Positions 1 to 55,559 of a stretch of 55,559 bases of DNA are shown here, in pieces (the first letter of the stretch is position 1; each line of letters opens with the position of its first letter). The position numbers and the translations under genes are program-made. The stretch is from assembly GCA_944325005.1 (NCBI GenBank), contig CALUYO010000010.1, forward strand, positions 1 through 55,559. Direction: 5' to 3'. The notes under the pieces are model-generated. The model was not told where the DNA came from, did not search any database, and saw nothing but the letters and a program-made list of their open reading frames with translations. The DNA comes from Candidatus Gastranaerophilales bacterium. Its GTDB lineage: Bacteria; Cyanobacteriota; Vampirovibrionia; Gastranaerophilales; Gastranaerophilaceae.

Positions 1-455
1 GTTCCATAATTGTCAAACATCTTAACCCAACGATGAAGTGTACCTATCGAAATTGAACCAACAAACTTATATATTTGGGGCAAATACATTCCGCTATTGT
101 ATAAATCTAAAAATACTGAATCAGCCTCTTTTTTAGTTGGATATTTTTTACGAATATTATATAAGGCAGTTACTATATCCACTCGTGCAAGTGCTGTTAA
201 TCTTGCATTTTCGGACACAAAATTCACCTTATTTTCAAACGGAACAATTGATGTTGTTTTTAATTCTTCTTCATCTAATCTATCTTGTATATCAGACTCT
301 AATGAAGAATAAAGAATTTCATACGATTTCCCGCCTCTTACTTCAACTTCTCTTGCAATATACTTACCTTGGTTGATTGCAAGTCTTATCGAACGGGTAC
401 TTTTTAAGCCTTTTAATTCTGCGATTTTATTAATACTTATATATTCGTCGTCCAT
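1..455 (-). CDS. Mu-like transposase, N-terminal part (runs off left edge)
   Basis: The minus strand is open from an ATG at 455 to the window edge, about 151 residues, with no stop. The product starts MDDEYISINKIAELKGL. It has a winged-helix-like start (residues about 5-30) and then RGGKSYEILYSSLE, which fits the GGRGGKxYxIPxSSLP signature after the first DNA-binding domain of MuA-type transposases. A second HTH-like segment (SIGTLHRWVKMFD) lies near the edge. MuA-family proteins bind element ends and catalyse transposition; the DDE catalytic domain would lie left of the window. No SD is obvious upstream. It could instead be another DDE integrase with the same N-terminal module, but the GKSYEI...SSLE segment makes the Mu family the best reading. 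Confidence 0.72.
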   Translation of the reverse strand, partial: MDDEYISINKIAELKGLKSTRSIRLAINQGKYIAREVEVRGGKSYEILYSSLESDIQDRLDEEELKTTSIVPFENKVNFVSENARLTALARVDIVTALYNIRKKYPTKKEADSVFLDLYNSGMYLPQIYKFVGSISIGTLHRWVKMFDNYG

Positions 456-623
456 ACATACAGATTAACTCTGAAGTCGGAAATGTGTTCCTTTTTTCTT
501 TCTTTTGTATCATTAGGACATAATTATAGCTATATTTATCTGAATTAATTAATTTCGTATAATCTTAATGAAGTGAAATAATACAGCATATAGTGAATTA
601 TTTTCACTAGTAGAGAAATATCC
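456..623. other. Intergenic region upstream of the transposase, with an inverted repeat
   Basis: No open reading frame is visible. An imperfect inverted repeat, AGTGAAATAAT and ATTATTTTCACT (about 573-610), sits between the transposase start and the retron promoter. It could be an operator of the transposase gene or part of a Mu-like element end. Neither is proven. Confidence 0.3.
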
Positions 624-651
624 TTGACAGAAATTTTTTATTTTTTATAAT
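624..651 (+). promoter_or_regulatory. Consensus sigma-70 promoter of the retron-like cassette
   Basis: TTGACA at 624-629 and TATAAT at 646-651 are separated by 16 nt; both hexamers match consensus perfectly. Transcription should start near 658. The first good coding start comes only about 335 nt later, so the promoter drives a long untranslated structured RNA, as expected for a retron msr-msd transcript. Confidence 0.8.
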
Positions 652-657
652 GGTCAT

Positions 658-992
658 GTAAGGAGTCAAATGCTCCAAATAGAATAAAACCAAGAAATTG
701 GTTTGCGAACATTGACAATAGTCGGTTCAAACACCGGGGACGCCGATAATAAATATTAAGTAATAAATATTATTGATAACTAATAATTATTAATAATAAA
801 GTTATGGTAAAAGAATTATTGCTTAAGATACAGAACAGCATAATAGAATTATAGGCGTACTCAGCCAGCGAGGAGCAAATCGCTGGCAGTAAAATTAGAG
901 GGAGATGCTATACTTTGGTGTTCACTTCTTACAACCTTTCATAAAAGGAGCAGACCTGAATGTGTCAGGTGAAATATGAAAGGAGGCTCTAT
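658..992 (+). ncRNA. Structured leader RNA, candidate retron msr-msd
   Basis: Between the promoter and the first small ORF there is no long reading frame but several strong hairpins. AAACCAA-GAAA-TTGGTTT (about 687-704) is a 7-bp stem with a GNRA-type loop. GCCAGCGA...TCGCTGGC (about 863-886) is a perfect 8-bp stem. CCTTTCATA...TATGAAAGG (about 936-983) is a 9-bp outer stem enclosing ACCTGA...TCAGGT. Retron RTs use an RNA encoded directly upstream as template and primer, so its place ahead of the RT fits. I could not identify the a1/a2 repeats or the branching G with certainty; the exact ends are inferred. The last hairpin overlaps the SD of the next ORF. Confidence 0.5.
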
Positions 993-1073
993 ATGAGTAT
1001 TAAAAAACCACCAAAGTGGGTATGGCTCGTAGTAAGAATTATTCTTATTATAATTGAGAAATACTTTAGCTAA
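993..1073 (+). CDS. 26-aa hydrophobic micropeptide in the retron-like cassette
   Basis: This ATG ORF has a very strong SD (GAAAGGAGG, 7 nt before the ATG) and encodes 26 residues: a basic, Pro-containing start (MSIKKPPK), a single hydrophobic segment WVWLVVRIILIII, and the tail EKYFS. That is the layout of a one-pass membrane micropeptide, like type I toxins and other small membrane-active peptides. The upstream hairpin CCTTTCATA...TATGAAAGG includes the GAAAGG of the SD, so translation may be gated by RNA structure. The HTH-RT pair begins 36 nt downstream on the same strand. No family is recognised. It may be the effector of the cassette or a leader peptide; both are inferences. Confidence 0.55.
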   Translation: MSIKKPPKWVWLVVRIILIIIEKYFS

Positions 1074-1109
1074 AACACTTCCTCTTTTTTGATGCAAAAG
1101 GAAACGAAA

Positions 1110-1415
1110 ATGTCAAAATTAAATGAAGCACTAAGATTGATAAGAACATTTCATGGTACTAAAATTAAAGATTTAGCAGATAAAATTCAAGTTTCAGCAG
1201 GATATATTTCTGATATTGAAAAAGGAAACAAAAAGCCTTCAATGGATTTAATTGAAAAATATGCGGAATTCTTTAATACAACACCCTCAGCATTGTTGTT
1301 TTTTTCTGAAGAATTAGATTCACAAAGAGGACCTTTTAAAAATATTATCAGAAATCAAATGCTAATGTTACTAAGAGCTCTAGAGGATAAAACACTTGGA
1401 AACAATCAAGAATAA
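1110..1415 (+). CDS. XRE/Cro-type HTH protein of the retron-like cassette
   Basis: The 101-aa product starts MSKLNEALRLIRTFHG and contains a Cro/C1-type helix-turn-helix (KIKDLADKIQVSAGYISDIEKGNKKPSMDLIEKYAEFF split over residues about 17-52). The ATG at 1110 is preferred over TTG 1089 and ATG 1092 because AAAGGA lies 7-8 nt before it. The gene overlaps the reverse transcriptase by 20 nt, implying translational coupling. One retron class in published classifications (type VI, from memory) pairs the RT with just such a small HTH protein. Its role is unknown; it could repress the cassette promoter or act as an antitoxin. The C-terminal 40 residues are helical and unassigned. Confidence 0.8.
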   Translation: MSKLNEALRLIRTFHGTKIKDLADKIQVSAGYISDIEKGNKKPSMDLIEKYAEFFNTTPSALLFFSEELDSQRGPFKNIIRNQMLMLLRALEDKTLGNNQE

Positions 1416-2313
1416 AACGTATTCAATAGAAAAGAGTCCATTATATCAATTAAAAAGCAGAAAAAAACTTTTAGAAATGTTCTATGTCCAAAAATATAAT
1501 TTGCTTGAAAAGTTAACCTTAGACCAATCAAATTACAAAATTTATAATATACAAGATAAAAATAAACCTAAAAAAAGAAAAATTGAAGAACCTAAAGATC
1601 ATTTAAAAAAATTTCATAAAAGATTTAATGATTTATTACAAAGAATAGAAGTCCCAGAATTTGTAAAAGCAGGAATAAAAGGAAGTTGTTACGTCGATAA
1701 TGGAAGAGCTCATATAAATGGAAAATATTTTTTTTGTAGCGATATTGAAAAGTTTTTTCCAAATTCAAGAAAACAAAAAGTTTTTCAATTCTTACTATAT
1801 GATTTACAAATGGAAGCTGATATAGCTAGTCTATTAACCAGTATTTTAACATATGATAACCATTTACCGACCGGAGCACCTTCAAGTCAGTTGTTGACAT
1901 ATTGGGCTTATAAGAAAACCTTTAATGATATTTATAAAAAAGCAAAATCCTATGGTATATTAATGACTCTTTTTGTTGATGATTTGACATTTTCTAGTGA
2001 GCAACCAATCCCACAATCTTTTAAAGATTATGTTGTTAATAGATTAAACAGTGAAGGACTTTCAATAAATAAGAAAAAAACAAAAACGTTTAATGAGAAT
2101 CAATATAAAAAAACTACAGGAACTGTAATTTCTCCAGATAATAAATTGTTAGTACCAAATAAACTCCAACATAAAATTTACATTTTGAAACATAAAGAAA
2201 ATAAAACAGACAAAGAAATAATGAGTTTAAAAGGAATGCTTAATTCCGCAAGACAAATAAACAAAAATTTTATGAATGATTATTATACAAAATTAATGCA
2301 AACGAAAAATTAA
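1396..2313 (+). CDS. Retron-type reverse transcriptase
   Basis: The 305-aa product has the RT motifs in order: FFCSDIEKFFPNS with the first catalytic Asp near residue 116, LPTGAPSSQ (about 157-164), FVDDLTFSS in place of YADD (about 193-196), and a TTGTVIS segment (about 240-246) at the position of the retron VTG motif in region Y. About 300 aa without maturase or endonuclease domain is the usual size for retron RTs. It would make a branched RNA-DNA (msDNA) from the upstream ncRNA. The start is TTG 1396, with AGAGGA 8 nt upstream inside the HTH gene. The RNA-HTH-RT order points to an HTH-associated retron. Codons are very A-rich, as in the neighbouring accessory DNA. Confidence 0.87.
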   Translation: METIKNKTYSIEKSPLYQLKSRKKLLEMFYVQKYNLLEKLTLDQSNYKIYNIQDKNKPKKRKIEEPKDHLKKFHKRFNDLLQRIEVPEFVKAGIKGSCYVDNGRAHINGKYFFCSDIEKFFPNSRKQKVFQFLLYDLQMEADIASLLTSILTYDNHLPTGAPSSQLLTYWAYKKTFNDIYKKAKSYGILMTLFVDDLTFSSEQPIPQSFKDYVVNRLNSEGLSINKKKTKTFNENQYKKTTGTVISPDNKLLVPNKLQHKIYILKHKENKTDKEIMSLKGMLNSARQINKNFMNDYYTKLMQTKN

Positions 2314-2626
2314 TATATTCTTTTAAAAATTTTAACCCAACCGGACTTTATTTACTTAAAATGTCAAATAATCGTTTTAGCCGTACAATTTAGATTATGA
2401 GGGCGAAATCGTCTATAACATTGGTTTTAAAATAGAAAATTTTAGACAATTCTTGGACAGTAATGAGACAATGATGACCAGTAAAAGACCATTTTGTAAC
2501 ATATAAAACGATTACTTCCGACTGCTAAAGGTCAAACACAAAGCCAACTTTGCCGAATAATCTTTTTATGCGTTCAGATAAAATGTCCCGTTAAATTACA
2601 ACAAAAAACTACAAAAATATAACAAT
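2314..2626. other. Non-coding stretch after the RT, possibly decayed coding DNA
   Basis: No intact gene is visible. A short open stretch on the plus strand (about 2385-2505) reads NLDYEGEIVYNIGFKIENF and further residues, then stops; it looks protein-like but has no start signal. It may be a remnant of a lost gene of the mobile region. Confidence 0.3.
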
Positions 2627-2663
2627 AAAAAAGAGGATAGGATTTATTCCTTACCTCTTTTTT
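2627..2663. terminator. Bidirectional terminator between retron cassette and tRNA
   Basis: AAAAAAGAGG (2627-2636) pairs with CCTCTTTTTT (2654-2663) around a short inner stem; both strands end in a T run. It can end the tRNA transcript (minus) and the retron operon (plus). Confidence 0.75.
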
Positions 2664-2666
2664 ATT

Positions 2667-2740
2667 TAGCAAGGGAGAGATTCGAACTCTCGACCTCACG
2701 GGTATGAGCCGTGCGCTCTCACCAACTGAGCTACCTTGCC
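2667..2740 (-). tRNA. tRNA-Met (CAU anticodon)
   Basis: On the minus strand from 2740: acceptor GGCAAGG pairing with CCTTGCT (one G-U), D arm AGCTCAGTTGGTGAGAGC, anticodon loop CTCATAC giving CAU, and T arm GAGAG-TTCGAAT-CTCTC. The discriminator is A at 2667 and CCA is not encoded. CAU may be elongator or initiator Met, or a lysidine-modified Ile tRNA. The first pair being G-U (1-72), not an A-C-type mismatch, and the lack of GGG/CCC in the anticodon stem favour elongator. The gene borders the mobile region, a common integration site. Confidence 0.93.
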
Positions 2741-2907
2741 ACATTATTATTCAATTGTTTTTGGCTCAGTTGGCTCGAGCGATGCTCTCATAAAAATTTG
2801 AATTTTGTTCGCTACGCTCACGGGAGCTACCTTGCCATAATATTTACACAGCCAATTAACTGTCAAGTCCTATCTTTGCATAAACAAAATTAAATTTCAA
2901 GTTTTTT
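2741..2907. repeat. Partial copy of the tRNA-Met 5' end
   Basis: GAGCTACCTTGCCA occurs in the tRNA gene at 2728-2741 and again at 2824-2837, same orientation. Between them GGCTCAGTTGGCTCGAGCG (from 2763) is also tRNA-like. This looks like a decayed duplicate of the tRNA 5' part. Such pieces are left by integration or by tandem tRNA duplication and decay; the sequence does not decide which. Confidence 0.5.
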
Positions 2908-3866
2908 TTATTTACATTTTGTCTTCCCATGCCAGCTTAAATCATTACAGTGCAAATAATCCATATTTTCATTTGTAATTACCCAGGCTGCACAGCCATA
3001 TCCATTTAAACTATTCTTCTTGGATAAATTACAATATTTATCCAATGAATAAGATGTTTCCTCTGCGGTTCCCATCGGTACAATTCCATATTTGGTAAAA
3101 TAAAAAAGAAAAACATCTTTTCCTGTTGCATTAGGAGGTTTTGGTCCGTTTAAATCAATAAAAAGCTGACCGCATACATTCTGTAACATTTTACTTGTAC
3201 CGACAACAGAGCTGCAAGTACCGCTGGAAACAGTAGTCCCTACTATTGTTGTACCATCAGCAAACACCAATCTCGGAGTAAACTTGCTAAATGCAGTGCC
3301 ATCAAGTGATTCTCGATCATATTTATTTGCACAGCTGTCATCACCGTAATTACAACGGGAAACAAGTTTCAAATAAGGGGATACTCTATCCCAGAATAAA
3401 TTTATTGATTTGTTACCAGCCTCACGCTCTTCGTCAGTAGGCTCAGTTGTCATACCGGCAGTGGCAAGACCCCAATCTTCAATCATACCATTTTCATTTA
3501 TTGCCATCATTAATGCCTGATTCATGACACTGTTAAATTTTTTCAATTTTGCAGTATACTCCTTTTCTTTAGAATTTTGGATAAGTACAGGCATTGTCAT
3601 AGCAGCAACAACACCTATAATTCCCAATGTAATAAGAACTTCTGCCAGAGTAAATGCACAACGACGTATATTTTTGAAAGTCGTTACCTGCGGAGTCCAA
3701 GTTGAAATAGTAAAACAAAATTTTCCTTTAAAATTCTTATTGCTGATATGATGTTCCATATCACTATTATAGCAAATTTTTTTTATTTTACAACCGGAAA
3801 AAATACGGTCAATAAGCTCTAAGCGCCCCCCCCCCGATGGGATTTAATACAAATCTTTTTCACCAT
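2908..3866 (-). CDS. Pseudopilin-like gene, frame-shifted OFF by a 10-nt poly-G tract
   Basis: The body encodes a type IV prepilin/pseudopilin-like protein: a CAFTLAEVLITLGIIGVVAAM methylation-type segment, a long alpha-helix (YTAKLKKFNSVMNQAL), then a Cys-rich globular part ending in HCNDLSWHGKTKCK. An ATG at 3759 keeps the frame but has no SD. An ATG at 3866 has AAAGGAG 7-8 nt upstream and opens a frame MVKKICIKSHR followed by the G tract. With the present 10 G that frame stops at once (TAG), but with 8 or 11 G it reads through without stops into the FTLAE frame. So the gene appears phase OFF. The leader would be about 70 aa, long for a prepilin. Function: probably a secreted or surface fibre subunit needing a prepilin peptidase encoded elsewhere. 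The next gene rightwards is divergent. Confidence 0.75.
3826..3835. repeat. Poly-C/G tract (10 nt) in a pseudopilin leader
   Basis: Ten consecutive C on the plus strand (G on the coding strand) lie 30 nt after the SD-supported ATG. In this AT-rich DNA such a run is exceptional. It is a likely slipped-strand switch. Confidence 0.85.
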
Positions 3867-3983
3867 TAAACAGCTCCTTTTTTAATCTATATAGTTATTA
3901 TAGCATATTGCTATATTGATTGCAACTTATCTTTTTAGTTTATAATATTAATTAGAGAGAAAGCGTTTATAAGGTATCAATTC

Positions 3984-5363
3984 ATGATTACGGACATGAC
4001 AAAGGGAAACCCCTTAAAACATATACTTTTATTTTCGGTTCCTCTTTTAATAGGGAACATTTTTCAACAGTTATATAATATTGCCGATCTTGTCATTGTA
4101 GGCCGTACGCTTGGTGTTGAATCTTTTGCAGCTGTCGGAGCTGTTGCTCCGGTATTTTTTCTTATAACTTTTATTATTGTAGGATTGACTAACGGTTTTG
4201 CAGTTATAACAGGACAGAGATACGGGGCTAAAGATATTGAAGGGGTCAGAAATTCAGTTGTTGTATCAACAATTCTAAGCACTATTGTAACACTTATTTT
4301 TTCTGTAGTTTGTTCATTATGTTTAAACCCTATTTTAGGTTGGATGAATGTTCCGGAAAATATTTATCATAACGCTTACTGGTATGTTGAAATTATTATT
4401 CTGGGTTTAATAATTACAACTATGTATAATATGATTTCAAGTATTATAAGGGCGCTTGGTGACAGTAAAACTCCTTTGTATTTCTTAATTATTGCATCTT
4501 TGATAAATATTATTTTAGCTCTGATTTTCATACAGGTTTTTCACATGGGTGTTCCCGGTTCTGCAATAGCAGTATTGTTATCACAGGGGATTTCCGTTCT
4601 TTTATGTCTGTTATTTGTGAGATACAGGATGCCAATTTTACGAATACACAGGCATGAATGGCTTATAAAATTTGACAGAGATTTTTTTAATTCAGCCTAT
4701 GAACATTTACGTGTAGGTGTTCCTATGGCCGTTCAATTTTCAATAATCGGCATAAGCGTTCTTGTTATACAAAGTGTATGTAATTCTTTTGGTTCAAATG
4801 TTATTGCAGCATTTACAGCTGCACTCAGAATAGAACAAATTGCAACACTGCCTATGATGTCCTTCGGAGTTGCACTGGCCGCTTATGTTGCACAGAATTT
4901 TGGGGCCAGAAAGTTTAAAAGAATAAGGCTGGGTGTTATAAAAACATCAACAATAAACATTATATTGAGTATAATTATGGCATTTGTAATGCGTATTTGG
5001 GGAACTGATATTATAGGCGCATTTATCGGAACAGGGACAAAAGAAATTATTGATATTGCACACAATTATTTATTAATAAGTACAATATTCTACTTTTTTC
5101 TCGGACAGATTTTTATTTACAGAAATGCGCTTCAGGGGATGGGAGAAACCCTATTTCCTCTGCTTGCCTGTACGGCAGAGCTTGTAGTCAGAATTTTTGC
5201 GGCTGTATATCTTGCGATAAAATTTGGATATACCGGAATATTTTATGCAGGACCTATTGCCTGGGTAAGTGCTTCTGCTATAATGTTTTTCGGATATTTT
5301 GGCAGTATGAAACATATAATTTATAAAGTTAAAAATAGATTGCACAGCTACTTGCAAAGTTAA
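3984..5363 (+). CDS. MATE-family multidrug efflux transporter
   Basis: The 459-aa protein has about 12 hydrophobic segments. The start TKGNPLKHILLFSVPLLIGN and QQLYNIADLVIVGRTLG are classic for bacterial MATE transporters (MepA/DinF-like branch), with the two-fold internal repeat visible (second half from GVPMAVQFSIIG, about residue 245). MATE proteins export cationic drugs and metabolites using Na+ or H+ gradients across the inner membrane. Length is normal. ATG 3984 is preceded by AAGG. It is followed 47 nt later by enolase on the same strand. The substrate is unknown. Confidence 0.9.
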   Translation: MITDMTKGNPLKHILLFSVPLLIGNIFQQLYNIADLVIVGRTLGVESFAAVGAVAPVFFLITFIIVGLTNGFAVITGQRYGAKDIEGVRNSVVVSTILSTIVTLIFSVVCSLCLNPILGWMNVPENIYHNAYWYVEIIILGLIITTMYNMISSIIRALGDSKTPLYFLIIASLINIILALIFIQVFHMGVPGSAIAVLLSQGISVLLCLLFVRYRMPILRIHRHEWLIKFDRDFFNSAYEHLRVGVPMAVQFSIIGISVLVIQSVCNSFGSNVIAAFTAALRIEQIATLPMMSFGVALAAYVAQNFGARKFKRIRLGVIKTSTINIILSIIMAFVMRIWGTDIIGAFIGTGTKEIIDIAHNYLLISTIFYFFLGQIFIYRNALQGMGETLFPLLACTAELVVRIFAAVYLAIKFGYTGIFYAGPIAWVSASAIMFFGYFGSMKHIIYKVKNRLHSYLQS

Positions 5364-5374
5364 AAGTTTTATGA

Positions 5375-6694
<1,320 letters not shown>

Positions 6695-6695
6695 C

Positions 6696-6727
6696 AAAAT
6701 GGCTCCTTTTATAAAGGGAGCCATTTT
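6696..6727. terminator. Terminator after eno
   Basis: AAAATGGCTCC and GGAGCCATTTT form a perfect 11-bp stem just after the stop codon. It is symmetric, so it may also serve the minus-strand EF-hand gene. Confidence 0.85.
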
Positions 6728-6782
6728 CCTTTCCAAATGTATCGTTACTAAGTTTAGTGTGTAAATTGGTTTAGTCTATGAG

Positions 6783-7334
6783 CTATGAATTACTGCCGGA
6801 TTTATATTTGTAACTTAACAAACTATAAGTGTCAGACGATGATGAACTGTCACCGTAAAACACCGACATATCAGTCGCGCGTTTATTGTTAAATTCATCT
6901 TCTACTTCCATTCTCGCACAATTTACATCATAAGCAGAAATCTCAGCACTTGTAATTCTTCCGTCATGATTAGTATCCATTTCATCAAAATGCTCAAGAA
7001 TTTTTGTCATAGTACTATCAGAAAGTCCGCTTGCACCGGATGCATAAAGCTGTGTCAATTCGGCTTTTGTCAACCCTTGTGTTGAAATACGTGTAGAAAG
7101 AGAGTTCATCTCGTCTGCTGTAATAATTCCGTCGCCATCATTATCTATACTAGCAAAATTATTTTGTAAATACGATGCAAAGCTCTGATTTAAGACGCCT
7201 AAATTTGTTGTTTTAGTCCTTGCTTCAGTCAAATTTTCAAGAGTAAGCCCGTTCGGATACTGTGAAGCAAGATATGAATAAGTATTTGTCAAACCGGCAT
7301 ATACACCGGATAATATTCCGTTATTATTAGCCAT
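6783..7334 (-). CDS. EF-hand calcium-binding protein
   Basis: The 183-aa protein has two EF-hand loops: DNDGDGIITADE (about residues 64-75) and DTNHDGRITSAE (about 119-130), each with D-x-D/N-x-D/N-G and a terminal Glu. The spacing is that of a paired EF-hand. There is no signal peptide; the N-terminus is MANNNGILSGVYAGL. The C-terminus is Ser-rich (GDSSSSSDTYSLLSYK). The SD GAGG lies before the ATG. It is probably a calcium-responsive or calcium-stabilised protein; partners are unknown. It converges with eno and diverges from the next small operon. Confidence 0.85.
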   Translation of the reverse strand: MANNNGILSGVYAGLTNTYSYLASQYPNGLTLENLTEARTKTTNLGVLNQSFASYLQNNFASIDNDGDGIITADEMNSLSTRISTQGLTKAELTQLYASGASGLSDSTMTKILEHFDEMDTNHDGRITSAEISAYDVNCARMEVEDEFNNKRATDMSVFYGDSSSSSDTYSLLSYKYKSGSNS

Positions 7335-7511
7335 ACTACAACCTCGGTTACTAACTTCTCAAAGACATGTTAATGATTTTCATTAAAAAGTCAAACCTCC
7401 AAATAGAGGAAATTGTAAAAATATGTAACAAATCAATATTAAACCTTAAAGATTTTCCGTTCCGCATCCGATAAAAATTTTGTTGACAGATTGTATAAGG
7501 AGTGTGCAAAT

Positions 7512-7739
7512 ATGGATGAAGAAAAAAAGATTATGGATATGGAAGATTTGATGCTGGATTATGGCGAAATGACAAGTTTCGATTTTAATTCTCTTGATTA
7601 TAAACAGGTTAGAGAGCTTCAAAAAGTAACCGACAGCGAATATGCAAACCAGCCTTATCCGTTTAAATACGGCAACTTTGATTTAGTTGATATGATTCAT
7701 GCATTTATTACACAGTATCAGAAAAAAGAAACTACATAA
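7512..7739 (+). CDS. Small acidic protein, unknown
   Basis: The 75-aa product begins MDEEKKIMDMEDLMLDYGE. It is acidic at the start, then helical, with YPFKYGNFDLVDMIHAF near the end. ATG 7512 is chosen because AAGGAG lies 9 nt upstream; an upstream in-frame start at 7491 lacks an SD. No family is recognised. It is followed 22 nt later by another small gene, apparently in one operon. Confidence 0.6.
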   Translation: MDEEKKIMDMEDLMLDYGEMTSFDFNSLDYKQVRELQKVTDSEYANQPYPFKYGNFDLVDMIHAFITQYQKKETT

Positions 7740-7761
7740 GATTATTACGGGGTGTGGTGTT

Positions 7762-7974
7762 ATGAACGATAAAGAACTTTTTGAAAACAACTGTTTCCCC
7801 CTGTTCTGGCTCGAAGATGAAGAACAGTTTGAAAAACCTGTTCCGCAAAGAAAAGACTTACATACACTTCTTGCAGAATTGGAAGATATCAAAAACAAAA
7901 TAGATGAAATAAGTGCAAGAGAATGGCATCTTGCAAAACTTGTGAAATTTCACAAAGAGGGTTTTGCCCGATAA
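7762..7974 (+). CDS. Small protein, unknown
   Basis: The 70-aa product begins MNDKELFENNCFPLFWLED and carries a helical, probably coiled-coil segment LHTLLAELEDIKNKIDEIS. ATG 7762 has GGGGTG upstream. It is the second gene of a two-gene unit; a terminator follows at 8039. No family is recognised. Confidence 0.6.
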   Translation: MNDKELFENNCFPLFWLEDEEQFEKPVPQRKDLHTLLAELEDIKNKIDEISAREWHLAKLVKFHKEGFAR

Positions 7975-8038
7975 AACCCTGCTGTTAAGAACAGCTGCCG
8001 TGATTTGGGATAGCTAAAAATTTAAATAACAATACATT

Positions 8039-8069
8039 ATCGTTGGAACATTTTTCAACGATTTTTTTT
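8039..8069 (+). terminator. Rho-independent terminator
   Basis: ATCGTTG (8039-8045) and CAACGAT (8056-8062) form a stem followed by eight T. It ends the small two-gene operon. Confidence 0.85.
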
Positions 8070-8071
8070 AT

Positions 8072-8278
8072 TTATGTAAGCTGCGGGCGCCCTGCAGAAT
8101 TAATCAAAATATCAATAACCTTCGGCATCTGGCATTTAAACGAATAGTTACCGTTTTTTAACGAACACTTTGAACAGTCACATTTAATTGAGTAACATTC
8201 CAGAGCCTGTTCAGTCCAACTTTGCGTAATAGAATTTGAAATCTCACCGTTATTCTGCGGATAAAACACTTCCTCCAT
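8072..8278 (-). CDS. Small Cys-cluster protein, unknown
   Basis: The 68-aa product begins MEEVFYPQNNGEISNS and carries five Cys in the segment ALECYSIKCDCSKCSLKNG plus a later Cys (SFKCQMPK). The CxCxxC arrangement suggests a small metal-binding site or disulfide cluster. ATG 8278 has GGGAG 9-10 nt upstream and is preferred to GTG 8287. No family is recognised. Confidence 0.55.
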   Translation of the reverse strand: MEEVFYPQNNGEISNSITQSWTEQALECYSIKCDCSKCSLKNGNYSFKCQMPKVIDILINSAGRPQLT

Positions 8279-8429
8279 AAAAGCCACTCTCCCAAAAGAT
8301 ATTACTTAACCCATTTATATTTTAAAACAGATTAATGTTAATTTAATCCTGCATTTAATGTATTCTTAAAATATTTTGACTCTCATAACATATTAATATA
8401 TCATGATAAAAAATCATACGGAGTTAAGA

Positions 8430-9125
8430 ATGAAAAAATATATAACAGTTTTATTGTGTTTATTCTTTATAACATCTGCCGCATTTGCAGTTACTGATGA
8501 AGAGATAATACAGGAACAAAGCATTCAAAACAGAATTAACAGGGTTGGAACACAGATTTTAAATGCAAATAAGATTGATGGAAGAATTATTTTTGTCTAT
8601 GACAAAGACGCAAAAGATTCGCTTTTAAAAATGGATACGACTGTTACAAGCAGACAGATAGTAATGTTTAGAGAGTATTACAAGTATATTGAAGACGAAA
8701 ATGAGCTCGCAGCATATCTTGCAAGAGAGATTTCAAATGCTTCAAGAACATTTAACGGCATGGGAAACGGCTGGCTTACCGCACTTCAGGTTAAAGCGGC
8801 TCCTAAAAAGTTTGAAATGGTGGCGGATAAAAGAGCCGTAGATTATATGGTTAAGGCAGGATACAATCCGCTTGCACTTATAACATTTATAAATAAAGCT
8901 TTCCCGCAACATTATCAGGACGTAATCTCTAATAAAAATTTGACATCTAAACGGCTTGCGCACATTTATGAATATATTTTCACAAAATATCCGTATTTTC
9001 TGGCCAATAACGAATATTTAGAAAATCCGGCTTATCAGAACTTTCTTCTGACTTCTGTGAATAACAGAAAATTACTTGAAGAAAAAATCAAAAGCGGTTC
9101 AAAGGAAAAGTTAAAATATGAATAA
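8430..9125 (+). CDS. Exported M48-peptidase-like protein lacking the HExxH zinc site
   Basis: The 231-aa product has a signal peptide (MKKYITVLLCLFFITSAAFA). ENELAAYLAREISNASR sits where M48 metallopeptidases have ELAAVLAHEIGH, and FEMVADKRAVDYMVKAGYNP matches the M48 ExxAD...GYDP region. Both zinc His of HExxH are replaced (R and S/N), while the third-ligand region is kept. So it is probably a non-catalytic M48 homologue acting in the envelope. ATG 8430 follows CGGAG. It overlaps the next exported protein by 8 nt, so the two are co-translated and may act together. Confidence 0.7.
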   Translation: MKKYITVLLCLFFITSAAFAVTDEEIIQEQSIQNRINRVGTQILNANKIDGRIIFVYDKDAKDSLLKMDTTVTSRQIVMFREYYKYIEDENELAAYLAREISNASRTFNGMGNGWLTALQVKAAPKKFEMVADKRAVDYMVKAGYNPLALITFINKAFPQHYQDVISNKNLTSKRLAHIYEYIFTKYPYFLANNEYLENPAYQNFLLTSVNNRKLLEEKIKSGSKEKLKYE

Positions 9126-9687
9126 GATTATTTTTACGGCTTTACTTTTATTTTCAATAACGCTTCCGTGCTTTTCAGAAATTGTAAAAGACGATTTTGC
9201 GGACGCATATTTTACAAATATTAATCCTCCAAGGACGGAGCCGCATTTAGATTACAATTACGAAAGCACGGTAAAAGTTCCGATAAGACTGCACATAACA
9301 GAAGATGTAAAAAATGAAAACAGCGTATATGAGGGACAGCCGGTAACATTCCGTGTTGTAAGCGATGTTGTGTACAAAGGAAAAATAATTATCCCGAAAG
9401 GAACTACTGTTCCGGCAAGAATTGAAACAACAATCTCAAGCGGAATGAACGGCATTCCTGCCAGTATAATTTTCGGTGATTTTCAATTCGAAAATATTGA
9501 TGCTGATAAAATTGATTATACATACGAACGTTTCGGACAGGACAGAAGTTTATGGGTTTTTCCATTAAAATGGGCGCTTACTATCTTGCCTCCGACAGGT
9601 TCTCTGACAAATTTTATAAAAGGCGGTCATGCAAAACTTAAAACAAATAAAATAATAGAGCTTAATTACTATCCTGAGTGGATATAA
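9118..9687 (+). CDS. Exported protein with a beta-rich envelope domain
   Basis: The 189-aa product has a signal peptide (MNKIIFTALLLFSITLPCFS). The segment VPIRLHITEDVKNENS...EGQPVTFRVVSDV...GKIIIPKGTTVPARIE (about 58-110) is a beta-rich pattern that also appears in the SLH protein at 52343-54385 (VGQYFRANTLEDVTINGV...CGSTVTGQVVE). Gene overlap with the M48-like gene suggests a joint envelope function. No enzymatic motif is seen. Confidence 0.65.
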   Translation: MNKIIFTALLLFSITLPCFSEIVKDDFADAYFTNINPPRTEPHLDYNYESTVKVPIRLHITEDVKNENSVYEGQPVTFRVVSDVVYKGKIIIPKGTTVPARIETTISSGMNGIPASIIFGDFQFENIDADKIDYTYERFGQDRSLWVFPLKWALTILPPTGSLTNFIKGGHAKLKTNKIIELNYYPEWI

Positions 9688-9701
9688 AATAAGAAAGACG
9701 G

Positions 9702-10280
9702 CTAATTACCAAAATTTAAAATATGCTCGAAAATCTTTTCATTATATCTGCTGTCAACAGCACTGAAAGGCAAAACAACACCGCCAAACTGTTTTTCAAC
9801 ATTCTTTATAACATTCAAAGTCTTTGACTTTGAGACGTAATCCATTTTTGTAACTACCGTAAAAATCGGAAGGTTATATGCCTCAACCCATTCACGCATC
9901 TGAAAATCATTTTTTTGAATGTCATGTCTGCCGTCAATAAGCTGAACAAGCGACGTAATCTGCTCTCGTTTTAAAAGATATTCTTCAAGATACTTCTGCC
10001 ATCTGTTTTGAGCTTCCTTAGACACTTTTGCGTAACCGTAACCCGGCAAATCCGCAAGCATAAATTTATCTGAAAACTGGAAAAAGTTTATCAACCTTGT
10101 TTTTCCGGGAGTATTTGAAGTTTTAGCAAGTTTTTTTTGATTTGCAAGTCCGTTAATAAACGAAGACTTCCCGACATTTGAACGGCCGAGAAGCGGAAAC
10201 TCCGGCAGTGTGTAAGCCGGACACTGCGAAAGCTTTTCAGCACTTATTAAAAACTTTGCCTGCATGTATTTTGTAGTCAT
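9702..10280 (-). CDS. engB: Ribosome-biogenesis GTPase EngB/YsxC
   Basis: The 192-aa protein is the normal EngB size and has the G motifs: G1 GRSNVGKSS (about 32-40), G2 TPGKTR, G3 DLPGYGYAK (TrmE-Era family signature), G4 TKMD and G5 FSAVD. It assists assembly of the large ribosomal subunit. There is no SD; TATTAT lies 6 nt before the ATG, with TGA before it, so it looks leaderless. It ends 14 nt from the end of the convergent exported-protein gene. Confidence 0.95.
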   Translation of the reverse strand: MTTKYMQAKFLISAEKLSQCPAYTLPEFPLLGRSNVGKSSFINGLANQKKLAKTSNTPGKTRLINFFQFSDKFMLADLPGYGYAKVSKEAQNRWQKYLEEYLLKREQITSLVQLIDGRHDIQKNDFQMREWVEAYNLPIFTVVTKMDYVSKSKTLNVIKNVEKQFGGVVLPFSAVDSRYNEKIFEHILNFGN

Positions 10281-10362
10281 AAATTTATAATATCATGAAA
10301 TTAATTGCTAAAAATTAATATTTAAATCTACAAGTTCACTTATGTTTACATTATAAAAAGGA

Positions 10363-10620
10363 TTAATTTTTACCTGAAACTTTTTCTTTCTGTTCTTTAA
10401 GCCTCTTTTTAAATAGAACTCTCTGAAACAAATTATACATTTTTTCACTATTAACAACAGTAATCTGGGTTTTCCTGTTTACAAAATCAATATTTACATA
10501 CGGCTTCTGACTGAAGATATTATTTTCAATATTTACAAGTTGAAACAGCCCCTCAGTTAATACACTGACGGGCTCTCTCAAAAATATTTCAAACGTTTTT
10601 CTTATATCGAATTTTTTCAT
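10363..10620 (-). CDS. Small basic protein, unknown
   Basis: The 85-aa product MKKFDIRKTFEIFLREPV... has no recognised family. The C-terminal third is very basic (RVLFKKRLKEQKEKVSGK). The SD AAAGGG precedes the ATG. It lies between the TPR gene (22 nt upstream) and engB, all on the minus strand, so it is probably cotranscribed. Confidence 0.55.
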   Translation of the reverse strand: MKKFDIRKTFEIFLREPVSVLTEGLFQLVNIENNIFSQKPYVNIDFVNRKTQITVVNSEKMYNLFQRVLFKKRLKEQKEKVSGKN

Positions 10621-10642
10621 ATCCCTTTTACATTAAGCTTTT

Positions 10643-12502
10643 TTATTTTGCTTTTGTTTTAAATTTTTCGATTTTTTTATCTATTTCAGCTTTATCAGTT
10701 GCATTGGGGCTCATAGCCAGATACTGCTGGTAATATTTTATTGCGCCTCTGTAATTCAATTCTTTTTCATAAGACATTGCTTTCAGCTTTGCAATCTGAG
10801 GGCTGTTGTGATAGAAGTCTATTGCACGGTTGCAATACTCAATTGCAGATGCGTAGTTATTCTGCTGATATTCTCTCTGGGCAATATCAAAGAATTCATT
10901 TGATTTTATTTCGCAAAGATTGATGTAATCAATACCGTTCTTGGCAATAATGTTACCCGGATCTTTTGAAAGAGCTTTTTGAAGGGCAAGTCTTGCCGTT
11001 CTGAACTGCTTGTTATGTACGAGAATTTCAGCAAGGTAAAGATCATCATCAACGGAATTTGAGAAGTTAATTGCATTCTCAAATGTATAAACAGCATCTT
11101 TTTCTCTTCCCAGAGCAAGATAAGCTTCACCTTTAATAACCGTATCCATAAGGTTATTGCCGGCAGCCTGAATAATATAGTTCAAACTGTCTCTGGATAA
11201 CGGTTCCTGATGAACAAGTCTTGCAAGTTTTAATTTTGCAAGGTGAAGTTCCAAATCCTGAGGACATTTTTCAATAGCCTGATTTATATAGTCATAGGCG
11301 AGATAAACTTCTTTATTAGTTGTTATACCTTCATTACCGCCTCTTTCTTTTGCCATTTCATAATAAGTATTTGCAAGACCGATAATCGCCTCATCATTAT
11401 AGTTCTGATCACCGATAAGTTTTGAATAATAATCAAGAGCCTGATCATATTTTCTTGTATGCAGAGCCATATTAGCAATTCTCAATTTACTTTCCTGATT
11501 GTTTGGATTAATGGCAAGAGCAGTTTTTAACTGTTCCATTGCAAACTCTTCATCAGCGCGGTTTTCATAAATTGTTGCAAGGTTCATATAAGCACGTGAA
11601 TTTTCAGGTTTAACGAGCTGTGCTTTTTTGAAAGAGTTAATAGCAGCGGCCTGATTGCCCTGTTTCAAATACAACTCACCCTGTAATGTCAAAGCCGGCG
11701 AAGAGTTAGGATTTACATGCACAGAGTGGTTAACCCAAGTTAAAGCTTTTGAGTAATTTCCACGACGGGTTTCAACCTGAGCCATATGATACCAGGCAGT
11801 CGGGTTGTGGGAATTATATTTCATAGCCTTCATAAAATAATCTTCCGCGGAATCAAGATTTCCGCTCATCATTTGAACAACGCCGATATTATCATAAGCA
11901 GTCGCAAAAGAAGGATTTACTTTAATCGCGGTGTTAAATAAATCCATCGCATCGTTTTTGTTGCCCAGTTTTAAAGTTGCAACGCCCATAGCATTATACG
12001 CTTCGTAATATTTTGTATTAAGAGTAACGGCTGTTACAAATTCTTTTATTGAGCTGTTAATCAGCCCTCTTGTATTTTTAATGTAATCAACGTCAGAAGA
12101 AGTTGTTCTCTGAAGATACACGAGCCCCTGAGCATAGTGAAGAGTAGGATTTTTCGGGTATTGTTTCAAGAGTTTATCCAATTCTTTCTGTGCTGGGTCT
12201 AATTTAAACTGTTTAGCCAGAGAAACAGTTCTCAAAGCCTGCAGGTTAATATCGTTAGGCTTTAGATTTAAAAGCTGTCTGATTTTTTCATCAGCCTGAG
12301 CGCAATGGTTATATTCAATCAACTTTGATATTTCGGGGTAAGCCTGTGTTGCAGACGGAACTGAAGCAGCAGGTTTTGCCGCTGTTTTTGCATTATTAGC
12401 GGTATTTTTTTGAACCTGCGCCTGTAATTCTTTTGCATACACCTGTGTTGATAGGGCAGTCATAACGACGATAGATGATATTAATAACTTCTTATAATTC
12501 AT
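10643..12502 (-). CDS. Exported TPR-repeat protein
   Basis: The 619-aa protein has a signal peptide (MNYKKLLISSIVVMTALSTQVYA), an Ala-rich linker and about a dozen tetratricopeptide repeats, for example AYNAMGVATLKLGNKNDAMDLF, AYDNIGVVQMMSGNLDSAEDYF and AYMNLATIYENRADEEFAM. TPR arrays are scaffolds for protein-protein contacts; an exported one likely works in the periplasm or envelope assembly. The SD CAGGAG precedes the ATG. No catalytic domain is seen. Confidence 0.85.
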   Translation of the reverse strand: MNYKKLLISSIVVMTALSTQVYAKELQAQVQKNTANNAKTAAKPAASVPSATQAYPEISKLIEYNHCAQADEKIRQLLNLKPNDINLQALRTVSLAKQFKLDPAQKELDKLLKQYPKNPTLHYAQGLVYLQRTTSSDVDYIKNTRGLINSSIKEFVTAVTLNTKYYEAYNAMGVATLKLGNKNDAMDLFNTAIKVNPSFATAYDNIGVVQMMSGNLDSAEDYFMKAMKYNSHNPTAWYHMAQVETRRGNYSKALTWVNHSVHVNPNSSPALTLQGELYLKQGNQAAAINSFKKAQLVKPENSRAYMNLATIYENRADEEFAMEQLKTALAINPNNQESKLRIANMALHTRKYDQALDYYSKLIGDQNYNDEAIIGLANTYYEMAKERGGNEGITTNKEVYLAYDYINQAIEKCPQDLELHLAKLKLARLVHQEPLSRDSLNYIIQAAGNNLMDTVIKGEAYLALGREKDAVYTFENAINFSNSVDDDLYLAEILVHNKQFRTARLALQKALSKDPGNIIAKNGIDYINLCEIKSNEFFDIAQREYQQNNYASAIEYCNRAIDFYHNSPQIAKLKAMSYEKELNYRGAIKYYQQYLAMSPNATDKAEIDKKIEKFKTKAK

Positions 12503-12607
12503 ATTTTCTCCTGCAGGATTTAATAATTATTAATTAATTTTTTAATCTTCCAAAAATATTGTATAATAGTCTATATAAAAAAGCAATAATATAAATGAAG
12601 TAAAAAG

Positions 12608-13522
12608 ATGAGCATAAACACAGATTCAAAACAGGATTTGGAAGATTTTAAATCATACATAATTGCTGAAAAAAATTTTTCAAAACATACAGCAAAAGCC
12701 TACTGTTCAGACATTTTAAGCTTTCTTGTCTGGATTGATGAAACCTCATGCGAGGACGTTGATTTTTCAAAAATCCGTGAATACCTTCATTTTATACAAA
12801 AGTTTAATTACAAAAAAACTACAGTTGCACGAAAAATTGCATCATTACGAACTTTTTACAAATATTTATACAGGGAGCGCAAGGTTGATTCAAACCCCGC
12901 TATGAACCTTACAAATCCAAAGCGTCCTAAATCTCTGCCAAAATTTCTGACCCCAGATGAAGTTGAGCAGATCTTAAACAATACAAAAATAGAAACACCT
13001 TCAGGATACAGAAACAGAACAATTCTGGAATTGCTATGGGCAACCGGAATGCGTATATCAGAACTCTCCGGTTTAAATTTCGGGGATTTAAACCTTGAAC
13101 ATAACGAAATCAGGGTTTTTGGTAAAGGTTCTAAAGAAAGAGTTATTCTTGTAACAGACAGGGCAAAAAATTTTCTGGAACGCTATATAGATAGTGCAAG
13201 AGCATTAATTCCCAGAGGATTTCCCGTTCCGGATACAGGTGAGAATTCTCCTGTTTTCATAAATAACACAGGTTACAGACTGCAAACAAAAACCATCAGA
13301 AACGTAATAAATGATGTAGTCGAAAAAATTAATCTGCCAAAACATGTTACTCCGCACATGTTCCGGCACAGTTTCGCAACACATTTAATAGAAAACGGTG
13401 CAGATTTAAGGGTAGTACAGGAGCTTTTGGGTCATGCAAGCATTTCCAACACACAAATATACACTCATGTATCAACACAACACTTGAAAGAAGTTTATAA
13501 CAACGCTCATCCGAGGGCGTAA
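12608..13522 (+). CDS. Xer-type tyrosine recombinase (first of two)
   Basis: The 304-aa protein has an N-terminal SAM-like core-binding domain (FKSYIIAEKNFSKHTAKAYCSDI) and a catalytic domain with Arg in ATGMRISELSGL, Lys after FGKGSKER, HMFRHSFATHL (H-x-x-R), GHASISNTQIYTH (H and nucleophile Tyr). These are XerC/XerD features; it likely resolves chromosome dimers at dif together with the paralogue at 41488-42345. Which is XerC and which XerD cannot be decided here. Its place in ordinary housekeeping DNA argues against a phage integrase. Confidence 0.88.
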   Translation: MSINTDSKQDLEDFKSYIIAEKNFSKHTAKAYCSDILSFLVWIDETSCEDVDFSKIREYLHFIQKFNYKKTTVARKIASLRTFYKYLYRERKVDSNPAMNLTNPKRPKSLPKFLTPDEVEQILNNTKIETPSGYRNRTILELLWATGMRISELSGLNFGDLNLEHNEIRVFGKGSKERVILVTDRAKNFLERYIDSARALIPRGFPVPDTGENSPVFINNTGYRLQTKTIRNVINDVVEKINLPKHVTPHMFRHSFATHLIENGADLRVVQELLGHASISNTQIYTHVSTQHLKEVYNNAHPRA

Positions 13523-13562
13523 TGTATTTGCCTCTGTCAAAAAAATTTGCTAAACTCATTTT

Positions 13563-14360
13563 ATGGATGAAATTGTTGAAAAATTGAAAGAAATAGGCCT
13601 CAATGAATACCAGTCAAAGGTTTATATTGCTCTGTTAAAAAAATTCCCTGCTACCGGTTATGAAATTAGCAAACTTGCAAATATCCCGCAATCAAGGGCT
13701 TATGATACGCTAAAAACTCTTGAAAATCTACACATAGCAATCCCTTCCAATACAAAGCCCGTAACCTACACCCCTATAAAACCGAAAGAATTAACCAAAA
13801 GATACAAAAGAAAAATTGAATCTACAATTAATTTTCTTGAGAAAAAACTTCCCGATATAAAAGAAGAAGATTACACAGAACCGATACTTTCAATTACGGG
13901 GCGGACAAAAATTATTGACAAAATTACGGAAATTATAAAAAATGCAAAAAAAACAATTTTTATCTCGCTCTTTTCGCAAGACTACAAATATCTTGAAACG
14001 CATCTTCTGGACGCATACAACCGCGGTCTTGACGTAAAGATAGTAAAATATGACAGTTTTATCTGCAATTTCGGAAAGTCATTCCAGCATTCAGGAATCC
14101 CTATGCTTGAACACTATTTTAACGGCAAATTTGTTTTTCTCACAGCTGACAATACGGAAGGAATTTTTGGAATTACACAGCCGCTTAAAAACGATACCCC
14201 GCAGGTTATCTGGACAAAGAATAGCGAAATTGTATTCCTGATTAAAGCTTTTACCGTTCATGATATGTATATGATTGATATTGAAGATAATTTCCCGGAA
14301 CAGTTAAGATATTTCTACGGAGCAGGTTTGAAAAAATTACGGGACAAAATTTTACATTAA
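13563..14360 (+). CDS. TrmB-family transcriptional regulator
   Basis: The 265-aa protein starts with a winged HTH, LKEIGLNEYQSKVYIALLKK...EISKLANIPQSRAYDTLKTLE (residues about 8-58), the signature of TrmB proteins. A helical linker follows, then a PLD-like C-terminal domain from SITGRTKIIDKITEIIKNAKKTIFISLF (about 108 on). TrmB regulators usually sense sugars; the ligand here is unknown. There is no SD; TAAACT lies 6 nt before the ATG with TGC ahead, so it is probably leaderless. It is separated from tdk by 73 nt. Confidence 0.85.
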   Translation: MDEIVEKLKEIGLNEYQSKVYIALLKKFPATGYEISKLANIPQSRAYDTLKTLENLHIAIPSNTKPVTYTPIKPKELTKRYKRKIESTINFLEKKLPDIKEEDYTEPILSITGRTKIIDKITEIIKNAKKTIFISLFSQDYKYLETHLLDAYNRGLDVKIVKYDSFICNFGKSFQHSGIPMLEHYFNGKFVFLTADNTEGIFGITQPLKNDTPQVIWTKNSEIVFLIKAFTVHDMYMIDIEDNFPEQLRYFYGAGLKKLRDKILH

Positions 14361-14433
14361 TTTACTTTTCAAATGCTTTTTCAGGTTGTATAATTTTTAT
14401 TGTAAAAAGAGATTTTGGGAAGATAGCATAAAG

Positions 14434-15057
14434 ATGGATTTCGGATACTCGTTTGAACTAATTACCGGGCCGATGAGCTGCGGAAAAACAGAAGAGCTTT
14501 TAAGACGTGTAAGACGTTCTATTATAGCAAAAAGAAAAGTTAAAGTTATATCTCCGGATATTGATACACGCTCAAAAGGAGATTATATTGAATCAAGAAA
14601 CGGTCTCTGGCTTGATGCAATCAAAGTTAAGCATGCAATTCAGATTATGACGCTTGTTAAGCCGGAAGATGAAGTTATAGCTATTGATGAACTGCAATTT
14701 TTTGACAGCAATATCGTAAAAGTTATATCAAGACTTATGGATGAAGGTAAAAAAGTTATCGGGACAGGTCTTGAGCTTGACTTTAAAGCAGAACCTTTCG
14801 GAAGTATGCCGGAGCTTATGTGTATTGCAACAAAAGTCGACAAACTCCATGCCGTGTGTATGAAATGCGGATGTGAAAACGCAACACGCACACAAAGGCT
14901 TATTGACGGTAAACCTGCAGACAAAAATTCACCTCTGATTATGATAGGCGGGGACGAAACTTATGAAGCACGCTGTATAAAATGTTACGAGCTGCCGGAT
15001 ATTGAGCTTGAAAAGAAAAAACGCGGGTTTAAAGTTTTAAATTTTGTAGGTAAATAA
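14434..15057 (+). CDS. tdk: Thymidine kinase
   Basis: The 207-aa enzyme phosphorylates thymidine for salvage of dTMP. P-loop GPMSCGKTEELLR (about residues 10-22), the DELQFFD Walker B-like segment, the lasso region with GTGLELDFKAEPFG, and a zinc-binding part with CMKCGCENA and later CIKC are all present. ATG 14434 gives the canonical start; an in-frame upstream extension from 14386 has no support. A terminator follows. Confidence 0.95.
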   Translation: MDFGYSFELITGPMSCGKTEELLRRVRRSIIAKRKVKVISPDIDTRSKGDYIESRNGLWLDAIKVKHAIQIMTLVKPEDEVIAIDELQFFDSNIVKVISRLMDEGKKVIGTGLELDFKAEPFGSMPELMCIATKVDKLHAVCMKCGCENATRTQRLIDGKPADKNSPLIMIGGDETYEARCIKCYELPDIELEKKKRGFKVLNFVGK

Positions 15058-15103
15058 AAATAAGATGCAAGTAATTATGCTCCCGCCGTATGAAAGAAAT
15101 AAA

Positions 15104-15129
15104 AAAGACCGATTTGAAAACCGGTCTTT
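15104..15129. terminator. Bidirectional terminator between tdk and 15164-15601
   Basis: AAAGACCG and CGGTCTTT pair in a stem with A/T runs on both sides. It serves convergent genes. Confidence 0.8.
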
Positions 15130-15163
15130 AAATTTTGTGTGAGTAAATGTGTATATTTATAAG

Positions 15164-15601
15164 TTAAACTAATGCGTCTAAAATTTCTGTAACGCCGGCG
15201 GTCGTTTCATTACCTAAAGGTTTACCCATATATTTAGAAAGTTTATCAGGATCAACCCCTTTGATATTTGCCATAGCGTATGCCGCAAAATTATCTTCTG
15301 CTTCAATACCCTGCAATTCATCGAGTGAAGCCATAAAAGGTGTATTAAAATATTGTTCTATTCTTTTGGTGGTTGCTGCATCTGATTTATCAACTTTAGA
15401 AAGCTGAACACCCCAGATCTGTGCGGCTGTTGCATCCAGAGCACTTGCCTGAATTTCTTTAGTACCTTTAAAATTTATAACAGGTTTAGCACTTTCAGTT
15501 TTTTCATTTTTAATTGCTTTTTTTGAATTTAAAGCTTCATAATAGGCTTTTAAAGCTTCTAAATTTTGTTTGTCGCCGCCATTTCCGTTAACTTTTGTCA
15601 T
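15164..15601 (-). CDS. Small protein, paralogue A of a tandem pair
   Basis: The 145-aa product begins MTKVNGNGGDKQNLEALKAY, has a Lys-rich linker (KKAIKNEKTESAKPVINFKG), and a C-terminal helical part SLDELQGIEAEDNFAAYAM...VDPDKLSKYMG...TAGVTEILDAL. This C-terminal arrangement recurs in the next gene (LNEMTGIPNEPLNNAAL...IDLDKLNEYLTQ...SAGFTEYLASL). It has an SD (AAAAGGAG) and no signal peptide. The family is unknown. The FKG-type linker resembles other short genes of gut Melainabacteria, but that is an impression. Confidence 0.6.
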   Translation of the reverse strand: MTKVNGNGGDKQNLEALKAYYEALNSKKAIKNEKTESAKPVINFKGTKEIQASALDATAAQIWGVQLSKVDKSDAATTKRIEQYFNTPFMASLDELQGIEAEDNFAAYAMANIKGVDPDKLSKYMGKPLGNETTAGVTEILDALV

Positions 15602-15722
15602 TTCTGTTTTCTCCTTTTTAACCGAAAATCAGTTAATTTATTTACTCACAAAATGTATGACGTCATAATATTTAATTATCTTTAACCAAAAATCTAATTT
15701 TGTAACATTTTTTTACATAAAC

Positions 15723-15751
15723 AAAGAACCGATTGTATATATCGGTTCTTT
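15723..15751. terminator. Terminator between the paralogue pair
   Basis: AAAGAACCGAT (15723-15733) and ATCGGTTCTTT (15741-15751) form a perfect 11-bp stem. It ends the minus-strand gene 15781-16290. Confidence 0.8.
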
Positions 15752-15780
15752 AAATAGTGAGTAAATAAATATTTATAAGT

Positions 15781-16290
15781 CTATACAGTTAATGAAGCAA
15801 GGTATTCGGTAAATCCTGCGGATATTTCGTCATCAAGTGATGTTTGTGTCAGGTATTCATTCAATTTATCAAGATCGATTTGTTTGCCAAATCCGTCAAC
15901 ATCGTTTCTTAACAAATGTAATGCCGCATTATTTAAAGGTTCATTCGGAATACCTGTCATTTCATTTAAAGTCATCAGATTTCTGTCCATAGCCATATTT
16001 GAAGTTATTGCAAATTCTTCCGGCGTTAATTCAACATTCTGCGGTGTTAAAGTTGCCTTTGGAGCAGAAGGCTGTTTGTAAAATCCTAATGCTTCATTAA
16101 ATCTGGCTTTTGCCTGTTCGCCTTCCAGTTTCAAAAGTTCTTCCATTCTTGCTTCAGAAACCTTTGACTGGTTTTCCGGTGATTTGCCAACAGGAACATC
16201 AACTTTTTTATCTGTTTGTTTGTTGTCAGTTTTGTCAACAGGTTTGTTGTTTTTGTCAAAAAATCCAAAATTTCCGTTAATTGATACCAT
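15781..16290 (-). CDS. Small protein, paralogue B of a tandem pair
   Basis: The 169-aa product begins MVSINGNFGFFDKNNKPVDK, carries a Lys/Asp/Gln-rich linker and then the C-terminal helical domain shared with paralogue A. SD CGGAG lies before the ATG. No signal peptide and no known motif are seen. Each paralogue has its own terminator and its own GTGAGTAAAT leader element. Confidence 0.6.
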   Translation of the reverse strand: MVSINGNFGFFDKNNKPVDKTDNKQTDKKVDVPVGKSPENQSKVSEARMEELLKLEGEQAKARFNEALGFYKQPSAPKATLTPQNVELTPEEFAITSNMAMDRNLMTLNEMTGIPNEPLNNAALHLLRNDVDGFGKQIDLDKLNEYLTQTSLDDEISAGFTEYLASLTV

Positions 16291-16574
16291 ATTCCATCTC
16301 CGTTTTTTATTTACTCACGTTCTCTTAATAAATAATTTCCTTTTAATTGATTTTCATATTTATATAAAGTATTTTTGTATTTAAAAATTGCGTATATGGT
16401 ATATATTTTTTACATCATGTTTTACAATTCTTAACATGAGAAATTTTAACCGATTTCGTGGATTTCAGCAGTATGACTGAAATATATACTTTTGGCTAAT
16501 AGTAATAATATTTCGTTTTGTTAATATTGTAAATATGTTGGGAAGCTCAAATAAAAAAGAGTAGAACAGGAAAT

Positions 16575-16805
16575 ATGAAAACGAAAAAAGACGAACTGAC
16601 CGGAAGAGAGATTGAGGTATTAACCTTACTTGTACATGGAGATAGTAATCAGGAAATTGCAGAAAAATTATGCATTACTGACCATACAGTTAAAGCGCAT
16701 CTCACACATATTTATAAGAAACTCGGGGTAACAAATCGAACAGCTGCAGCCATTAAAGCTAAAGATGATAACATTATTTATACTCAAAATTCAAAAGAGC
16801 CATAA
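16575..16805 (+). CDS. Stand-alone LuxR/GerE-type HTH protein
   Basis: The 76-aa product is almost only a GerE HTH: LTGREIEVLTLLVHGDSNQEIAEKL, then CITDHTVKAHLTHIYKKLGVTNRTAA. Receiver or ligand domains are absent; the family usually has about 200 aa. SD ACAGGA precedes the ATG. Together with the receiver-kinase hybrid on the opposite strand at 16890-18329, it may form a split signalling pair; that link rests only on adjacency. Confidence 0.85.
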   Translation: MKTKKDELTGREIEVLTLLVHGDSNQEIAEKLCITDHTVKAHLTHIYKKLGVTNRTAAAIKAKDDNIIYTQNSKEP

Positions 16806-16889
16806 ATACTGAAATTTTCACACAATCGAGTAACTTAATGAGTTTTTTGCCATTCTTTTGTCTTTCAAAAAACTTTCACTTACGCGAAT

Positions 16890-18329
16890 TTATATCGCGG
16901 GTAAAGTAAATTTTACAATTGTTTTATCATTTACAACACTTGCAAAATGTATAGCTCCCCCATGGGCAGTAACAATTTGTTTTGCAATATATAATCCGAG
17001 CCCTGTATTAATACTTTTATATTTTTCTCCATAAGTCGTATATTTATCAAAAACATCATCCGGATTTTCAAGTTCTATACCTATACCGTAATTTTCAACA
17101 GACACTATAACATTCTTTTTGTCATCTTTAACTGTTACGATAATTTCTCTGTGCCTGTAACTGTATTTTAATGCATTTGTCAATATATTATGCAGAACAC
17201 GTTTTATTTCATCGTAATCAAATGAAAAATCACAGATACTGCTATCGTAAAAGGTCTTAATTACAATATCTTTATCAGAAGCAATATACTGCAATTCGTC
17301 ACAGCATTCACCTATAAGCTTTTTAAAAGAATTTTTACTCTTTGTTATGGCAGCATTTCCATTATCACATTTATGCTTGTGTAAAACATTGGCAATAAGT
17401 GCCTGCAGGTATTTTGCGGAACTCACCATACAATTAAGAACTTCAACCTGCGTATCATTAAAATTCCCTTTATTAGTTTTTAAAAGAAAATTAAGCGCAG
17501 AAAGCTCAGCCTGCACAGGACCTTTCATATCATGCGTAACCATTGCCCAGTAAGAATCCTGTTGTTTATTATGATTTTCCCTTTCACAGTTTGTTTTCAA
17601 AAGATTGCATATCTGAGATTTAACAACCTTAATATTAAACGGCTTTTCAATATAAGCATAAGAGCCCAAATCAAAACTTTTAATTTTATTTTCCGTATCA
17701 GACAGAGCAGAAATAAAAACAATCGGCGTATCGGAATTAAGCTTTGTCTGCTGGATTTTTTCTGCCAGCTCAAAACCGGAAAGCTCAGGCATCATAATGT
17801 CAAGTAAAAATAAATCAAATTTTTCACAGTCGACAATTTTTGCAGCCTCTTTAGGTTTTTGGCAGGCAGTTAAATTCAGGTTTAATGATTTCAGCGTCTC
17901 CTGCAAAAGCTCAATATTGAAAGGATTATCATCAACTATCATAACTTTTTGGCCGGTTAAAAAAGAGAATTTTGTTTCATCTTTTTCCAAACTCCGGCCC
18001 AAAATTTTTTGTGTATTATCTTTTAATAAATCATCCAGAACTTCTTTTTTAATTGGATATTCTATAACATTTCTGACGCCTGATGCATTAGCGGATAAAA
18101 TATTATGTCTGGACATATCCCTGCTCGCCAGCCACACTTCAAGATTAGGGTGGGTTTTGCAAAATTTTTTTATTTTATCAATATCTTTAAAATCTGTTTT
18201 AATTATGCAGAGCCTTTTATTTATAAGACCTTTAATATTTTTAAGCTCTCTAACACTGTTTACAAAAACAACATCTTTATTTTCTGCCAAGGATAACAGA
18301 TTTTTCATAATAAAATTAATGATATACAT
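16890..18329 (-). CDS. Receiver-histidine kinase hybrid
   Basis: The 479-aa protein has an N-terminal degenerate receiver-like region (about 1-110), a true receiver (KVMIVDDNPFNIELL; phospho-Asp in FDLFLLDIMMPELSG; Lys in YIEKPFN; about 128-245), a HisKA segment with the motif VTHDMKGPVQAEL (phospho-His), and an HATPase domain with HNILTNALKYS (N box), GIGIE and GLGLYIAKQIVTAHGG (G box). No membrane segment is visible, so it is cytosolic. Such receiver-first kinases act in phosphorelays. ATG 18308 (MKNLLSLAEN) is an alternative start. It is divergent from dnaG. Confidence 0.85.
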   Translation of the reverse strand: MYIINFIMKNLLSLAENKDVVFVNSVRELKNIKGLINKRLCIIKTDFKDIDKIKKFCKTHPNLEVWLASRDMSRHNILSANASGVRNVIEYPIKKEVLDDLLKDNTQKILGRSLEKDETKFSFLTGQKVMIVDDNPFNIELLQETLKSLNLNLTACQKPKEAAKIVDCEKFDLFLLDIMMPELSGFELAEKIQQTKLNSDTPIVFISALSDTENKIKSFDLGSYAYIEKPFNIKVVKSQICNLLKTNCERENHNKQQDSYWAMVTHDMKGPVQAELSALNFLLKTNKGNFNDTQVEVLNCMVSSAKYLQALIANVLHKHKCDNGNAAITKSKNSFKKLIGECCDELQYIASDKDIVIKTFYDSSICDFSFDYDEIKRVLHNILTNALKYSYRHREIIVTVKDDKKNVIVSVENYGIGIELENPDDVFDKYTTYGEKYKSINTGLGLYIAKQIVTAHGGAIHFASVVNDKTIVKFTLPAI

Positions 18330-18401
18330 GGAATTTTCTTAATCAATTACCCTAATAGGTATATTTTTGATTTATGTTTGTGTTAATGATAAACTGAAAT
18401 T

Positions 18402-20285
18402 ATGGCGAACACTATTGAAGAATTAGTATCACAAATTAAAGACCGCCTCGATATTGTAGAGGTTGTTTCTGAACAGGTAATACTAAAGAAAAACGGCGGT
18501 CATTACTGGGGATTATGCCCTTTTCATAAAGAAAAAACCCCTTCTTTTTCAGTAAACCCCAATTTGGGGATTTACAAATGCTTTGGCTGCGGTGAAGGCG
18601 GTGATGCTCTTACATTCCTTATGAAAACCCAGAATAAAGATTTCATTGAAGTCGTTCGCGAACTTGCAGCACGGTTTGGACTTGAAATGCCGAAAAGCTT
18701 CCACAAATCCGAATCAAAAGGGCTTAAAGAAGAAATGATAAAAGCCTGTACAAAAGCTGCTGAATTTTATAATCTGAGACTGTTAAAAGATAAAGAACCT
18801 GAAACAACCGCCGTTTTGGAATATCTGGCCGAACGCGGGATAACAAAAGATATTATTGAGAAATATCATCTTGGTCTTGCTCCTAAGGAGTTTGCAGTAT
18901 TTTACAAAAAATTCAGAAATGAATTTTCAGAAAATGTAATGGAAAAGGCAGGTTTGATAATAAAAACCCGCGACGGTGACGAATACATAGACAGATTTAG
19001 AAACCGTATTATCATACCTATACAAAATGAATTTGGAGAATTTGTCGCATTCGGTGCAAGAGCAATTGAAAAAGACCAGACACCGAAATATTTAAATTCA
19101 TCAGATTCGCTTATTTACAATAAAAGCAAACTACTCTACGGGCTTTACACTGCCAAAGATGCCATAAAAAATGATGACAGTGTAATATTAATGGAAGGGT
19201 ATTTTGACGTAATTTCTGCACAGGCTCATGGAATTGAAAATGCTGTGGCTTCCTGCGGTACATCGCTTACGGCTGACCATATTAAGCTCCTTTCAAGGTA
19301 CACGCCGTCCAGAAGGATTTATCTGTCCTTCGACACCGATACCGCAGGGCAAAAAGCCACTAACAGAAACGCAGAACTTATTAAAGAAGCCTTTACCGGT
19401 CTCGGAAACATTAAACAGTTTGATGAAAGCTATATTTCAACATCCAATGACAAATATGCCTGTGAAATAAGAGTTATTGCTCCGCCGGAAGGTAAAGATC
19501 CCGATGAATTCATACGCTCAGTCGGAGCAGAAAGCTATAAAGAATATATGGAACATGCTCCCCTTTTGCTCGACTTCCAGCTTAACAGTATTATGAAAGA
19601 TAAACCTGCAACACCTGTGGAAAAAAACAAAACAGTTAAAGCAATTATCCCACTTCTTCAGGAAATTAACAATGAAATCGTACAATCAGAATATATAAGA
19701 ATGATTGCAAATACTCTGAATATTGATGAAAATGCCCTGATGCGCGAAATAAAAAAATCACAATACAATTCAGCATCAATAGAAAAAAGTATAGAAAAAA
19801 TTGTTAAGAAAAATATATCAATTTCGGAAAAAGCGCAAAAAAATTTATTGAGCGTTTTTCTTGTAACCGATAATCATTTCTCATTTGAAGAAATCAGGCA
19901 AATGATAGGCGACACCCCGTTTACGGACGAAACGTTAATAAATGTAAAATCTACAATTGACAAATTAATATGTACCGTAAATAATGTGAAAGAATTAATT
20001 GAAAAGCTCTATACAGCTTTTGTCAATGAACCGGATACCCAGAAAATCTTAACAGATTTAATAAGTATCGCAGAAACTTTCCAGAACCTTGACGATGAAG
20101 ATTTTGCAACAGCAATCAGAGAAAATATTAACAAAATCAACGAATGTCAAACCCGAAAAGAACAGGAAAAAATACGAAATTTATATAAAAGCGCAAATGA
20201 CAATGACACAGAAGCCCTGAAAATTCAAATGCAGCTAAGAGATAAGATAAATAACAGATTAAAATTGGAGAAAATGAATGAGTAA
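18402..20285 (+). CDS. dnaG: DNA primase
   Basis: The 627-aa primase makes RNA primers at the replication fork. The N-terminal CHC2 zinc site is intact (Cys39, His42, Cys60, Cys63 around [12 protein letters not shown] and [11 protein letters not shown]). The Toprim domain shows [10 protein letters not shown] and [10 protein letters not shown]. The C-terminal third is a helicase-interaction type region. There is no SD; TAAACT with TGA ahead lies 6 nt before ATG, so it is probably leaderless. It overlaps rpoD by 8 nt, the conserved macromolecular-synthesis order without rpsU. Confidence 0.96.
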
Positions 20286-21378
20286 AAAAAGACAAAGCAG
20301 CTCCTCTATCGTAAGTATTATGGATGAAGATAATCTTGATTTGCATGATATTGATGATGACAGTGCCCTTTCAGCTGATGCAGACGGTGTAAATTACATG
20401 AATATGGATATCAGCACCGATAACATCGAAGACATTGTTACCGAAAAAATGGAAAACAAAGTCAATTTAGACGACATATATATGATGAACAGCCACGAGG
20501 AAGGCTCTGAATCTGATTTTGAAGTTCCAAAAGGAATAGCTGTTGATGATCCTGTAAGATTATATTTAAGAGAAATCGGAAGAATTAAACTTTTGTCAGC
20601 TAATGAAGAAATTGAACTTGCAAGAAAAATTCTTGAAGGCGGAACCCCAGGTGCTATTGCTAAAAGGAAACTCGTTCAGGCAAACCTGCGTCTGGTTGTA
20701 AGTATTGCTAAAAAATACGTAGGCCGCGGAATGCTTTTTCTTGACTTAATTCAGGAAGGCAACCTCGGGCTTATCCGTGCTGCAGAAAAATTTGATCATG
20801 AAAGAGGTTTTAAATTCTCAACTTATGCAACATGGTGGATTAGACAGGCTATCACAAGGGCAATCGCTGATCAGGCAAGAACTATACGTATCCCGGTTCA
20901 CATGGTTGAAACAATTAATAAATTGAAAAAAGTTACAAGACGCCTTGCTCAGGAACTTTCAAGAAAACCGACTGAAGATGAACTTGCAATTGAGATGAAT
21001 GTTTCAATCCCGAAACTTCGTGAAATTATCAAAATCGCTCAGGAACCATTATCTCTTGAAACACCTATAGGTAAAGAAGAAGATTCACGTCTTGGAGATT
21101 TTATTGAAGATAAAGAGGCCGATGCACCTATTAAAACCGTTGCGTCAGAACTACTGCGTGAAGATCTTGCAGAAGTATTGTGCACACTTTCACCAAGAGA
21201 ACGCGACGTTTTAAGACTTCGTTTCGGCATGGACGACGGCCGCCAGAGAACACTGGAAGAAGTTGGCCAGCTGTTCGGGGTAACACGTGAACGTATCAGA
21301 CAAATTGAGGCAAAAGCTTTAAGAAAGTTACGCCATCCGAATAGAAGCAAACGCTTAAGAGAATATGTAGAAGCATAA
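20278..21378 (+). CDS. rpoD: Primary sigma factor
   Basis: The 366-aa sigma-70 protein has region 1.2 ([17 protein letters not shown]), region 2 ([36 protein letters not shown]), region 3, and region 4.2 ([20 protein letters not shown]). The acidic N-terminus (about 1-85) is short, and the large insertion of proteobacterial sigma-70 is missing, as in cyanobacterial and Gram-positive types. The TWWIRQAI region predicts the usual TATAAT -10 recognition, consistent with the promoters seen here. SD GGAG lies in the end of dnaG. Confidence 0.96.
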
Positions 21379-21386
21379 AAAAAATA

Positions 21387-21418
21387 AAAAATAACTTCCG
21401 GTATTGGAAGTTATTTTT
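21387..21418 (+). terminator. Terminator of the dnaG-rpoD operon
   Basis: AAAAATAACTTCC and GGAAGTTATTTTT form a 13-bp stem 8 nt after the rpoD stop, followed by T residues. Confidence 0.88.
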
Positions 21419-21506
21419 TATGTCATTACAAATTAATTATAATTCCCGTAATTATTATCCATAGCCATTCGGGTATATTATAATCAGATGTATTATAATA
21501 TATAAC

Positions 21507-22271
21507 ATGAAAATTCTTATTTTAATCTTAATTTGTCTTATTATCTGGTCAGTTTTCATTGAGCCCAATATACTGACTGTCAAACGAATTACAATAAATG
21601 ATCCGGCACTTAAAGGCTTAAAAATAGTTTTTGCAAGCGATTTTCATATCAAACCTTATGAAATGTACAGGCTTAAACGTGTTATACGTGCAATAAATAA
21701 ACAAAATGCCGGTATAGTCTTACTTGGCGGTGATTACGTAAGCGGGCACAAAAAGGGATCATCAATGACAATTGATAAAATTGCAGCTGAATTTTCCCGT
21801 ATAAATTCGGAATACGGCACCATTGCAGTTATAGGAAACCACGACGGATGGCAGGGAAAAGAAGAAATTATTTCAGAACTTAAAAAAAATAATATAAAAG
21901 TTTTATATAACAGCAACATATGTTTTGACAAATTTTGTATATCAGGTGTAGATGACATGCAAACCGGCACACCAGATCTGAAAAAAGCGCTTCCTATAGA
22001 CAAAAAACCAGTAATCCTGCTCAGCCACACACCTGATATACTGCCCGATGTACCGTATAGTGTCAATTTAACTCTTGCCGGTCATCTGCATGGAGGACAG
22101 GTAAGACTTCCGAAAGCAGTAACGGTACCTTCAAAATTCGGAAAAAAATATGCAAACGGATTTTACGATGACAACGGGAAAAAAATATATACTACCTACG
22201 GGCTTGGAACAAGTATTCTGCCGGTCAGATTTAATTGTCCGCCGGAAATAACCGTAATAACCTTTGATTAA
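21507..22271 (+). CDS. Membrane-anchored metallophosphoesterase
   Basis: The 254-aa protein has an N-terminal membrane anchor (ILILILICLIIWSVFI) and calcineurin-type metal motifs: ASDFHI, GGDYVSG, GNHDGW, SHTPDI and GHLHGGQ. This set matches the YaeI/YkuE-like phosphodiesterases that act at the membrane, often on lipid or nucleotide phosphodiesters. The substrate is unknown. No SD; TATAAT lies 7 nt before the ATG. Its last 4 nt overlap the convergent XRE gene. Confidence 0.88.
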   Translation: MKILILILICLIIWSVFIEPNILTVKRITINDPALKGLKIVFASDFHIKPYEMYRLKRVIRAINKQNAGIVLLGGDYVSGHKKGSSMTIDKIAAEFSRINSEYGTIAVIGNHDGWQGKEEIISELKKNNIKVLYNSNICFDKFCISGVDDMQTGTPDLKKALPIDKKPVILLSHTPDILPDVPYSVNLTLAGHLHGGQVRLPKAVTVPSKFGKKYANGFYDDNGKKIYTTYGLGTSILPVRFNCPPEITVITFD

Positions 22272-22483
22272 TCAAAATCAAGCAATTCTTTAAGATTAAC
22301 ACCCAGAACATCAGCTATTATTTTCAATTTTGATAGAGTGATATCCGTTTTTGCAGTTTCAACCATTGCTATAGTTGAACGTGAAATTCCCTTTACATCT
22401 AAAAAATCATCTTGTTTGATATTTTTTTCTTTTCTGATTTTTTTTAAATGCTGTGCAAATTTCTTCAGATATTCATTATCCAT
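22268..22483 (-). CDS. XRE-type HTH regulator, small (locus 1)
   Basis: From ATG 22483 it encodes 71 aa: MDNEYLKKFAQHLKKIRKEK, then QDDFLDVKGISRSTIAMVETAKTDITLSKLKIIADVLGV, a complete Cro/C1 HTH. A longer reading to 22534 is possible, but the homology starts at the later Met. It is a single-domain DNA-binding protein; target unknown. It is divergent from a 52-aa helical protein, a layout repeated at 26 kb and 32 kb. Confidence 0.8.
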   Translation of the reverse strand: MDNEYLKKFAQHLKKIRKEKNIKQDDFLDVKGISRSTIAMVETAKTDITLSKLKIIADVLGVNLKELLDFD

Positions 22484-22641
22484 TTTTTTATTATCGGCAA
22501 TATTAAAACATCTGAAAATCAGCCGTATTGACATTTTTTATTCAGCGGATTAATATTTTTTAATTTTATTTCCATTTTTTATTGATTTATTTTACCTTAT
22601 GTTATATAATCCGTTGTGTGGAAAAATGTGAGGAAAAATTT

Positions 22642-22800
22642 ATGATGAATCAAAATTTGAAAAAAGAAATTCTAAAAACAATTGAAATCAGCAGAGAAGC
22701 AGCTCAAAACAATCTTGGCGTTACCCTTGAATGCTATACAGAAATCATCTCCAGACTTGACATGTTGTCATATTTAATCATGTGTGAAGAAAAAAAATAG
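22642..22800 (+). CDS. Small helical protein next to XRE locus 1
   Basis: The 52-aa product begins MMNQNLKKEILKTIEIS and looks all-helical, ending YLIMCEEKK. SD GAGGAAAAA precedes the ATG. A TATAAT about 35 nt upstream may be its promoter. The family is unknown. Its divergent HTH neighbour suggests that it is controlled by, or controls, that regulator. Confidence 0.55.
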   Translation: MMNQNLKKEILKTIEISREAAQNNLGVTLECYTEIISRLDMLSYLIMCEEKK

Positions 22801-22970
22801 TTTTACGGCATAATGAAAATTACCAATTTTAAAAAAATTATGGTATTATATAAAATATAAAAAACTTTTAATTCTTACCGGCACTAAGGAAACTTTTTTA
22901 TTAAAAAAACATCTTAATAATTAAGTTGTGCACAAAAGGTTAAGAGTATTTGGAGGGAAACAGTTAAAGA

Positions 22971-24191
22971 ATGAGAAACATTATGAAAAAAAGTATTATA
23001 TTTCTTGGAGCATTTTTGTTCCTTTCAGGCTGGGTAATCAGAGATAATGTATTTGCATACAGCCCCGTTGACTTATACGACAATGTATGGAGATTAATTA
23101 ACAACAAGTTTGTTGACCAGTCAAATAACCAGCAGGACTGGGCAAAATGGCGCCACAAATATGACAGCAAAATTCACACTAATGAAGATGCATATGTTGC
23201 CATTAATACAATGGTTGCAAGTTTAAACGATCCTTATACAAAATTTTTGGATCCGAAAGAATTTGCAGATGAAACAAGTTCTATTAAGGGATCATTAAAA
23301 GGTATAGGTATTCAAATTGCGGTTAAGGACGGAAAGTTAATGGTAATTGCGCCGATTGAAGATACACCGGCAGAAAAAGCCGGTCTGCAGGCTGACGACG
23401 AAATTCTTGAAATTGACGGCGTGAGTACTAAAGGTATTACGGTAGATAAAGCCGCTGATAAAATCAGAGGTAAAGAAGGTACGCAGGTTACTCTTCTCAT
23501 AAAGAGAAAAGATACAGCGCCTAAAAAATATGTAATAACCCGTGCGGAAATAGAAGTTAAATCAATATCCCAAAAACTTCCGGCAGAAGTAAAAATGCCA
23601 GATGATTTCTGTTACATCAGACTTAGCTCTTTCATCAGCAGGAATGCTGCAACGGAATTCGGAACTATCCTGACTAATAACAGCGGCAAAAAAGGGTTCA
23701 TTATTGACCTTCGTTCAAACCCCGGCGGACTTTTGACAAACGCAATTTATATCTCTGATATGTTTCTTGACGGCGGAACAATTGTAAGCACAGTTGACAG
23801 AGACGGGTACAAAGAAACTCAAAGAGCATCTGCAGGTGTTTATACAAAAAAACCGGTTGTAGTTCTTATAAATAAGGGATCTGCATCAGCTTCGGAAATC
23901 TTTTCAGGAGCAATGAAGGATAACCACAGAGCCGTAATCATCGGAGAACAGTCTTTTGGTAAAGGTCTTGTTCAGGAAATTAATAAACTTCCATACGAAT
24001 CAGGCATTAATATCACAATACAAAAATATTTGACACCTAACGGCACAGATATTAACAAAAAAGGTATTACACCTGATATAGAAGTAAAGCTTACAGAAGA
24101 AGATGTTAAAAATAAAAATGACCTTCAACTTAAAAAAGCAATCGAAGTTTTAACAAAAATGACAAACGGACAGGAAATTGCCGCCCAGTAA
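22971..24191 (+). CDS. ctpA: C-terminal processing peptidase (S41 family)
   Basis: The 406-aa exported serine protease has a signal/anchor segment (SIIFLGAFLFLSGWVI), an S41 N-terminal part, a PDZ domain (GIGIQIAVKDGKLMVIAP...AGLQADDEILEIDG, about 112-180), and a tail-specific protease core with FIIDLRSNPGG, catalytic Ser in KGSASASEIFSGA and Lys in FGKGLVQ. CtpA-type enzymes trim the C-termini of envelope proteins in the periplasm; in photosynthetic relatives CtpA matures D1, which has no place here. GGAGGG lies 13 nt before the ATG. Confidence 0.93.
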   Translation: MRNIMKKSIIFLGAFLFLSGWVIRDNVFAYSPVDLYDNVWRLINNKFVDQSNNQQDWAKWRHKYDSKIHTNEDAYVAINTMVASLNDPYTKFLDPKEFADETSSIKGSLKGIGIQIAVKDGKLMVIAPIEDTPAEKAGLQADDEILEIDGVSTKGITVDKAADKIRGKEGTQVTLLIKRKDTAPKKYVITRAEIEVKSISQKLPAEVKMPDDFCYIRLSSFISRNAATEFGTILTNNSGKKGFIIDLRSNPGGLLTNAIYISDMFLDGGTIVSTVDRDGYKETQRASAGVYTKKPVVVLINKGSASASEIFSGAMKDNHRAVIIGEQSFGKGLVQEINKLPYESGINITIQKYLTPNGTDINKKGITPDIEVKLTEEDVKNKNDLQLKKAIEVLTKMTNGQEIAAQ

Positions 24192-24209
24192 AAATAAAAA
24201 AAAGAAAGA

Positions 24210-24243
24210 AAAAAGCCGGTTTTTAAATAAAAACCGGCTTTTT
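24210..24243 (+). terminator. Terminator after ctpA
   Basis: AAAAAGCCGGTTTTT and AAAAACCGGCTTTTT form a perfect 15-bp stem. A clear rho-independent terminator. Confidence 0.9.
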
Positions 24244-24306
24244 ATATTATTAAAAAATCACATTATAACCTGATTTATTAAATTGTGTTTATTGTAAAAT
24301 ATAGTC

Positions 24307-24819
24307 ATGAAAAGTAATATTGTATTAATCGGCATGATGGGCAGCGGAAAAAGCACTGTTGGCAGGGAATTAAGCAGACAGCTTCCTGATTTTAATTACA
24401 CAGACATAGATGCGGAGATAGAAAAAAGCACCCAGAAAAAAATTTCGGAAATTTTTTTGAGACATGGCGAACCATTTTTCAGAATGCTTGAAAAAGAAAA
24501 AATTAAAAAATTCTGTAAAGAAAACAATTACATAATTTCAGCCGGAGGCGGAGCATTTGAAAATGAAGAAAACAGAAAACTCATGCTTGAAACATCACAT
24601 GTAATTTATCTTAAAGCAACTCCTGAAGCTATTTATGAAAGAATAAAACAGGAAAATCACAGGCCGCTTTTAAAGAAAAATTTTTCCGTTGAAAAAATTA
24701 CCTCTATAATGCAGTTACGTGAAAAGAATTACGAAAAAGCAGATATAACCATTGACACAACAGGAAAAACACCGCAAGATATTGTAAAAGAAATTCTCGG
24801 AGCATTAAATAATGGCTGA
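24307..24819 (+). CDS. aroK: Shikimate kinase
   Basis: The 170-aa enzyme phosphorylates shikimate in the chorismate pathway. P-loop GMMGSGKSTVG (about 8-18), the shikimate-binding DIDAEIE and GEPFFRMLE segments, ISAGGGAF, and the LID residue Arg in RPLL are present. TAAAAT lies 6 nt before the ATG and no SD is seen, so it is probably leaderless. It overlaps aroB by 8 nt. Confidence 0.95.
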   Translation: MKSNIVLIGMMGSGKSTVGRELSRQLPDFNYTDIDAEIEKSTQKKISEIFLRHGEPFFRMLEKEKIKKFCKENNYIISAGGGAFENEENRKLMLETSHVIYLKATPEAIYERIKQENHRPLLKKNFSVEKITSIMQLREKNYEKADITIDTTGKTPQDIVKEILGALNNG

Positions 24820-25876
24820 TTTATATGTAAAAATAAAACAAAATGAAAAAAGTTATCCTATTATTATAAAAAATGAAGAAATAACTGCTCTTGCAGAAAA
24901 AATATTTTCTGCAGTTGAGGGGAAAAATTATCTTGCCGTAATATCAGAAAAAGTTGAAAAGCTTTACGGGAAACAACTCGGTATCCCGAAAGAAAACAAA
25001 TTCATTCTAAAAGATGGAGAAAAAGAAAAGAATTTCAACAATTATAAAAAAATAACCGACCGCGCTTTAAAAATGAAGCTTACAAGAAATGATGCAATAA
25101 TAGCAATAGGCGGAGGAGTTGCAGGCGATTTAGCAGGGTTTACTGCCTCAACTTATATGAGGGGAATTGATTTTATACAGGTTCCGACAACTCTGCTTGC
25201 CTGCGTTGACAGTTCTGTAGGCGGAAAAACAGCTATTGATACAGATTACGGCAAAAACCTTGTCGGCTCATTCTATCAGCCGAAAATTGTATTTATTAAT
25301 CCGAAATTTTTAAAAACACTTGATGACAGACAGTTCAAAACCGGACTTGGTGAAGTTGTAAAATATTCTTTCATAGAAAAAAGCTGCAAGTGTGAAGAAG
25401 AATTAAACCTTACAAATTTTTTAAGCGAAAAAACAGCAGATATTCTAAACCGCGATGAAAAAACTTTATCAAAACTTATAGAGATTTGTGTAAAATTAAA
25501 GATTTCAGTCGTAGAAAAAGACGAAAAAGAAAGCGGTTTGAGAAGAATTTTAAACTTCGGGCACACATACGGCCATGCAATTGAAAAGATTACAAAATAC
25601 AAAAAATATACCCACGGAGAAGCCATTGTTGAGGGTATGAAATTTGCGTTTAATCTGGCAGTTAAAAGGAATTTAATAGACAAAAACTATATGTTTCTGG
25701 CACAGGATGTAATAAAAAAATACAACTTTCGCGAAATCCCGGAATTTAATAAAGAAAAAATGGTAGAATTAATGCAGATGGATAAAAAAGCAACATCAAA
25801 AAGTATTGTCTTTATACTTCCGACAGACTATTCAACTGTTGAAGCCTTTGAATTGAACCCTGAAGAAATTGCCTGA
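24812..25876 (+). CDS. aroB: 3-dehydroquinate synthase
   Basis: The 354-aa enzyme makes 3-dehydroquinate from DAHP with NAD and a metal. Motifs include IGGGVAGDLAGF, QVPTTLLACVDSSVGGKTAID, GLGEVVKYSFI, the metal-binding Glu/His in RRILNFGHTYGHAIE and THGEAIVEGM. Length is typical. It is translationally coupled to aroK. With aroC at 42948 the window holds three steps of the pathway. Confidence 0.96.
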   Translation: MADLYVKIKQNEKSYPIIIKNEEITALAEKIFSAVEGKNYLAVISEKVEKLYGKQLGIPKENKFILKDGEKEKNFNNYKKITDRALKMKLTRNDAIIAIGGGVAGDLAGFTASTYMRGIDFIQVPTTLLACVDSSVGGKTAIDTDYGKNLVGSFYQPKIVFINPKFLKTLDDRQFKTGLGEVVKYSFIEKSCKCEEELNLTNFLSEKTADILNRDEKTLSKLIEICVKLKISVVEKDEKESGLRRILNFGHTYGHAIEKITKYKKYTHGEAIVEGMKFAFNLAVKRNLIDKNYMFLAQDVIKKYNFREIPEFNKEKMVELMQMDKKATSKSIVFILPTDYSTVEAFELNPEEIA

Positions 25877-25942
25877 TTATTCAGGGATTGAGTTTAGTAA
25901 TATCAGTAAGATAAGCACTAACGCTTTTTCAGTTAAAATTTT

Positions 25943-26152
25943 TTAGTTTATATCATCCACTTCTTCTAAAATATCAAGAACACTGCAGCCGAAAAAACCG
26001 GCAATTCTTTCGAGTGTACTTAATTTCAAATCAACGTGTTCACCTCTCGTGAGTTTGGTAATTGTAGTAGGGCTAATACCAGTCAACTCAGAAATTTCTT
26101 TTCTGGTATATTTCTTTTTCCATACAACTTTGTAAAGATTTACTATAACCAT
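25943..26152 (-). CDS. XRE-type HTH regulator, small (locus 2)
   Basis: The 69-aa protein is a single Cro/C1-like HTH: WKKKYTRKEISELTGISPTTITKLTRGEHVDLKLSTLERIAGFFG, with a short acidic end ILEEVDDIN. It resembles the small YozG/HTH_26 class. It is divergent from a 78-aa helical protein; the shared spacer has a perfect 20-bp palindrome over a consensus promoter, the likely binding site. Confidence 0.83.
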   Translation of the reverse strand: MVIVNLYKVVWKKKYTRKEISELTGISPTTITKLTRGEHVDLKLSTLERIAGFFGCSVLDILEEVDDIN

Positions 26153-26194
26153 ACCAACAGTATAGCTATGTTTTCCAGAGTTGCCATAAAAAAC

Positions 26195-26229
26195 TTGACA
26201 ATGTTTTTAAAAGATAGTATACTATCTTT
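26195..26229 (+). promoter_or_regulatory. Promoter with 20-bp palindromic operator
   Basis: TTGACA (26195-26200), 17 nt, TATACT (26218-26223). The -10 lies in the centre of the perfect palindrome AAAGATAGTATACTATCTTT (26210-26229). A dimeric repressor bound there would block RNA polymerase. The adjacent HTH gene is the obvious candidate. Confidence 0.8.
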
Positions 26230-26263
26230 ATTGAAACATTTAGTCACATTACAAGGAGGTGAA

Positions 26264-26500
26264 ATGGATAACAACCGGAGCGTCGGATATTATGAAGATT
26301 TAATTGCCGAACTCGATCTCAAACTTCTTGAACTGCTTTCCCACATTAAACTGCTCGCTAACTCAACCGGAACAATTAATGATTATAAAATTGAACCGCA
26401 GGATATTAACGCTATCTCAACAACTCTTTATGACAAAACTCTGGCTGTTATGTTGGTTGAACAAAAATTGAAAATTTCTTTAAACAATATTAAAGTCTGA
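26264..26500 (+). CDS. Small helical protein next to XRE locus 2
   Basis: The 78-aa product begins MDNNRSVGYYEDLIAELDLK. It is predicted all-helical (ELDLKLLELLSHIKLLAN; LYDKTLAVMLVEQKLKISL). A near-perfect SD (AAGGAGGTG) 5 nt before ATG 26264 sets the start, so longer in-frame readings are wrong. A consensus promoter with palindromic operator lies upstream. Function unknown; strong expression signals combined with tight repression are notable. Confidence 0.65.
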   Translation: MDNNRSVGYYEDLIAELDLKLLELLSHIKLLANSTGTINDYKIEPQDINAISTTLYDKTLAVMLVEQKLKISLNNIKV

Positions 26501-26501
26501 T

Positions 26502-26918
26502 TTATGAAGTTTTCTTTTTAAACATGCCTGTAAACTTATTCCAACCGTTTTTGAAAAAATTTCCGATTTTATCAAATTTTAAATTTTTCGGCAAATTCTT
26601 TATCCATGGAACTAATTTGGACTTGAATTTAATTCCGCCAAATATTAAAGCTCCGGCAGCAAGCATGCCAAAGACCCACTTTTTCCATGGAGGATTTGAA
26701 ACCCTGTCTTTATTATCACTTTTTTGATATTTAAATTCATCTATTTTCGGCTGTTCAAGATTCTGAGCTGCAGGAGCCGGCCCCGCAAAAGGAGACGGAG
26801 TATATGCAATACTGCCTACATATCTCGGTGCCTGACCCGTTACGTATGACGGAGCATCAAAGTCTAAAACACCGCTTTGCGCTAACATATCCAAATTATC
26901 TGCCCATGATGGAGACAT
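26502..26918 (-). CDS. Single-pass membrane protein, unknown
   Basis: From ATG 26918 (AGGTGG upstream) it encodes 138 aa: MSPSWADNLDMLAQSGVLDF, a Pro/Ala-rich stretch (YTPSPFAGPAPAAQ), a membrane segment WVFGMLAAGALIFGGI and a basic tail (KNLKFDKIGNFFKNGWNKF). The order resembles the protein at 44909-45667, which also ends in a membrane segment. No family is recognised. Confidence 0.6.
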   Translation of the reverse strand: MSPSWADNLDMLAQSGVLDFDAPSYVTGQAPRYVGSIAYTPSPFAGPAPAAQNLEQPKIDEFKYQKSDNKDRVSNPPWKKWVFGMLAAGALIFGGIKFKSKLVPWIKNLPKNLKFDKIGNFFKNGWNKFTGMFKKKTS

Positions 26919-27011
26919 AAAAAACCACCTTTTTAACCTTTGTACATATATATAAAATATTTTTTCTTCCAAAAATTGCTTTTTATATGTTTATTTGTTA
27001 AATTTTGTAAT

Positions 27012-28631
27012 ATGAAAGAGATTTTAAAGGAAAACAAATATCTCATTTTTTTGTGGATATTGTGTATTGCGGGATTAGTATTTTTTTGCGGGCATTATTC
27101 TAATATATTAATAGACTTTGGACGCGAAGTTTATTATCCTGAGCAGATTTTAAAGGGTAAGGTTTTATATAAAGATTTATTTAATATATACGGTCCATTG
27201 GCTTACCAGATAAACGCTGTTTTGTATAAATTTTTCGGCGCAAAGCTTTCAACCCTGTACGGTGCAGGGTATTTGTGCTCAATTCTTGCTGTCAGCGGAA
27301 TTTACCTTGTGGCACAAAAGTTTTTAAGCAGATTTTTAAGTTTTTGCACAGGCGTTTTTACAATAGCTGTATGCGTGGCGTCTACTAGTATTTTTAATTT
27401 TCATTTTCCGTATTCGTGGGCTGTGTTATATGGATTAATCGCTTTTTTATTTTCTTTGTATTTTCTTTTGAATTTCAACGAAAGCAAAAAATCTTCAGAA
27501 CTATGTATAAGTTCGCTTCTTGCAGGAATTTGCATAACCTGCAAATATGACTTTTTACTTTACACTTTAATAATTTTATTTTTCATAATCAAAGAAAAAA
27601 ACTGGAAAGCTTTTTTAAGTTTTCTGGCAGCACCTTTATTAAGTTTCGGAATTCTGTTTATACAGGGGCTTTCCGTAAACGATTTGATAAATTCGCTTTC
27701 TATAACCGGTGCTATGGCAAAAAGCAAGACGTTAACATACTTTTACCAGAACAGCGGAATTTATTTTCATCCGAAAGTAATACCAACAGATGCAATGCTT
27801 TTCTTAAAAACGGCAATTCCTTTCAGCGTAATACTTTTCGGGGCATATTTATTCAAAAAAAATAAATTGGCATCAATAATTTTATCAATTGCCGGATATG
27901 CAGGTTATTTATGGTTTTTCAGCGAAGATATCAAAACTGCCTTCGGATTTTTGCCGTTACTGCTTTTGATAAGTGCGGCTGCCGGTTTTAGAAAAATCAA
28001 CTCAAAACTTGCGATACTGATACTTTCCGCACTTGCCGCAAGCGCTAAAGTGTTCTGGGTAATGCTTCTTTACAGTTATGGAAACTATTATATATCAATC
28101 GCTTTGATTGCAATTCTTGCGTTAATGTTCAAATTTATTCCCGAAAGGCTTGAAAAAATTGCGGGAATTTACCTTCTGACAGCATCGGTGCTATATATCA
28201 GTGCAAATTTTCATATGCTCTCTCATGCAGAGGGAAAAATTCAAACCCCGAAAGGTGCTGTTTACACCTCAAAAAGTCTTGCAGAAAGTACAAACGAACT
28301 TATAAAATATCTGAATACCGCAGACGGAAATGCAGTTATTTTCCCGGAAGGAATGACCGTAAATTTTCTAGCAGACGTGCAGTCCGATGATTTTTATAAT
28401 TCACTATTACCGCTGTATATAGAAACTTTCACTGAAGAAAAAATTGTTCAGCATTACAAAAATAAAATGCCTGAATATATTATTTTTAACAACTTAAATA
28501 TGAAAGATTACTATTTTCAATATATCTGCAACGATTACGCGCTGAATTTCTGCGGCTTTGTTCAGGAAAATTACAAACCCGAAGCCGTTATAGACAATGG
28601 TTTCAGATATATAATATTTAAACGAAAATAG
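27012..28631 (+). CDS. Polytopic GT-C-type glycosyltransferase-like membrane protein
   Basis: The 539-aa protein has about ten membrane helices. The start of its first loop, LIDFGREVYYPEQILKGKVLYKDLFNIYGPLAYQIN, is the signature of the dolichyl-phosphate-mannose/ArnT-like GT-C superfamily, with an acidic residue (D/E) near the first loop for catalysis. The C-terminal part (about 400-539) is soluble. These enzymes move sugars from lipid carriers at the outer face of the inner membrane. Donor and acceptor are unknown. ATG 27012 has TAAATT 7 nt upstream and no SD. An upstream extension to 26940 is unlikely. Confidence 0.78.
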   Translation: MKEILKENKYLIFLWILCIAGLVFFCGHYSNILIDFGREVYYPEQILKGKVLYKDLFNIYGPLAYQINAVLYKFFGAKLSTLYGAGYLCSILAVSGIYLVAQKFLSRFLSFCTGVFTIAVCVASTSIFNFHFPYSWAVLYGLIAFLFSLYFLLNFNESKKSSELCISSLLAGICITCKYDFLLYTLIILFFIIKEKNWKAFLSFLAAPLLSFGILFIQGLSVNDLINSLSITGAMAKSKTLTYFYQNSGIYFHPKVIPTDAMLFLKTAIPFSVILFGAYLFKKNKLASIILSIAGYAGYLWFFSEDIKTAFGFLPLLLLISAAAGFRKINSKLAILILSALAASAKVFWVMLLYSYGNYYISIALIAILALMFKFIPERLEKIAGIYLLTASVLYISANFHMLSHAEGKIQTPKGAVYTSKSLAESTNELIKYLNTADGNAVIFPEGMTVNFLADVQSDDFYNSLLPLYIETFTEEKIVQHYKNKMPEYIIFNNLNMKDYYFQYICNDYALNFCGFVQENYKPEAVIDNGFRYIIFKRK

Positions 28632-28678
28632 TTTTTATGATAAAATTTATTTAAAAAGGATAACCAAAGGAACACAAT

Positions 28679-30241
28679 ATGGAAAAGTTTTATTTAACAA
28701 CAGCAATAGATTACGTAAACGGCGCACCCCACATAGGACACGCTTATGAAAAAATATTAACCGACATAATAGCAAGACACTATACTCAAAGATGCGATGA
28801 TGTTTATTTCCTGACAGGAACGGATGAACATGGAATTAAAATCCAAAAAACCGCAGCTGAAAAAGGTATTACCCCGAAAGAACTCTGCGACGAAAACGCG
28901 CAAAAATTCAAAAATGCATGGAAAGCTCTTGACGTTGATTATACAAAATTCATAAGAACAACTGATCAGGACCATGAAAAAATTGTTCAGCATATTTTTG
29001 ATAAATTATTGAAAAAAGGCGACATTTATAAACATTCTTATGAAGGTCTTTACTGCACCGGATGTGAATGCTTCTTAAACCCTAAAGATTTGACAGAGGA
29101 CGGACTCTGTCCGGATCACTTAAAAAAACCGGAAGTGGTTAAAGAAGAAAATTACTTTTTCAAACTTACAAAATACAAAGATGCAATCATTAAACATATT
29201 AAAGAACACCCTGATTTTATCGTCCCGGAATTCAGAGCAAATGAAGTTTTAAACCAGCTTGAAGATATTCAGGATATCTCTGTTTCACGTGCAAAATCAA
29301 ATGTTAAATGGGGTATTGATGTATTAGGTGACGATGAGCAGTCAATTTATGTATGGATTGATGCGCTTTCAAACTATATTACGGCTCTGGGATACGATAC
29401 GGAAAATCCGTCAGAAGATTTCAAAAAATACTGGCCGGCTGATGTGCATGTTATCGGAAAAGATATTTTAAAATTTCACAGTATTTACTGGCCTGCATTT
29501 TTGCTTGCACTTGATTTACCGCTTCCGAAACACATTTTTGCCCACGGCTGGATTACAATAGACGAATCAAAAATGTCAAAATCACTCGGAAATGTAATTT
29601 CGCCGACATCAGTTCTTGAAAGCTTCAATCTTGAACACCCGGACGCTTTCAGATACTATATGGCAACCTCGGCACCCTGCGGACGCGACGGAAATTATTC
29701 AGATGACGACTTTAAAGAAAAAGTTAACGCACACCTTGCAAACAGTATGGGAAACCTCTTAAACAGAACGCTTTCCATGCTTGTAAAATACTTTGACGGC
29801 GAAGTTAAAGCCGAATTTAAAGGCGAAAATCCATTAGCTAAAAAAGCACTAGGAACAGTTCAAATTGTTAAAAACCACTTTGATAACTTTGAAATAGCCG
29901 AAGCAGGACTTGAGATTACATCATTAGTTGATGCTGCAAACAAATACGTTCAGGACACTGCACCATGGACGCTTGCTAAAGAAGAAAAAATGACAGAATG
30001 CGGTCAGGTGCTTGTAAATGTCCTTGATATAATGTGCATTATTGCATCTCTGATTTATCCGTATTGCCCGAATATCGCATCAGATATGGCAAAACAGTTG
30101 TCATTTGATTTAAAAACCAAACTCGACGATTTGACAGCTGACAATATTAAATGCGGAAAATTAATCTCAAAAGAAGATATCAAACCTGTATTTCTAAGGC
30201 TTGATTCAGAGCTTGCCGACAAATCAGCAAAAAAAAGCTAG
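28679..30241 (+). CDS. metG: Methionyl-tRNA synthetase
   Basis: The 520-aa enzyme charges tRNA-Met. It has YVNGAPHIGHAYEKI with the HIGH motif (18-21), the zinc knuckle CTGCECFLNPKDLTEDGLC, WIDALSNYITALG and the KMSKSLGN loop (about 298). It lacks the C-terminal tRNA-binding dimerisation domain of longer MetG forms, which is common. SD AAAGGA lies before the ATG. A phase-variable pseudopilin follows 49 nt later. Confidence 0.96.
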   Translation: MEKFYLTTAIDYVNGAPHIGHAYEKILTDIIARHYTQRCDDVYFLTGTDEHGIKIQKTAAEKGITPKELCDENAQKFKNAWKALDVDYTKFIRTTDQDHEKIVQHIFDKLLKKGDIYKHSYEGLYCTGCECFLNPKDLTEDGLCPDHLKKPEVVKEENYFFKLTKYKDAIIKHIKEHPDFIVPEFRANEVLNQLEDIQDISVSRAKSNVKWGIDVLGDDEQSIYVWIDALSNYITALGYDTENPSEDFKKYWPADVHVIGKDILKFHSIYWPAFLLALDLPLPKHIFAHGWITIDESKMSKSLGNVISPTSVLESFNLEHPDAFRYYMATSAPCGRDGNYSDDDFKEKVNAHLANSMGNLLNRTLSMLVKYFDGEVKAEFKGENPLAKKALGTVQIVKNHFDNFEIAEAGLEITSLVDAANKYVQDTAPWTLAKEEKMTECGQVLVNVLDIMCIIASLIYPYCPNIASDMAKQLSFDLKTKLDDLTADNIKCGKLISKEDIKPVFLRLDSELADKSAKKS

Positions 30242-30290
30242 AAAAAATTCAACAAATAGGTTATAATAAATAAAAATAGGAGGTGGAAAA

Positions 30291-31030
30291 ATGTTGAAAT
30301 TAAAAGCTTTGAACTGCCCCCCCCCCGTTGGAATAGACGGCTGACAAGGGATTGCATATTTTCAGGCATCTTTTGTAAATCTGCTTTTACTTTAGCAGAA
30401 GTTCTGGTAACATTAGGTATTATAGGCGTAGTATCAGCTATGACCGTTCCGGCTTTAATGCAAAATCACCAGAAAAAAACCTATGTAACCCAGCTTCACA
30501 AAGTTTATAACCAGCTTTCTCAGGCAGTTGTTCTATACATGACTGACAGAAATGCACTAAATCTTAAAGAAGCAGGATTAACAAACGGTGATGCAATTGA
30601 TGCATTTATGAAAAAATACTTTAAAATTGTTCAGGATTGTACTGCAGACATATCAGAATGTGCAAATTCTTCCGAATACAAAAAAATGGATGGAACATCA
30701 AATCCAATATTCCGTAAAGACAGTGCATACAGTTTTAAATATTATATTCTTGCAGATGGTTCACTAATCGGGCTGCTAAATTATGGGGATAATAAAATTC
30801 AGGTTAATGTTGATGTTAACGGTAAAAAAGGTCCAAATATTATAGGCAGAGATACTTTCGCTTTTAATATTTACAGCAACGGGATAATTGATGATGAGTG
30901 CAGCAGCCCTCCTTGTACAGAAGAAGAAAGAGAGACAATGTATAATAAGAATTGTATTTCGTCATCAACTACAGGATGGTTTGGCTGCTTCGGTAAAATT
31001 CTCAACGATAATTGGGAAATGACTTATTAA
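30291..31030 (+). CDS. Pseudopilin-like gene, frame-shifted OFF by a 10-nt poly-C tract
   Basis: ATG 30291 has a perfect SD (AGGAGGTGG, 5 nt spacing) and reads MLKLKALNCPPPVGIDG then stops at 30342. The frame two bases over is open through the tract and continues KSAFTLAEVLVTLGIIGVVS, the prepilin methylation segment, then an alpha-helix (YVTQLHKVYNQLSQAV) and a Cys-bearing globular part ending near CISSSTTGWFGCFG. With 11 or 8 C instead of 10, the SD-supported start would be in frame and give a leader of about 32 aa. So the gene is whole but switched OFF at this tract length. An internal ATG at 30440 would lose the FTLAE motif and cannot give a pilin. A terminator follows. Confidence 0.82.
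30317..30326. repeat. Poly-C tract (10 nt) in a pseudopilin leader
   Basis: Ten C lie 26 nt after the ATG of a pseudopilin gene. It is the frame switch discussed for the gene itself. Confidence 0.88.
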
Positions 31031-31034
31031 ATAC

Positions 31035-31060
31035 AAAAGGCGGTTTTAAAACCGCCTTTT
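31035..31060. terminator. Terminator after second pseudopilin
   Basis: AAAAGGCGGTTTT and AAAACCGCCTTTT, a perfect 13-bp inverted repeat, starts 4 nt after the stop codon. Confidence 0.88.
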
Positions 31061-31070
31061 ATAAAATAAA

Positions 31071-31466
31071 TTATTCTTCCTGCTGTTTTATCAAACTTCC
31101 TACAGCCGCATACATCGCTGCTGAAATTTCTGAGGTTGATGTAAACGGACCATAGTCTTTAATAAATCTTGCAACATCAAATGTGTTCAGATAATTTTGC
31201 AAAGCTGCAGCAGATTCATCCGTCAAATTGTAAGTAAACATTATATTTTTTAAGTAATTTGCAGCCTTTTCTTCAACATCATCTTCACCATAGTCTGATG
31301 ATGAAAATTGTGCTACATCTTTTTCTTCTGTTTCTTTTGATGCTACACCGTATTCTTTAGCTTCTTCTGCAGCATTTTCTTCCTGTGTTTCTTTTAATTC
31401 ATCTTCTTCTTCCACAGCTGCTGCTGCCGATGTGTAAGCTTTTGATGATACTCCTGAAATTTCCAT
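31071..31466 (-). CDS. Small acidic protein, paralogue of 31560-31925
   Basis: From ATG 31466 (SD AAAGGACAGG upstream) it encodes 131 aa. The N-terminus is Ala/Glu-rich and low complexity (AAAAVEEEDELKETQEENAA). The C-terminal helical domain LQNYLNTFDVARFIKDYGPFTSTSEISAAMYAAVGSLIK matches the end of the neighbouring gene (LDKYLENFDVKKFMKKNPNMTSPDFYMVMYNETEGLVK). The unknown domain thus occurs twice in tandem. No signal peptide. Confidence 0.6.
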   Translation of the reverse strand: MEISGVSSKAYTSAAAAVEEEDELKETQEENAAEEAKEYGVASKETEEKDVAQFSSSDYGEDDVEEKAANYLKNIMFTYNLTDESAAALQNYLNTFDVARFIKDYGPFTSTSEISAAMYAAVGSLIKQQEE

Positions 31467-31559
31467 AATACCTGTCCTTTCTGTAAAAACTACTCTTTTA
31501 CATGTACGTATATCGGACACCGTATAAAAAAACTTTAAAATTTTGTAAAGAGATATTAA

Positions 31560-31925
31560 TTACTTAACCAAACCCTCTGTTTCATTATACATAACCATGT
31601 AAAAATCAGGACTTGTCATATTAGGATTTTTTTTCATAAACTTTTTAACGTCAAAATTCTCAAGGTATTTATCAAGCTTTTTTTGAACTTTTTCATTTTC
31701 TTCATGCTCGTTTTTGAGTTTTGCAATATACTGGCGTGTCATTGCCAAAATTTCATCTTCTGTCAAAATTGGCAGACCGCCGATTAAAACCTCATCCGGT
31801 TCATCTTCGTCAATATATTTTTTCAATTCTTCTTTTGGGTCCTCTTTCTGCCGTCTTCCGTTGCTGTCAGAAGATGTAGAAGAAGATATTGCTCTGTTAA
31901 AAGGATTATTTACGCTGTTAAACAT
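31560..31925 (-). CDS. Small acidic protein, paralogue of 31071-31466
   Basis: The 121-aa product begins MFNSVNNPFNRAISSSTSSD, has a charged middle (DEDEPDEVLIGGLPILTEDE) and the shared C-terminal domain with NFDVKKFM and TSPDFYMVMYNE. SD GAGG precedes the ATG. No known family; upstream gene of an apparent minus-strand pair. Confidence 0.6.
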   Translation of the reverse strand: MFNSVNNPFNRAISSSTSSDSNGRRQKEDPKEELKKYIDEDEPDEVLIGGLPILTEDEILAMTRQYIAKLKNEHEENEKVQKKLDKYLENFDVKKFMKKNPNMTSPDFYMVMYNETEGLVK

Positions 31926-32013
31926 ATAGGATGCCTCATTTTTTAGTTTCTAACGGTATTAACAACAAAAAACTTTAATTAAATCATATATTCGAATGAT
32001 ATAAATAAGTCTA

Positions 32014-32283
32014 TTATTTCTTTAACAATTTAGTAATTTTATAAAGGTCTAATGAAATGAAATTTGATGCTTCCACAATATTATTCATATATATAGATAA
32101 TTTATCAAGTTTTTTACAATTTTTTTTGTATACGGTGGGATTATTTTCAATATTTATTATAATATTCGTGATAATCTGAAATCTTATAGCCATATGAGTA
32201 TACATAACAAATGCATCCAGTATTATCGGATAAAATATATCTTTAAATGAAGTCTCATCATCATATTTGTATTTTCCCGACAA
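32014..32283 (-). CDS. Small helical protein next to XRE locus 3
   Basis: The 89-aa product MSGKYKYDDETSFKDIFYPI... is rich in Ile and predicted all-helical (FYPIILDAFVMYTHMAIRFQIITNIIINIE; LDKLSIYMNNIVEASNF split by the loop). It resembles four-helix-type nucleotidyl or antitoxin-like folds only vaguely. On its strand TTGACA (from 32409) and TATATT at 16 nt spacing form a promoter whose -10 overlaps the shared palindrome. It is divergent from the HTH gene. Confidence 0.6.
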   Translation of the reverse strand: MSGKYKYDDETSFKDIFYPIILDAFVMYTHMAIRFQIITNIIINIENNPTVYKKNCKKLDKLSIYMNNIVEASNFISLDLYKITKLLKK

Positions 32284-32344
32284 TTTTTCGTAAAGTTCTT
32301 TAACTGGTAAGTTTTTTTTTCATTATATACTCTCCATATTACTG

Positions 32345-32386
32345 ATATTTATAATATATGACTTTTAAATCATATATTATAAATAT
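32345..32386. promoter_or_regulatory. Palindromic operator, 17-bp arms, between divergent genes
   Basis: ATATTTATAATATATGA (32345-32361) and TCATATATTATAAATAT (32370-32386) are perfect complements with an 8-nt spacer. The arms contain TATTTATAATA / TATTATAAATA, the same half-site seen at 41138-41167. A likely site for the XRE protein encoded at 32428. Confidence 0.75.
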
Positions 32387-32427
32387 AGTACATAGAAACA
32401 TTATGTCAAGTTTTTTATAATTTCATT

Positions 32428-32649
32428 ATGACAGACAAAGATATTTTATTAAAATTAGCATCTAAAATCAGCTATGAAAGAAAAAAGCGTAATCTTTCAC
32501 AGGAAAAACTTGCTGAAATGGCAAATGTTAATATGCGTTCTATCAGCATGATTGAAAATGGTACAACAAATGCTAAATTTTTAACACTATATAAAATTGC
32601 AAATGCACTCAATATTGAAGTATGCGAATTAGTTAATTTTCATTTGTAA
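32428..32649 (+). CDS. XRE-type HTH regulator, small (locus 3)
   Basis: The 73-aa protein is a typical Cro/C1 HTH: ISYERKKRNLSQEKLAEMANVNMRSISMIENGTTNAKFLTLYKIANALN (residues about 11-60). There is no SD; TATAAT (32416-32421) lies 6 nt before the ATG, so the mRNA is probably leaderless. A 42-bp palindrome lies 42 nt upstream. It probably regulates itself and the divergent helical protein. Confidence 0.86.
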   Translation: MTDKDILLKLASKISYERKKRNLSQEKLAEMANVNMRSISMIENGTTNAKFLTLYKIANALNIEVCELVNFHL

Positions 32650-32665
32650 ATCGATTGCCAATCGT

Positions 32666-32750
32666 TGTGCTTCAGCCCGACCTATTATTTCTTTAACAAT
32701 TTAGTATATAAACTTCTGATGTGATAAGTTAATTGTCGGGCTAAAGCACA
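32666..32750. terminator. Long inverted repeat (16-bp arms) between convergent genes
   Basis: TGTGCTTCAGCCCGAC (32666-32681) and GTCGGGCTAAAGCACA (32735-32750) pair with one mismatch around a 53-nt loop. The loop contains the second copy of the 25-bp direct repeat. It may be a terminator split by insertion, or a structured element; no T run directly follows. Confidence 0.5.
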
Positions 32751-32770
32751 CAATTAACATTAACTTTTAT

Positions 32771-33604
32771 TTACAGCGAGTTATAATAATCTTTTAAAAG
32801 CTTGCAGTCATCTTCAATATTCGGACTTTCGCAAACCAGCGCACCTTTTACTCCAAATTCTTTCAAAACTTTTATCAAATCCTTATAATTCATATCGGAT
32901 TCTTCAAGGTTCAAATGCTGTCTTTCACCCTTTGCAGTGTATTCTATCCCTGCAAGATGCCCGTGGAAATTCTCTATAGCATACTGTCCGACTTCTTTGC
33001 CCAATTTTTCCAGAACTTTTGAAAATTCATCATAAGTATTATATTCACCTGCCGTCCTTGCATGAAGATGCGAAAAGTCTATACAGGGCAAAACTTGTTC
33101 ATACTCTTTTGAAAGATTTATAATCTCATCCAAATCACCCCACTGGGTCGGCTTTCCTGTAGTTTCAGGACGAATCCATACATTTATGTTTTCACGCTCA
33201 ATGACATCAATTATTCTTTGCGTCTGCTTTTTAACCTGATTATAAACCGTATCTTTATCACCGCCCATATAAAAAGCAGCGTGATAAGTTATACTGAAAG
33301 CTCCTGCCTCCGAAGCAACAGATGCCGTATCAATAATTCTCTGCACACTTGCATCAATTTTATCTTCTTCCTTTGAATTAAGATTTATATAAAAGGGACC
33401 GTGAGCAGTTATAACAAAATCTTTTGATTTTTCTTTTACAAAACTTCTGTGCTCATTGTTCATTCTCACTCCATGAACAAATTCCAGCTCCATACCGTCA
33501 AGTTTCATTTCTTCTAAAACATCAAAAGCTGATACATAGCTGCCTTTACCGGTTCTTAAAGGCATACCGGCTGTTATGAAATTTAATTTATCAAAACTTC
33601 TCAT
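32771..33604 (-). CDS. Endonuclease IV-like (AP endonuclease family 2) TIM-barrel protein
   Basis: The 277-aa protein has the endonuclease IV/xylose-isomerase-like barrel pattern: GMELEFVHGVRM, VITAHGPFYINLNS with metal-binding His, SITYHAAFYMGG, IRPETTG (Glu), PCIDFSHLHAR (Asp/His), ENFHGHLAG and LVCESPN. The metal ligands look complete, so AP-site or related hydrolase activity is likely. It overlaps the Cys-motif gene upstream by 1 nt. It could alternatively be a sugar isomerase-like relative; Nfo is slightly favoured by INLNS. Confidence 0.8.
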   Translation of the reverse strand: MRSFDKLNFITAGMPLRTGKGSYVSAFDVLEEMKLDGMELEFVHGVRMNNEHRSFVKEKSKDFVITAHGPFYINLNSKEEDKIDASVQRIIDTASVASEAGAFSITYHAAFYMGGDKDTVYNQVKKQTQRIIDVIERENINVWIRPETTGKPTQWGDLDEIINLSKEYEQVLPCIDFSHLHARTAGEYNTYDEFSKVLEKLGKEVGQYAIENFHGHLAGIEYTAKGERQHLNLEESDMNYKDLIKVLKEFGVKGALVCESPNIEDDCKLLKDYYNSL

Positions 33605-34002
33605 TATACTTTAACCCTTACAAGTTCCTCAAGAATTTCACACGCGTCAGAAACAAATTTTGAACAATGCGCTTTTCTTTCTGCTCCATCAAAACCTTTA
33701 GATAAAACACGGCAGCAGGTAACTTTATTGCGTTTTTTAAATTCTTCCACAATTTTTGCTGCATTTACACGTGCCGTAACTTCATTGCCTTTAGAATTTT
33801 CACGTCCGAAATTATAACCGTTGATAATCTGTGCAGCAGCAACAGCACCGCAAACACATCCTGATGCCATACCGCCTGAAAAAGCTGTTGCACATGAGAG
33901 CAGTTCTTTTGGACACAAACCGGCATCTGATGCAGCTTTTATAACACTTTCAGCACAGGAATAACCCTGATTTACATAATAATTAACTGCCTGTTCTTTC
34001 AT
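33604..34002 (-). CDS. C_GCAxxG_C_C family protein
   Basis: The 132-aa protein has the signature Cys pattern: GYSCAESVIKAAS, CATAFSGGMASGCVCGAVAAA, KVTCCRVL and AHCSKFVSDACEI, which defines the C_GCAxxG_C_C family (possible redox or metal-associated proteins, function unproven). ATG 34002 has AAGGAGATG upstream and gives the usual start MKEQAVNYYVNQGYSC. It is cotranscribed with the endonuclease IV-like gene. Confidence 0.88.
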   Translation of the reverse strand: MKEQAVNYYVNQGYSCAESVIKAASDAGLCPKELLSCATAFSGGMASGCVCGAVAAAQIINGYNFGRENSKGNEVTARVNAAKIVEEFKKRNKVTCCRVLSKGFDGAERKAHCSKFVSDACEILEELVRVKV

Positions 34003-34059
34003 AATACACATCTCCTTATCTATATAGTATAGCACAAATATTTATGTTATAATCCTGCT

Positions 34060-36393
34060 ATGAAAGAGTGGATATTTAACAAATACGACGGGCAGGAGAA
34101 ATCTTTAGTCAAAAGACTTTTACATTCAAGAGGGATTAAAACAGATGAAGAAATTTATGAATTTATTCACCCGCTTGAAATGAAGCTCACGCATCCAAAA
34201 GCATTTACAGATATGGAAAAATGCATTGAAAGACTTGCAAATGCAATTGACAATGGAGAAAAAATAGTTATCCACGGCGATTTTGATGCAGACGGAGTTA
34301 CGTCAACCTCTTTGCTTTACAGAACTTTTAAATATCTTGGTGCTGATGTAAATTATTTTATCCCGGACAGAGAAAAAGAAGGCCACGGTTTTGATACAAA
34401 AGCCCTTGTCAAAGTAATGACACAGGTTAAACCTAAAGTTATAATCTCATGTGACTGCGGAATATCTGATGTTGATGCAGTTAATTTTTTAAACAGTTTT
34501 AAAATAGATGTTATAATCACAGACCACCACGAAGCACCGGAAATTCTTCCAAAAGCATACGGGATTATTAATCCGAAAGCACCGGATTCACTGGACGAAA
34601 ATTTGACGGCTAAACAAATTGAAAGCCTTACCTCACTTGCAGGTGTCGGAGTTGCTTTCAAAGTAGCTCAAGCGTTACTTGAAAAATACAACAAACTTGA
34701 ATTTATAACCGAAATTCTTCCCTATGTTGCCGTAGGAACCGTTGCGGACTTAGTTCCTCTGATAGGTGAAAACAGATATTACGTAACAAAAGGGCTTGAA
34801 CTTATCTCTAACGGAAAGCATTACGGACTGTCAAGATTATTGGAAAGCGCCGGTTATAAAGGTCAGATTACATCCGAACAAATTGCATTCGGTATTGCCC
34901 CGAGAATAAATGCTTCAGGACGCCTTGATACAGTTGATGCAGCTTTAAAAGTTCTAATTTCCGATAACAAACAGGAAATTGAAATGGCTGTTCAGTCTTT
35001 AAACGAATTTAACAAAGTTCGTCAGGAACTCTGCCAGAATATTTTTGCCGAAGCTGATGAAATGGTTAAAGCGGAAGGTAACAGAAACTCCGCGATAGTA
35101 TTATTTAATAAAGAATGGCATGTCGGAATTATCGGTATTGTTGCCTCAATGCTTGTGGAAAAGTACTATAAGCCGACATTTTTAATGACATACTCTGATG
35201 AAACAAAACAATTCAGATGCTCTGCCAGAAGCGTTAAAGGGGTTAACCTCTATGACACAATCTCGATGAATGCAGAACTTTTCGACGGTTTCGGCGGACA
35301 CGAAATGGCGGCAGGTCTTTCCTTCAGCGAAGAAAAAGCTTCTTTCGAGCAGGTAAAATCAGCCCTTTGCAAAACAGTTAAAGAAATGTCACAGGGAAAA
35401 GATTTAAAACCTTTTATTAATATTGATTTAGAGCTTATGCCTGATGATATTGACGTTGACTTAGTTGAGCAGATATCACAGCTTGAACCTTTCGGGCAAA
35501 ACAATCCCAGTCCTGTTTTCGTTATAAAAAATTTGAAAATTAAAGAAAAACGCTTAATGGGAGAAAACAAAAATCACCTGAGGCTTACCTGTCAAGCGGG
35601 AACCACAGAATTCAACTGTATCCGCTGGAAAGAAGGCGATATATCTCTTGTCAAAGGCGATATGCTTGATTTAGCATTTCACCCGCAGATAAATGAATAT
35701 AACGGCGTAACAAGTGTTCAGCTGATTATAGATGATATCCACTCCGAATACCTGAAAGAAGAAGAAAATCTGCCACAGCAAAAATTATACGATCACCGCA
35801 AAAAAACAGATATACTTCCTCAGGTAAATGATTATGTAAAAAATTCAAAGCAAAATATTCTTATTTTTGCAGAAAGTAAAACTATTTTAGATAAATTAAA
35901 GCCATTTGAAGCACTTTTTGCAAGAATTGTAACACGCGACAATTTACGACCATGCGACAGTTTGATGCTTTTTGATTATCCGGCTGACAGAGAAACTTTT
36001 GACAGAATTTTAAATCAGACAAACCCTATTTCACTTCACTTTATGAATTACGATTTAAAATATATGGATGAAGAAGAGTTTTTAAAGACAGTTTGCGGAA
36101 TGCTGAAATTTGCCTGCCACAATAACGGCGGGAAAGTTGAACTCCGCAGATGTGCAAGCTTTCTGGGTAAATCATATCAGGTATTTGAACTTCTTTTCTC
36201 AATCCTTGACGATACAGGATTAATCAAAATAAAAGAGCATACAAAAGAGTATTTTGTAATAGATTACAATGCAAACGCTGAAATATCACAGGTTTTGCAT
36301 TCACCCAAATACTCAATTCTAACAGATTTGATTGAAGAATGTGAAGAATTCCAAAAAAGTCTCATGGAAGATGACGTCTATACGTTAATATAA
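34060..36393 (+). CDS. recJ: Single-stranded-DNA exonuclease RecJ
   Basis: The 777-aa protein degrades ssDNA 5'-3' in recombination and repair. DHH-family motifs are visible: VIHGDFDADGVTSTSLL (about 68-84), DCGISD, TDHHEAP (about 155), and DHHA1 motif GGHEMAAGLSF with the preceding FRCSARS. It exceeds the common 560-aa size through a C-terminal extension of about 200 aa, seen in other lineages as well. There is no SD; TATAAT with TGT ahead lies 6 nt before the ATG, so it is probably leaderless. Confidence 0.95.
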   Translation: MKEWIFNKYDGQEKSLVKRLLHSRGIKTDEEIYEFIHPLEMKLTHPKAFTDMEKCIERLANAIDNGEKIVIHGDFDADGVTSTSLLYRTFKYLGADVNYFIPDREKEGHGFDTKALVKVMTQVKPKVIISCDCGISDVDAVNFLNSFKIDVIITDHHEAPEILPKAYGIINPKAPDSLDENLTAKQIESLTSLAGVGVAFKVAQALLEKYNKLEFITEILPYVAVGTVADLVPLIGENRYYVTKGLELISNGKHYGLSRLLESAGYKGQITSEQIAFGIAPRINASGRLDTVDAALKVLISDNKQEIEMAVQSLNEFNKVRQELCQNIFAEADEMVKAEGNRNSAIVLFNKEWHVGIIGIVASMLVEKYYKPTFLMTYSDETKQFRCSARSVKGVNLYDTISMNAELFDGFGGHEMAAGLSFSEEKASFEQVKSALCKTVKEMSQGKDLKPFINIDLELMPDDIDVDLVEQISQLEPFGQNNPSPVFVIKNLKIKEKRLMGENKNHLRLTCQAGTTEFNCIRWKEGDISLVKGDMLDLAFHPQINEYNGVTSVQLIIDDIHSEYLKEEENLPQQKLYDHRKKTDILPQVNDYVKNSKQNILIFAESKTILDKLKPFEALFARIVTRDNLRPCDSLMLFDYPADRETFDRILNQTNPISLHFMNYDLKYMDEEEFLKTVCGMLKFACHNNGGKVELRRCASFLGKSYQVFELLFSILDDTGLIKIKEHTKEYFVIDYNANAEISQVLHSPKYSILTDLIEECEEFQKSLMEDDVYTLI

Positions 36394-36659
36394 TTTACAA
36401 TATTAGCCATTGTTGTATTCCCTTACTTATTTATAAAAAAATATGGCTAAAAATTATTGAGACATCCGCACCCTATCCTATAGGGCAGTATAACTTAGTT
36501 TTAACCTATTTAAAACTCATATTTACATTTTATTTCTATTTTTAATAATATTTACTTTTTAAATATTTTTAATACAATATAATTATATAGGGAACAGACA
36601 AACAACCTCCAACTACACATCAAAACTTTACTGTGACAAGGTGGAAAGGAGGTGAGGAT
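36394..36659 (+). promoter_or_regulatory. AT-rich region with promoter and SD-sequestering leader of a micropeptide
   Basis: TATAAT at 36578-36583 is a plausible -10. In the leader ACCTCC (about 36605-36610) is complementary to GGAGGT (about 36648-36653), which is the SD of the 24-aa ORF. A small CCCTAT/ATAGGG hairpin lies at about 36473. No longer gene is seen. Confidence 0.5.
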
Positions 36660-36734
36660 ATGAAAAAACAGATAATAAAATATGCCCTATCTGTAGTAGG
36701 ACATATTTTACAAATTATCTCAATATTCATATAG
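36660..36734 (+). CDS. 24-aa hydrophobic micropeptide
   Basis: ATG with a near-perfect SD (AAAGGAGGTGAG) encodes MKKQIIKYALSVVGHILQII plus SIFI: a basic N-terminus and one amphipathic or membrane-spanning helix. It is a self-contained unit: promoter, about 70-nt leader with an anti-SD segment, peptide, strong terminator. This is how type I toxins and phenol-soluble-modulin-like peptides look, but no family match is recognised and no antisense RNA is proven. Compare the 26-aa peptide at 993-1073. Confidence 0.6.
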   Translation: MKKQIIKYALSVVGHILQIISIFI

Positions 36735-36772
36735 GGTCTGTGACGGCTGTCTTGCAGGACAGCCACCCTATA
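36730..36772 (+). terminator. Two-tier terminator of the micropeptide unit
   Basis: An outer stem TATAGGGT/ACCCTATA encloses GGCTGTC-TTGCAG-GACAGCC, followed by TTTTTATT. The outer stem includes the stop codon. Confidence 0.82.
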
Positions 36773-36838
36773 TTTTTATTATAACTTATTTTTTTTTTTA
36801 TTTCAAGTGTTTTAATTTTTCCATGATATAATGACTTT

Positions 36839-38170
36839 ATGAGAAAACCGATTGTAGCAATTGTAGGGCGCCCGAATGTGGGCAAATCAACTTTTGTAAA
36901 CCGTCTTATAGGAACAAGAAATTCTATAGTCGACGATTTGCCAGGGGTCACGCGTGACAGAATTTATTTTGATGTAGAATGGCAGAACAAAATCTTTACA
37001 GTAATTGACACAGGAGGAATAATTCCCGGCGATGAAGATGAAATTATGCTTTCTATTTTTGATCAGGCAAAAATAGCCTGCGAAGAGGCCGATAAAATAA
37101 TTTTTATTGTCGATGGAAAAGAAGGGGTTAACCCTATAGATTACGATATTGCAAACATTTTAAGACAATCTAAAAAACCTGTTTTCCTTGCGGTAAATAA
37201 ATCCGACAACCCAGAATCCTTAATGATGGTAAATGATTTTTATTCTCTTGCAATAGGTGAACCTGTCGGTATTTCAGCTCTTCACGGTTCAGGTGGTGTA
37301 GGGGATCTTCTCGATATGGTTACTGAAGATTTTCCAAGAGATATTGAACAGGAAGATGATGAGACAATTAAAATTGCAATTGTAGGCAGACCTAATGCCG
37401 GAAAATCATCCATTGTTAATGCTTTGTTAAATGAAAACAGAGTGATTGTATCGGATGTTTCAGGTACAACACGTGACAGCATAGACAGCTCAATAACTTA
37501 CAAAGACAGAGAATTTATTATTGTAGATACGGCAGGAATAAGAAAAAAATCAAAAGTTGACTGGGGTGTTGAAAAATTTGCAGTTGACAGAGCAATCCGC
37601 TCCATCAGAGACTGCGATGTTGCGCTCCTTGTAATTGATGCGACACAGGGGATATCCGATCAGGATAAAAAAATTGCATCTATTATAACAGAAGCCGGTA
37701 AGGGATTAATTATAGCCATAAACAAGTGGGATTTGATTGAAGATAAAAATTCAAACACAATTAATCAGTACAACAAAAAACTCGCTAATGATATTCCATT
37801 TTTAGAATATGCGCCTAAAATTTATATTTCAGCAGTTACAAAACAACGGCTGCATCAAATTTTCACAGAAGCTGAAAAGGTTTACACCGAATGCACAAAA
37901 CGTATTTCTACGGGTCTTTTAAATAAAATTATAAAAGAAGCCTATATGCTTAATCCGCCTGCATCATCGAAAGGGAAACGGCTTAAAATTATGTACGTTA
38001 CCCAAACAGGTATTCAGCCGCCGCATATCGTAATCTTTGCTAATAACGCAGATTTGATGAAAGACCATTATAAACGTTATATTGAAAATAAACTGCGTGA
38101 AGCTTTCGGATTTTTCGGAACACCTATAAAGCTTTCTGTCAGAGAACGCTCAGATAAGGATAAAAAATAA
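36839..38170 (+). CDS. der: Double-GTPase ribosome-assembly factor Der/EngA
   Basis: The 443-aa protein has two GTPase domains, GRPNVGKSTFVN (about 8-19) with DTGG and NKSD, and GRPNAGKSSIVN (about 183-194) with DTAGIRKKS and NKWD, then a KH-like C-terminal domain (GKRLKIMYVTQ). It acts in 50S assembly. No SD; TATAAT with TGA ahead lies 6 nt before the ATG, so it is probably leaderless. Confidence 0.97.
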   Translation: MRKPIVAIVGRPNVGKSTFVNRLIGTRNSIVDDLPGVTRDRIYFDVEWQNKIFTVIDTGGIIPGDEDEIMLSIFDQAKIACEEADKIIFIVDGKEGVNPIDYDIANILRQSKKPVFLAVNKSDNPESLMMVNDFYSLAIGEPVGISALHGSGGVGDLLDMVTEDFPRDIEQEDDETIKIAIVGRPNAGKSSIVNALLNENRVIVSDVSGTTRDSIDSSITYKDREFIIVDTAGIRKKSKVDWGVEKFAVDRAIRSIRDCDVALLVIDATQGISDQDKKIASIITEAGKGLIIAINKWDLIEDKNSNTINQYNKKLANDIPFLEYAPKIYISAVTKQRLHQIFTEAEKVYTECTKRISTGLLNKIIKEAYMLNPPASSKGKRLKIMYVTQTGIQPPHIVIFANNADLMKDHYKRYIENKLREAFGFFGTPIKLSVRERSDKDKK

Positions 38171-38192
38171 AAGAGGTTTAAAAACCTCTTTT
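38169..38192. terminator. Terminator between der and small minus-strand gene
   Basis: AAAAGAGGTTT and AAACCTCTTTT, 10-11 bp stem, at the end of der. It overlaps the last codon of the minus-strand small ORF. Confidence 0.8.
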
Positions 38193-38343
38193 ATTCTTCT
38201 AATAAACTAATAAAATTAATATCTTCAAACTTTTCTATTTTGGTTTCATCTATACTTAATTTATATTTTTCCAAAATTTCATCAGTTAAACAAATCTCTT
38301 CACAATCAAAAAATTCTTCAATCCGGGGTTGTTTTTTTCTCAT
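38191..38343 (-). CDS. Small acidic protein of 50 aa
   Basis: The minus strand has AAAGGAG 10 nt before an ATG at 38343, and the frame runs 50 codons: MRKKQPRIEEFFDCEEICLT, then DEILEKYKLSIDETKIEKF and DINFISLLEE. It is acidic and helical. It begins 19 nt downstream of the 119-aa gene on the same strand, so they are likely cotranscribed. Family unknown. Confidence 0.6.
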   Translation of the reverse strand: MRKKQPRIEEFFDCEEICLTDEILEKYKLSIDETKIEKFEDINFISLLEE

Positions 38344-38361
38344 AAAATTAAATGCTCCTTT

Positions 38362-38721
38362 TTAATTAAACGCTTCTGATACGTAACCAATCATTTCATC
38401 AAACATATTCTGTAAGGGTAAAGTAATATCTGCCATAGCTTCCTGCTGAATTTGTGCGAGTTTATTATCAAGAGTTTCAGGCTGTTTAACTTCAATTGCT
38501 TCAAGTCTGCCTTCCTCAAGCTGATGAAGTAAATCTCGTGAAAAATCCGCAGTATTTCTCAATGATGATAAAATAGCACAATCAATTCTGAACAACTCTA
38601 CGGAACTCAACTCACTGCTAAGCATTCTCTCCATTGCGTCAATGTCATTAATATCTCTCATAATGCCATTGGCAAGTGTGTTACAGTCAGTGACCATAAC
38701 ATTTTCAGTTTTTGAATCCAT
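38362..38721 (-). CDS. Helical protein, unknown
   Basis: The 119-aa product begins MDSKTENVMVTDCNTLANGI and is helical throughout (DAMERMLSSELSSVELFR; AQIQQEAMADITLPLQNMF). SD GGAGGT, about 9 nt from ATG, is strong. There is no signal peptide and no known family. It forms a unit with the 50-aa gene and is the last gene before the origin region. Confidence 0.6.
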   Translation of the reverse strand: MDSKTENVMVTDCNTLANGIMRDINDIDAMERMLSSELSSVELFRIDCAILSSLRNTADFSRDLLHQLEEGRLEAIEVKQPETLDNKLAQIQQEAMADITLPLQNMFDEMIGYVSEAFN

Positions 38722-39063
38722 TTAAAATTTTACCTCCAATTAACTATTGTCCTGCCAGTAAATTTAATCTCGGTAATTTTTTTCAAAAACTTTAATAAAA
38801 AGAATGTTTTGTTACATTATGTTTACAAATGCTCAAAAAAGCACTAAATAAAACTATTTCCCTTCCCCCGAAAAAGAAAGTCTCGTCATTTGACAAGACT
38901 TATAAATATACATTTACCCCACATTCTTTATACCACAAAGTATTTTTTTTGTCAAGCTTTTTATTAATTAAAAAATCTTAAAATTTTAATGAAGAAGGAA
39001 AAATTATAAACGATATTGCAACAGAAGGCATGATTGCAATTTTACGCGCACTTGGTGTTTGCC
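38722..39063. other. Intergenic region left of the origin
   Basis: It contains an imperfect hairpin AAGTCT...AGACTT (about 38877-38902) and a short open segment ending at 39069 (about 25 codons, IINDIATEGMIAILRALGV) without start signals, which may be a gene remnant. Nothing else is supported. Confidence 0.35.
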
Positions 39064-39426
39064 AGTAGAAAACTTGTTGGTTTATTGTAGAAAAGTTTGT
39101 ATAAAATGGTAGAAAATTCATGAGTTTTCTACAGTTTTTTTATACGAAAAAAGTTTTCTACAAAAACTATATTATTATTAACAAGTTTTCTACAAAATAA
39201 TCTACAAAGAAAATTCAGTAATAACAATAGTTTCAACCACTTTTCTACAAATATTAACAGTTTATTATTATTATTAAATTTATAATTATATTTATTAATA
39301 TAATAATTAATATAACTTTAATTGTTTAAAACTTAAAAAAGTAAAGTTTTTGTATTATTTTATTTTATTTAAGTTTTTAATTGATATAATTTTATTATAA
39401 AAAAAATTAATCGGGAGTAGAAAATT
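39064..39426. other. oriC: Probable chromosomal replication origin (oriC) upstream of dnaN
   Basis: TTTTCTACA occurs at 39125-39133, 39154-39162, 39186-39194 and 39241-39249, and its complement TGTAGAAAA at 39086-39094. One-mismatch copies lie at 39064-39072 and 39108-39116. This is eight-fold clustering of a 9-mer one base from TTTTCCACA, the DnaA-box type of cyanobacteria. An almost pure A/T stretch (about 39255-39410) follows, suitable as unwinding element, then dnaN. Cluster, DUE and dnaN together support oriC. dnaA is not adjacent. Confidence 0.75.
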
Positions 39427-40548
39427 ATGAAATTTATCGTAAAAAAAGAGGATTTATATAACGGTATAAAAATAGTTGAAAGAGCTACATCAATGAAGGC
39501 TTTACAGCCGGTGCTTTTAAATATTCTTATTGAAACAATTGATAAAGGAACAATCAAACTTGTTGCAACAGATCTAGATTTGACAGTAATTGCAGAAGTT
39601 GATGCTCAAGTTGAGGAAGAAGGAAAAATTACACTTCCTTCAAAAACTCTCAATGAAATAGTTTCAAAGCTCGGCGACAAATTAATTACATTTGAAATGA
39701 ATGAGGGAGAAACATCCGTAAATATTACCTGTCAGAATTCAAAATTTGATATCATCGGTATTTCGGCTTCAGAATTTCCTCCTGAATTTTCAACAATTGA
39801 TGTAAAGGAAGAAGAAGGTTTTGAAATTGCGATAAGACCTTTTGTAAAAGCTGTAAAGCAGGCAGGTTTTGCAGCTGCAAGCTATGAAACAAGCAACCTG
39901 TTATCAGGTATTGTATGTGATATTTCAGAAAATATAATGGAAATAGCATCTACTGATGGAAACCGTCTTGCAAGAGTGCGCGAAACTATTGACAATAAAG
40001 ATAATCATTCTAAACAGCTAATTATTCCTTCAAAAACTTTGAATGAATTTATAAAAATGAGCGGTTTTATAGATGAAGATACTGTAAAAATTTACACTGA
40101 AAAATCTAAAATTATAATAAAATCAGAAAAGACAACGACAATTTCAAGGCTTCTTGATGGTCAATTCCCGAAATATAATCAGCTTATTCCAAAAGAAAGC
40201 CCGAAAGAAGCTCTTGTAAATGTTTCTCAGATGACCTCTGCATTAGAACGTGTGTCAATTATGGTTAATGAAAAAACAAGTATTGTAAAACTTGAATTCA
40301 GCCATAATACCTTAAAATTGACAGCTGATACACCGGATTCTGGAAAATCAGAAGAAAGCATTGATATTGATTATGCCGGAGACGATCTTGCTATTGCGTT
40401 TAACTATAAATTTGTTTTGGAAGCATTGAAAAATATAGATTCCGATGAGGTTAAAATCGGATTGAATACACCGCTTTCAGCAACAATGTTTAAGCCGAAC
40501 AGCGATGAAGATTATGTTTGTTTAATAATGCCTGTTCAGATCAGGTAA
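39427..40548 (+). CDS. dnaN: DNA polymerase III beta subunit (sliding clamp)
   Basis: The 373-aa protein forms the ring that holds the polymerase on DNA. The three clamp domains are recognisable: MKFIVKKEDLYNGIKIVERA, the central FDIIGISASEFPP and ASTDGNRLARVR, and the C-terminal DSDEVKIGLNTPLSATMF...YVCLIMPVQIR. The end with MPVQIR is typical. SD CGGGAG precedes the ATG. It lies directly right of the origin-like region. Confidence 0.96.
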   Translation: MKFIVKKEDLYNGIKIVERATSMKALQPVLLNILIETIDKGTIKLVATDLDLTVIAEVDAQVEEEGKITLPSKTLNEIVSKLGDKLITFEMNEGETSVNITCQNSKFDIIGISASEFPPEFSTIDVKEEEGFEIAIRPFVKAVKQAGFAAASYETSNLLSGIVCDISENIMEIASTDGNRLARVRETIDNKDNHSKQLIIPSKTLNEFIKMSGFIDEDTVKIYTEKSKIIIKSEKTTTISRLLDGQFPKYNQLIPKESPKEALVNVSQMTSALERVSIMVNEKTSIVKLEFSHNTLKLTADTPDSGKSEESIDIDYAGDDLAIAFNYKFVLEALKNIDSDEVKIGLNTPLSATMFKPNSDEDYVCLIMPVQIR

Positions 40549-40575
40549 TTTAAATAAATAAAATCAAATAATGCG

Positions 40576-40606
40576 GAGCGGATTTATTATCCGCTCTGTT
40601 TTTTTA
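40576..40606 (+). terminator. Terminator after dnaN
   Basis: GAGCGGAT (40576-40583) and ATCCGCTC (40589-40596) form a stem followed by TGTTTTTTTA. Confidence 0.88.
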
Positions 40607-40900
40607 TTCTTGCACATATTCCCAGTGAAAGCCGTATGCTGTCTTTTTTTTCTTCTTACATACATCTTTAATGGCACTGTACGCTGTATAGCTATGTGCA
40701 ATTCCTTTTTTTAAAAGGTATTCAATATCGCTAAAAGTTTTTTCGTTAACCCTGTAAGTTCCGGTCAAATTTTCGTTATAAATTAATCTGATAACAAAAG
40801 GTGATTTTTTTTGATTGTGAAAATGCTTGTATAATGTGTGTATATTGAATTTTTGATAATTCAGATTTGGTAGAAAGAAACAATAAAAAAATCCATAATT
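40604..40900 (-). pseudogene. 3' remnant of a protein gene with NUMOD-like end
   Basis: The minus strand is open from a stop near 40901 to TAA at 40604 but has no ATG/GTG/TTG start. The clear protein-like part reads RLIYNENLTGTYRVNEKT, then FSDIEYLFKKGIAHSY and KKKTAYGFHWEYVQE. The last segment (AIKDVC...K-x-AYGFHWEYV) resembles DNA-binding modules of homing endonucleases (NUMOD type). It is probably the 3' end of a truncated mobile-endonuclease gene. The assignment is tentative. Confidence 0.4.
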
Positions 40901-40906
40901 TTATAT

Positions 40907-41122
40907 ATGGCTAAATCTGATTTAAAAAAGCTTGGCAAAAATATCAAATTTCTGCGAAAGACCAAAGGTTTGTCGCAGGAAAAATTAGCTGAAATAATAA
41001 ACAGAAGCCGAAATTATGTTGGTATGATTGAACGTGCAGAAGTTAACACTCCTATTGATACTCTGTTTGATATTGCTAAAGCTTTGCATTCTGATATCAA
41101 GAACTATTTAGTTAAGTTATAG
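40907..41122 (+). CDS. XRE-type HTH regulator, small (locus 4a)
   Basis: The 71-aa protein is a Cro/C1 HTH: LGKNIKFLRKTKGLSQEKLAEIINRSRNYVGMIERAEVNTPIDTLFDIAKAL. It has no SD; CATAAT lies 7 nt before the ATG. It precedes another HTH gene by 46 nt, with two palindromes in the gap; the first begins inside its own stop codon. Confidence 0.87.
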   Translation: MAKSDLKKLGKNIKFLRKTKGLSQEKLAEIINRSRNYVGMIERAEVNTPIDTLFDIAKALHSDIKNYLVKL

Positions 41123-41167
41123 GACATGTATGTCCTATATTTATAATAATATCAACTATTATAAATA
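41119..41167. promoter_or_regulatory. Two adjacent palindromes between HTH genes 4a and 4b
   Basis: ATAGGACAT-GT-ATGTCCTAT (41119-41138) is directly followed by TATTTATAATA (41138-41148), 8 nt, TATTATAAATA (41157-41167). The second includes TATTAT, 6 nt before the ATG of 4b, so binding would block its promoter. The 11-bp arms are identical to those in the 32345-32386 operator. Confidence 0.75.
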
Positions 41168-41168
41168 A

Positions 41169-41444
41169 ATGCAATATACCAATGAAAAAATTATCTGTTT
41201 GAATCAAGCTTTGGCTGAAGTTGTAAGAACTTTGCGAATAGAGCGAACTGGTTTATCTGTTAATAAATTTGGTGAAAGCTATGGAATTGAGAAAAATAAT
41301 ATTTTACGTATCGAAAAGGCTAATGGATATTGCAAATTAATTACAATATGGCAAATAGCTAATGCATTCGGGTTGAAATTTTCAGAATTTATTGGATATG
41401 TTGAAGAAAAACTTGGTGATGATTTTACATTAATTGATGAATAA
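41169..41444 (+). CDS. XRE-type HTH regulator, small (locus 4b)
   Basis: The 91-aa protein has an HTH: LAEVVRTLRIERTGLSVNKFGESYGIEKNNILRIEKANGYCKLITIWQIANAFG (about 15-68), with an acidic end KLGDDFTLIDE. It is probably leaderless (TATTAT, 6 nt, ATG). Palindromes upstream suggest autoregulation or control by 4a. Confidence 0.82.
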   Translation: MQYTNEKIICLNQALAEVVRTLRIERTGLSVNKFGESYGIEKNNILRIEKANGYCKLITIWQIANAFGLKFSEFIGYVEEKLGDDFTLIDE

Positions 41445-41487
41445 AACTAGACAAATTAATGCAAAACCTGAGTGGTGGGTAAAGCGG

Positions 41488-42345
41488 CTACGCTTTAATG
41501 GAAAAGTAAACCTCTTTTAGACGTTTTTTGCTGATGTGTGTGTAAAGCTGGGTTGTTGAAACATTACTGTGCCCGAGAAGCTCTTGCACAACTCTTAAGT
41601 CTGCCCCGTTTTCAAGCAAATGTGTGGCAAACGTGTGTCTTAAAGTATGCGGAGAAATTGATTTGTGCAGTCTTTTCCCGCTTTCGTGAATGAATGTGTA
41701 AACCTCCTGCCGTGTAACCTGTTTTCCATGCTCGTTAATCAGCAGGTATTTTGATTGTTTGTTATATTTTTGCAGATTGTAATCCCGTTCGGGTAAGAAA
41801 TTTTTGATAGCTTTTACAGCTTTTTTGCCGAGAGGAACAATTCTGTCTTTAGAACCTTTGCCCGTGCATTCAAGGTATTTTGAATTCAGGTTGTAGTCTG
41901 TAATTTTGATATTAACCAGCTCTGAAACCCTGAGCCCGCATCCATATAAAAGTTCAACTATTACCTTCTGAATTTTTGTCAAATTTTGATTTAACAGATT
42001 ATTTATTTCCTCAACTGTCATAACTTTTGGAAGTTTTTGCGGAACTTTCGGCTGCTCAAGAGTGAGGGCAGGATTTGATTTTATAACTTCATTAATACAA
42101 GCCCATTTGAAAAATCCGCGCAATGAGGCAATTTTTCTCATAATGCTGGTTGGTGAAAAGTGTTTTTCATGTAAATTTCTTATGTATGAATTTATCTGTG
42201 TTCTTTTTATTTCAGAAACATCAATATCGCCGCAGAAATCAAAAAATCCGCTTAAATCTCTCCTGTAAGCTTCAAGAGTATTTTCAGCCAGACCTTTTTC
42301 TATCTCCAGAAATTCAAGATATTCAGAAAGAATTTGAGTGTTCAT
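41488..42345 (-). CDS. Xer-type tyrosine recombinase (second of two)
   Basis: The 285-aa protein has the N-terminal domain (EYLEFLEIEKGLAENTLEAYRRDL) and catalytic residues: Arg in GCGLRVSELVNI, Lys near GKGSKDR, HTLRHTFATHL, and GHSNVSTTQLYTH with His and Tyr. It pairs with 12608-13522 as the likely XerC/XerD set for dimer resolution at dif. No SD; TAAAAT lies 6 nt before the ATG, so it is probably leaderless. Confidence 0.88.
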   Translation of the reverse strand: MNTQILSEYLEFLEIEKGLAENTLEAYRRDLSGFFDFCGDIDVSEIKRTQINSYIRNLHEKHFSPTSIMRKIASLRGFFKWACINEVIKSNPALTLEQPKVPQKLPKVMTVEEINNLLNQNLTKIQKVIVELLYGCGLRVSELVNIKITDYNLNSKYLECTGKGSKDRIVPLGKKAVKAIKNFLPERDYNLQKYNKQSKYLLINEHGKQVTRQEVYTFIHESGKRLHKSISPHTLRHTFATHLLENGADLRVVQELLGHSNVSTTQLYTHISKKRLKEVYFSIKA

Positions 42346-42456
42346 ATACTGATTTTACTACATATTTCGTTTAATGACATTCAGCGTTTATATGATATAA
42401 TTTAAATGAACAAAATTTTATTTTTGTCGTTCTATATATGTAGAAGGAGAAAAAAG

Positions 42457-42939
42457 ATGAAAAAATTATTATCAATATTAATGGTATTTGGTATGTTTTT
42501 AACAACAGGTTTGCGGGCTTTTGCAGATGATTCTCAAGAGGCTTTAAAGTTTTTTAACAGTTACGTAGCAGCGGCAAATTCATACAATCCCGTTATAACA
42601 ACACTATATTCACCGAATGCAAAAATAATCAGGCAGGTTGTAAAACCCGATGGCGGACTTGTTGATGTAAATACAAATACCGCAACTTATATCAAACAAA
42701 TGAAACTCGGTCAGGCAGGCGCCAAAATGAGAGGTTATAAAAATACTTATACAAACATTTCTGTAGCATCGCTTGGCAACGGAGCTTATAAAATCAGTTC
42801 TTTAAGACAGCCAAAAGGTGAAACTTATAAATTAAAAACTTATATGGTTGTAAAAAAAGTTAACGGAAAATGGCAGATTATTGAAGAAATGATGCAGACA
42901 AAAGAACAGATATTTCTAAAGTATGCAGATAAAAAATAA
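42457..42939 (+). CDS. Exported NTF2-like protein
   Basis: The 160-aa product has a signal peptide (MKKLLSILMVFGMFLTTGLRAFA). The mature part (EALKFFNSYVAAANSYNPVITTLYSPNAKI...VVKKVNGKWQIIEEMMQT) fits the NTF2-like/SnoaL cone fold: N-terminal helix with YN-like acidic stretch, then strands ending KVNGKWQI. ATG 42457 has AAGGAG. It is 8 nt from aroC but the functions appear unrelated. Confidence 0.65.
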   Translation: MKKLLSILMVFGMFLTTGLRAFADDSQEALKFFNSYVAAANSYNPVITTLYSPNAKIIRQVVKPDGGLVDVNTNTATYIKQMKLGQAGAKMRGYKNTYTNISVASLGNGAYKISSLRQPKGETYKLKTYMVVKKVNGKWQIIEEMMQTKEQIFLKYADKK

Positions 42940-42947
42940 AGAGGATT

Positions 42948-44006
42948 ATGCTTGATAAATTTAGATTTTTAACGGCCGGTGAAAGCCATGGAAAATGTTT
43001 AACGGCAATAATAGAAGGAATTCCCGCGGGGTTTGAAATAAACCCCGATTTTATAAACAATGAATTAAAGCGCCGTCAGGGCGGTTACGGACGCGGCGGA
43101 AGAATGAAAATTGAAACGGATACCATTGAAATAACATCCGGCGTTCGTTTTGGAAAAACTCTGGGGTCGCCTGTTACTCTTGTTATCCAAAATAAGGATT
43201 TTGAAAACTGGCGTAAAATTATGAGTACAACCCCTGAAGATTTTACTGATGAAAAATCTTTTACGAAGTTTCGCCCCGGGCATGCTGATTTTTCAGGCAG
43301 TGTTAAATATAATCAGACGGATTTGAGAAATATTCTTGAGCGTTCAAGTGCAAGAAAAACTGCTATAGAAGTTGCTGTAGGTGCTGTAGCAAAACAAATT
43401 CTTGCACAGTTTGGGATTACCTGTTCCTCAAAAATTTTGCAAATAGGAAATGGAAAAACAGAAGAAGAATTCCATTCAGAAATTGATAAAGCAAAAGATG
43501 CCGGCGATACTTTAGGCGGAAAGTTTGAAGTAATTTTTGAAAATCTTCCAATCGGGTTAGGGTCTTATGTTCACTGGGACAGAAAGCTTGACGGTAAAAT
43601 TGCTCAGGCGGTCATGAGTATTCCAGCCGTAAAATCAGTTTCAATCGGTAATCACCATGCTTATAAGATGTCTGGCAGCGAATTTCATGATCAGATGTAT
43701 CTTGATGAAAACGGTAAAATAGTCAGAAAAACCAATAATGCAGGAGGAATAGAAGGCGGAATGACAAATGGTGAGCCGGTTATTGTAACAGCGGTTATGA
43801 AACCGATTCCTACACTGAGAAAGCCTTTAAAAACTGTTGATATGAAGGATATGACAGAAACCGAAGCGCATTTTGAGCGTTCTGATACCTGTGCTGTTGA
43901 GGCTTGCTCAGTTGTTGCGGAAAACAGAATTGCATGTGTGCTTGTTGATGAATTTCTTATGAAGTTCGGAGGCGACAGCTTAACAGAAATTAAGAACAGG
44001 TTATAG
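42948..44006 (+). CDS. aroC: Chorismate synthase
   Basis: The 352-aa FMN-dependent enzyme makes chorismate from EPSP. Signatures are FLTAGESHGKCLTAIIEGIPAG, RRQGGYGRGGRM, RPGHADFSG, RSSARKTAIEVAVGAVAKQ and GGIEGGMTNGEPV. Length is normal. SD AAGAGGA precedes the ATG. It is not linked to aroK-aroB (18 kb apart). Confidence 0.97.
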   Translation: MLDKFRFLTAGESHGKCLTAIIEGIPAGFEINPDFINNELKRRQGGYGRGGRMKIETDTIEITSGVRFGKTLGSPVTLVIQNKDFENWRKIMSTTPEDFTDEKSFTKFRPGHADFSGSVKYNQTDLRNILERSSARKTAIEVAVGAVAKQILAQFGITCSSKILQIGNGKTEEEFHSEIDKAKDAGDTLGGKFEVIFENLPIGLGSYVHWDRKLDGKIAQAVMSIPAVKSVSIGNHHAYKMSGSEFHDQMYLDENGKIVRKTNNAGGIEGGMTNGEPVIVTAVMKPIPTLRKPLKTVDMKDMTETEAHFERSDTCAVEACSVVAENRIACVLVDEFLMKFGGDSLTEIKNRL

Positions 44007-44024
44007 TTTAAACTTTACAACGAA

Positions 44025-44044
44025 AATACTAACGTGATAGTATT
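44025..44044 (+). promoter_or_regulatory. Palindrome over the bioD-like promoter
   Basis: AATACTA (44025-44031) and TAGTATT (44038-44044) flank 6 nt. The right arm contains the -10 TAGTAT, preceded by TGA, 6 nt before the ATG at 44050. It may be an operator. Confidence 0.45.
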
Positions 44045-44049
44045 AGCTT

Positions 44050-44763
44050 ATGCTAGAGCTATTTGTTACAAGTGCAGATCAAAATCCTGATAAAATTTTT
44101 ATTACAGCCGGACTTACTGCCACAATGCAGAGTTTAGGCTATTCTACAGGTGTTTATAAGCCTGTGGAAGTCGGTGCGGTAAAAATTAACGGTTTTGTTC
44201 AATCTCATGACATAGCTTTTATAAAATTTATTGATCCGTATATCAAAACTTATTACTCTTATCTTCTTAAACAAAAATCTGCCCCTCTTCTTGCTGCAGC
44301 AGCTGAAAATATTATAATTGATAAAAATACCATATTACAGGATTTTCAACGCATTCAGGATGTAAACGAATGTTTAGTAGTTGACGGTGTATCTGGACTT
44401 GCAACTCCACTGGGAAAAGAATTTCTTGAAGAAGATATGATAAAAATACTTGATTTACCCTTATTAATGGCAATTTCCGCTAAAACATCAACGATTAATA
44501 ATATAATACTTTCAATTAATCATGCTGTGGAAAAAGGCATACAGTTCCGCGGTGTAATTCTCGGAAATTATCCGGAAAAACCTGATGATATGAATATTAA
44601 ATTAATGCCGCGCCTTATTGAAGAATATACTAATGTTAAAATTCTTGGAGTTCTTCCGTCATTTGACAGAAATTTAAATCCTAATGACCTTATTACAGAA
44701 ATATTAAACGGGGTTGATATTGAAGCAGTGTTTGATATTCAGATAGCAAAACTACAATTGTAA
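44050..44763 (+). CDS. Dethiobiotin synthetase-like protein with altered P-loop
   Basis: The 237-aa protein follows BioD: KIFITAGLTATMQSLGYSTGVYKPVEVGA, ECLVVDGVSGLATPL (matches VEGAGGLxxPL), FRGVILGNYP and ILGVLPSFDRN. But the family Walker A, G-T-D-T-x-V-G-K-T, is here SADQNPDKIFITAG: the GKT is absent. So ATP binding would have to differ, or the protein has another role in the BioD/CobB/Cob(II)yrinate fold group. No biotin genes are adjacent. It appears leaderless (TAGTAT, 6 nt, ATG). Confidence 0.7.
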   Translation: MLELFVTSADQNPDKIFITAGLTATMQSLGYSTGVYKPVEVGAVKINGFVQSHDIAFIKFIDPYIKTYYSYLLKQKSAPLLAAAAENIIIDKNTILQDFQRIQDVNECLVVDGVSGLATPLGKEFLEEDMIKILDLPLLMAISAKTSTINNIILSINHAVEKGIQFRGVILGNYPEKPDDMNIKLMPRLIEEYTNVKILGVLPSFDRNLNPNDLITEILNGVDIEAVFDIQIAKLQL

Positions 44764-44908
44764 CAAAAATGTAAACATGGCTTTTTTATTTATTAATGCA
44801 GGGTTATAATACATGAAAACTATCTCTGGAACATGTTATAAAGCAAAAATTTTTATTTTCATGTTTTATGTGAAATACCAAAAGTGTGCAATTGAAAGGT
44901 TAATATTT

Positions 44909-45667
44909 ATGTCATCAGTAAATCCTGTAAATAATTTTTATCAAAAATTAGAAACTTATAAACAATATCTTTATAAAAATCGTCCTGCAAATATGACGGA
45001 TAGTCAGTTAAATGAACAGATTAACCGCTATATGACAGGTTTACAGCATGATGAATTTAAACTTTCAAACAAAGAAAACGGCAGAGAATTTGCCCGAAAC
45101 CTTGCGATGGAAAAAAACGGACAAAATGAATTGGCTGAACAATTACAGGAAAAACAATTTGCACAATCCCTTGAAAATGAACAAAAATTTATTGAAGCTT
45201 CTAATCAGCCGCGTGAAGTTCTGGGCAGGCCTGTTGATAAAAACAGAGCAGATGCCATAAAAGAAAGACAGTCCGGTTCGCAACTAAAAGGTGAAATGAA
45301 GCAGGAAGCGTATATTCGTAATCTTGAAATGCGTGCGGAAGCCGGAAATGCTTCTCCTGATAAAAAAGCTAAAATGAAAAGACGTGCAAGAAAATTACAG
45401 TCTTATGTTGATAAGCAGAGAACTCAAAGATCTCCGGAATATCAGGCTTATCAAGATAAAGTAAATACAAGACGTATTGAAAGACGTATAAGAAATTTGG
45501 GCGTCCCGTCAAATACACTGGAAGAGACTGTTAAAAAATCAACAAAAATGTCATTGAAAGCTAAGTTGGGACTTATTGCAACGGCTCTTGGGGTAATAGG
45601 AGGAATATTTTATTTGAATTCCGGCGAAAAAACAAATAAATCAAATCAACTTGACAATGTGGCATAA
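44909..45667 (+). CDS. Charged helical protein with C-terminal membrane anchor
   Basis: From ATG 44909 (GAAAGG upstream) it encodes 252 aa: MSSVNPVNNFYQKLETYKQ, long Gln/Lys/Glu/Arg-rich helices (about 30-210; ELAEQLQEKQFAQSLENEQ), a basic stretch (KKAKMKRRARKLQSY), and a C-terminal membrane segment LGLIATALGVIGGIFYL followed by about 17 residues. It is likely tail-anchored with a cytosolic helical domain. An upstream in-frame start at 44813 has weak support. Family unknown. Confidence 0.62.
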   Translation: MSSVNPVNNFYQKLETYKQYLYKNRPANMTDSQLNEQINRYMTGLQHDEFKLSNKENGREFARNLAMEKNGQNELAEQLQEKQFAQSLENEQKFIEASNQPREVLGRPVDKNRADAIKERQSGSQLKGEMKQEAYIRNLEMRAEAGNASPDKKAKMKRRARKLQSYVDKQRTQRSPEYQAYQDKVNTRRIERRIRNLGVPSNTLEETVKKSTKMSLKAKLGLIATALGVIGGIFYLNSGEKTNKSNQLDNVA

Positions 45668-45774
45668 TATAAAATTGTTACGAATTGTAATATTATATAC
45701 TTTTTATATATGTAAAAAGTCAATTTTTTCTTAACAAACTTTTTTATAAATATATAAAGAGGTATAATTATTTT

Positions 45775-45939
45775 ATGGACAAGAGAGATTTTACCGTAAT
45801 CGAAAATGAAACTAAGGCAGAAGAAAAGATTGAAAAACAATCTGTTCGTCATGCTACTAATCCAATAATGAAAAAATTCGCCGAATTTCATAGAGAAAAT
45901 ATCGGTAAATTCAGTGTGAAAGAATTGTTTAAAAAGTAA
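45775..45939 (+). CDS. Small protein of 54 aa upstream of 45939-46436
   Basis: ATG 45775 with AAAGAGG about 9 nt upstream opens 54 codons: MDKRDFTVIENETKAEEKIE, then RHATNPIMKKFAEFHRENIG and FSVKELFKK. The stop overlaps the next ATG (TAATG), showing translational coupling. It is helical and charged; unknown family. Confidence 0.6.
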   Translation: MDKRDFTVIENETKAEEKIEKQSVRHATNPIMKKFAEFHRENIGKFSVKELFKK

Positions 45940-46436
45940 TGTACCGGATTAAAAATCAAATTTATCTTGATATGACAAAGACACAGAAATCTGCTCTGTG
46001 TAATTTTTTGCGCGCGCTTGTAAAAAAGTCCCCTGAAATGGGCGTTAATGATATTCTTGATAAATTTATTGATGACGAAAGATATTATTTTGAAATTAAT
46101 AACCCGCATTTTGAATTTCTTGAAAATTATCTTGACGATAGTAAGTTCATTGATGAAACAATGCTTTATTTAAAAGAATGCAGGCGGTATTATGATTATA
46201 AGAAAGCTCAGGAACCCATAATTCAGGCTCAGAAAGAGTTTGAGAAGAAAAAACGTGCGTTTCTGCGTGAAGTTAAAATGTCGAAAGAAGAACCGACAAA
46301 AAAACAGCTTTATTATTACGACCGTTTATGCAAAAAATATAATATAGAAAAAAAAGAACTAACCTCAAAACTTGAGGCTCGTGAAGAAATAGACAAAATA
46401 TTGAACGAAAATGATTGTCGTAAGATTTTAGAATAA
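45939..46436 (+). CDS. Charged helical protein, unknown
   Basis: The 165-aa product begins MYRIKNQIYLDMTKTQKSAL. It is Lys/Glu-rich and helical; the end EPTKKQLYYYDRLCKKYNI...LTSKLEAREEIDKIL resembles a short domain found at the ends of phage and bacterial proteins (T-x-x-Q-x-x-Y/L...LC...A-x-x-I-x-x-L), function unproven. It is coupled to the 54-aa gene and lies 18 nt before prmC. Confidence 0.6.
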   Translation: MYRIKNQIYLDMTKTQKSALCNFLRALVKKSPEMGVNDILDKFIDDERYYFEINNPHFEFLENYLDDSKFIDETMLYLKECRRYYDYKKAQEPIIQAQKEFEKKKRAFLREVKMSKEEPTKKQLYYYDRLCKKYNIEKKELTSKLEAREEIDKILNENDCRKILE

Positions 46437-46454
46437 CGAAAAAATGGTATAAAA

Positions 46455-47291
46455 ATGAGTATTCAAGAGATTGTGAAAATATTGACAGACAGCGGCATTG
46501 AAAAGAATGAGGCAAATGTTGAAGTTAAAATGTTACTTGAGCATTTTGCAAACTACGGCGTAAAAGATATTATTGCTGGTAACAGGTTAACAGCCGATAA
46601 ACTTGTAAAAGTTCGCGAAAAGGCCGAATTGAGAGCAAAAACAAGACAGCCTGTTCAGCATATAATCGGTTTTGCAGATTTTATGGGTGAAAAGTTTATT
46701 GTAAATCCGTCTGTTTTGATACCGCGCGATGAAACGGAAATTCTTGTGCGCAAGGCGATTGATGTTATAAATCAAAATAATTTTAAAATGGCTCTTGATG
46801 TCGGTACAGGTTCAGGATGTATTGCATGCATGATTGCAAAATACACTGATTGCCAAATTATCGGACTTGATATATCATCTGATGCATTGAATACTGCCCT
46901 TGATAATGCTTCACGATTAAATCTTTTTAATAAGGCAATTTTTAGAAAGTCAGATATTTTTTCAAACGTAAAACCGGGTGAAACCTTTGATATAATTGTT
47001 TCTAACCCGCCTTATATTCCTCTAAGTGAAAAAGAAAATATTCAGATTGAAGTAAAATTTGACCCTGAAGAGGCGCTTTTTACAAAAGATGAAAAAGGTC
47101 TGGAATTTTATGAAAAAATAACGCGGGAGACATCTGCAATATTGAATAAAGGCGGATATTTAATGTTTGAACTCGGGATAGGGCAGTCTGCTGATGTTAA
47201 ATCCTTAATGGAGCAAAACGGGTTTAAGGATATTGAAATAATCAAAGATCTTGCAGGAATTGACAGGGTTATATCGGGTAAATATTTATAA
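46455..47291 (+). CDS. prmC: Release-factor glutamine methyltransferase
   Basis: The 278-aa enzyme methylates the GGQ glutamine of release factors. It has an N-terminal helical domain, then QPVQHIIGFADFMG, VLIPRDETE, the SAM motif ALDVGTGSGCIAC (about 112-124), LDISSDAL, and SNPPYIP (NPPY, catalytic). Length is typical. There is no clear SD. The terminator after it belongs to the minus strand. Confidence 0.93.
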   Translation: MSIQEIVKILTDSGIEKNEANVEVKMLLEHFANYGVKDIIAGNRLTADKLVKVREKAELRAKTRQPVQHIIGFADFMGEKFIVNPSVLIPRDETEILVRKAIDVINQNNFKMALDVGTGSGCIACMIAKYTDCQIIGLDISSDALNTALDNASRLNLFNKAIFRKSDIFSNVKPGETFDIIVSNPPYIPLSEKENIQIEVKFDPEEALFTKDEKGLEFYEKITRETSAILNKGGYLMFELGIGQSADVKSLMEQNGFKDIEIIKDLAGIDRVISGKYL

Positions 47292-47342
47292 AATTTAGTA
47301 TTTTTAAGACTTAATGTGTCTACGCACGTAGTACAAAAAAAA

Positions 47343-47369
47343 TGCCGGAAACAGTGAGGATTTCCGGCA
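47343..47369 (-). terminator. Terminator of the outer-membrane channel gene
   Basis: TGCCGGAAA and TTTCCGGCA form a 9-bp stem; on the minus strand it is followed by TTTTTTTT. Confidence 0.85.
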
Positions 47370-47431
47370 CATTACTTTAAATTTCTTAAAGTAAAGAGGT
47401 GATGATTATATGTGAAATTAGTTTACATAGT

Positions 47432-48847
47432 TTAGTTTACGTAATCGTACGGTTTGCTGCCCGTTGCTTTGTACAAGCTTATTGCATCTGTCATACATTC
47501 AACTTTTTGCTGTGCAACAAGTTTTTCTATTGTCAGAAGGTTTTCCTGATACTGGATTAAATCCAGTTTGGAAATCGTTCCTTCATCAAATTTGTGTTCG
47601 TTATATTTATAATCTGATTTTTCAAGATTATATTGTTTTTCTGTCTGAAGCATCTTGTCTTTGTCAAGTTTTGCTGCAACAAGGGCATCATTGACTTCCT
47701 GAATGGCCGTCAGATTAGTTTTGTAGTAATCCTGCAAAATTCTTTCATAAGTTGCTTTTTTCAATCTCAAATTAGCAATCAAAGAACCGCCCTGGAATAA
47801 CGGAGTCATAATTCCTCCTGCAAGTCCCAGAAGCATGTTTTTTGTAGTAAATAAGCTTCCTATATCTCCTGCGTTAAATATTGCACCGCCTAAGATATTT
47901 ATTGACGGGAGAAATTCTTTTTTTGCAACTTTAACGTCAATACCTGCTTTTTCAACCATTAATTCAGCTTTCAGATAATCCGGTCTGTTAGTGATGATTT
48001 CTGAAGGAATTTGCGATGGAACGGCAAGCTGATAATTTATATCATCAAGCGAGCGTCTTTCAAGAGAATTTGCATTTTCGGGGCTTTCTCCGATTAAAAC
48101 ACACATTTGATGTAACATTTGCTCTCTGTTTTTCTTCAACTCAATTAAATCGGTCTGGCCTTGAACTAAAGATTTGTTTGCTCTGACTGTATCTGCGGTT
48201 GAAGTTAGTCCTTCTTTATTGCTGGCTACCATCAGGTCATATATTTCCTGTCTTATTTTAACTATTTTTTCCTGGAGCGTAATCATTTTATCCAGATTAA
48301 TAATGTTAAAATATGTAGAGCCGACAGCTGATGCTACTGAAATATATGCAGCGCGTTCATCCTGTTTTGAACCTTCGTAAAGTTTCTTAACAGCTTTTGT
48401 TTTGTTATGATTTTTTAAGAAGATGTCAGCTTCATACTGTACAATTATAGGAACCCCAAATGCTGCATCAGAACTTGTACTTCCGGGAGCTTTGTACCAT
48501 GCGGGACCAAAACCGCCGACTGCTGAAGGTAGTTCACTTGCAAATTGTGTTTTAACATTCTGGTAATATTCTTCAACATTTATTGTTGCCATTTTTAAAT
48601 CGTAATTATTTAAAACGGCTTTTTGAATGTATGATGTTAAAATTTCGTCGTTAAAATTTTCCCACCAATTCATGTTGATATAAGCAAATTTGTAATCATC
48701 AGAAGTTTTTTTGTTTTTAGAAACCATGCTTTTGAATTGTTTAGGGGTTGCTGTAGATGCTTTAGAACCTTCTTCAACAGCAAGAACGGGCATGACATTC
48801 ATGCTCATGATACTTGCTAATAATGCTATAGATACTATCTTTTTCAC
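47432..48847 (-). CDS. TolC/OprM-type outer-membrane efflux channel
   Basis: The 471-aa protein has a signal peptide (MKKIVSIALLASIMSMNVMPVLA) and the TolC-family internal duplication: NYDLKMATINVEEYYQNVKTQFASELPS and later RPDYLKAELMVEKAGIDVKVAKKEFLPSINILGG, with long coiled coils (LVQGQTDLIELKKNREQML). It forms the outer-membrane exit duct for a tripartite pump. The start is GTG 48847 with AGAGGA upstream. It is divergent from marR-emrA-emrB, so it probably serves that pump. It shows that the organism has an outer membrane. Confidence 0.88.
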   Translation of the reverse strand: MKKIVSIALLASIMSMNVMPVLAVEEGSKASTATPKQFKSMVSKNKKTSDDYKFAYINMNWWENFNDEILTSYIQKAVLNNYDLKMATINVEEYYQNVKTQFASELPSAVGGFGPAWYKAPGSTSSDAAFGVPIIVQYEADIFLKNHNKTKAVKKLYEGSKQDERAAYISVASAVGSTYFNIINLDKMITLQEKIVKIRQEIYDLMVASNKEGLTSTADTVRANKSLVQGQTDLIELKKNREQMLHQMCVLIGESPENANSLERRSLDDINYQLAVPSQIPSEIITNRPDYLKAELMVEKAGIDVKVAKKEFLPSINILGGAIFNAGDIGSLFTTKNMLLGLAGGIMTPLFQGGSLIANLRLKKATYERILQDYYKTNLTAIQEVNDALVAAKLDKDKMLQTEKQYNLEKSDYKYNEHKFDEGTISKLDLIQYQENLLTIEKLVAQQKVECMTDAISLYKATGSKPYDYVN

Positions 48848-48972
48848 TTTATTTTATCCTCTTTATTGCTTTAGATTGTTATGTTTTATATTGTTGTCAG
48901 AGGTTTTACCTCTGTTTTTATCCTTTAAATTTTAACACTTGCATTTTTAATAATCATATGTTAGCATAATAT

Positions 48973-49004
48973 TGTTGTAAATGCAACATATTTTTTTTAC
49001 AACA
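48973..49004. promoter_or_regulatory. Candidate MarR operator between the divergent efflux units
   Basis: TGTTGTAAA (48973-48981) and TTTACAACA (48996-49004) form an inverted repeat, with a further CAACA between. It lies between the TolC-like gene and marR; MarR dimers bind such palindromes. Confidence 0.5.
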
Positions 49005-49048
49005 TAATATAAAAATAATAAAACAAATTATAATTAAGAATAAAAAAT

Positions 49049-49513
49049 ATGAAAGAGTGTAAATTACATTATACAGACAGCATACATTATGAACTCGAGC
49101 AGACTTCAAGATTGATGAAAAAGCTTACAAACCAGCTTTTTGCGAAATTGGAAATAGGTTTAACTATGGATGAATATGCTGCTTTAGATACAGTATCTGT
49201 CAATGCAGGAATTTGTCAGAGAGATTTAGCTAAACTTATATTAAGAGATAGAGCAAATACCGGTAGAATTTTAGATTCGCTGGAACAAAAAGGATTTATA
49301 ACACGATTTATTGATACAAAAAATAACAGGCTTGTACGAAAAATGGGTATAACCGAGATAGGTTTAAAAGAGCTTGACATGATTAATAAAAAAGTAAAAG
49401 AATATCTAGAAGGAGTAACAAAAAAAGTAAATCCTGCTGATGTTGAAAAAGTACAGGAAGCTTTAAGATCATTTAGAATTGAATTGGAGAAAACAGTAGA
49501 GTTTAATATATAA
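49049..49513 (+). CDS. MarR-family repressor of the efflux locus
   Basis: The 154-aa protein has the MarR fold: N-terminal dimer helix (YELEQTSRLMKKLTNQLFAKL), the winged HTH (ISQRDLAK-like: GICQRDLAKLILRDRANTGRILDSLEQKGFITRFIDTKNNR) with the wing Arg. It precedes the pump genes by 18 nt and likely represses them until a drug or metabolite binds. Confidence 0.87.
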   Translation: MKECKLHYTDSIHYELEQTSRLMKKLTNQLFAKLEIGLTMDEYAALDTVSVNAGICQRDLAKLILRDRANTGRILDSLEQKGFITRFIDTKNNRLVRKMGITEIGLKELDMINKKVKEYLEGVTKKVNPADVEKVQEALRSFRIELEKTVEFNI

Positions 49514-49531
49514 TTAAATAAGAGGTAGAAA

Positions 49532-50548
49532 ATGGACGAAAAAAATTCAAACATTGATGAACAAAATGTTCAGCCGGACGAAGAAACTAAACAACCGCAC
49601 AAACCGTTTAAAAGATATATTTTTATCGGTATCGGTTTAGTTCTTGCAGCTGCAGCAGCATACATCATACATGATGCGATTGTATATCAGACAACTGATG
49701 ATGCTTATGTTGAAACTACAACAGTTCAGGTTGCCCCCCGTGTAAGCGGTCAGATTATTGAATCTTATGTAACAGATAACCAGAAAGTTAAAGAAGGCGA
49801 TCTTGTTGCAAAGATTGATCCTGCTGATTATGAAGTTGCTCTTGCTCAGGCTGAGGCAAGATATGAAAGAATTTTGCTTGATCAGAAAAATGCTAAAGCT
49901 AACTTTAAAGCAATGCAGACTAATATCGAAGTTGCAAAAAAAGATTTAGACAGATATACAAACCTTTATGAAAAAGGAGCAGTTTCAAAACAGACTCTCG
50001 ATGCAGCTCAGGCAAAATATGATTCTGCTCAGGCTAACTTAACAGAAGCAGAAGAAGCTTTGCTATCTAAAAACGGCGGTAAAGTTGCAGATGCTGATTT
50101 AAAAGAAGCTAAAGCATTGAGAGATAAAGCAAAACTTAACCTTGATTATACAAATATTTATGCACCTCAAAATGGTACAGTATCTTCAAGACGTGTTGAA
50201 AAAGGTATGTATGTTAATGTTGGAACTCCTTTATTCGTAATAGTTCCGGAAAATGTATGGATTGTTGCAAATTATAAAGAAAATCAGCTTCGCCATATGA
50301 AACCGGGTCAGGAAGTAAAAATTAAAATAGACACATATCCTGATCGTGAATTCAAAGGTAAAATCGACAGTATTCAGCGTGCATCCGGTGCAAAATCAAG
50401 TTTGTTCCCGCCTGAAAATGCCGTAGGTTCATTCGTTAAAATTGTTCAGAGAATTCCTGTAAAAATCGTGTTCACTGAAAAAATTAACCCGAATGAATAT
50501 AATATAGTTCCCGGTATGTCAGTTGTTCCTAAAGTTAAAGTGAGATAG
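49532..50548 (+). CDS. EmrA-type membrane-fusion protein
   Basis: The 338-aa protein has a cytosolic start, one membrane segment (YIFIGIGLVLAAAAAYII, about 29-46), a biotinyl-lipoyl-like part (YQTTDDAYVETTTVQVAPRVSGQI), a coiled-coil hairpin (about 100-185) and beta-barrel parts (YAPQNGTVSSRRVEKGMYV; VWIVANYKENQLRHMKPGQEV). HlyD/EmrA family; it bridges the inner-membrane EmrB pump and the TolC-like duct. SD AGAGG precedes the ATG. Confidence 0.92.
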   Translation: MDEKNSNIDEQNVQPDEETKQPHKPFKRYIFIGIGLVLAAAAAYIIHDAIVYQTTDDAYVETTTVQVAPRVSGQIIESYVTDNQKVKEGDLVAKIDPADYEVALAQAEARYERILLDQKNAKANFKAMQTNIEVAKKDLDRYTNLYEKGAVSKQTLDAAQAKYDSAQANLTEAEEALLSKNGGKVADADLKEAKALRDKAKLNLDYTNIYAPQNGTVSSRRVEKGMYVNVGTPLFVIVPENVWIVANYKENQLRHMKPGQEVKIKIDTYPDREFKGKIDSIQRASGAKSSLFPPENAVGSFVKIVQRIPVKIVFTEKINPNEYNIVPGMSVVPKVKVR

Positions 50549-50560
50549 TTGTTGGAGGAT

Positions 50561-50645
50561 AAAAAGTTCGGAAGGTAAGAGGATAAGCTTATAGATTAAT
50601 AATGTTATTACGGCTTATCTTCTATCTTCTACCATCCGGACTTTT
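50561..50645. repeat. Long hairpin between emrA- and emrB-like genes
   Basis: AAAAAGTTCGGAAGGTAAGA... (50561 on) and its near-complement ending at 50645 (GCTTATCTTCTATCTTCTACCATCC...) form an imperfect stem of about 28 bp with a 24-nt loop. The location inside an operon suggests an mRNA-processing or attenuation hairpin, or a small MITE-like insertion. Confidence 0.6.
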
Positions 50646-50665
50646 TGAAATAAATAGGATTTACA

Positions 50666-52252
50666 ATGTCAGAAAATACAAACGTACAAATTCAAGATGA
50701 ATGGACGCCTAAAACAAGCCCCTGGCTTATAATTATGCCTGTAATGCTTGCAACATTTATGTATGCTCTGGATGAAACAGTTGCAAACGTAGCATTACCA
50801 CATATTGCTGGTTCGTATTCAGTTAGTAACCAGGAATCAATATGGGTTCTTACAAGTTACTTGATGGCGAGCAGTATAGTTATCCCTATGATTGATTTTT
50901 TCTGTCAATTTTTTGGACGAAAAAATTTCTTTATGTTCGGTGTATTTATTTTTACTATAGCATCATTTTTATGCGGAATTGCACATTCTATCGGGATGCT
51001 TGTAATTGCGCGTGCTATGCAGGGGTTTGGCGGAGGATGTCTTTTGCCTATGGCTCAGGCGATTACTATGGAATGTTTTAAAGGTGAGGCAAGAAACAAG
51101 GCGATGGCTGTATTCGGTCTCGTTGTTGTAGTTGCACCTATTCTGGGTCCTGTAATGGGCGGATATATTACAGAAAACTGGTCATGGCCTTATATTTTCT
51201 TTATTAATGTTCCGTTTGGATTTTTCTGTATAGCTCTTGCCAATAAATTTTTGGAGGACCCTCCATATGCAGCAAAACAAAAAAATGTTCACCTTGACAG
51301 ATGGGGATTTTTAGGACTTTGCGTATGGTTGATTCCTTTACAAATTGTTCTTGATAAGGGTAACGATGCAGACTGGTTTAATGCCCCATGGGTCTGCTGG
51401 TTATCTGCTGTTGCTCTTATAGGCTGTATCTTCTTCTTTATTACACAGATAAAAGGCGAAAGACCATTAATCAGGCTTGAAGTTTTAAGAGATTCAAACT
51501 TTTTCTTCGGAACAAGCATGCTTATATTGATTAATGCTGTATTGCTTGCATCTCTTGCAATTCTGCCTCAAATGCTTCAAAATATGATGGGTTATGATGC
51601 ATTTACAAGCGGTGTTGCGATAATGCCGAGAGGTCTTGGTGCATTTTTAGCTCTTGCTATATTTGCCGGTCTTGGCGGAAGATTAAGCTATAAAACTTAT
51701 GGTATGATAGGTCTTACCTGTCTTGGTATGGGCGGATGGATGCTTGGCGGATTGAATCTGCAGATAAGCATGATGAACATTGTTCTGCCTAACTTTGTTT
51801 TTGGTATCGGGCTTGTCTTTTCAATGATGCCGATTACAACATTATCTTGTATTACATTGAGAAATGACCAGATGACAAATGCGTCAGGTTTTCAGAACCT
51901 GTTGAAAACAATAGGCGGTGCTGTTGGTACATCTCTTGTTTCTACAATGATTTCAAGATTTTCACAGGTGCACCAGCACGGTCTTGTTAAATCTCTGTAT
52001 GATACAAATAGTGTCTATGCTGAAAGATTAAGTTCTTATGCTTCATCATTTGTGCATCAGGCAGGAGATATGATGAATGCTACTTATATGGCAGGAAAGA
52101 TGCTTTATAACCAGCTTGTACAGCAATCGACTCTGTGTGCTTATATGACGACATTTAAAGTATTTGCAATTGCTTGTTTCATTTTGATTCCTTTTATGTT
52201 TCTGTTAAAGAGCGAGAAAAAAGCTTCTGTTAAAGTAAAAAGCCATGGATAA
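50666..52252 (+). CDS. EmrB-type MFS multidrug exporter (DHA2)
   Basis: The 528-aa protein has about 14 membrane helices. DETVANVALPHIAGSYSVS (motif D1-like), LTSYLMASSIVIPM, RAMQGFGGGCLLPMAQA and the motif C GLVVVVAPILGPVMGGYI mark drug:H+ antiporter-2 exporters. Together with EmrA and the TolC-like protein it should expel hydrophobic drugs, bile-like compounds or uncouplers. Its Pro/Gly motif C and length are normal. Confidence 0.92.
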   Translation: MSENTNVQIQDEWTPKTSPWLIIMPVMLATFMYALDETVANVALPHIAGSYSVSNQESIWVLTSYLMASSIVIPMIDFFCQFFGRKNFFMFGVFIFTIASFLCGIAHSIGMLVIARAMQGFGGGCLLPMAQAITMECFKGEARNKAMAVFGLVVVVAPILGPVMGGYITENWSWPYIFFINVPFGFFCIALANKFLEDPPYAAKQKNVHLDRWGFLGLCVWLIPLQIVLDKGNDADWFNAPWVCWLSAVALIGCIFFFITQIKGERPLIRLEVLRDSNFFFGTSMLILINAVLLASLAILPQMLQNMMGYDAFTSGVAIMPRGLGAFLALAIFAGLGGRLSYKTYGMIGLTCLGMGGWMLGGLNLQISMMNIVLPNFVFGIGLVFSMMPITTLSCITLRNDQMTNASGFQNLLKTIGGAVGTSLVSTMISRFSQVHQHGLVKSLYDTNSVYAERLSSYASSFVHQAGDMMNATYMAGKMLYNQLVQQSTLCAYMTTFKVFAIACFILIPFMFLLKSEKKASVKVKSHG

Positions 52253-52260
52253 CATAAAGG

Positions 52261-52289
52261 AAAAACGGGATCTTTAAGATCCCGTTTTT
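52261..52289 (+). terminator. Terminator after emrB-like gene
   Basis: AAAAACGGGATC and GATCCCGTTTTT form a perfect 12-bp stem followed by a T-rich end. Confidence 0.88.
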
Positions 52290-52342
52290 CCCAGGCTTCG
52301 AATAAATTAATTACTGTTTGTTGTTTTTTTTATTCAACTGCT

Positions 52343-54385
52343 TTATTCAGAGCAGCCAAATGCAATAGTAATGTGTTCTCTTGGATTTACAGCGGAGATT
52401 TTATATCCGCGCGGGTCAACAAGGTAAGCAAATTCGTCGCCTGTTGTCTGGAATAAGCCCATTGTACCTGATAGTGCTGTTCTTGTAACATCAACAGGGG
52501 CTTTAACAGTTTCCCATAATCCGTCGCCTAAGTTACGTGCAGCGGCACCGAATTGTCCCTGGAATACGTGCCCTAACATGTAACCTGCGTCGTTAGATAC
52601 GTTTTCAACGGCGTTACCGAGGTTTGTAACAACACCGCCGACTGTTCTGCCTGCTACACCAACTAATGAACCTGCCAGTGTGAACGGCATTTCAACAAGT
52701 CTTGCTACAGGATTAACCTGTTTAGATTTATTAACCTGTGCCTGTAGAATTTGTTTAGGTAATTTAGTTTTGCAATCGCCATTTTTGATTTCGGTGAATG
52801 ACAATTTTAAAGCACCTTTATCACAGCCTGAAGGTCTGATAACTTCTACAACCTGACCTGTTACGGTAGAACCGCAAGGATAAGTTACACCGTTAATAGT
52901 TACATCTTCAAGAGTGTTTGCTCTGAAGTACTGTCCTACGTGAGAAGATTTTGCGGTTAACTGGTCAATCATCTTAACTTTCAATGTAGGAATTTTAACG
53001 ATTTCTTCCTGTTCAACAAAAGCGTTTTTGTTTACAGGACATGCAGGGCAGATGTTGTTTGCTGTTTTCGGGTTAGTGTCGTAACCTAATGCAACACGGA
53101 CTGTCTGCATCATTGAAGCTACTTCTGCACGGGTTGCTTCTTTGTTAGGCATAATCATATTCGGATTTGGCGAATCTTTTAAAGCACCGTTTTCAAGTGA
53201 TTTTGCAACAGGAATTCTTGCCCAGTTAGGAATAGAATTACCGTCAGCATACTTGCTTAAGATTTCGTCTGCTTTACATGCATCGATGTCGCAGGTCATA
53301 CCTTTAGCAATAGTTGTTAAAGCTTCAACTCTTGTTACAGGGTGGTTTGGTTTGAAATTTCCATCAGGGTAACCCTTTAACAGATCTTCATCAACGGCTT
53401 TAGCAATTGCAGCATTAGCCCAGTTGCTTTTCGGAACGTCTTTAAACAAACCTTCTCTCGGCATATCGCATTTGTCAAGGTTGAATCCTTTAACAAGTAT
53501 AGTGGCGAATTCTGCACGTGAGATATTTCTGTTTGGTTTGAAGTAACCGTCAGGATAGCCGACTACTACGTCATTTATTGCTAATTTATCAATGTCGCAT
53601 GCTGCCCAGAAACCGTTTGGAACGTCCGGAAACTGGCATCCGCCGAGGTTTGCGGCAGCACCTGTTGTCTGCATAATCTGATTAGGGATTTCGTATGGAA
53701 CGAAAGATTTTCTGACAGCGTCAATTGAATTGGTTGACTGGAAATCAATCGGACAATTGTTGCCGTCCATTAGTCTGTCATTTCTGTCAATCGGAATACC
53801 GTTGTGTCTTGTCGGGGCTTCGTTTAGACAAGGCATTTGTGTAGCGGCACCTGTAACCTGACCTTGAGATGATACAGTTGTACCATTAATGTTTGATGAA
53901 AGCACTCTCGGAGTTCCCGCAAGCGGTGTATCTGTTGAGAAGATAGAATTTGCAGGCTGTCCTATGTAGTTGTTAGTACCATAGATTGCGTTTGGATAAC
54001 CGTAAACCTGTTTCATATCTTTTCTGTCCGGTTTGCCTGTTTGAGGGCAAACTGCACATGCAGGTTCTGCGGGCTGGTCACAGCTGATTTCATCGGGACA
54101 GCCGCAGTCTGATTTTTTCTGTGTTTCGCAAGGGTCACACGGATCTGCACATGGATCCGGTTTTTCACAGTCGCAATCAGGCATTGCTTTTTTACATTTT
54201 GAGCAGGTGTTTGGTTTTGCAGTCTCACACGGACATGCAGGGCCTGTTACTACAGGTAATGGTTCTGCGCAAGGTGCCGGTGTTTCCGGTACTTCGCAGG
54301 GACAAGCCGCCATTGCCTGATTCAAGGAACACGTTGCTATTCCAACGGCAATTGCAGCTGCCACAGTAAGTTTTTTAATAGTCAT
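52343..54385 (-). CDS. SLH-domain envelope protein with Cys-rich N-terminus
   Basis: The 680-aa protein has a signal peptide (MTIKKLTVAAAIAVGIATCS...AMA), then 17 Cys in about 95 residues (CPCEVPE, CSKCKKAMPDCDCE, CADPCDPCE). Three SLH repeats follow (FPDVPNGFWAACDIDKLA...GYPDGYFKPN; FKDVPKSNWANAAI...GYPDGNFKPN; KYADGNSIPNWARIPV) at about 255-430. Next is a beta-rich domain (about 470-560) similar to the exported protein at 9118-9687, and a C-terminal part with Gly/Ala helices. SLH repeats bind peptidoglycan-linked polymer, so it should tie the outer layer to the wall. No porin barrel is apparent. SD AAGGAGG is strong. Confidence 0.85.
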   Translation of the reverse strand: MTIKKLTVAAAIAVGIATCSLNQAMAACPCEVPETPAPCAEPLPVVTGPACPCETAKPNTCSKCKKAMPDCDCEKPDPCADPCDPCETQKKSDCGCPDEISCDQPAEPACAVCPQTGKPDRKDMKQVYGYPNAIYGTNNYIGQPANSIFSTDTPLAGTPRVLSSNINGTTVSSQGQVTGAATQMPCLNEAPTRHNGIPIDRNDRLMDGNNCPIDFQSTNSIDAVRKSFVPYEIPNQIMQTTGAAANLGGCQFPDVPNGFWAACDIDKLAINDVVVGYPDGYFKPNRNISRAEFATILVKGFNLDKCDMPREGLFKDVPKSNWANAAIAKAVDEDLLKGYPDGNFKPNHPVTRVEALTTIAKGMTCDIDACKADEILSKYADGNSIPNWARIPVAKSLENGALKDSPNPNMIMPNKEATRAEVASMMQTVRVALGYDTNPKTANNICPACPVNKNAFVEQEEIVKIPTLKVKMIDQLTAKSSHVGQYFRANTLEDVTINGVTYPCGSTVTGQVVEVIRPSGCDKGALKLSFTEIKNGDCKTKLPKQILQAQVNKSKQVNPVARLVEMPFTLAGSLVGVAGRTVGGVVTNLGNAVENVSNDAGYMLGHVFQGQFGAAARNLGDGLWETVKAPVDVTRTALSGTMGLFQTTGDEFAYLVDPRGYKISAVNPREHITIAFGCSE

Positions 54386-54576
54386 TTTTACCTCCTTGTG
54401 TTATGGGCTTTTTACTAAAAACCCCAAAAAATATTTTTAAAAAACAAACTAATACTAGATTATGTACTTTATTCTTTATCAGAAACATTACCGTAAGCGG
54501 TTATTCGGTCGGGCTATTTGATAAACGCGCTATTTTAACGGATTTATTTTTATTTTTTTTTAAGTATTATATATTT

Positions 54577-55356
54577 ATGATGAAAAAAATTGTTCTTACT
54601 TTTTTATTTTTATGTTTACTGTTGTCCGGCTGCGGTAAAAAAGATACGATTAAAGATGATTTGGACAAAGTTACAAAGCGCGATAAGTTAATAATAGGTG
54701 TACGTACAGATACTCCGCCTTTTGGTTTTAAGGATAATAAAGGGAATTTTGCGGGGTATGATATTGATCTTGCAAGAATTATTACAGGTTATATTCTTGG
54801 TGATGAAAGTAAGGCGGAATTTATTCCTGTAACAGCTTCCGACCGTATTATGAAATTGAATTCCGGAGAAGTTGATTTTCTTATTGCAACTATGTCTATA
54901 ACAAATCAAAGACAGCAAATATTAAATTTTTCAATACCATATTATATTGCCGGTCAAGCTATACTTGTAAATTCTTCAAGCAAAGCTCAATCATTAAGCG
55001 ATTTTGAAGGTAAAAAATTAATAATAGTATTCGGCTCTACAAGCGAAAGAAATCTAAGAGCAAATGTTCCAGAGGTTACTGTTGTGGGATATAAAAATTA
55101 CATGGATGCTTACAAGGCTTTGAAAGCCGGAAAAGCTGACGGTATAGTCGCAGATGATACTATACTTTTAGGTTTTACCGTAAATGATAAATCTGTAAGG
55201 CTTTTGTCAAAACGTTATTCTAAAGAACCTTATGCTGTAGTGTTTAGAAAAGAACCGGACTCAGAAAGATTATTAACGAAAGTTAATTACATACTGGAAA
55301 ATTTGCAAAGTACGGGTAAACTTAACAGGCTTCAGGAAAAATGGGGAATAAAATAA
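54577..55356 (+). CDS. Amino-acid-type solute-binding lipoprotein
   Basis: The 259-aa product has a lipoprotein signal (FLFLCLLLSGC) and the SBP_bac_3 fold: KLIIGVRTDTPPFGFKDNKGNFAGYDIDLARII, GEVDFLIATMSITNQRQQILNFSIPYY, KKLIIVFGSTSERNL and GKADGIVADD. It binds amino acids or similar for an ABC importer whose other subunits are not adjacent. ATG 54577 has TATTAT 6 nt before it and no SD, so it may be leaderless. Longer in-frame readings to 54403 are unlikely. Confidence 0.9.
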   Translation: MMKKIVLTFLFLCLLLSGCGKKDTIKDDLDKVTKRDKLIIGVRTDTPPFGFKDNKGNFAGYDIDLARIITGYILGDESKAEFIPVTASDRIMKLNSGEVDFLIATMSITNQRQQILNFSIPYYIAGQAILVNSSSKAQSLSDFEGKKLIIVFGSTSERNLRANVPEVTVVGYKNYMDAYKALKAGKADGIVADDTILLGFTVNDKSVRLLSKRYSKEPYAVVFRKEPDSERLLTKVNYILENLQSTGKLNRLQEKWGIK

Positions 55357-55439
55357 TTTTTATAATTATTATTGGTCTTGAAAAAAATTGAAAATAGTTT
55401 ATAATATAAAATATATAAATAAAAAAGGAGTGGAAGCAT

Positions 55440-55559
55440 ATGCAAAAAGAAGAAATTAATAATCTCGGGGGGGGGGGCGTTTTAAGCACTCCTGCCAATA
55501 GTTTCGGGGATTTTAAATTAACCAAAAAATTTGGTTTTACATTAGCAGAAATGATGGTC
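55440..55559 (+). CDS. Pseudopilin-like gene, phase ON, cut by window end
   Basis: ATG 55440 with AAAGGAGTGG upstream opens MQKEEINNLGGGGVLSTPAN, then FGDFKLTKKFGFTLAEMMV at the edge. The G tract (11 nt) lies in codons 10-13 and keeps the frame into GFTLAEMMV, the prepilin cleavage/methylation motif with Gly at -1 and Glu at +5. So at this length the gene is ON. The remainder lies outside. It is the third member of the tract-bearing pseudopilin set in this window. Confidence 0.8.
   Translation, partial: MQKEEINNLGGGGVLSTPANSFGDFKLTKKFGFTLAEMMV
55467..55477. repeat. Poly-G tract (11 nt) in a pseudopilin leader
   Basis: Eleven G lie 27 nt after the ATG. One base more or less would break the frame before the FTLAE motif. 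Confidence 0.88.

Follow-up and report, generated by a model that had tools for sequence, protein, structure and literature searches.

What serves as the effector of a type VI retron? No paper in the literature that we searched names one for this class, which is reportedly among those of the Mestre et al. 2020 classification. The question arises near one end of a 55,559-nt stretch of DNA from Candidatus Gastranaerophilales bacterium (contig CALUYO010000010.1; the whole stretch is called the window here). A sequence-only reading of this DNA had described a retron-like cassette with an additional 26-codon ORF, and had suggested that the hydrophobic product of that ORF is a toxic effector, restrained by RNA structure or by an HTH/msDNA complex and freed when a phage disturbs the msDNA.

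Judged by its proteins, the cassette is a type VI retron; retrons are RT elements that have been connected with phage defence. Positions 593–2313 of the plus strand carry, in order, a palindrome, a promoter, a structured leader, the 26-aa ORF, an HTH gene and an overlapping RT gene (Table 1). The assignment rests on the best PADLOC matches of the two larger proteins, namely RT_VI for the RT (E = 2.1e-77, with RT_III-A as runner-up at 4e-37) and HTH_VI for the HTH protein (E = 1.2e-25). NGRAH, TTG and FVDD motifs are present in the translated RT sequence, and an alignment of 16 sequences shows no change at the catalytic aspartates (116, 195 and 196). The HTH gene, for which the start (ATG 1110) was chosen by homology and the stop ends at 1415, lies 5' of the RT gene and overlaps it at 1396–1415. 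Hence both the retron-like character of the cassette and its pairing of an HTH gene with an overlapping RT containing FVDD and TTG had been recognized correctly. The extent originally proposed (624–2313) stands as such, except that the cassette begins ∼30 nt earlier if the probable operator is counted. Single-sequence scans of genome contigs and viral contigs with the RT returned an identical copy only, or nothing; an alignment-based scan yielded 48 viral loci.

Table 1. Features of the retron cassette, in window coordinates
Feature	Position	Strand	Evidence
Probable HTH operator: GTGAA-TTATT-TTCAC (593–607) overlapping TTCAC-TAGTA-GAGAA (603–617)	593–617	+	Adjoins –35 box; palindrome in relatives
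Sigma-70-type promoter: TTGACA (624–629), 16-nt spacer, TATAAT (646–651)	624–651	+	Sequence; position kept in L056
Predicted retron ncRNA (msr-msd)	657–933	+	Folding, relatives; RNA ends inferred
a1 TGTAAGGAGT / a2 ACTTCTTACA	657–666 / 924–933	+	10 bp including one G-U
msd stem-loop CCAGCGA...TCGCTGG	865–886	+	Fold; conserved in L056
Anti-ORF element TACTTTGGTG, 3' end of predicted msd, 3 nt before a2	911–920	+	Complementarity kept across lineages
Hairpin enclosing the Shine-Dalgarno: CCTTTCATA (935–943) with TATGAAAGG (975–983); Shine-Dalgarno AAGGAGG (980–986)	935–986	+	Fold, accessibility, swap test
In-frame ATG 960, a possible upstream start preceded by a second Shine-Dalgarno, AAAAGGAG; 37-aa form	960–992	+	Sequence
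ORF of the small membrane peptide (26 aa), a candidate effector	993–1073	+	Sequence, relatives, dN/dS, hydrophobicity
HTH_VI (Xre/Cro family) gene, probable autorepressor	1110–1415	+	HTH_VI 1.2e-25, HTH_3 9e-12
Type VI retron reverse transcriptase gene	1396–2313	+	RT_VI 2.1e-77, RVT_1 match, alignment

The small ORF runs from ATG 993 to a stop at 1073, is preceded by a perfect Shine-Dalgarno (SD) sequence, AAGGAGG, and encodes MSIKKPPKWVWLVVRIILIIIEKYFS. Every one of the 50 type VI cassettes with readable upstream DNA has an ORF of this kind, small and basic/hydrophobic, 5' of the HTH gene; these cassettes span Cyanobacteriota, Bacillota, and Alpha-, Beta- and Gammaproteobacteria, and represent about 23 independent lineages. 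With near-identical RTs removed, it is found just before the HTH start in 37/37 cassettes with upstream sequence, a count that leaves out L050, where the plasmid record ends and the upstream DNA is missing. It is also found in 13/13 plasmid cassettes fetched later from Alphaproteobacteria, Gammaproteobacteria and Staphylococcus, three of which are close to earlier ones. Across the 50 cassettes, 27–66 nt separate the stop of the small ORF from the HTH start, and peptide length ranges from 25 to 70 aa (median 51). The N-terminal half of the peptide is positively charged in every case, and its most hydrophobic 15-residue stretch scores 1.64, compared to 0.81 in shuffled peptides. In five lineages dN/dS values for the ORF are 0.38, 0.12, 0.24, 0.31 and 0.15, indicating that its amino acids are under selection. 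A check for absence of the ORF in close relatives found it in place: L056, which comes from another genus and has an RT 68% identical to that of the window, has MGDFKTPKWFILIIRLVLIIAELLG at the equivalent position, and in L057–L063 (RT 38% identical) the small ORFs have ...MRKKLRIKKWTGLLYTIIRAVILVLELLKHFK and similar sequences.

These data uphold the earlier view of a 26-aa hydrophobic ORF whose product resembles a membrane peptide, and show that its place, with the leader on one side and the HTH gene on the other, is conserved. On the evidence of its position and conservation, the ORF is not a chance one, and by composition, with a basic N-terminal half and a hydrophobic stretch, the peptide has a membrane-peptide make-up. 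Searches of Pfam, NCBIfam, PHROGs and PADLOC assign the window peptide to no family; database matches are confined to the P2-phage form, which hits PHROGs of unknown function. A membrane peptide so universally conserved points to an overlooked effector candidate of type VI retrons.

The consensus promoter noted before, TTGACA-N16-TATAAT, is present as described. Of 21 relatives scanned, 14 have a 15-bp palindrome of the form TTCRC-N5-GYGAA near the promoter, compared to 2 occurrences in 72,871 bp of sequence further downstream. It recurs in 10/13 later loci, and the window and L056 have degenerate forms of it. This palindrome is probably the operator of the HTH protein, which would repress transcription from that site.

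Downstream of the promoter, the leader (657–1010) has a predicted folding energy of –93.2 kcal/mol, compared to –63.0 ± 4.9 for shuffled sequences (z = –6.1), and none of 100 shuffles folds as well, in agreement with the structured non-coding leader of the sequence-only reading. The equivalent of a1/a2 in L056 is an 8-bp pair, ATGAGAGT/ACTCTCAT, altered on both sides relative to the window. This pairing is convincing within groups, although a swap test across lineages gave p = 0.29. A scan against Rfam detected tRNA only, with no match for the retron leader. A common layout can be drawn for the window/L056, Yersinia-phage and P2-phage groups: a1, msr, msd, anti-ORF element, a2, SD hairpin, ATG and complementary ORF segment. 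Between a2 and the SD, a GGCGA motif is conserved in five proteobacterial loci (L041, L042, L053, L087 and L091) and absent from the window's group.

Two conserved pairings involve the start of the small ORF. One is the hairpin that encloses its SD, which is supported by a swap test (p = 2e-5) that gives a null result when applied to the HTH gene. The SD is also less accessible at the small ORF than at the HTH gene, with mean unpaired values of 0.27 versus 0.38 (Wilcoxon p = 0.004, with related loci included). In the Yersinia-phage-type alignment, which comprises few sequences and a structure drawn from one of them, four helices taken together show changes on both sides in 15 of 39 pairs, versus 3.9 expected on shuffling, and the signal collapses when the helices are slid by one column. 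The ribosome site of the small ORF is thus predicted, from folds and co-variation, to be occluded in the primary transcript. Conserved structure around the ribosome-binding site fits the earlier proposal that the peptide is held back by RNA structure, and we infer repression from it. Inside the hairpin, in the segment 944–992, ATG 960 and its SD may form a control mini-ORF in this subgroup; the ATG is conserved in L056, where it opens a six-codon ORF. A universal upstream mini-ORF was considered and rejected, as ATG 960 is kept in L056 but not across lineages.

The other pairing joins the leader to the ORF. In the window, TACTTTGGTG (911–920) can pair with CACCAAAGTG (1009–1018), which lies among the first codons of the small ORF, and corresponding leader/ORF helices can be formed in Yersinia phage (CTGCCAAAA/TTTTGGCAG), P2 phages (TGCTGTTC/GAACAGCA), L087 (CAGCCAGTTA/TAACTGGCTG), L099 (CTTTTGAAAA/TTTTCAAAAG), L101 (CCTGCCGTTTG/CAAACGGCGGG) and L127 (CCGTTCTCG/CGAGAACGG). 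We quantified this complementarity in a fixed search box (leader –115 to –55, ORF +10 to +48), using one locus per independent lineage. Leaders score higher with their own ORFs than with swapped ones, both in 17 lineages (20.1 versus 14.5, p = 1e-5) and in 23 (20.4 versus 14.9, p = 1e-5). The signal in the 23 lineages is also stronger than when the ORF is recoded synonymously (Fisher p = 6e-6) or the leader is shuffled (2e-11). Because own pairs outperform swaps, recoding and shuffling alike, neither protein sequence nor base composition accounts for the complementarity. One caveat here is that the box and score were set after the first groups had been viewed, and hence the 17-lineage P values are somewhat flattering; a clean check comes from six lineages that were added once the hypothesis was in place, with p = 0.02 on each test. 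Six controls, in which the leader box was paired with later parts of the ORF or the HTH start, or other leader regions were paired with the ORF, showed no excess (p = 0.15–0.85). About 6 of the 23 lineages (L014, L046, L054, L095, L124 and L126) lack a clear helix within the box, although in L014 an imperfect one can be made out by eye. Taken on its own, the window gives a borderline result (p = 0.065 on synonymous recoding and 0.015 on leader shuffling); its helix is contained in the minimum-energy fold of a longer transcript, with a mean pair probability of 0.89.

Does this helix itself hide the ribosome site? Folding calculations do not support this: masking the leader element barely changes the opening energy, and the SD hairpin occludes the site either way. 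This result leaves room for the helix to act on the RT, and the leader/ORF helix may serve the RT rather than itself block initiation. Of the two means of control envisaged at the outset, RNA structure or an HTH/msDNA complex, the RNA part gains from the SD hairpin and from the leader/ORF helix formed where the msd meets a2; the HTH protein probably works at the promoter operator instead of holding the peptide.

These elements can be assembled into a model, to which we give about even chances: a type VI retron operon in which the small membrane peptide is the effector, its translation is locked by RNA, its promoter is repressed by the HTH protein and its output is set by the state of the RT and ncRNA. 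A single promoter, repressed by HTH at the adjacent palindrome, would produce a transcript containing the ncRNA (a1-msr-msd-a2), the small ORF, HTH and RT. One RNA lock would be the hairpin that takes in the SD of the small ORF and keeps translation low; the other would form when the final ∼10 nt of the msd, just before a2, pair with early codons of the ORF. Retron RTs prime and start copying next to a2. The anti-ORF element would then be the first stretch of template for the RT, and since priming occurs beside a2, it could not be paired with the ORF and copied into cDNA at the same time. It follows from such exclusion that the state of the RT and ncRNA and the expression of the peptide would be linked, in either direction. 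A phage that disturbs the RT-ncRNA complex (or HTH) would allow the peptide to be made, and the membrane of the infected cell would be damaged. A bolder and more tentative version, possible in our estimation, is that in most type VI retrons reverse transcription gates toxin translation, with the msd nucleotides that are copied first doubling as a cis antisense to toxin codons and gain or loss of cDNA switching the mRNA. Such a retron would amount to a type I toxin system under the control of DNA synthesis.

The same observations can be read in other ways. The peptide could be a membrane effector while the helix restrains the RT at the start of its template, such that ribosomes on the ORF free the template and translation of the peptide switches on msDNA synthesis. 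The position of the element at the msd-a2 junction, where by established retron biology RTs begin, suits this arrangement, as does the insensitivity of ribosome-site opening to masking of the element; it leaves the separately conserved SD hairpin unexplained unless both pairings regulate, and we regard it as rather unlikely. Alternatively, the small ORF might encode no effector and act as a regulatory leader peptide or as a coupling ORF for HTH/RT translation. It is short, lies immediately 5' of HTH amid RNA structure, and precedes an HTH SD that is often weak. However, a leader peptide needs neither the amino-acid selection seen in five lineages nor a basic N-terminus and hydrophobic helix that stay constant over five bacterial groups, which makes this role improbable.

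Nor is the killer necessarily the peptide. It might act at the membrane as an anchor or adaptor, recruiting either the RT/HTH complex or some unlinked effector of the host, with a neighbouring gene doing the killing in some hosts. Other candidate effectors do lie near several relatives, and in three alphaproteobacterial loci (L126, L128 and L129) a TIR gene follows directly downstream of the RT. But other cassettes have no constant third protein gene, and the window has no extra gene between the RT and tRNA-Met, so that we think an anchor quite unlikely. As for a chance ORF in a structured leader, short ORFs are common enough (78 of at least 25 aa in 9 kb), but presence at a fixed position in 50/50 cassettes, selection and a dedicated SD refute this explanation for practical purposes.

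How does the preferred model, with the peptide as an RNA-locked effector, compare to known systems? The window matches type VI retrons in the profiles of its RT and HTH proteins and in the order and overlap of their genes, and descriptions of these retrons in the accessible literature do not include the universality of the peptide, its selection or membrane make-up, the locked ribosome site or the pairing of the msd end. Type VI has been described as an RT, a DNA-binding protein and small auxiliary proteins (PMC8541194, citing Mestre et al. 2020), and short hypothetical ORFs before HTH were noticed earlier in two P2-like phages, with no function given (PMC8541194). In the open-access literature searched, one paper uses the name 'type VI retron', and we found no report of the RNA lock. 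Type VI itself is known, and within that literature the peptide and its RNA lock appear new.

The closest likeness is to type I toxin-antitoxin systems. The hok, zor, dinQ and Fst families combine a very small hydrophobic peptide with a sequestered ribosome site and an inert, structured primary transcript. In tisB mRNA, too, the ribosome site is sequestered and the primary transcript is structured and inert (PMC7708055). A very small hydrophobic peptide is common to all of these and the window cassette, for which sequestration and inertness are likewise predicted, whereas type I systems use a separate antisense RNA and the complementary element identified here lies in cis, inside the retron ncRNA. 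By this analogy, the best reading of the peptide is a membrane effector similar to type I toxins, with its translation locked by retron RNA. Eco1, Eco2, Eco8, Sen2 and other characterized retrons similarly consist of an RT, an ncRNA and a partner gene. In these retrons, however, a folded protein serves as effector and is restrained by the RT-msDNA complex at the protein level, while control in the window seems to fall on the effector mRNA. DRT2 resembles the window as an RT-based defence that links an RNA template to a small toxic product (PMC12039810), defence and toxicity being predictions in our case, and differs in making a new gene by rolling reverse transcription, whereas the ORF of the window is already encoded 3' of the ncRNA.

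A conserved RNA lock at the start of the reverse-transcription template, together with a membrane peptide, provides a concrete effector candidate and a testable mechanism. If the model is true, it would carry retron control beyond the sequestration of proteins to a toxin gated at the RNA level, and would tie retrons to the logic of type I toxin-antitoxin systems. Operator, lock and small ORF can also be used as annotation rules to find and delimit type VI ncRNAs, which Rfam does not detect.

The cassette appears to be mobile. A near-identical copy lies in another genus beside the same tRNA-Met, and homology stops at the tRNA, indicating that the cassette moves between genera and was transferred horizontally in recent times. 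Elsewhere, type VI cassettes are carried by P2-like and Mu-like phages and by plasmids. Window positions 292–2745 form a block ∼95% identical overall to L010/L055, a locus in another genus, in which the retron itself is nearly identical and which ends at tRNA-Met (2666–2741). At the edge of the window, a truncated 151-aa ORF (3–455, minus strand) shows a weak homeodomain-like HTH_23 match and has paralogues in G000:C11 (91%) and C4 (52%); it may be a transposase-like gene of the retron-carrying element. Toxin-antitoxin genes of type I (Fst, Hok/Gef) or type II (ParDE, MazEF) occur near the plasmid retrons L045, L132, L051, L120, L049 and L133. Finally, a run of ten C residues (3826–3835), a possible slippage tract, lies between a pilin-like gene (2908–3759, minus strand) and a multidrug-export-like ORF (3984–5363, plus strand).
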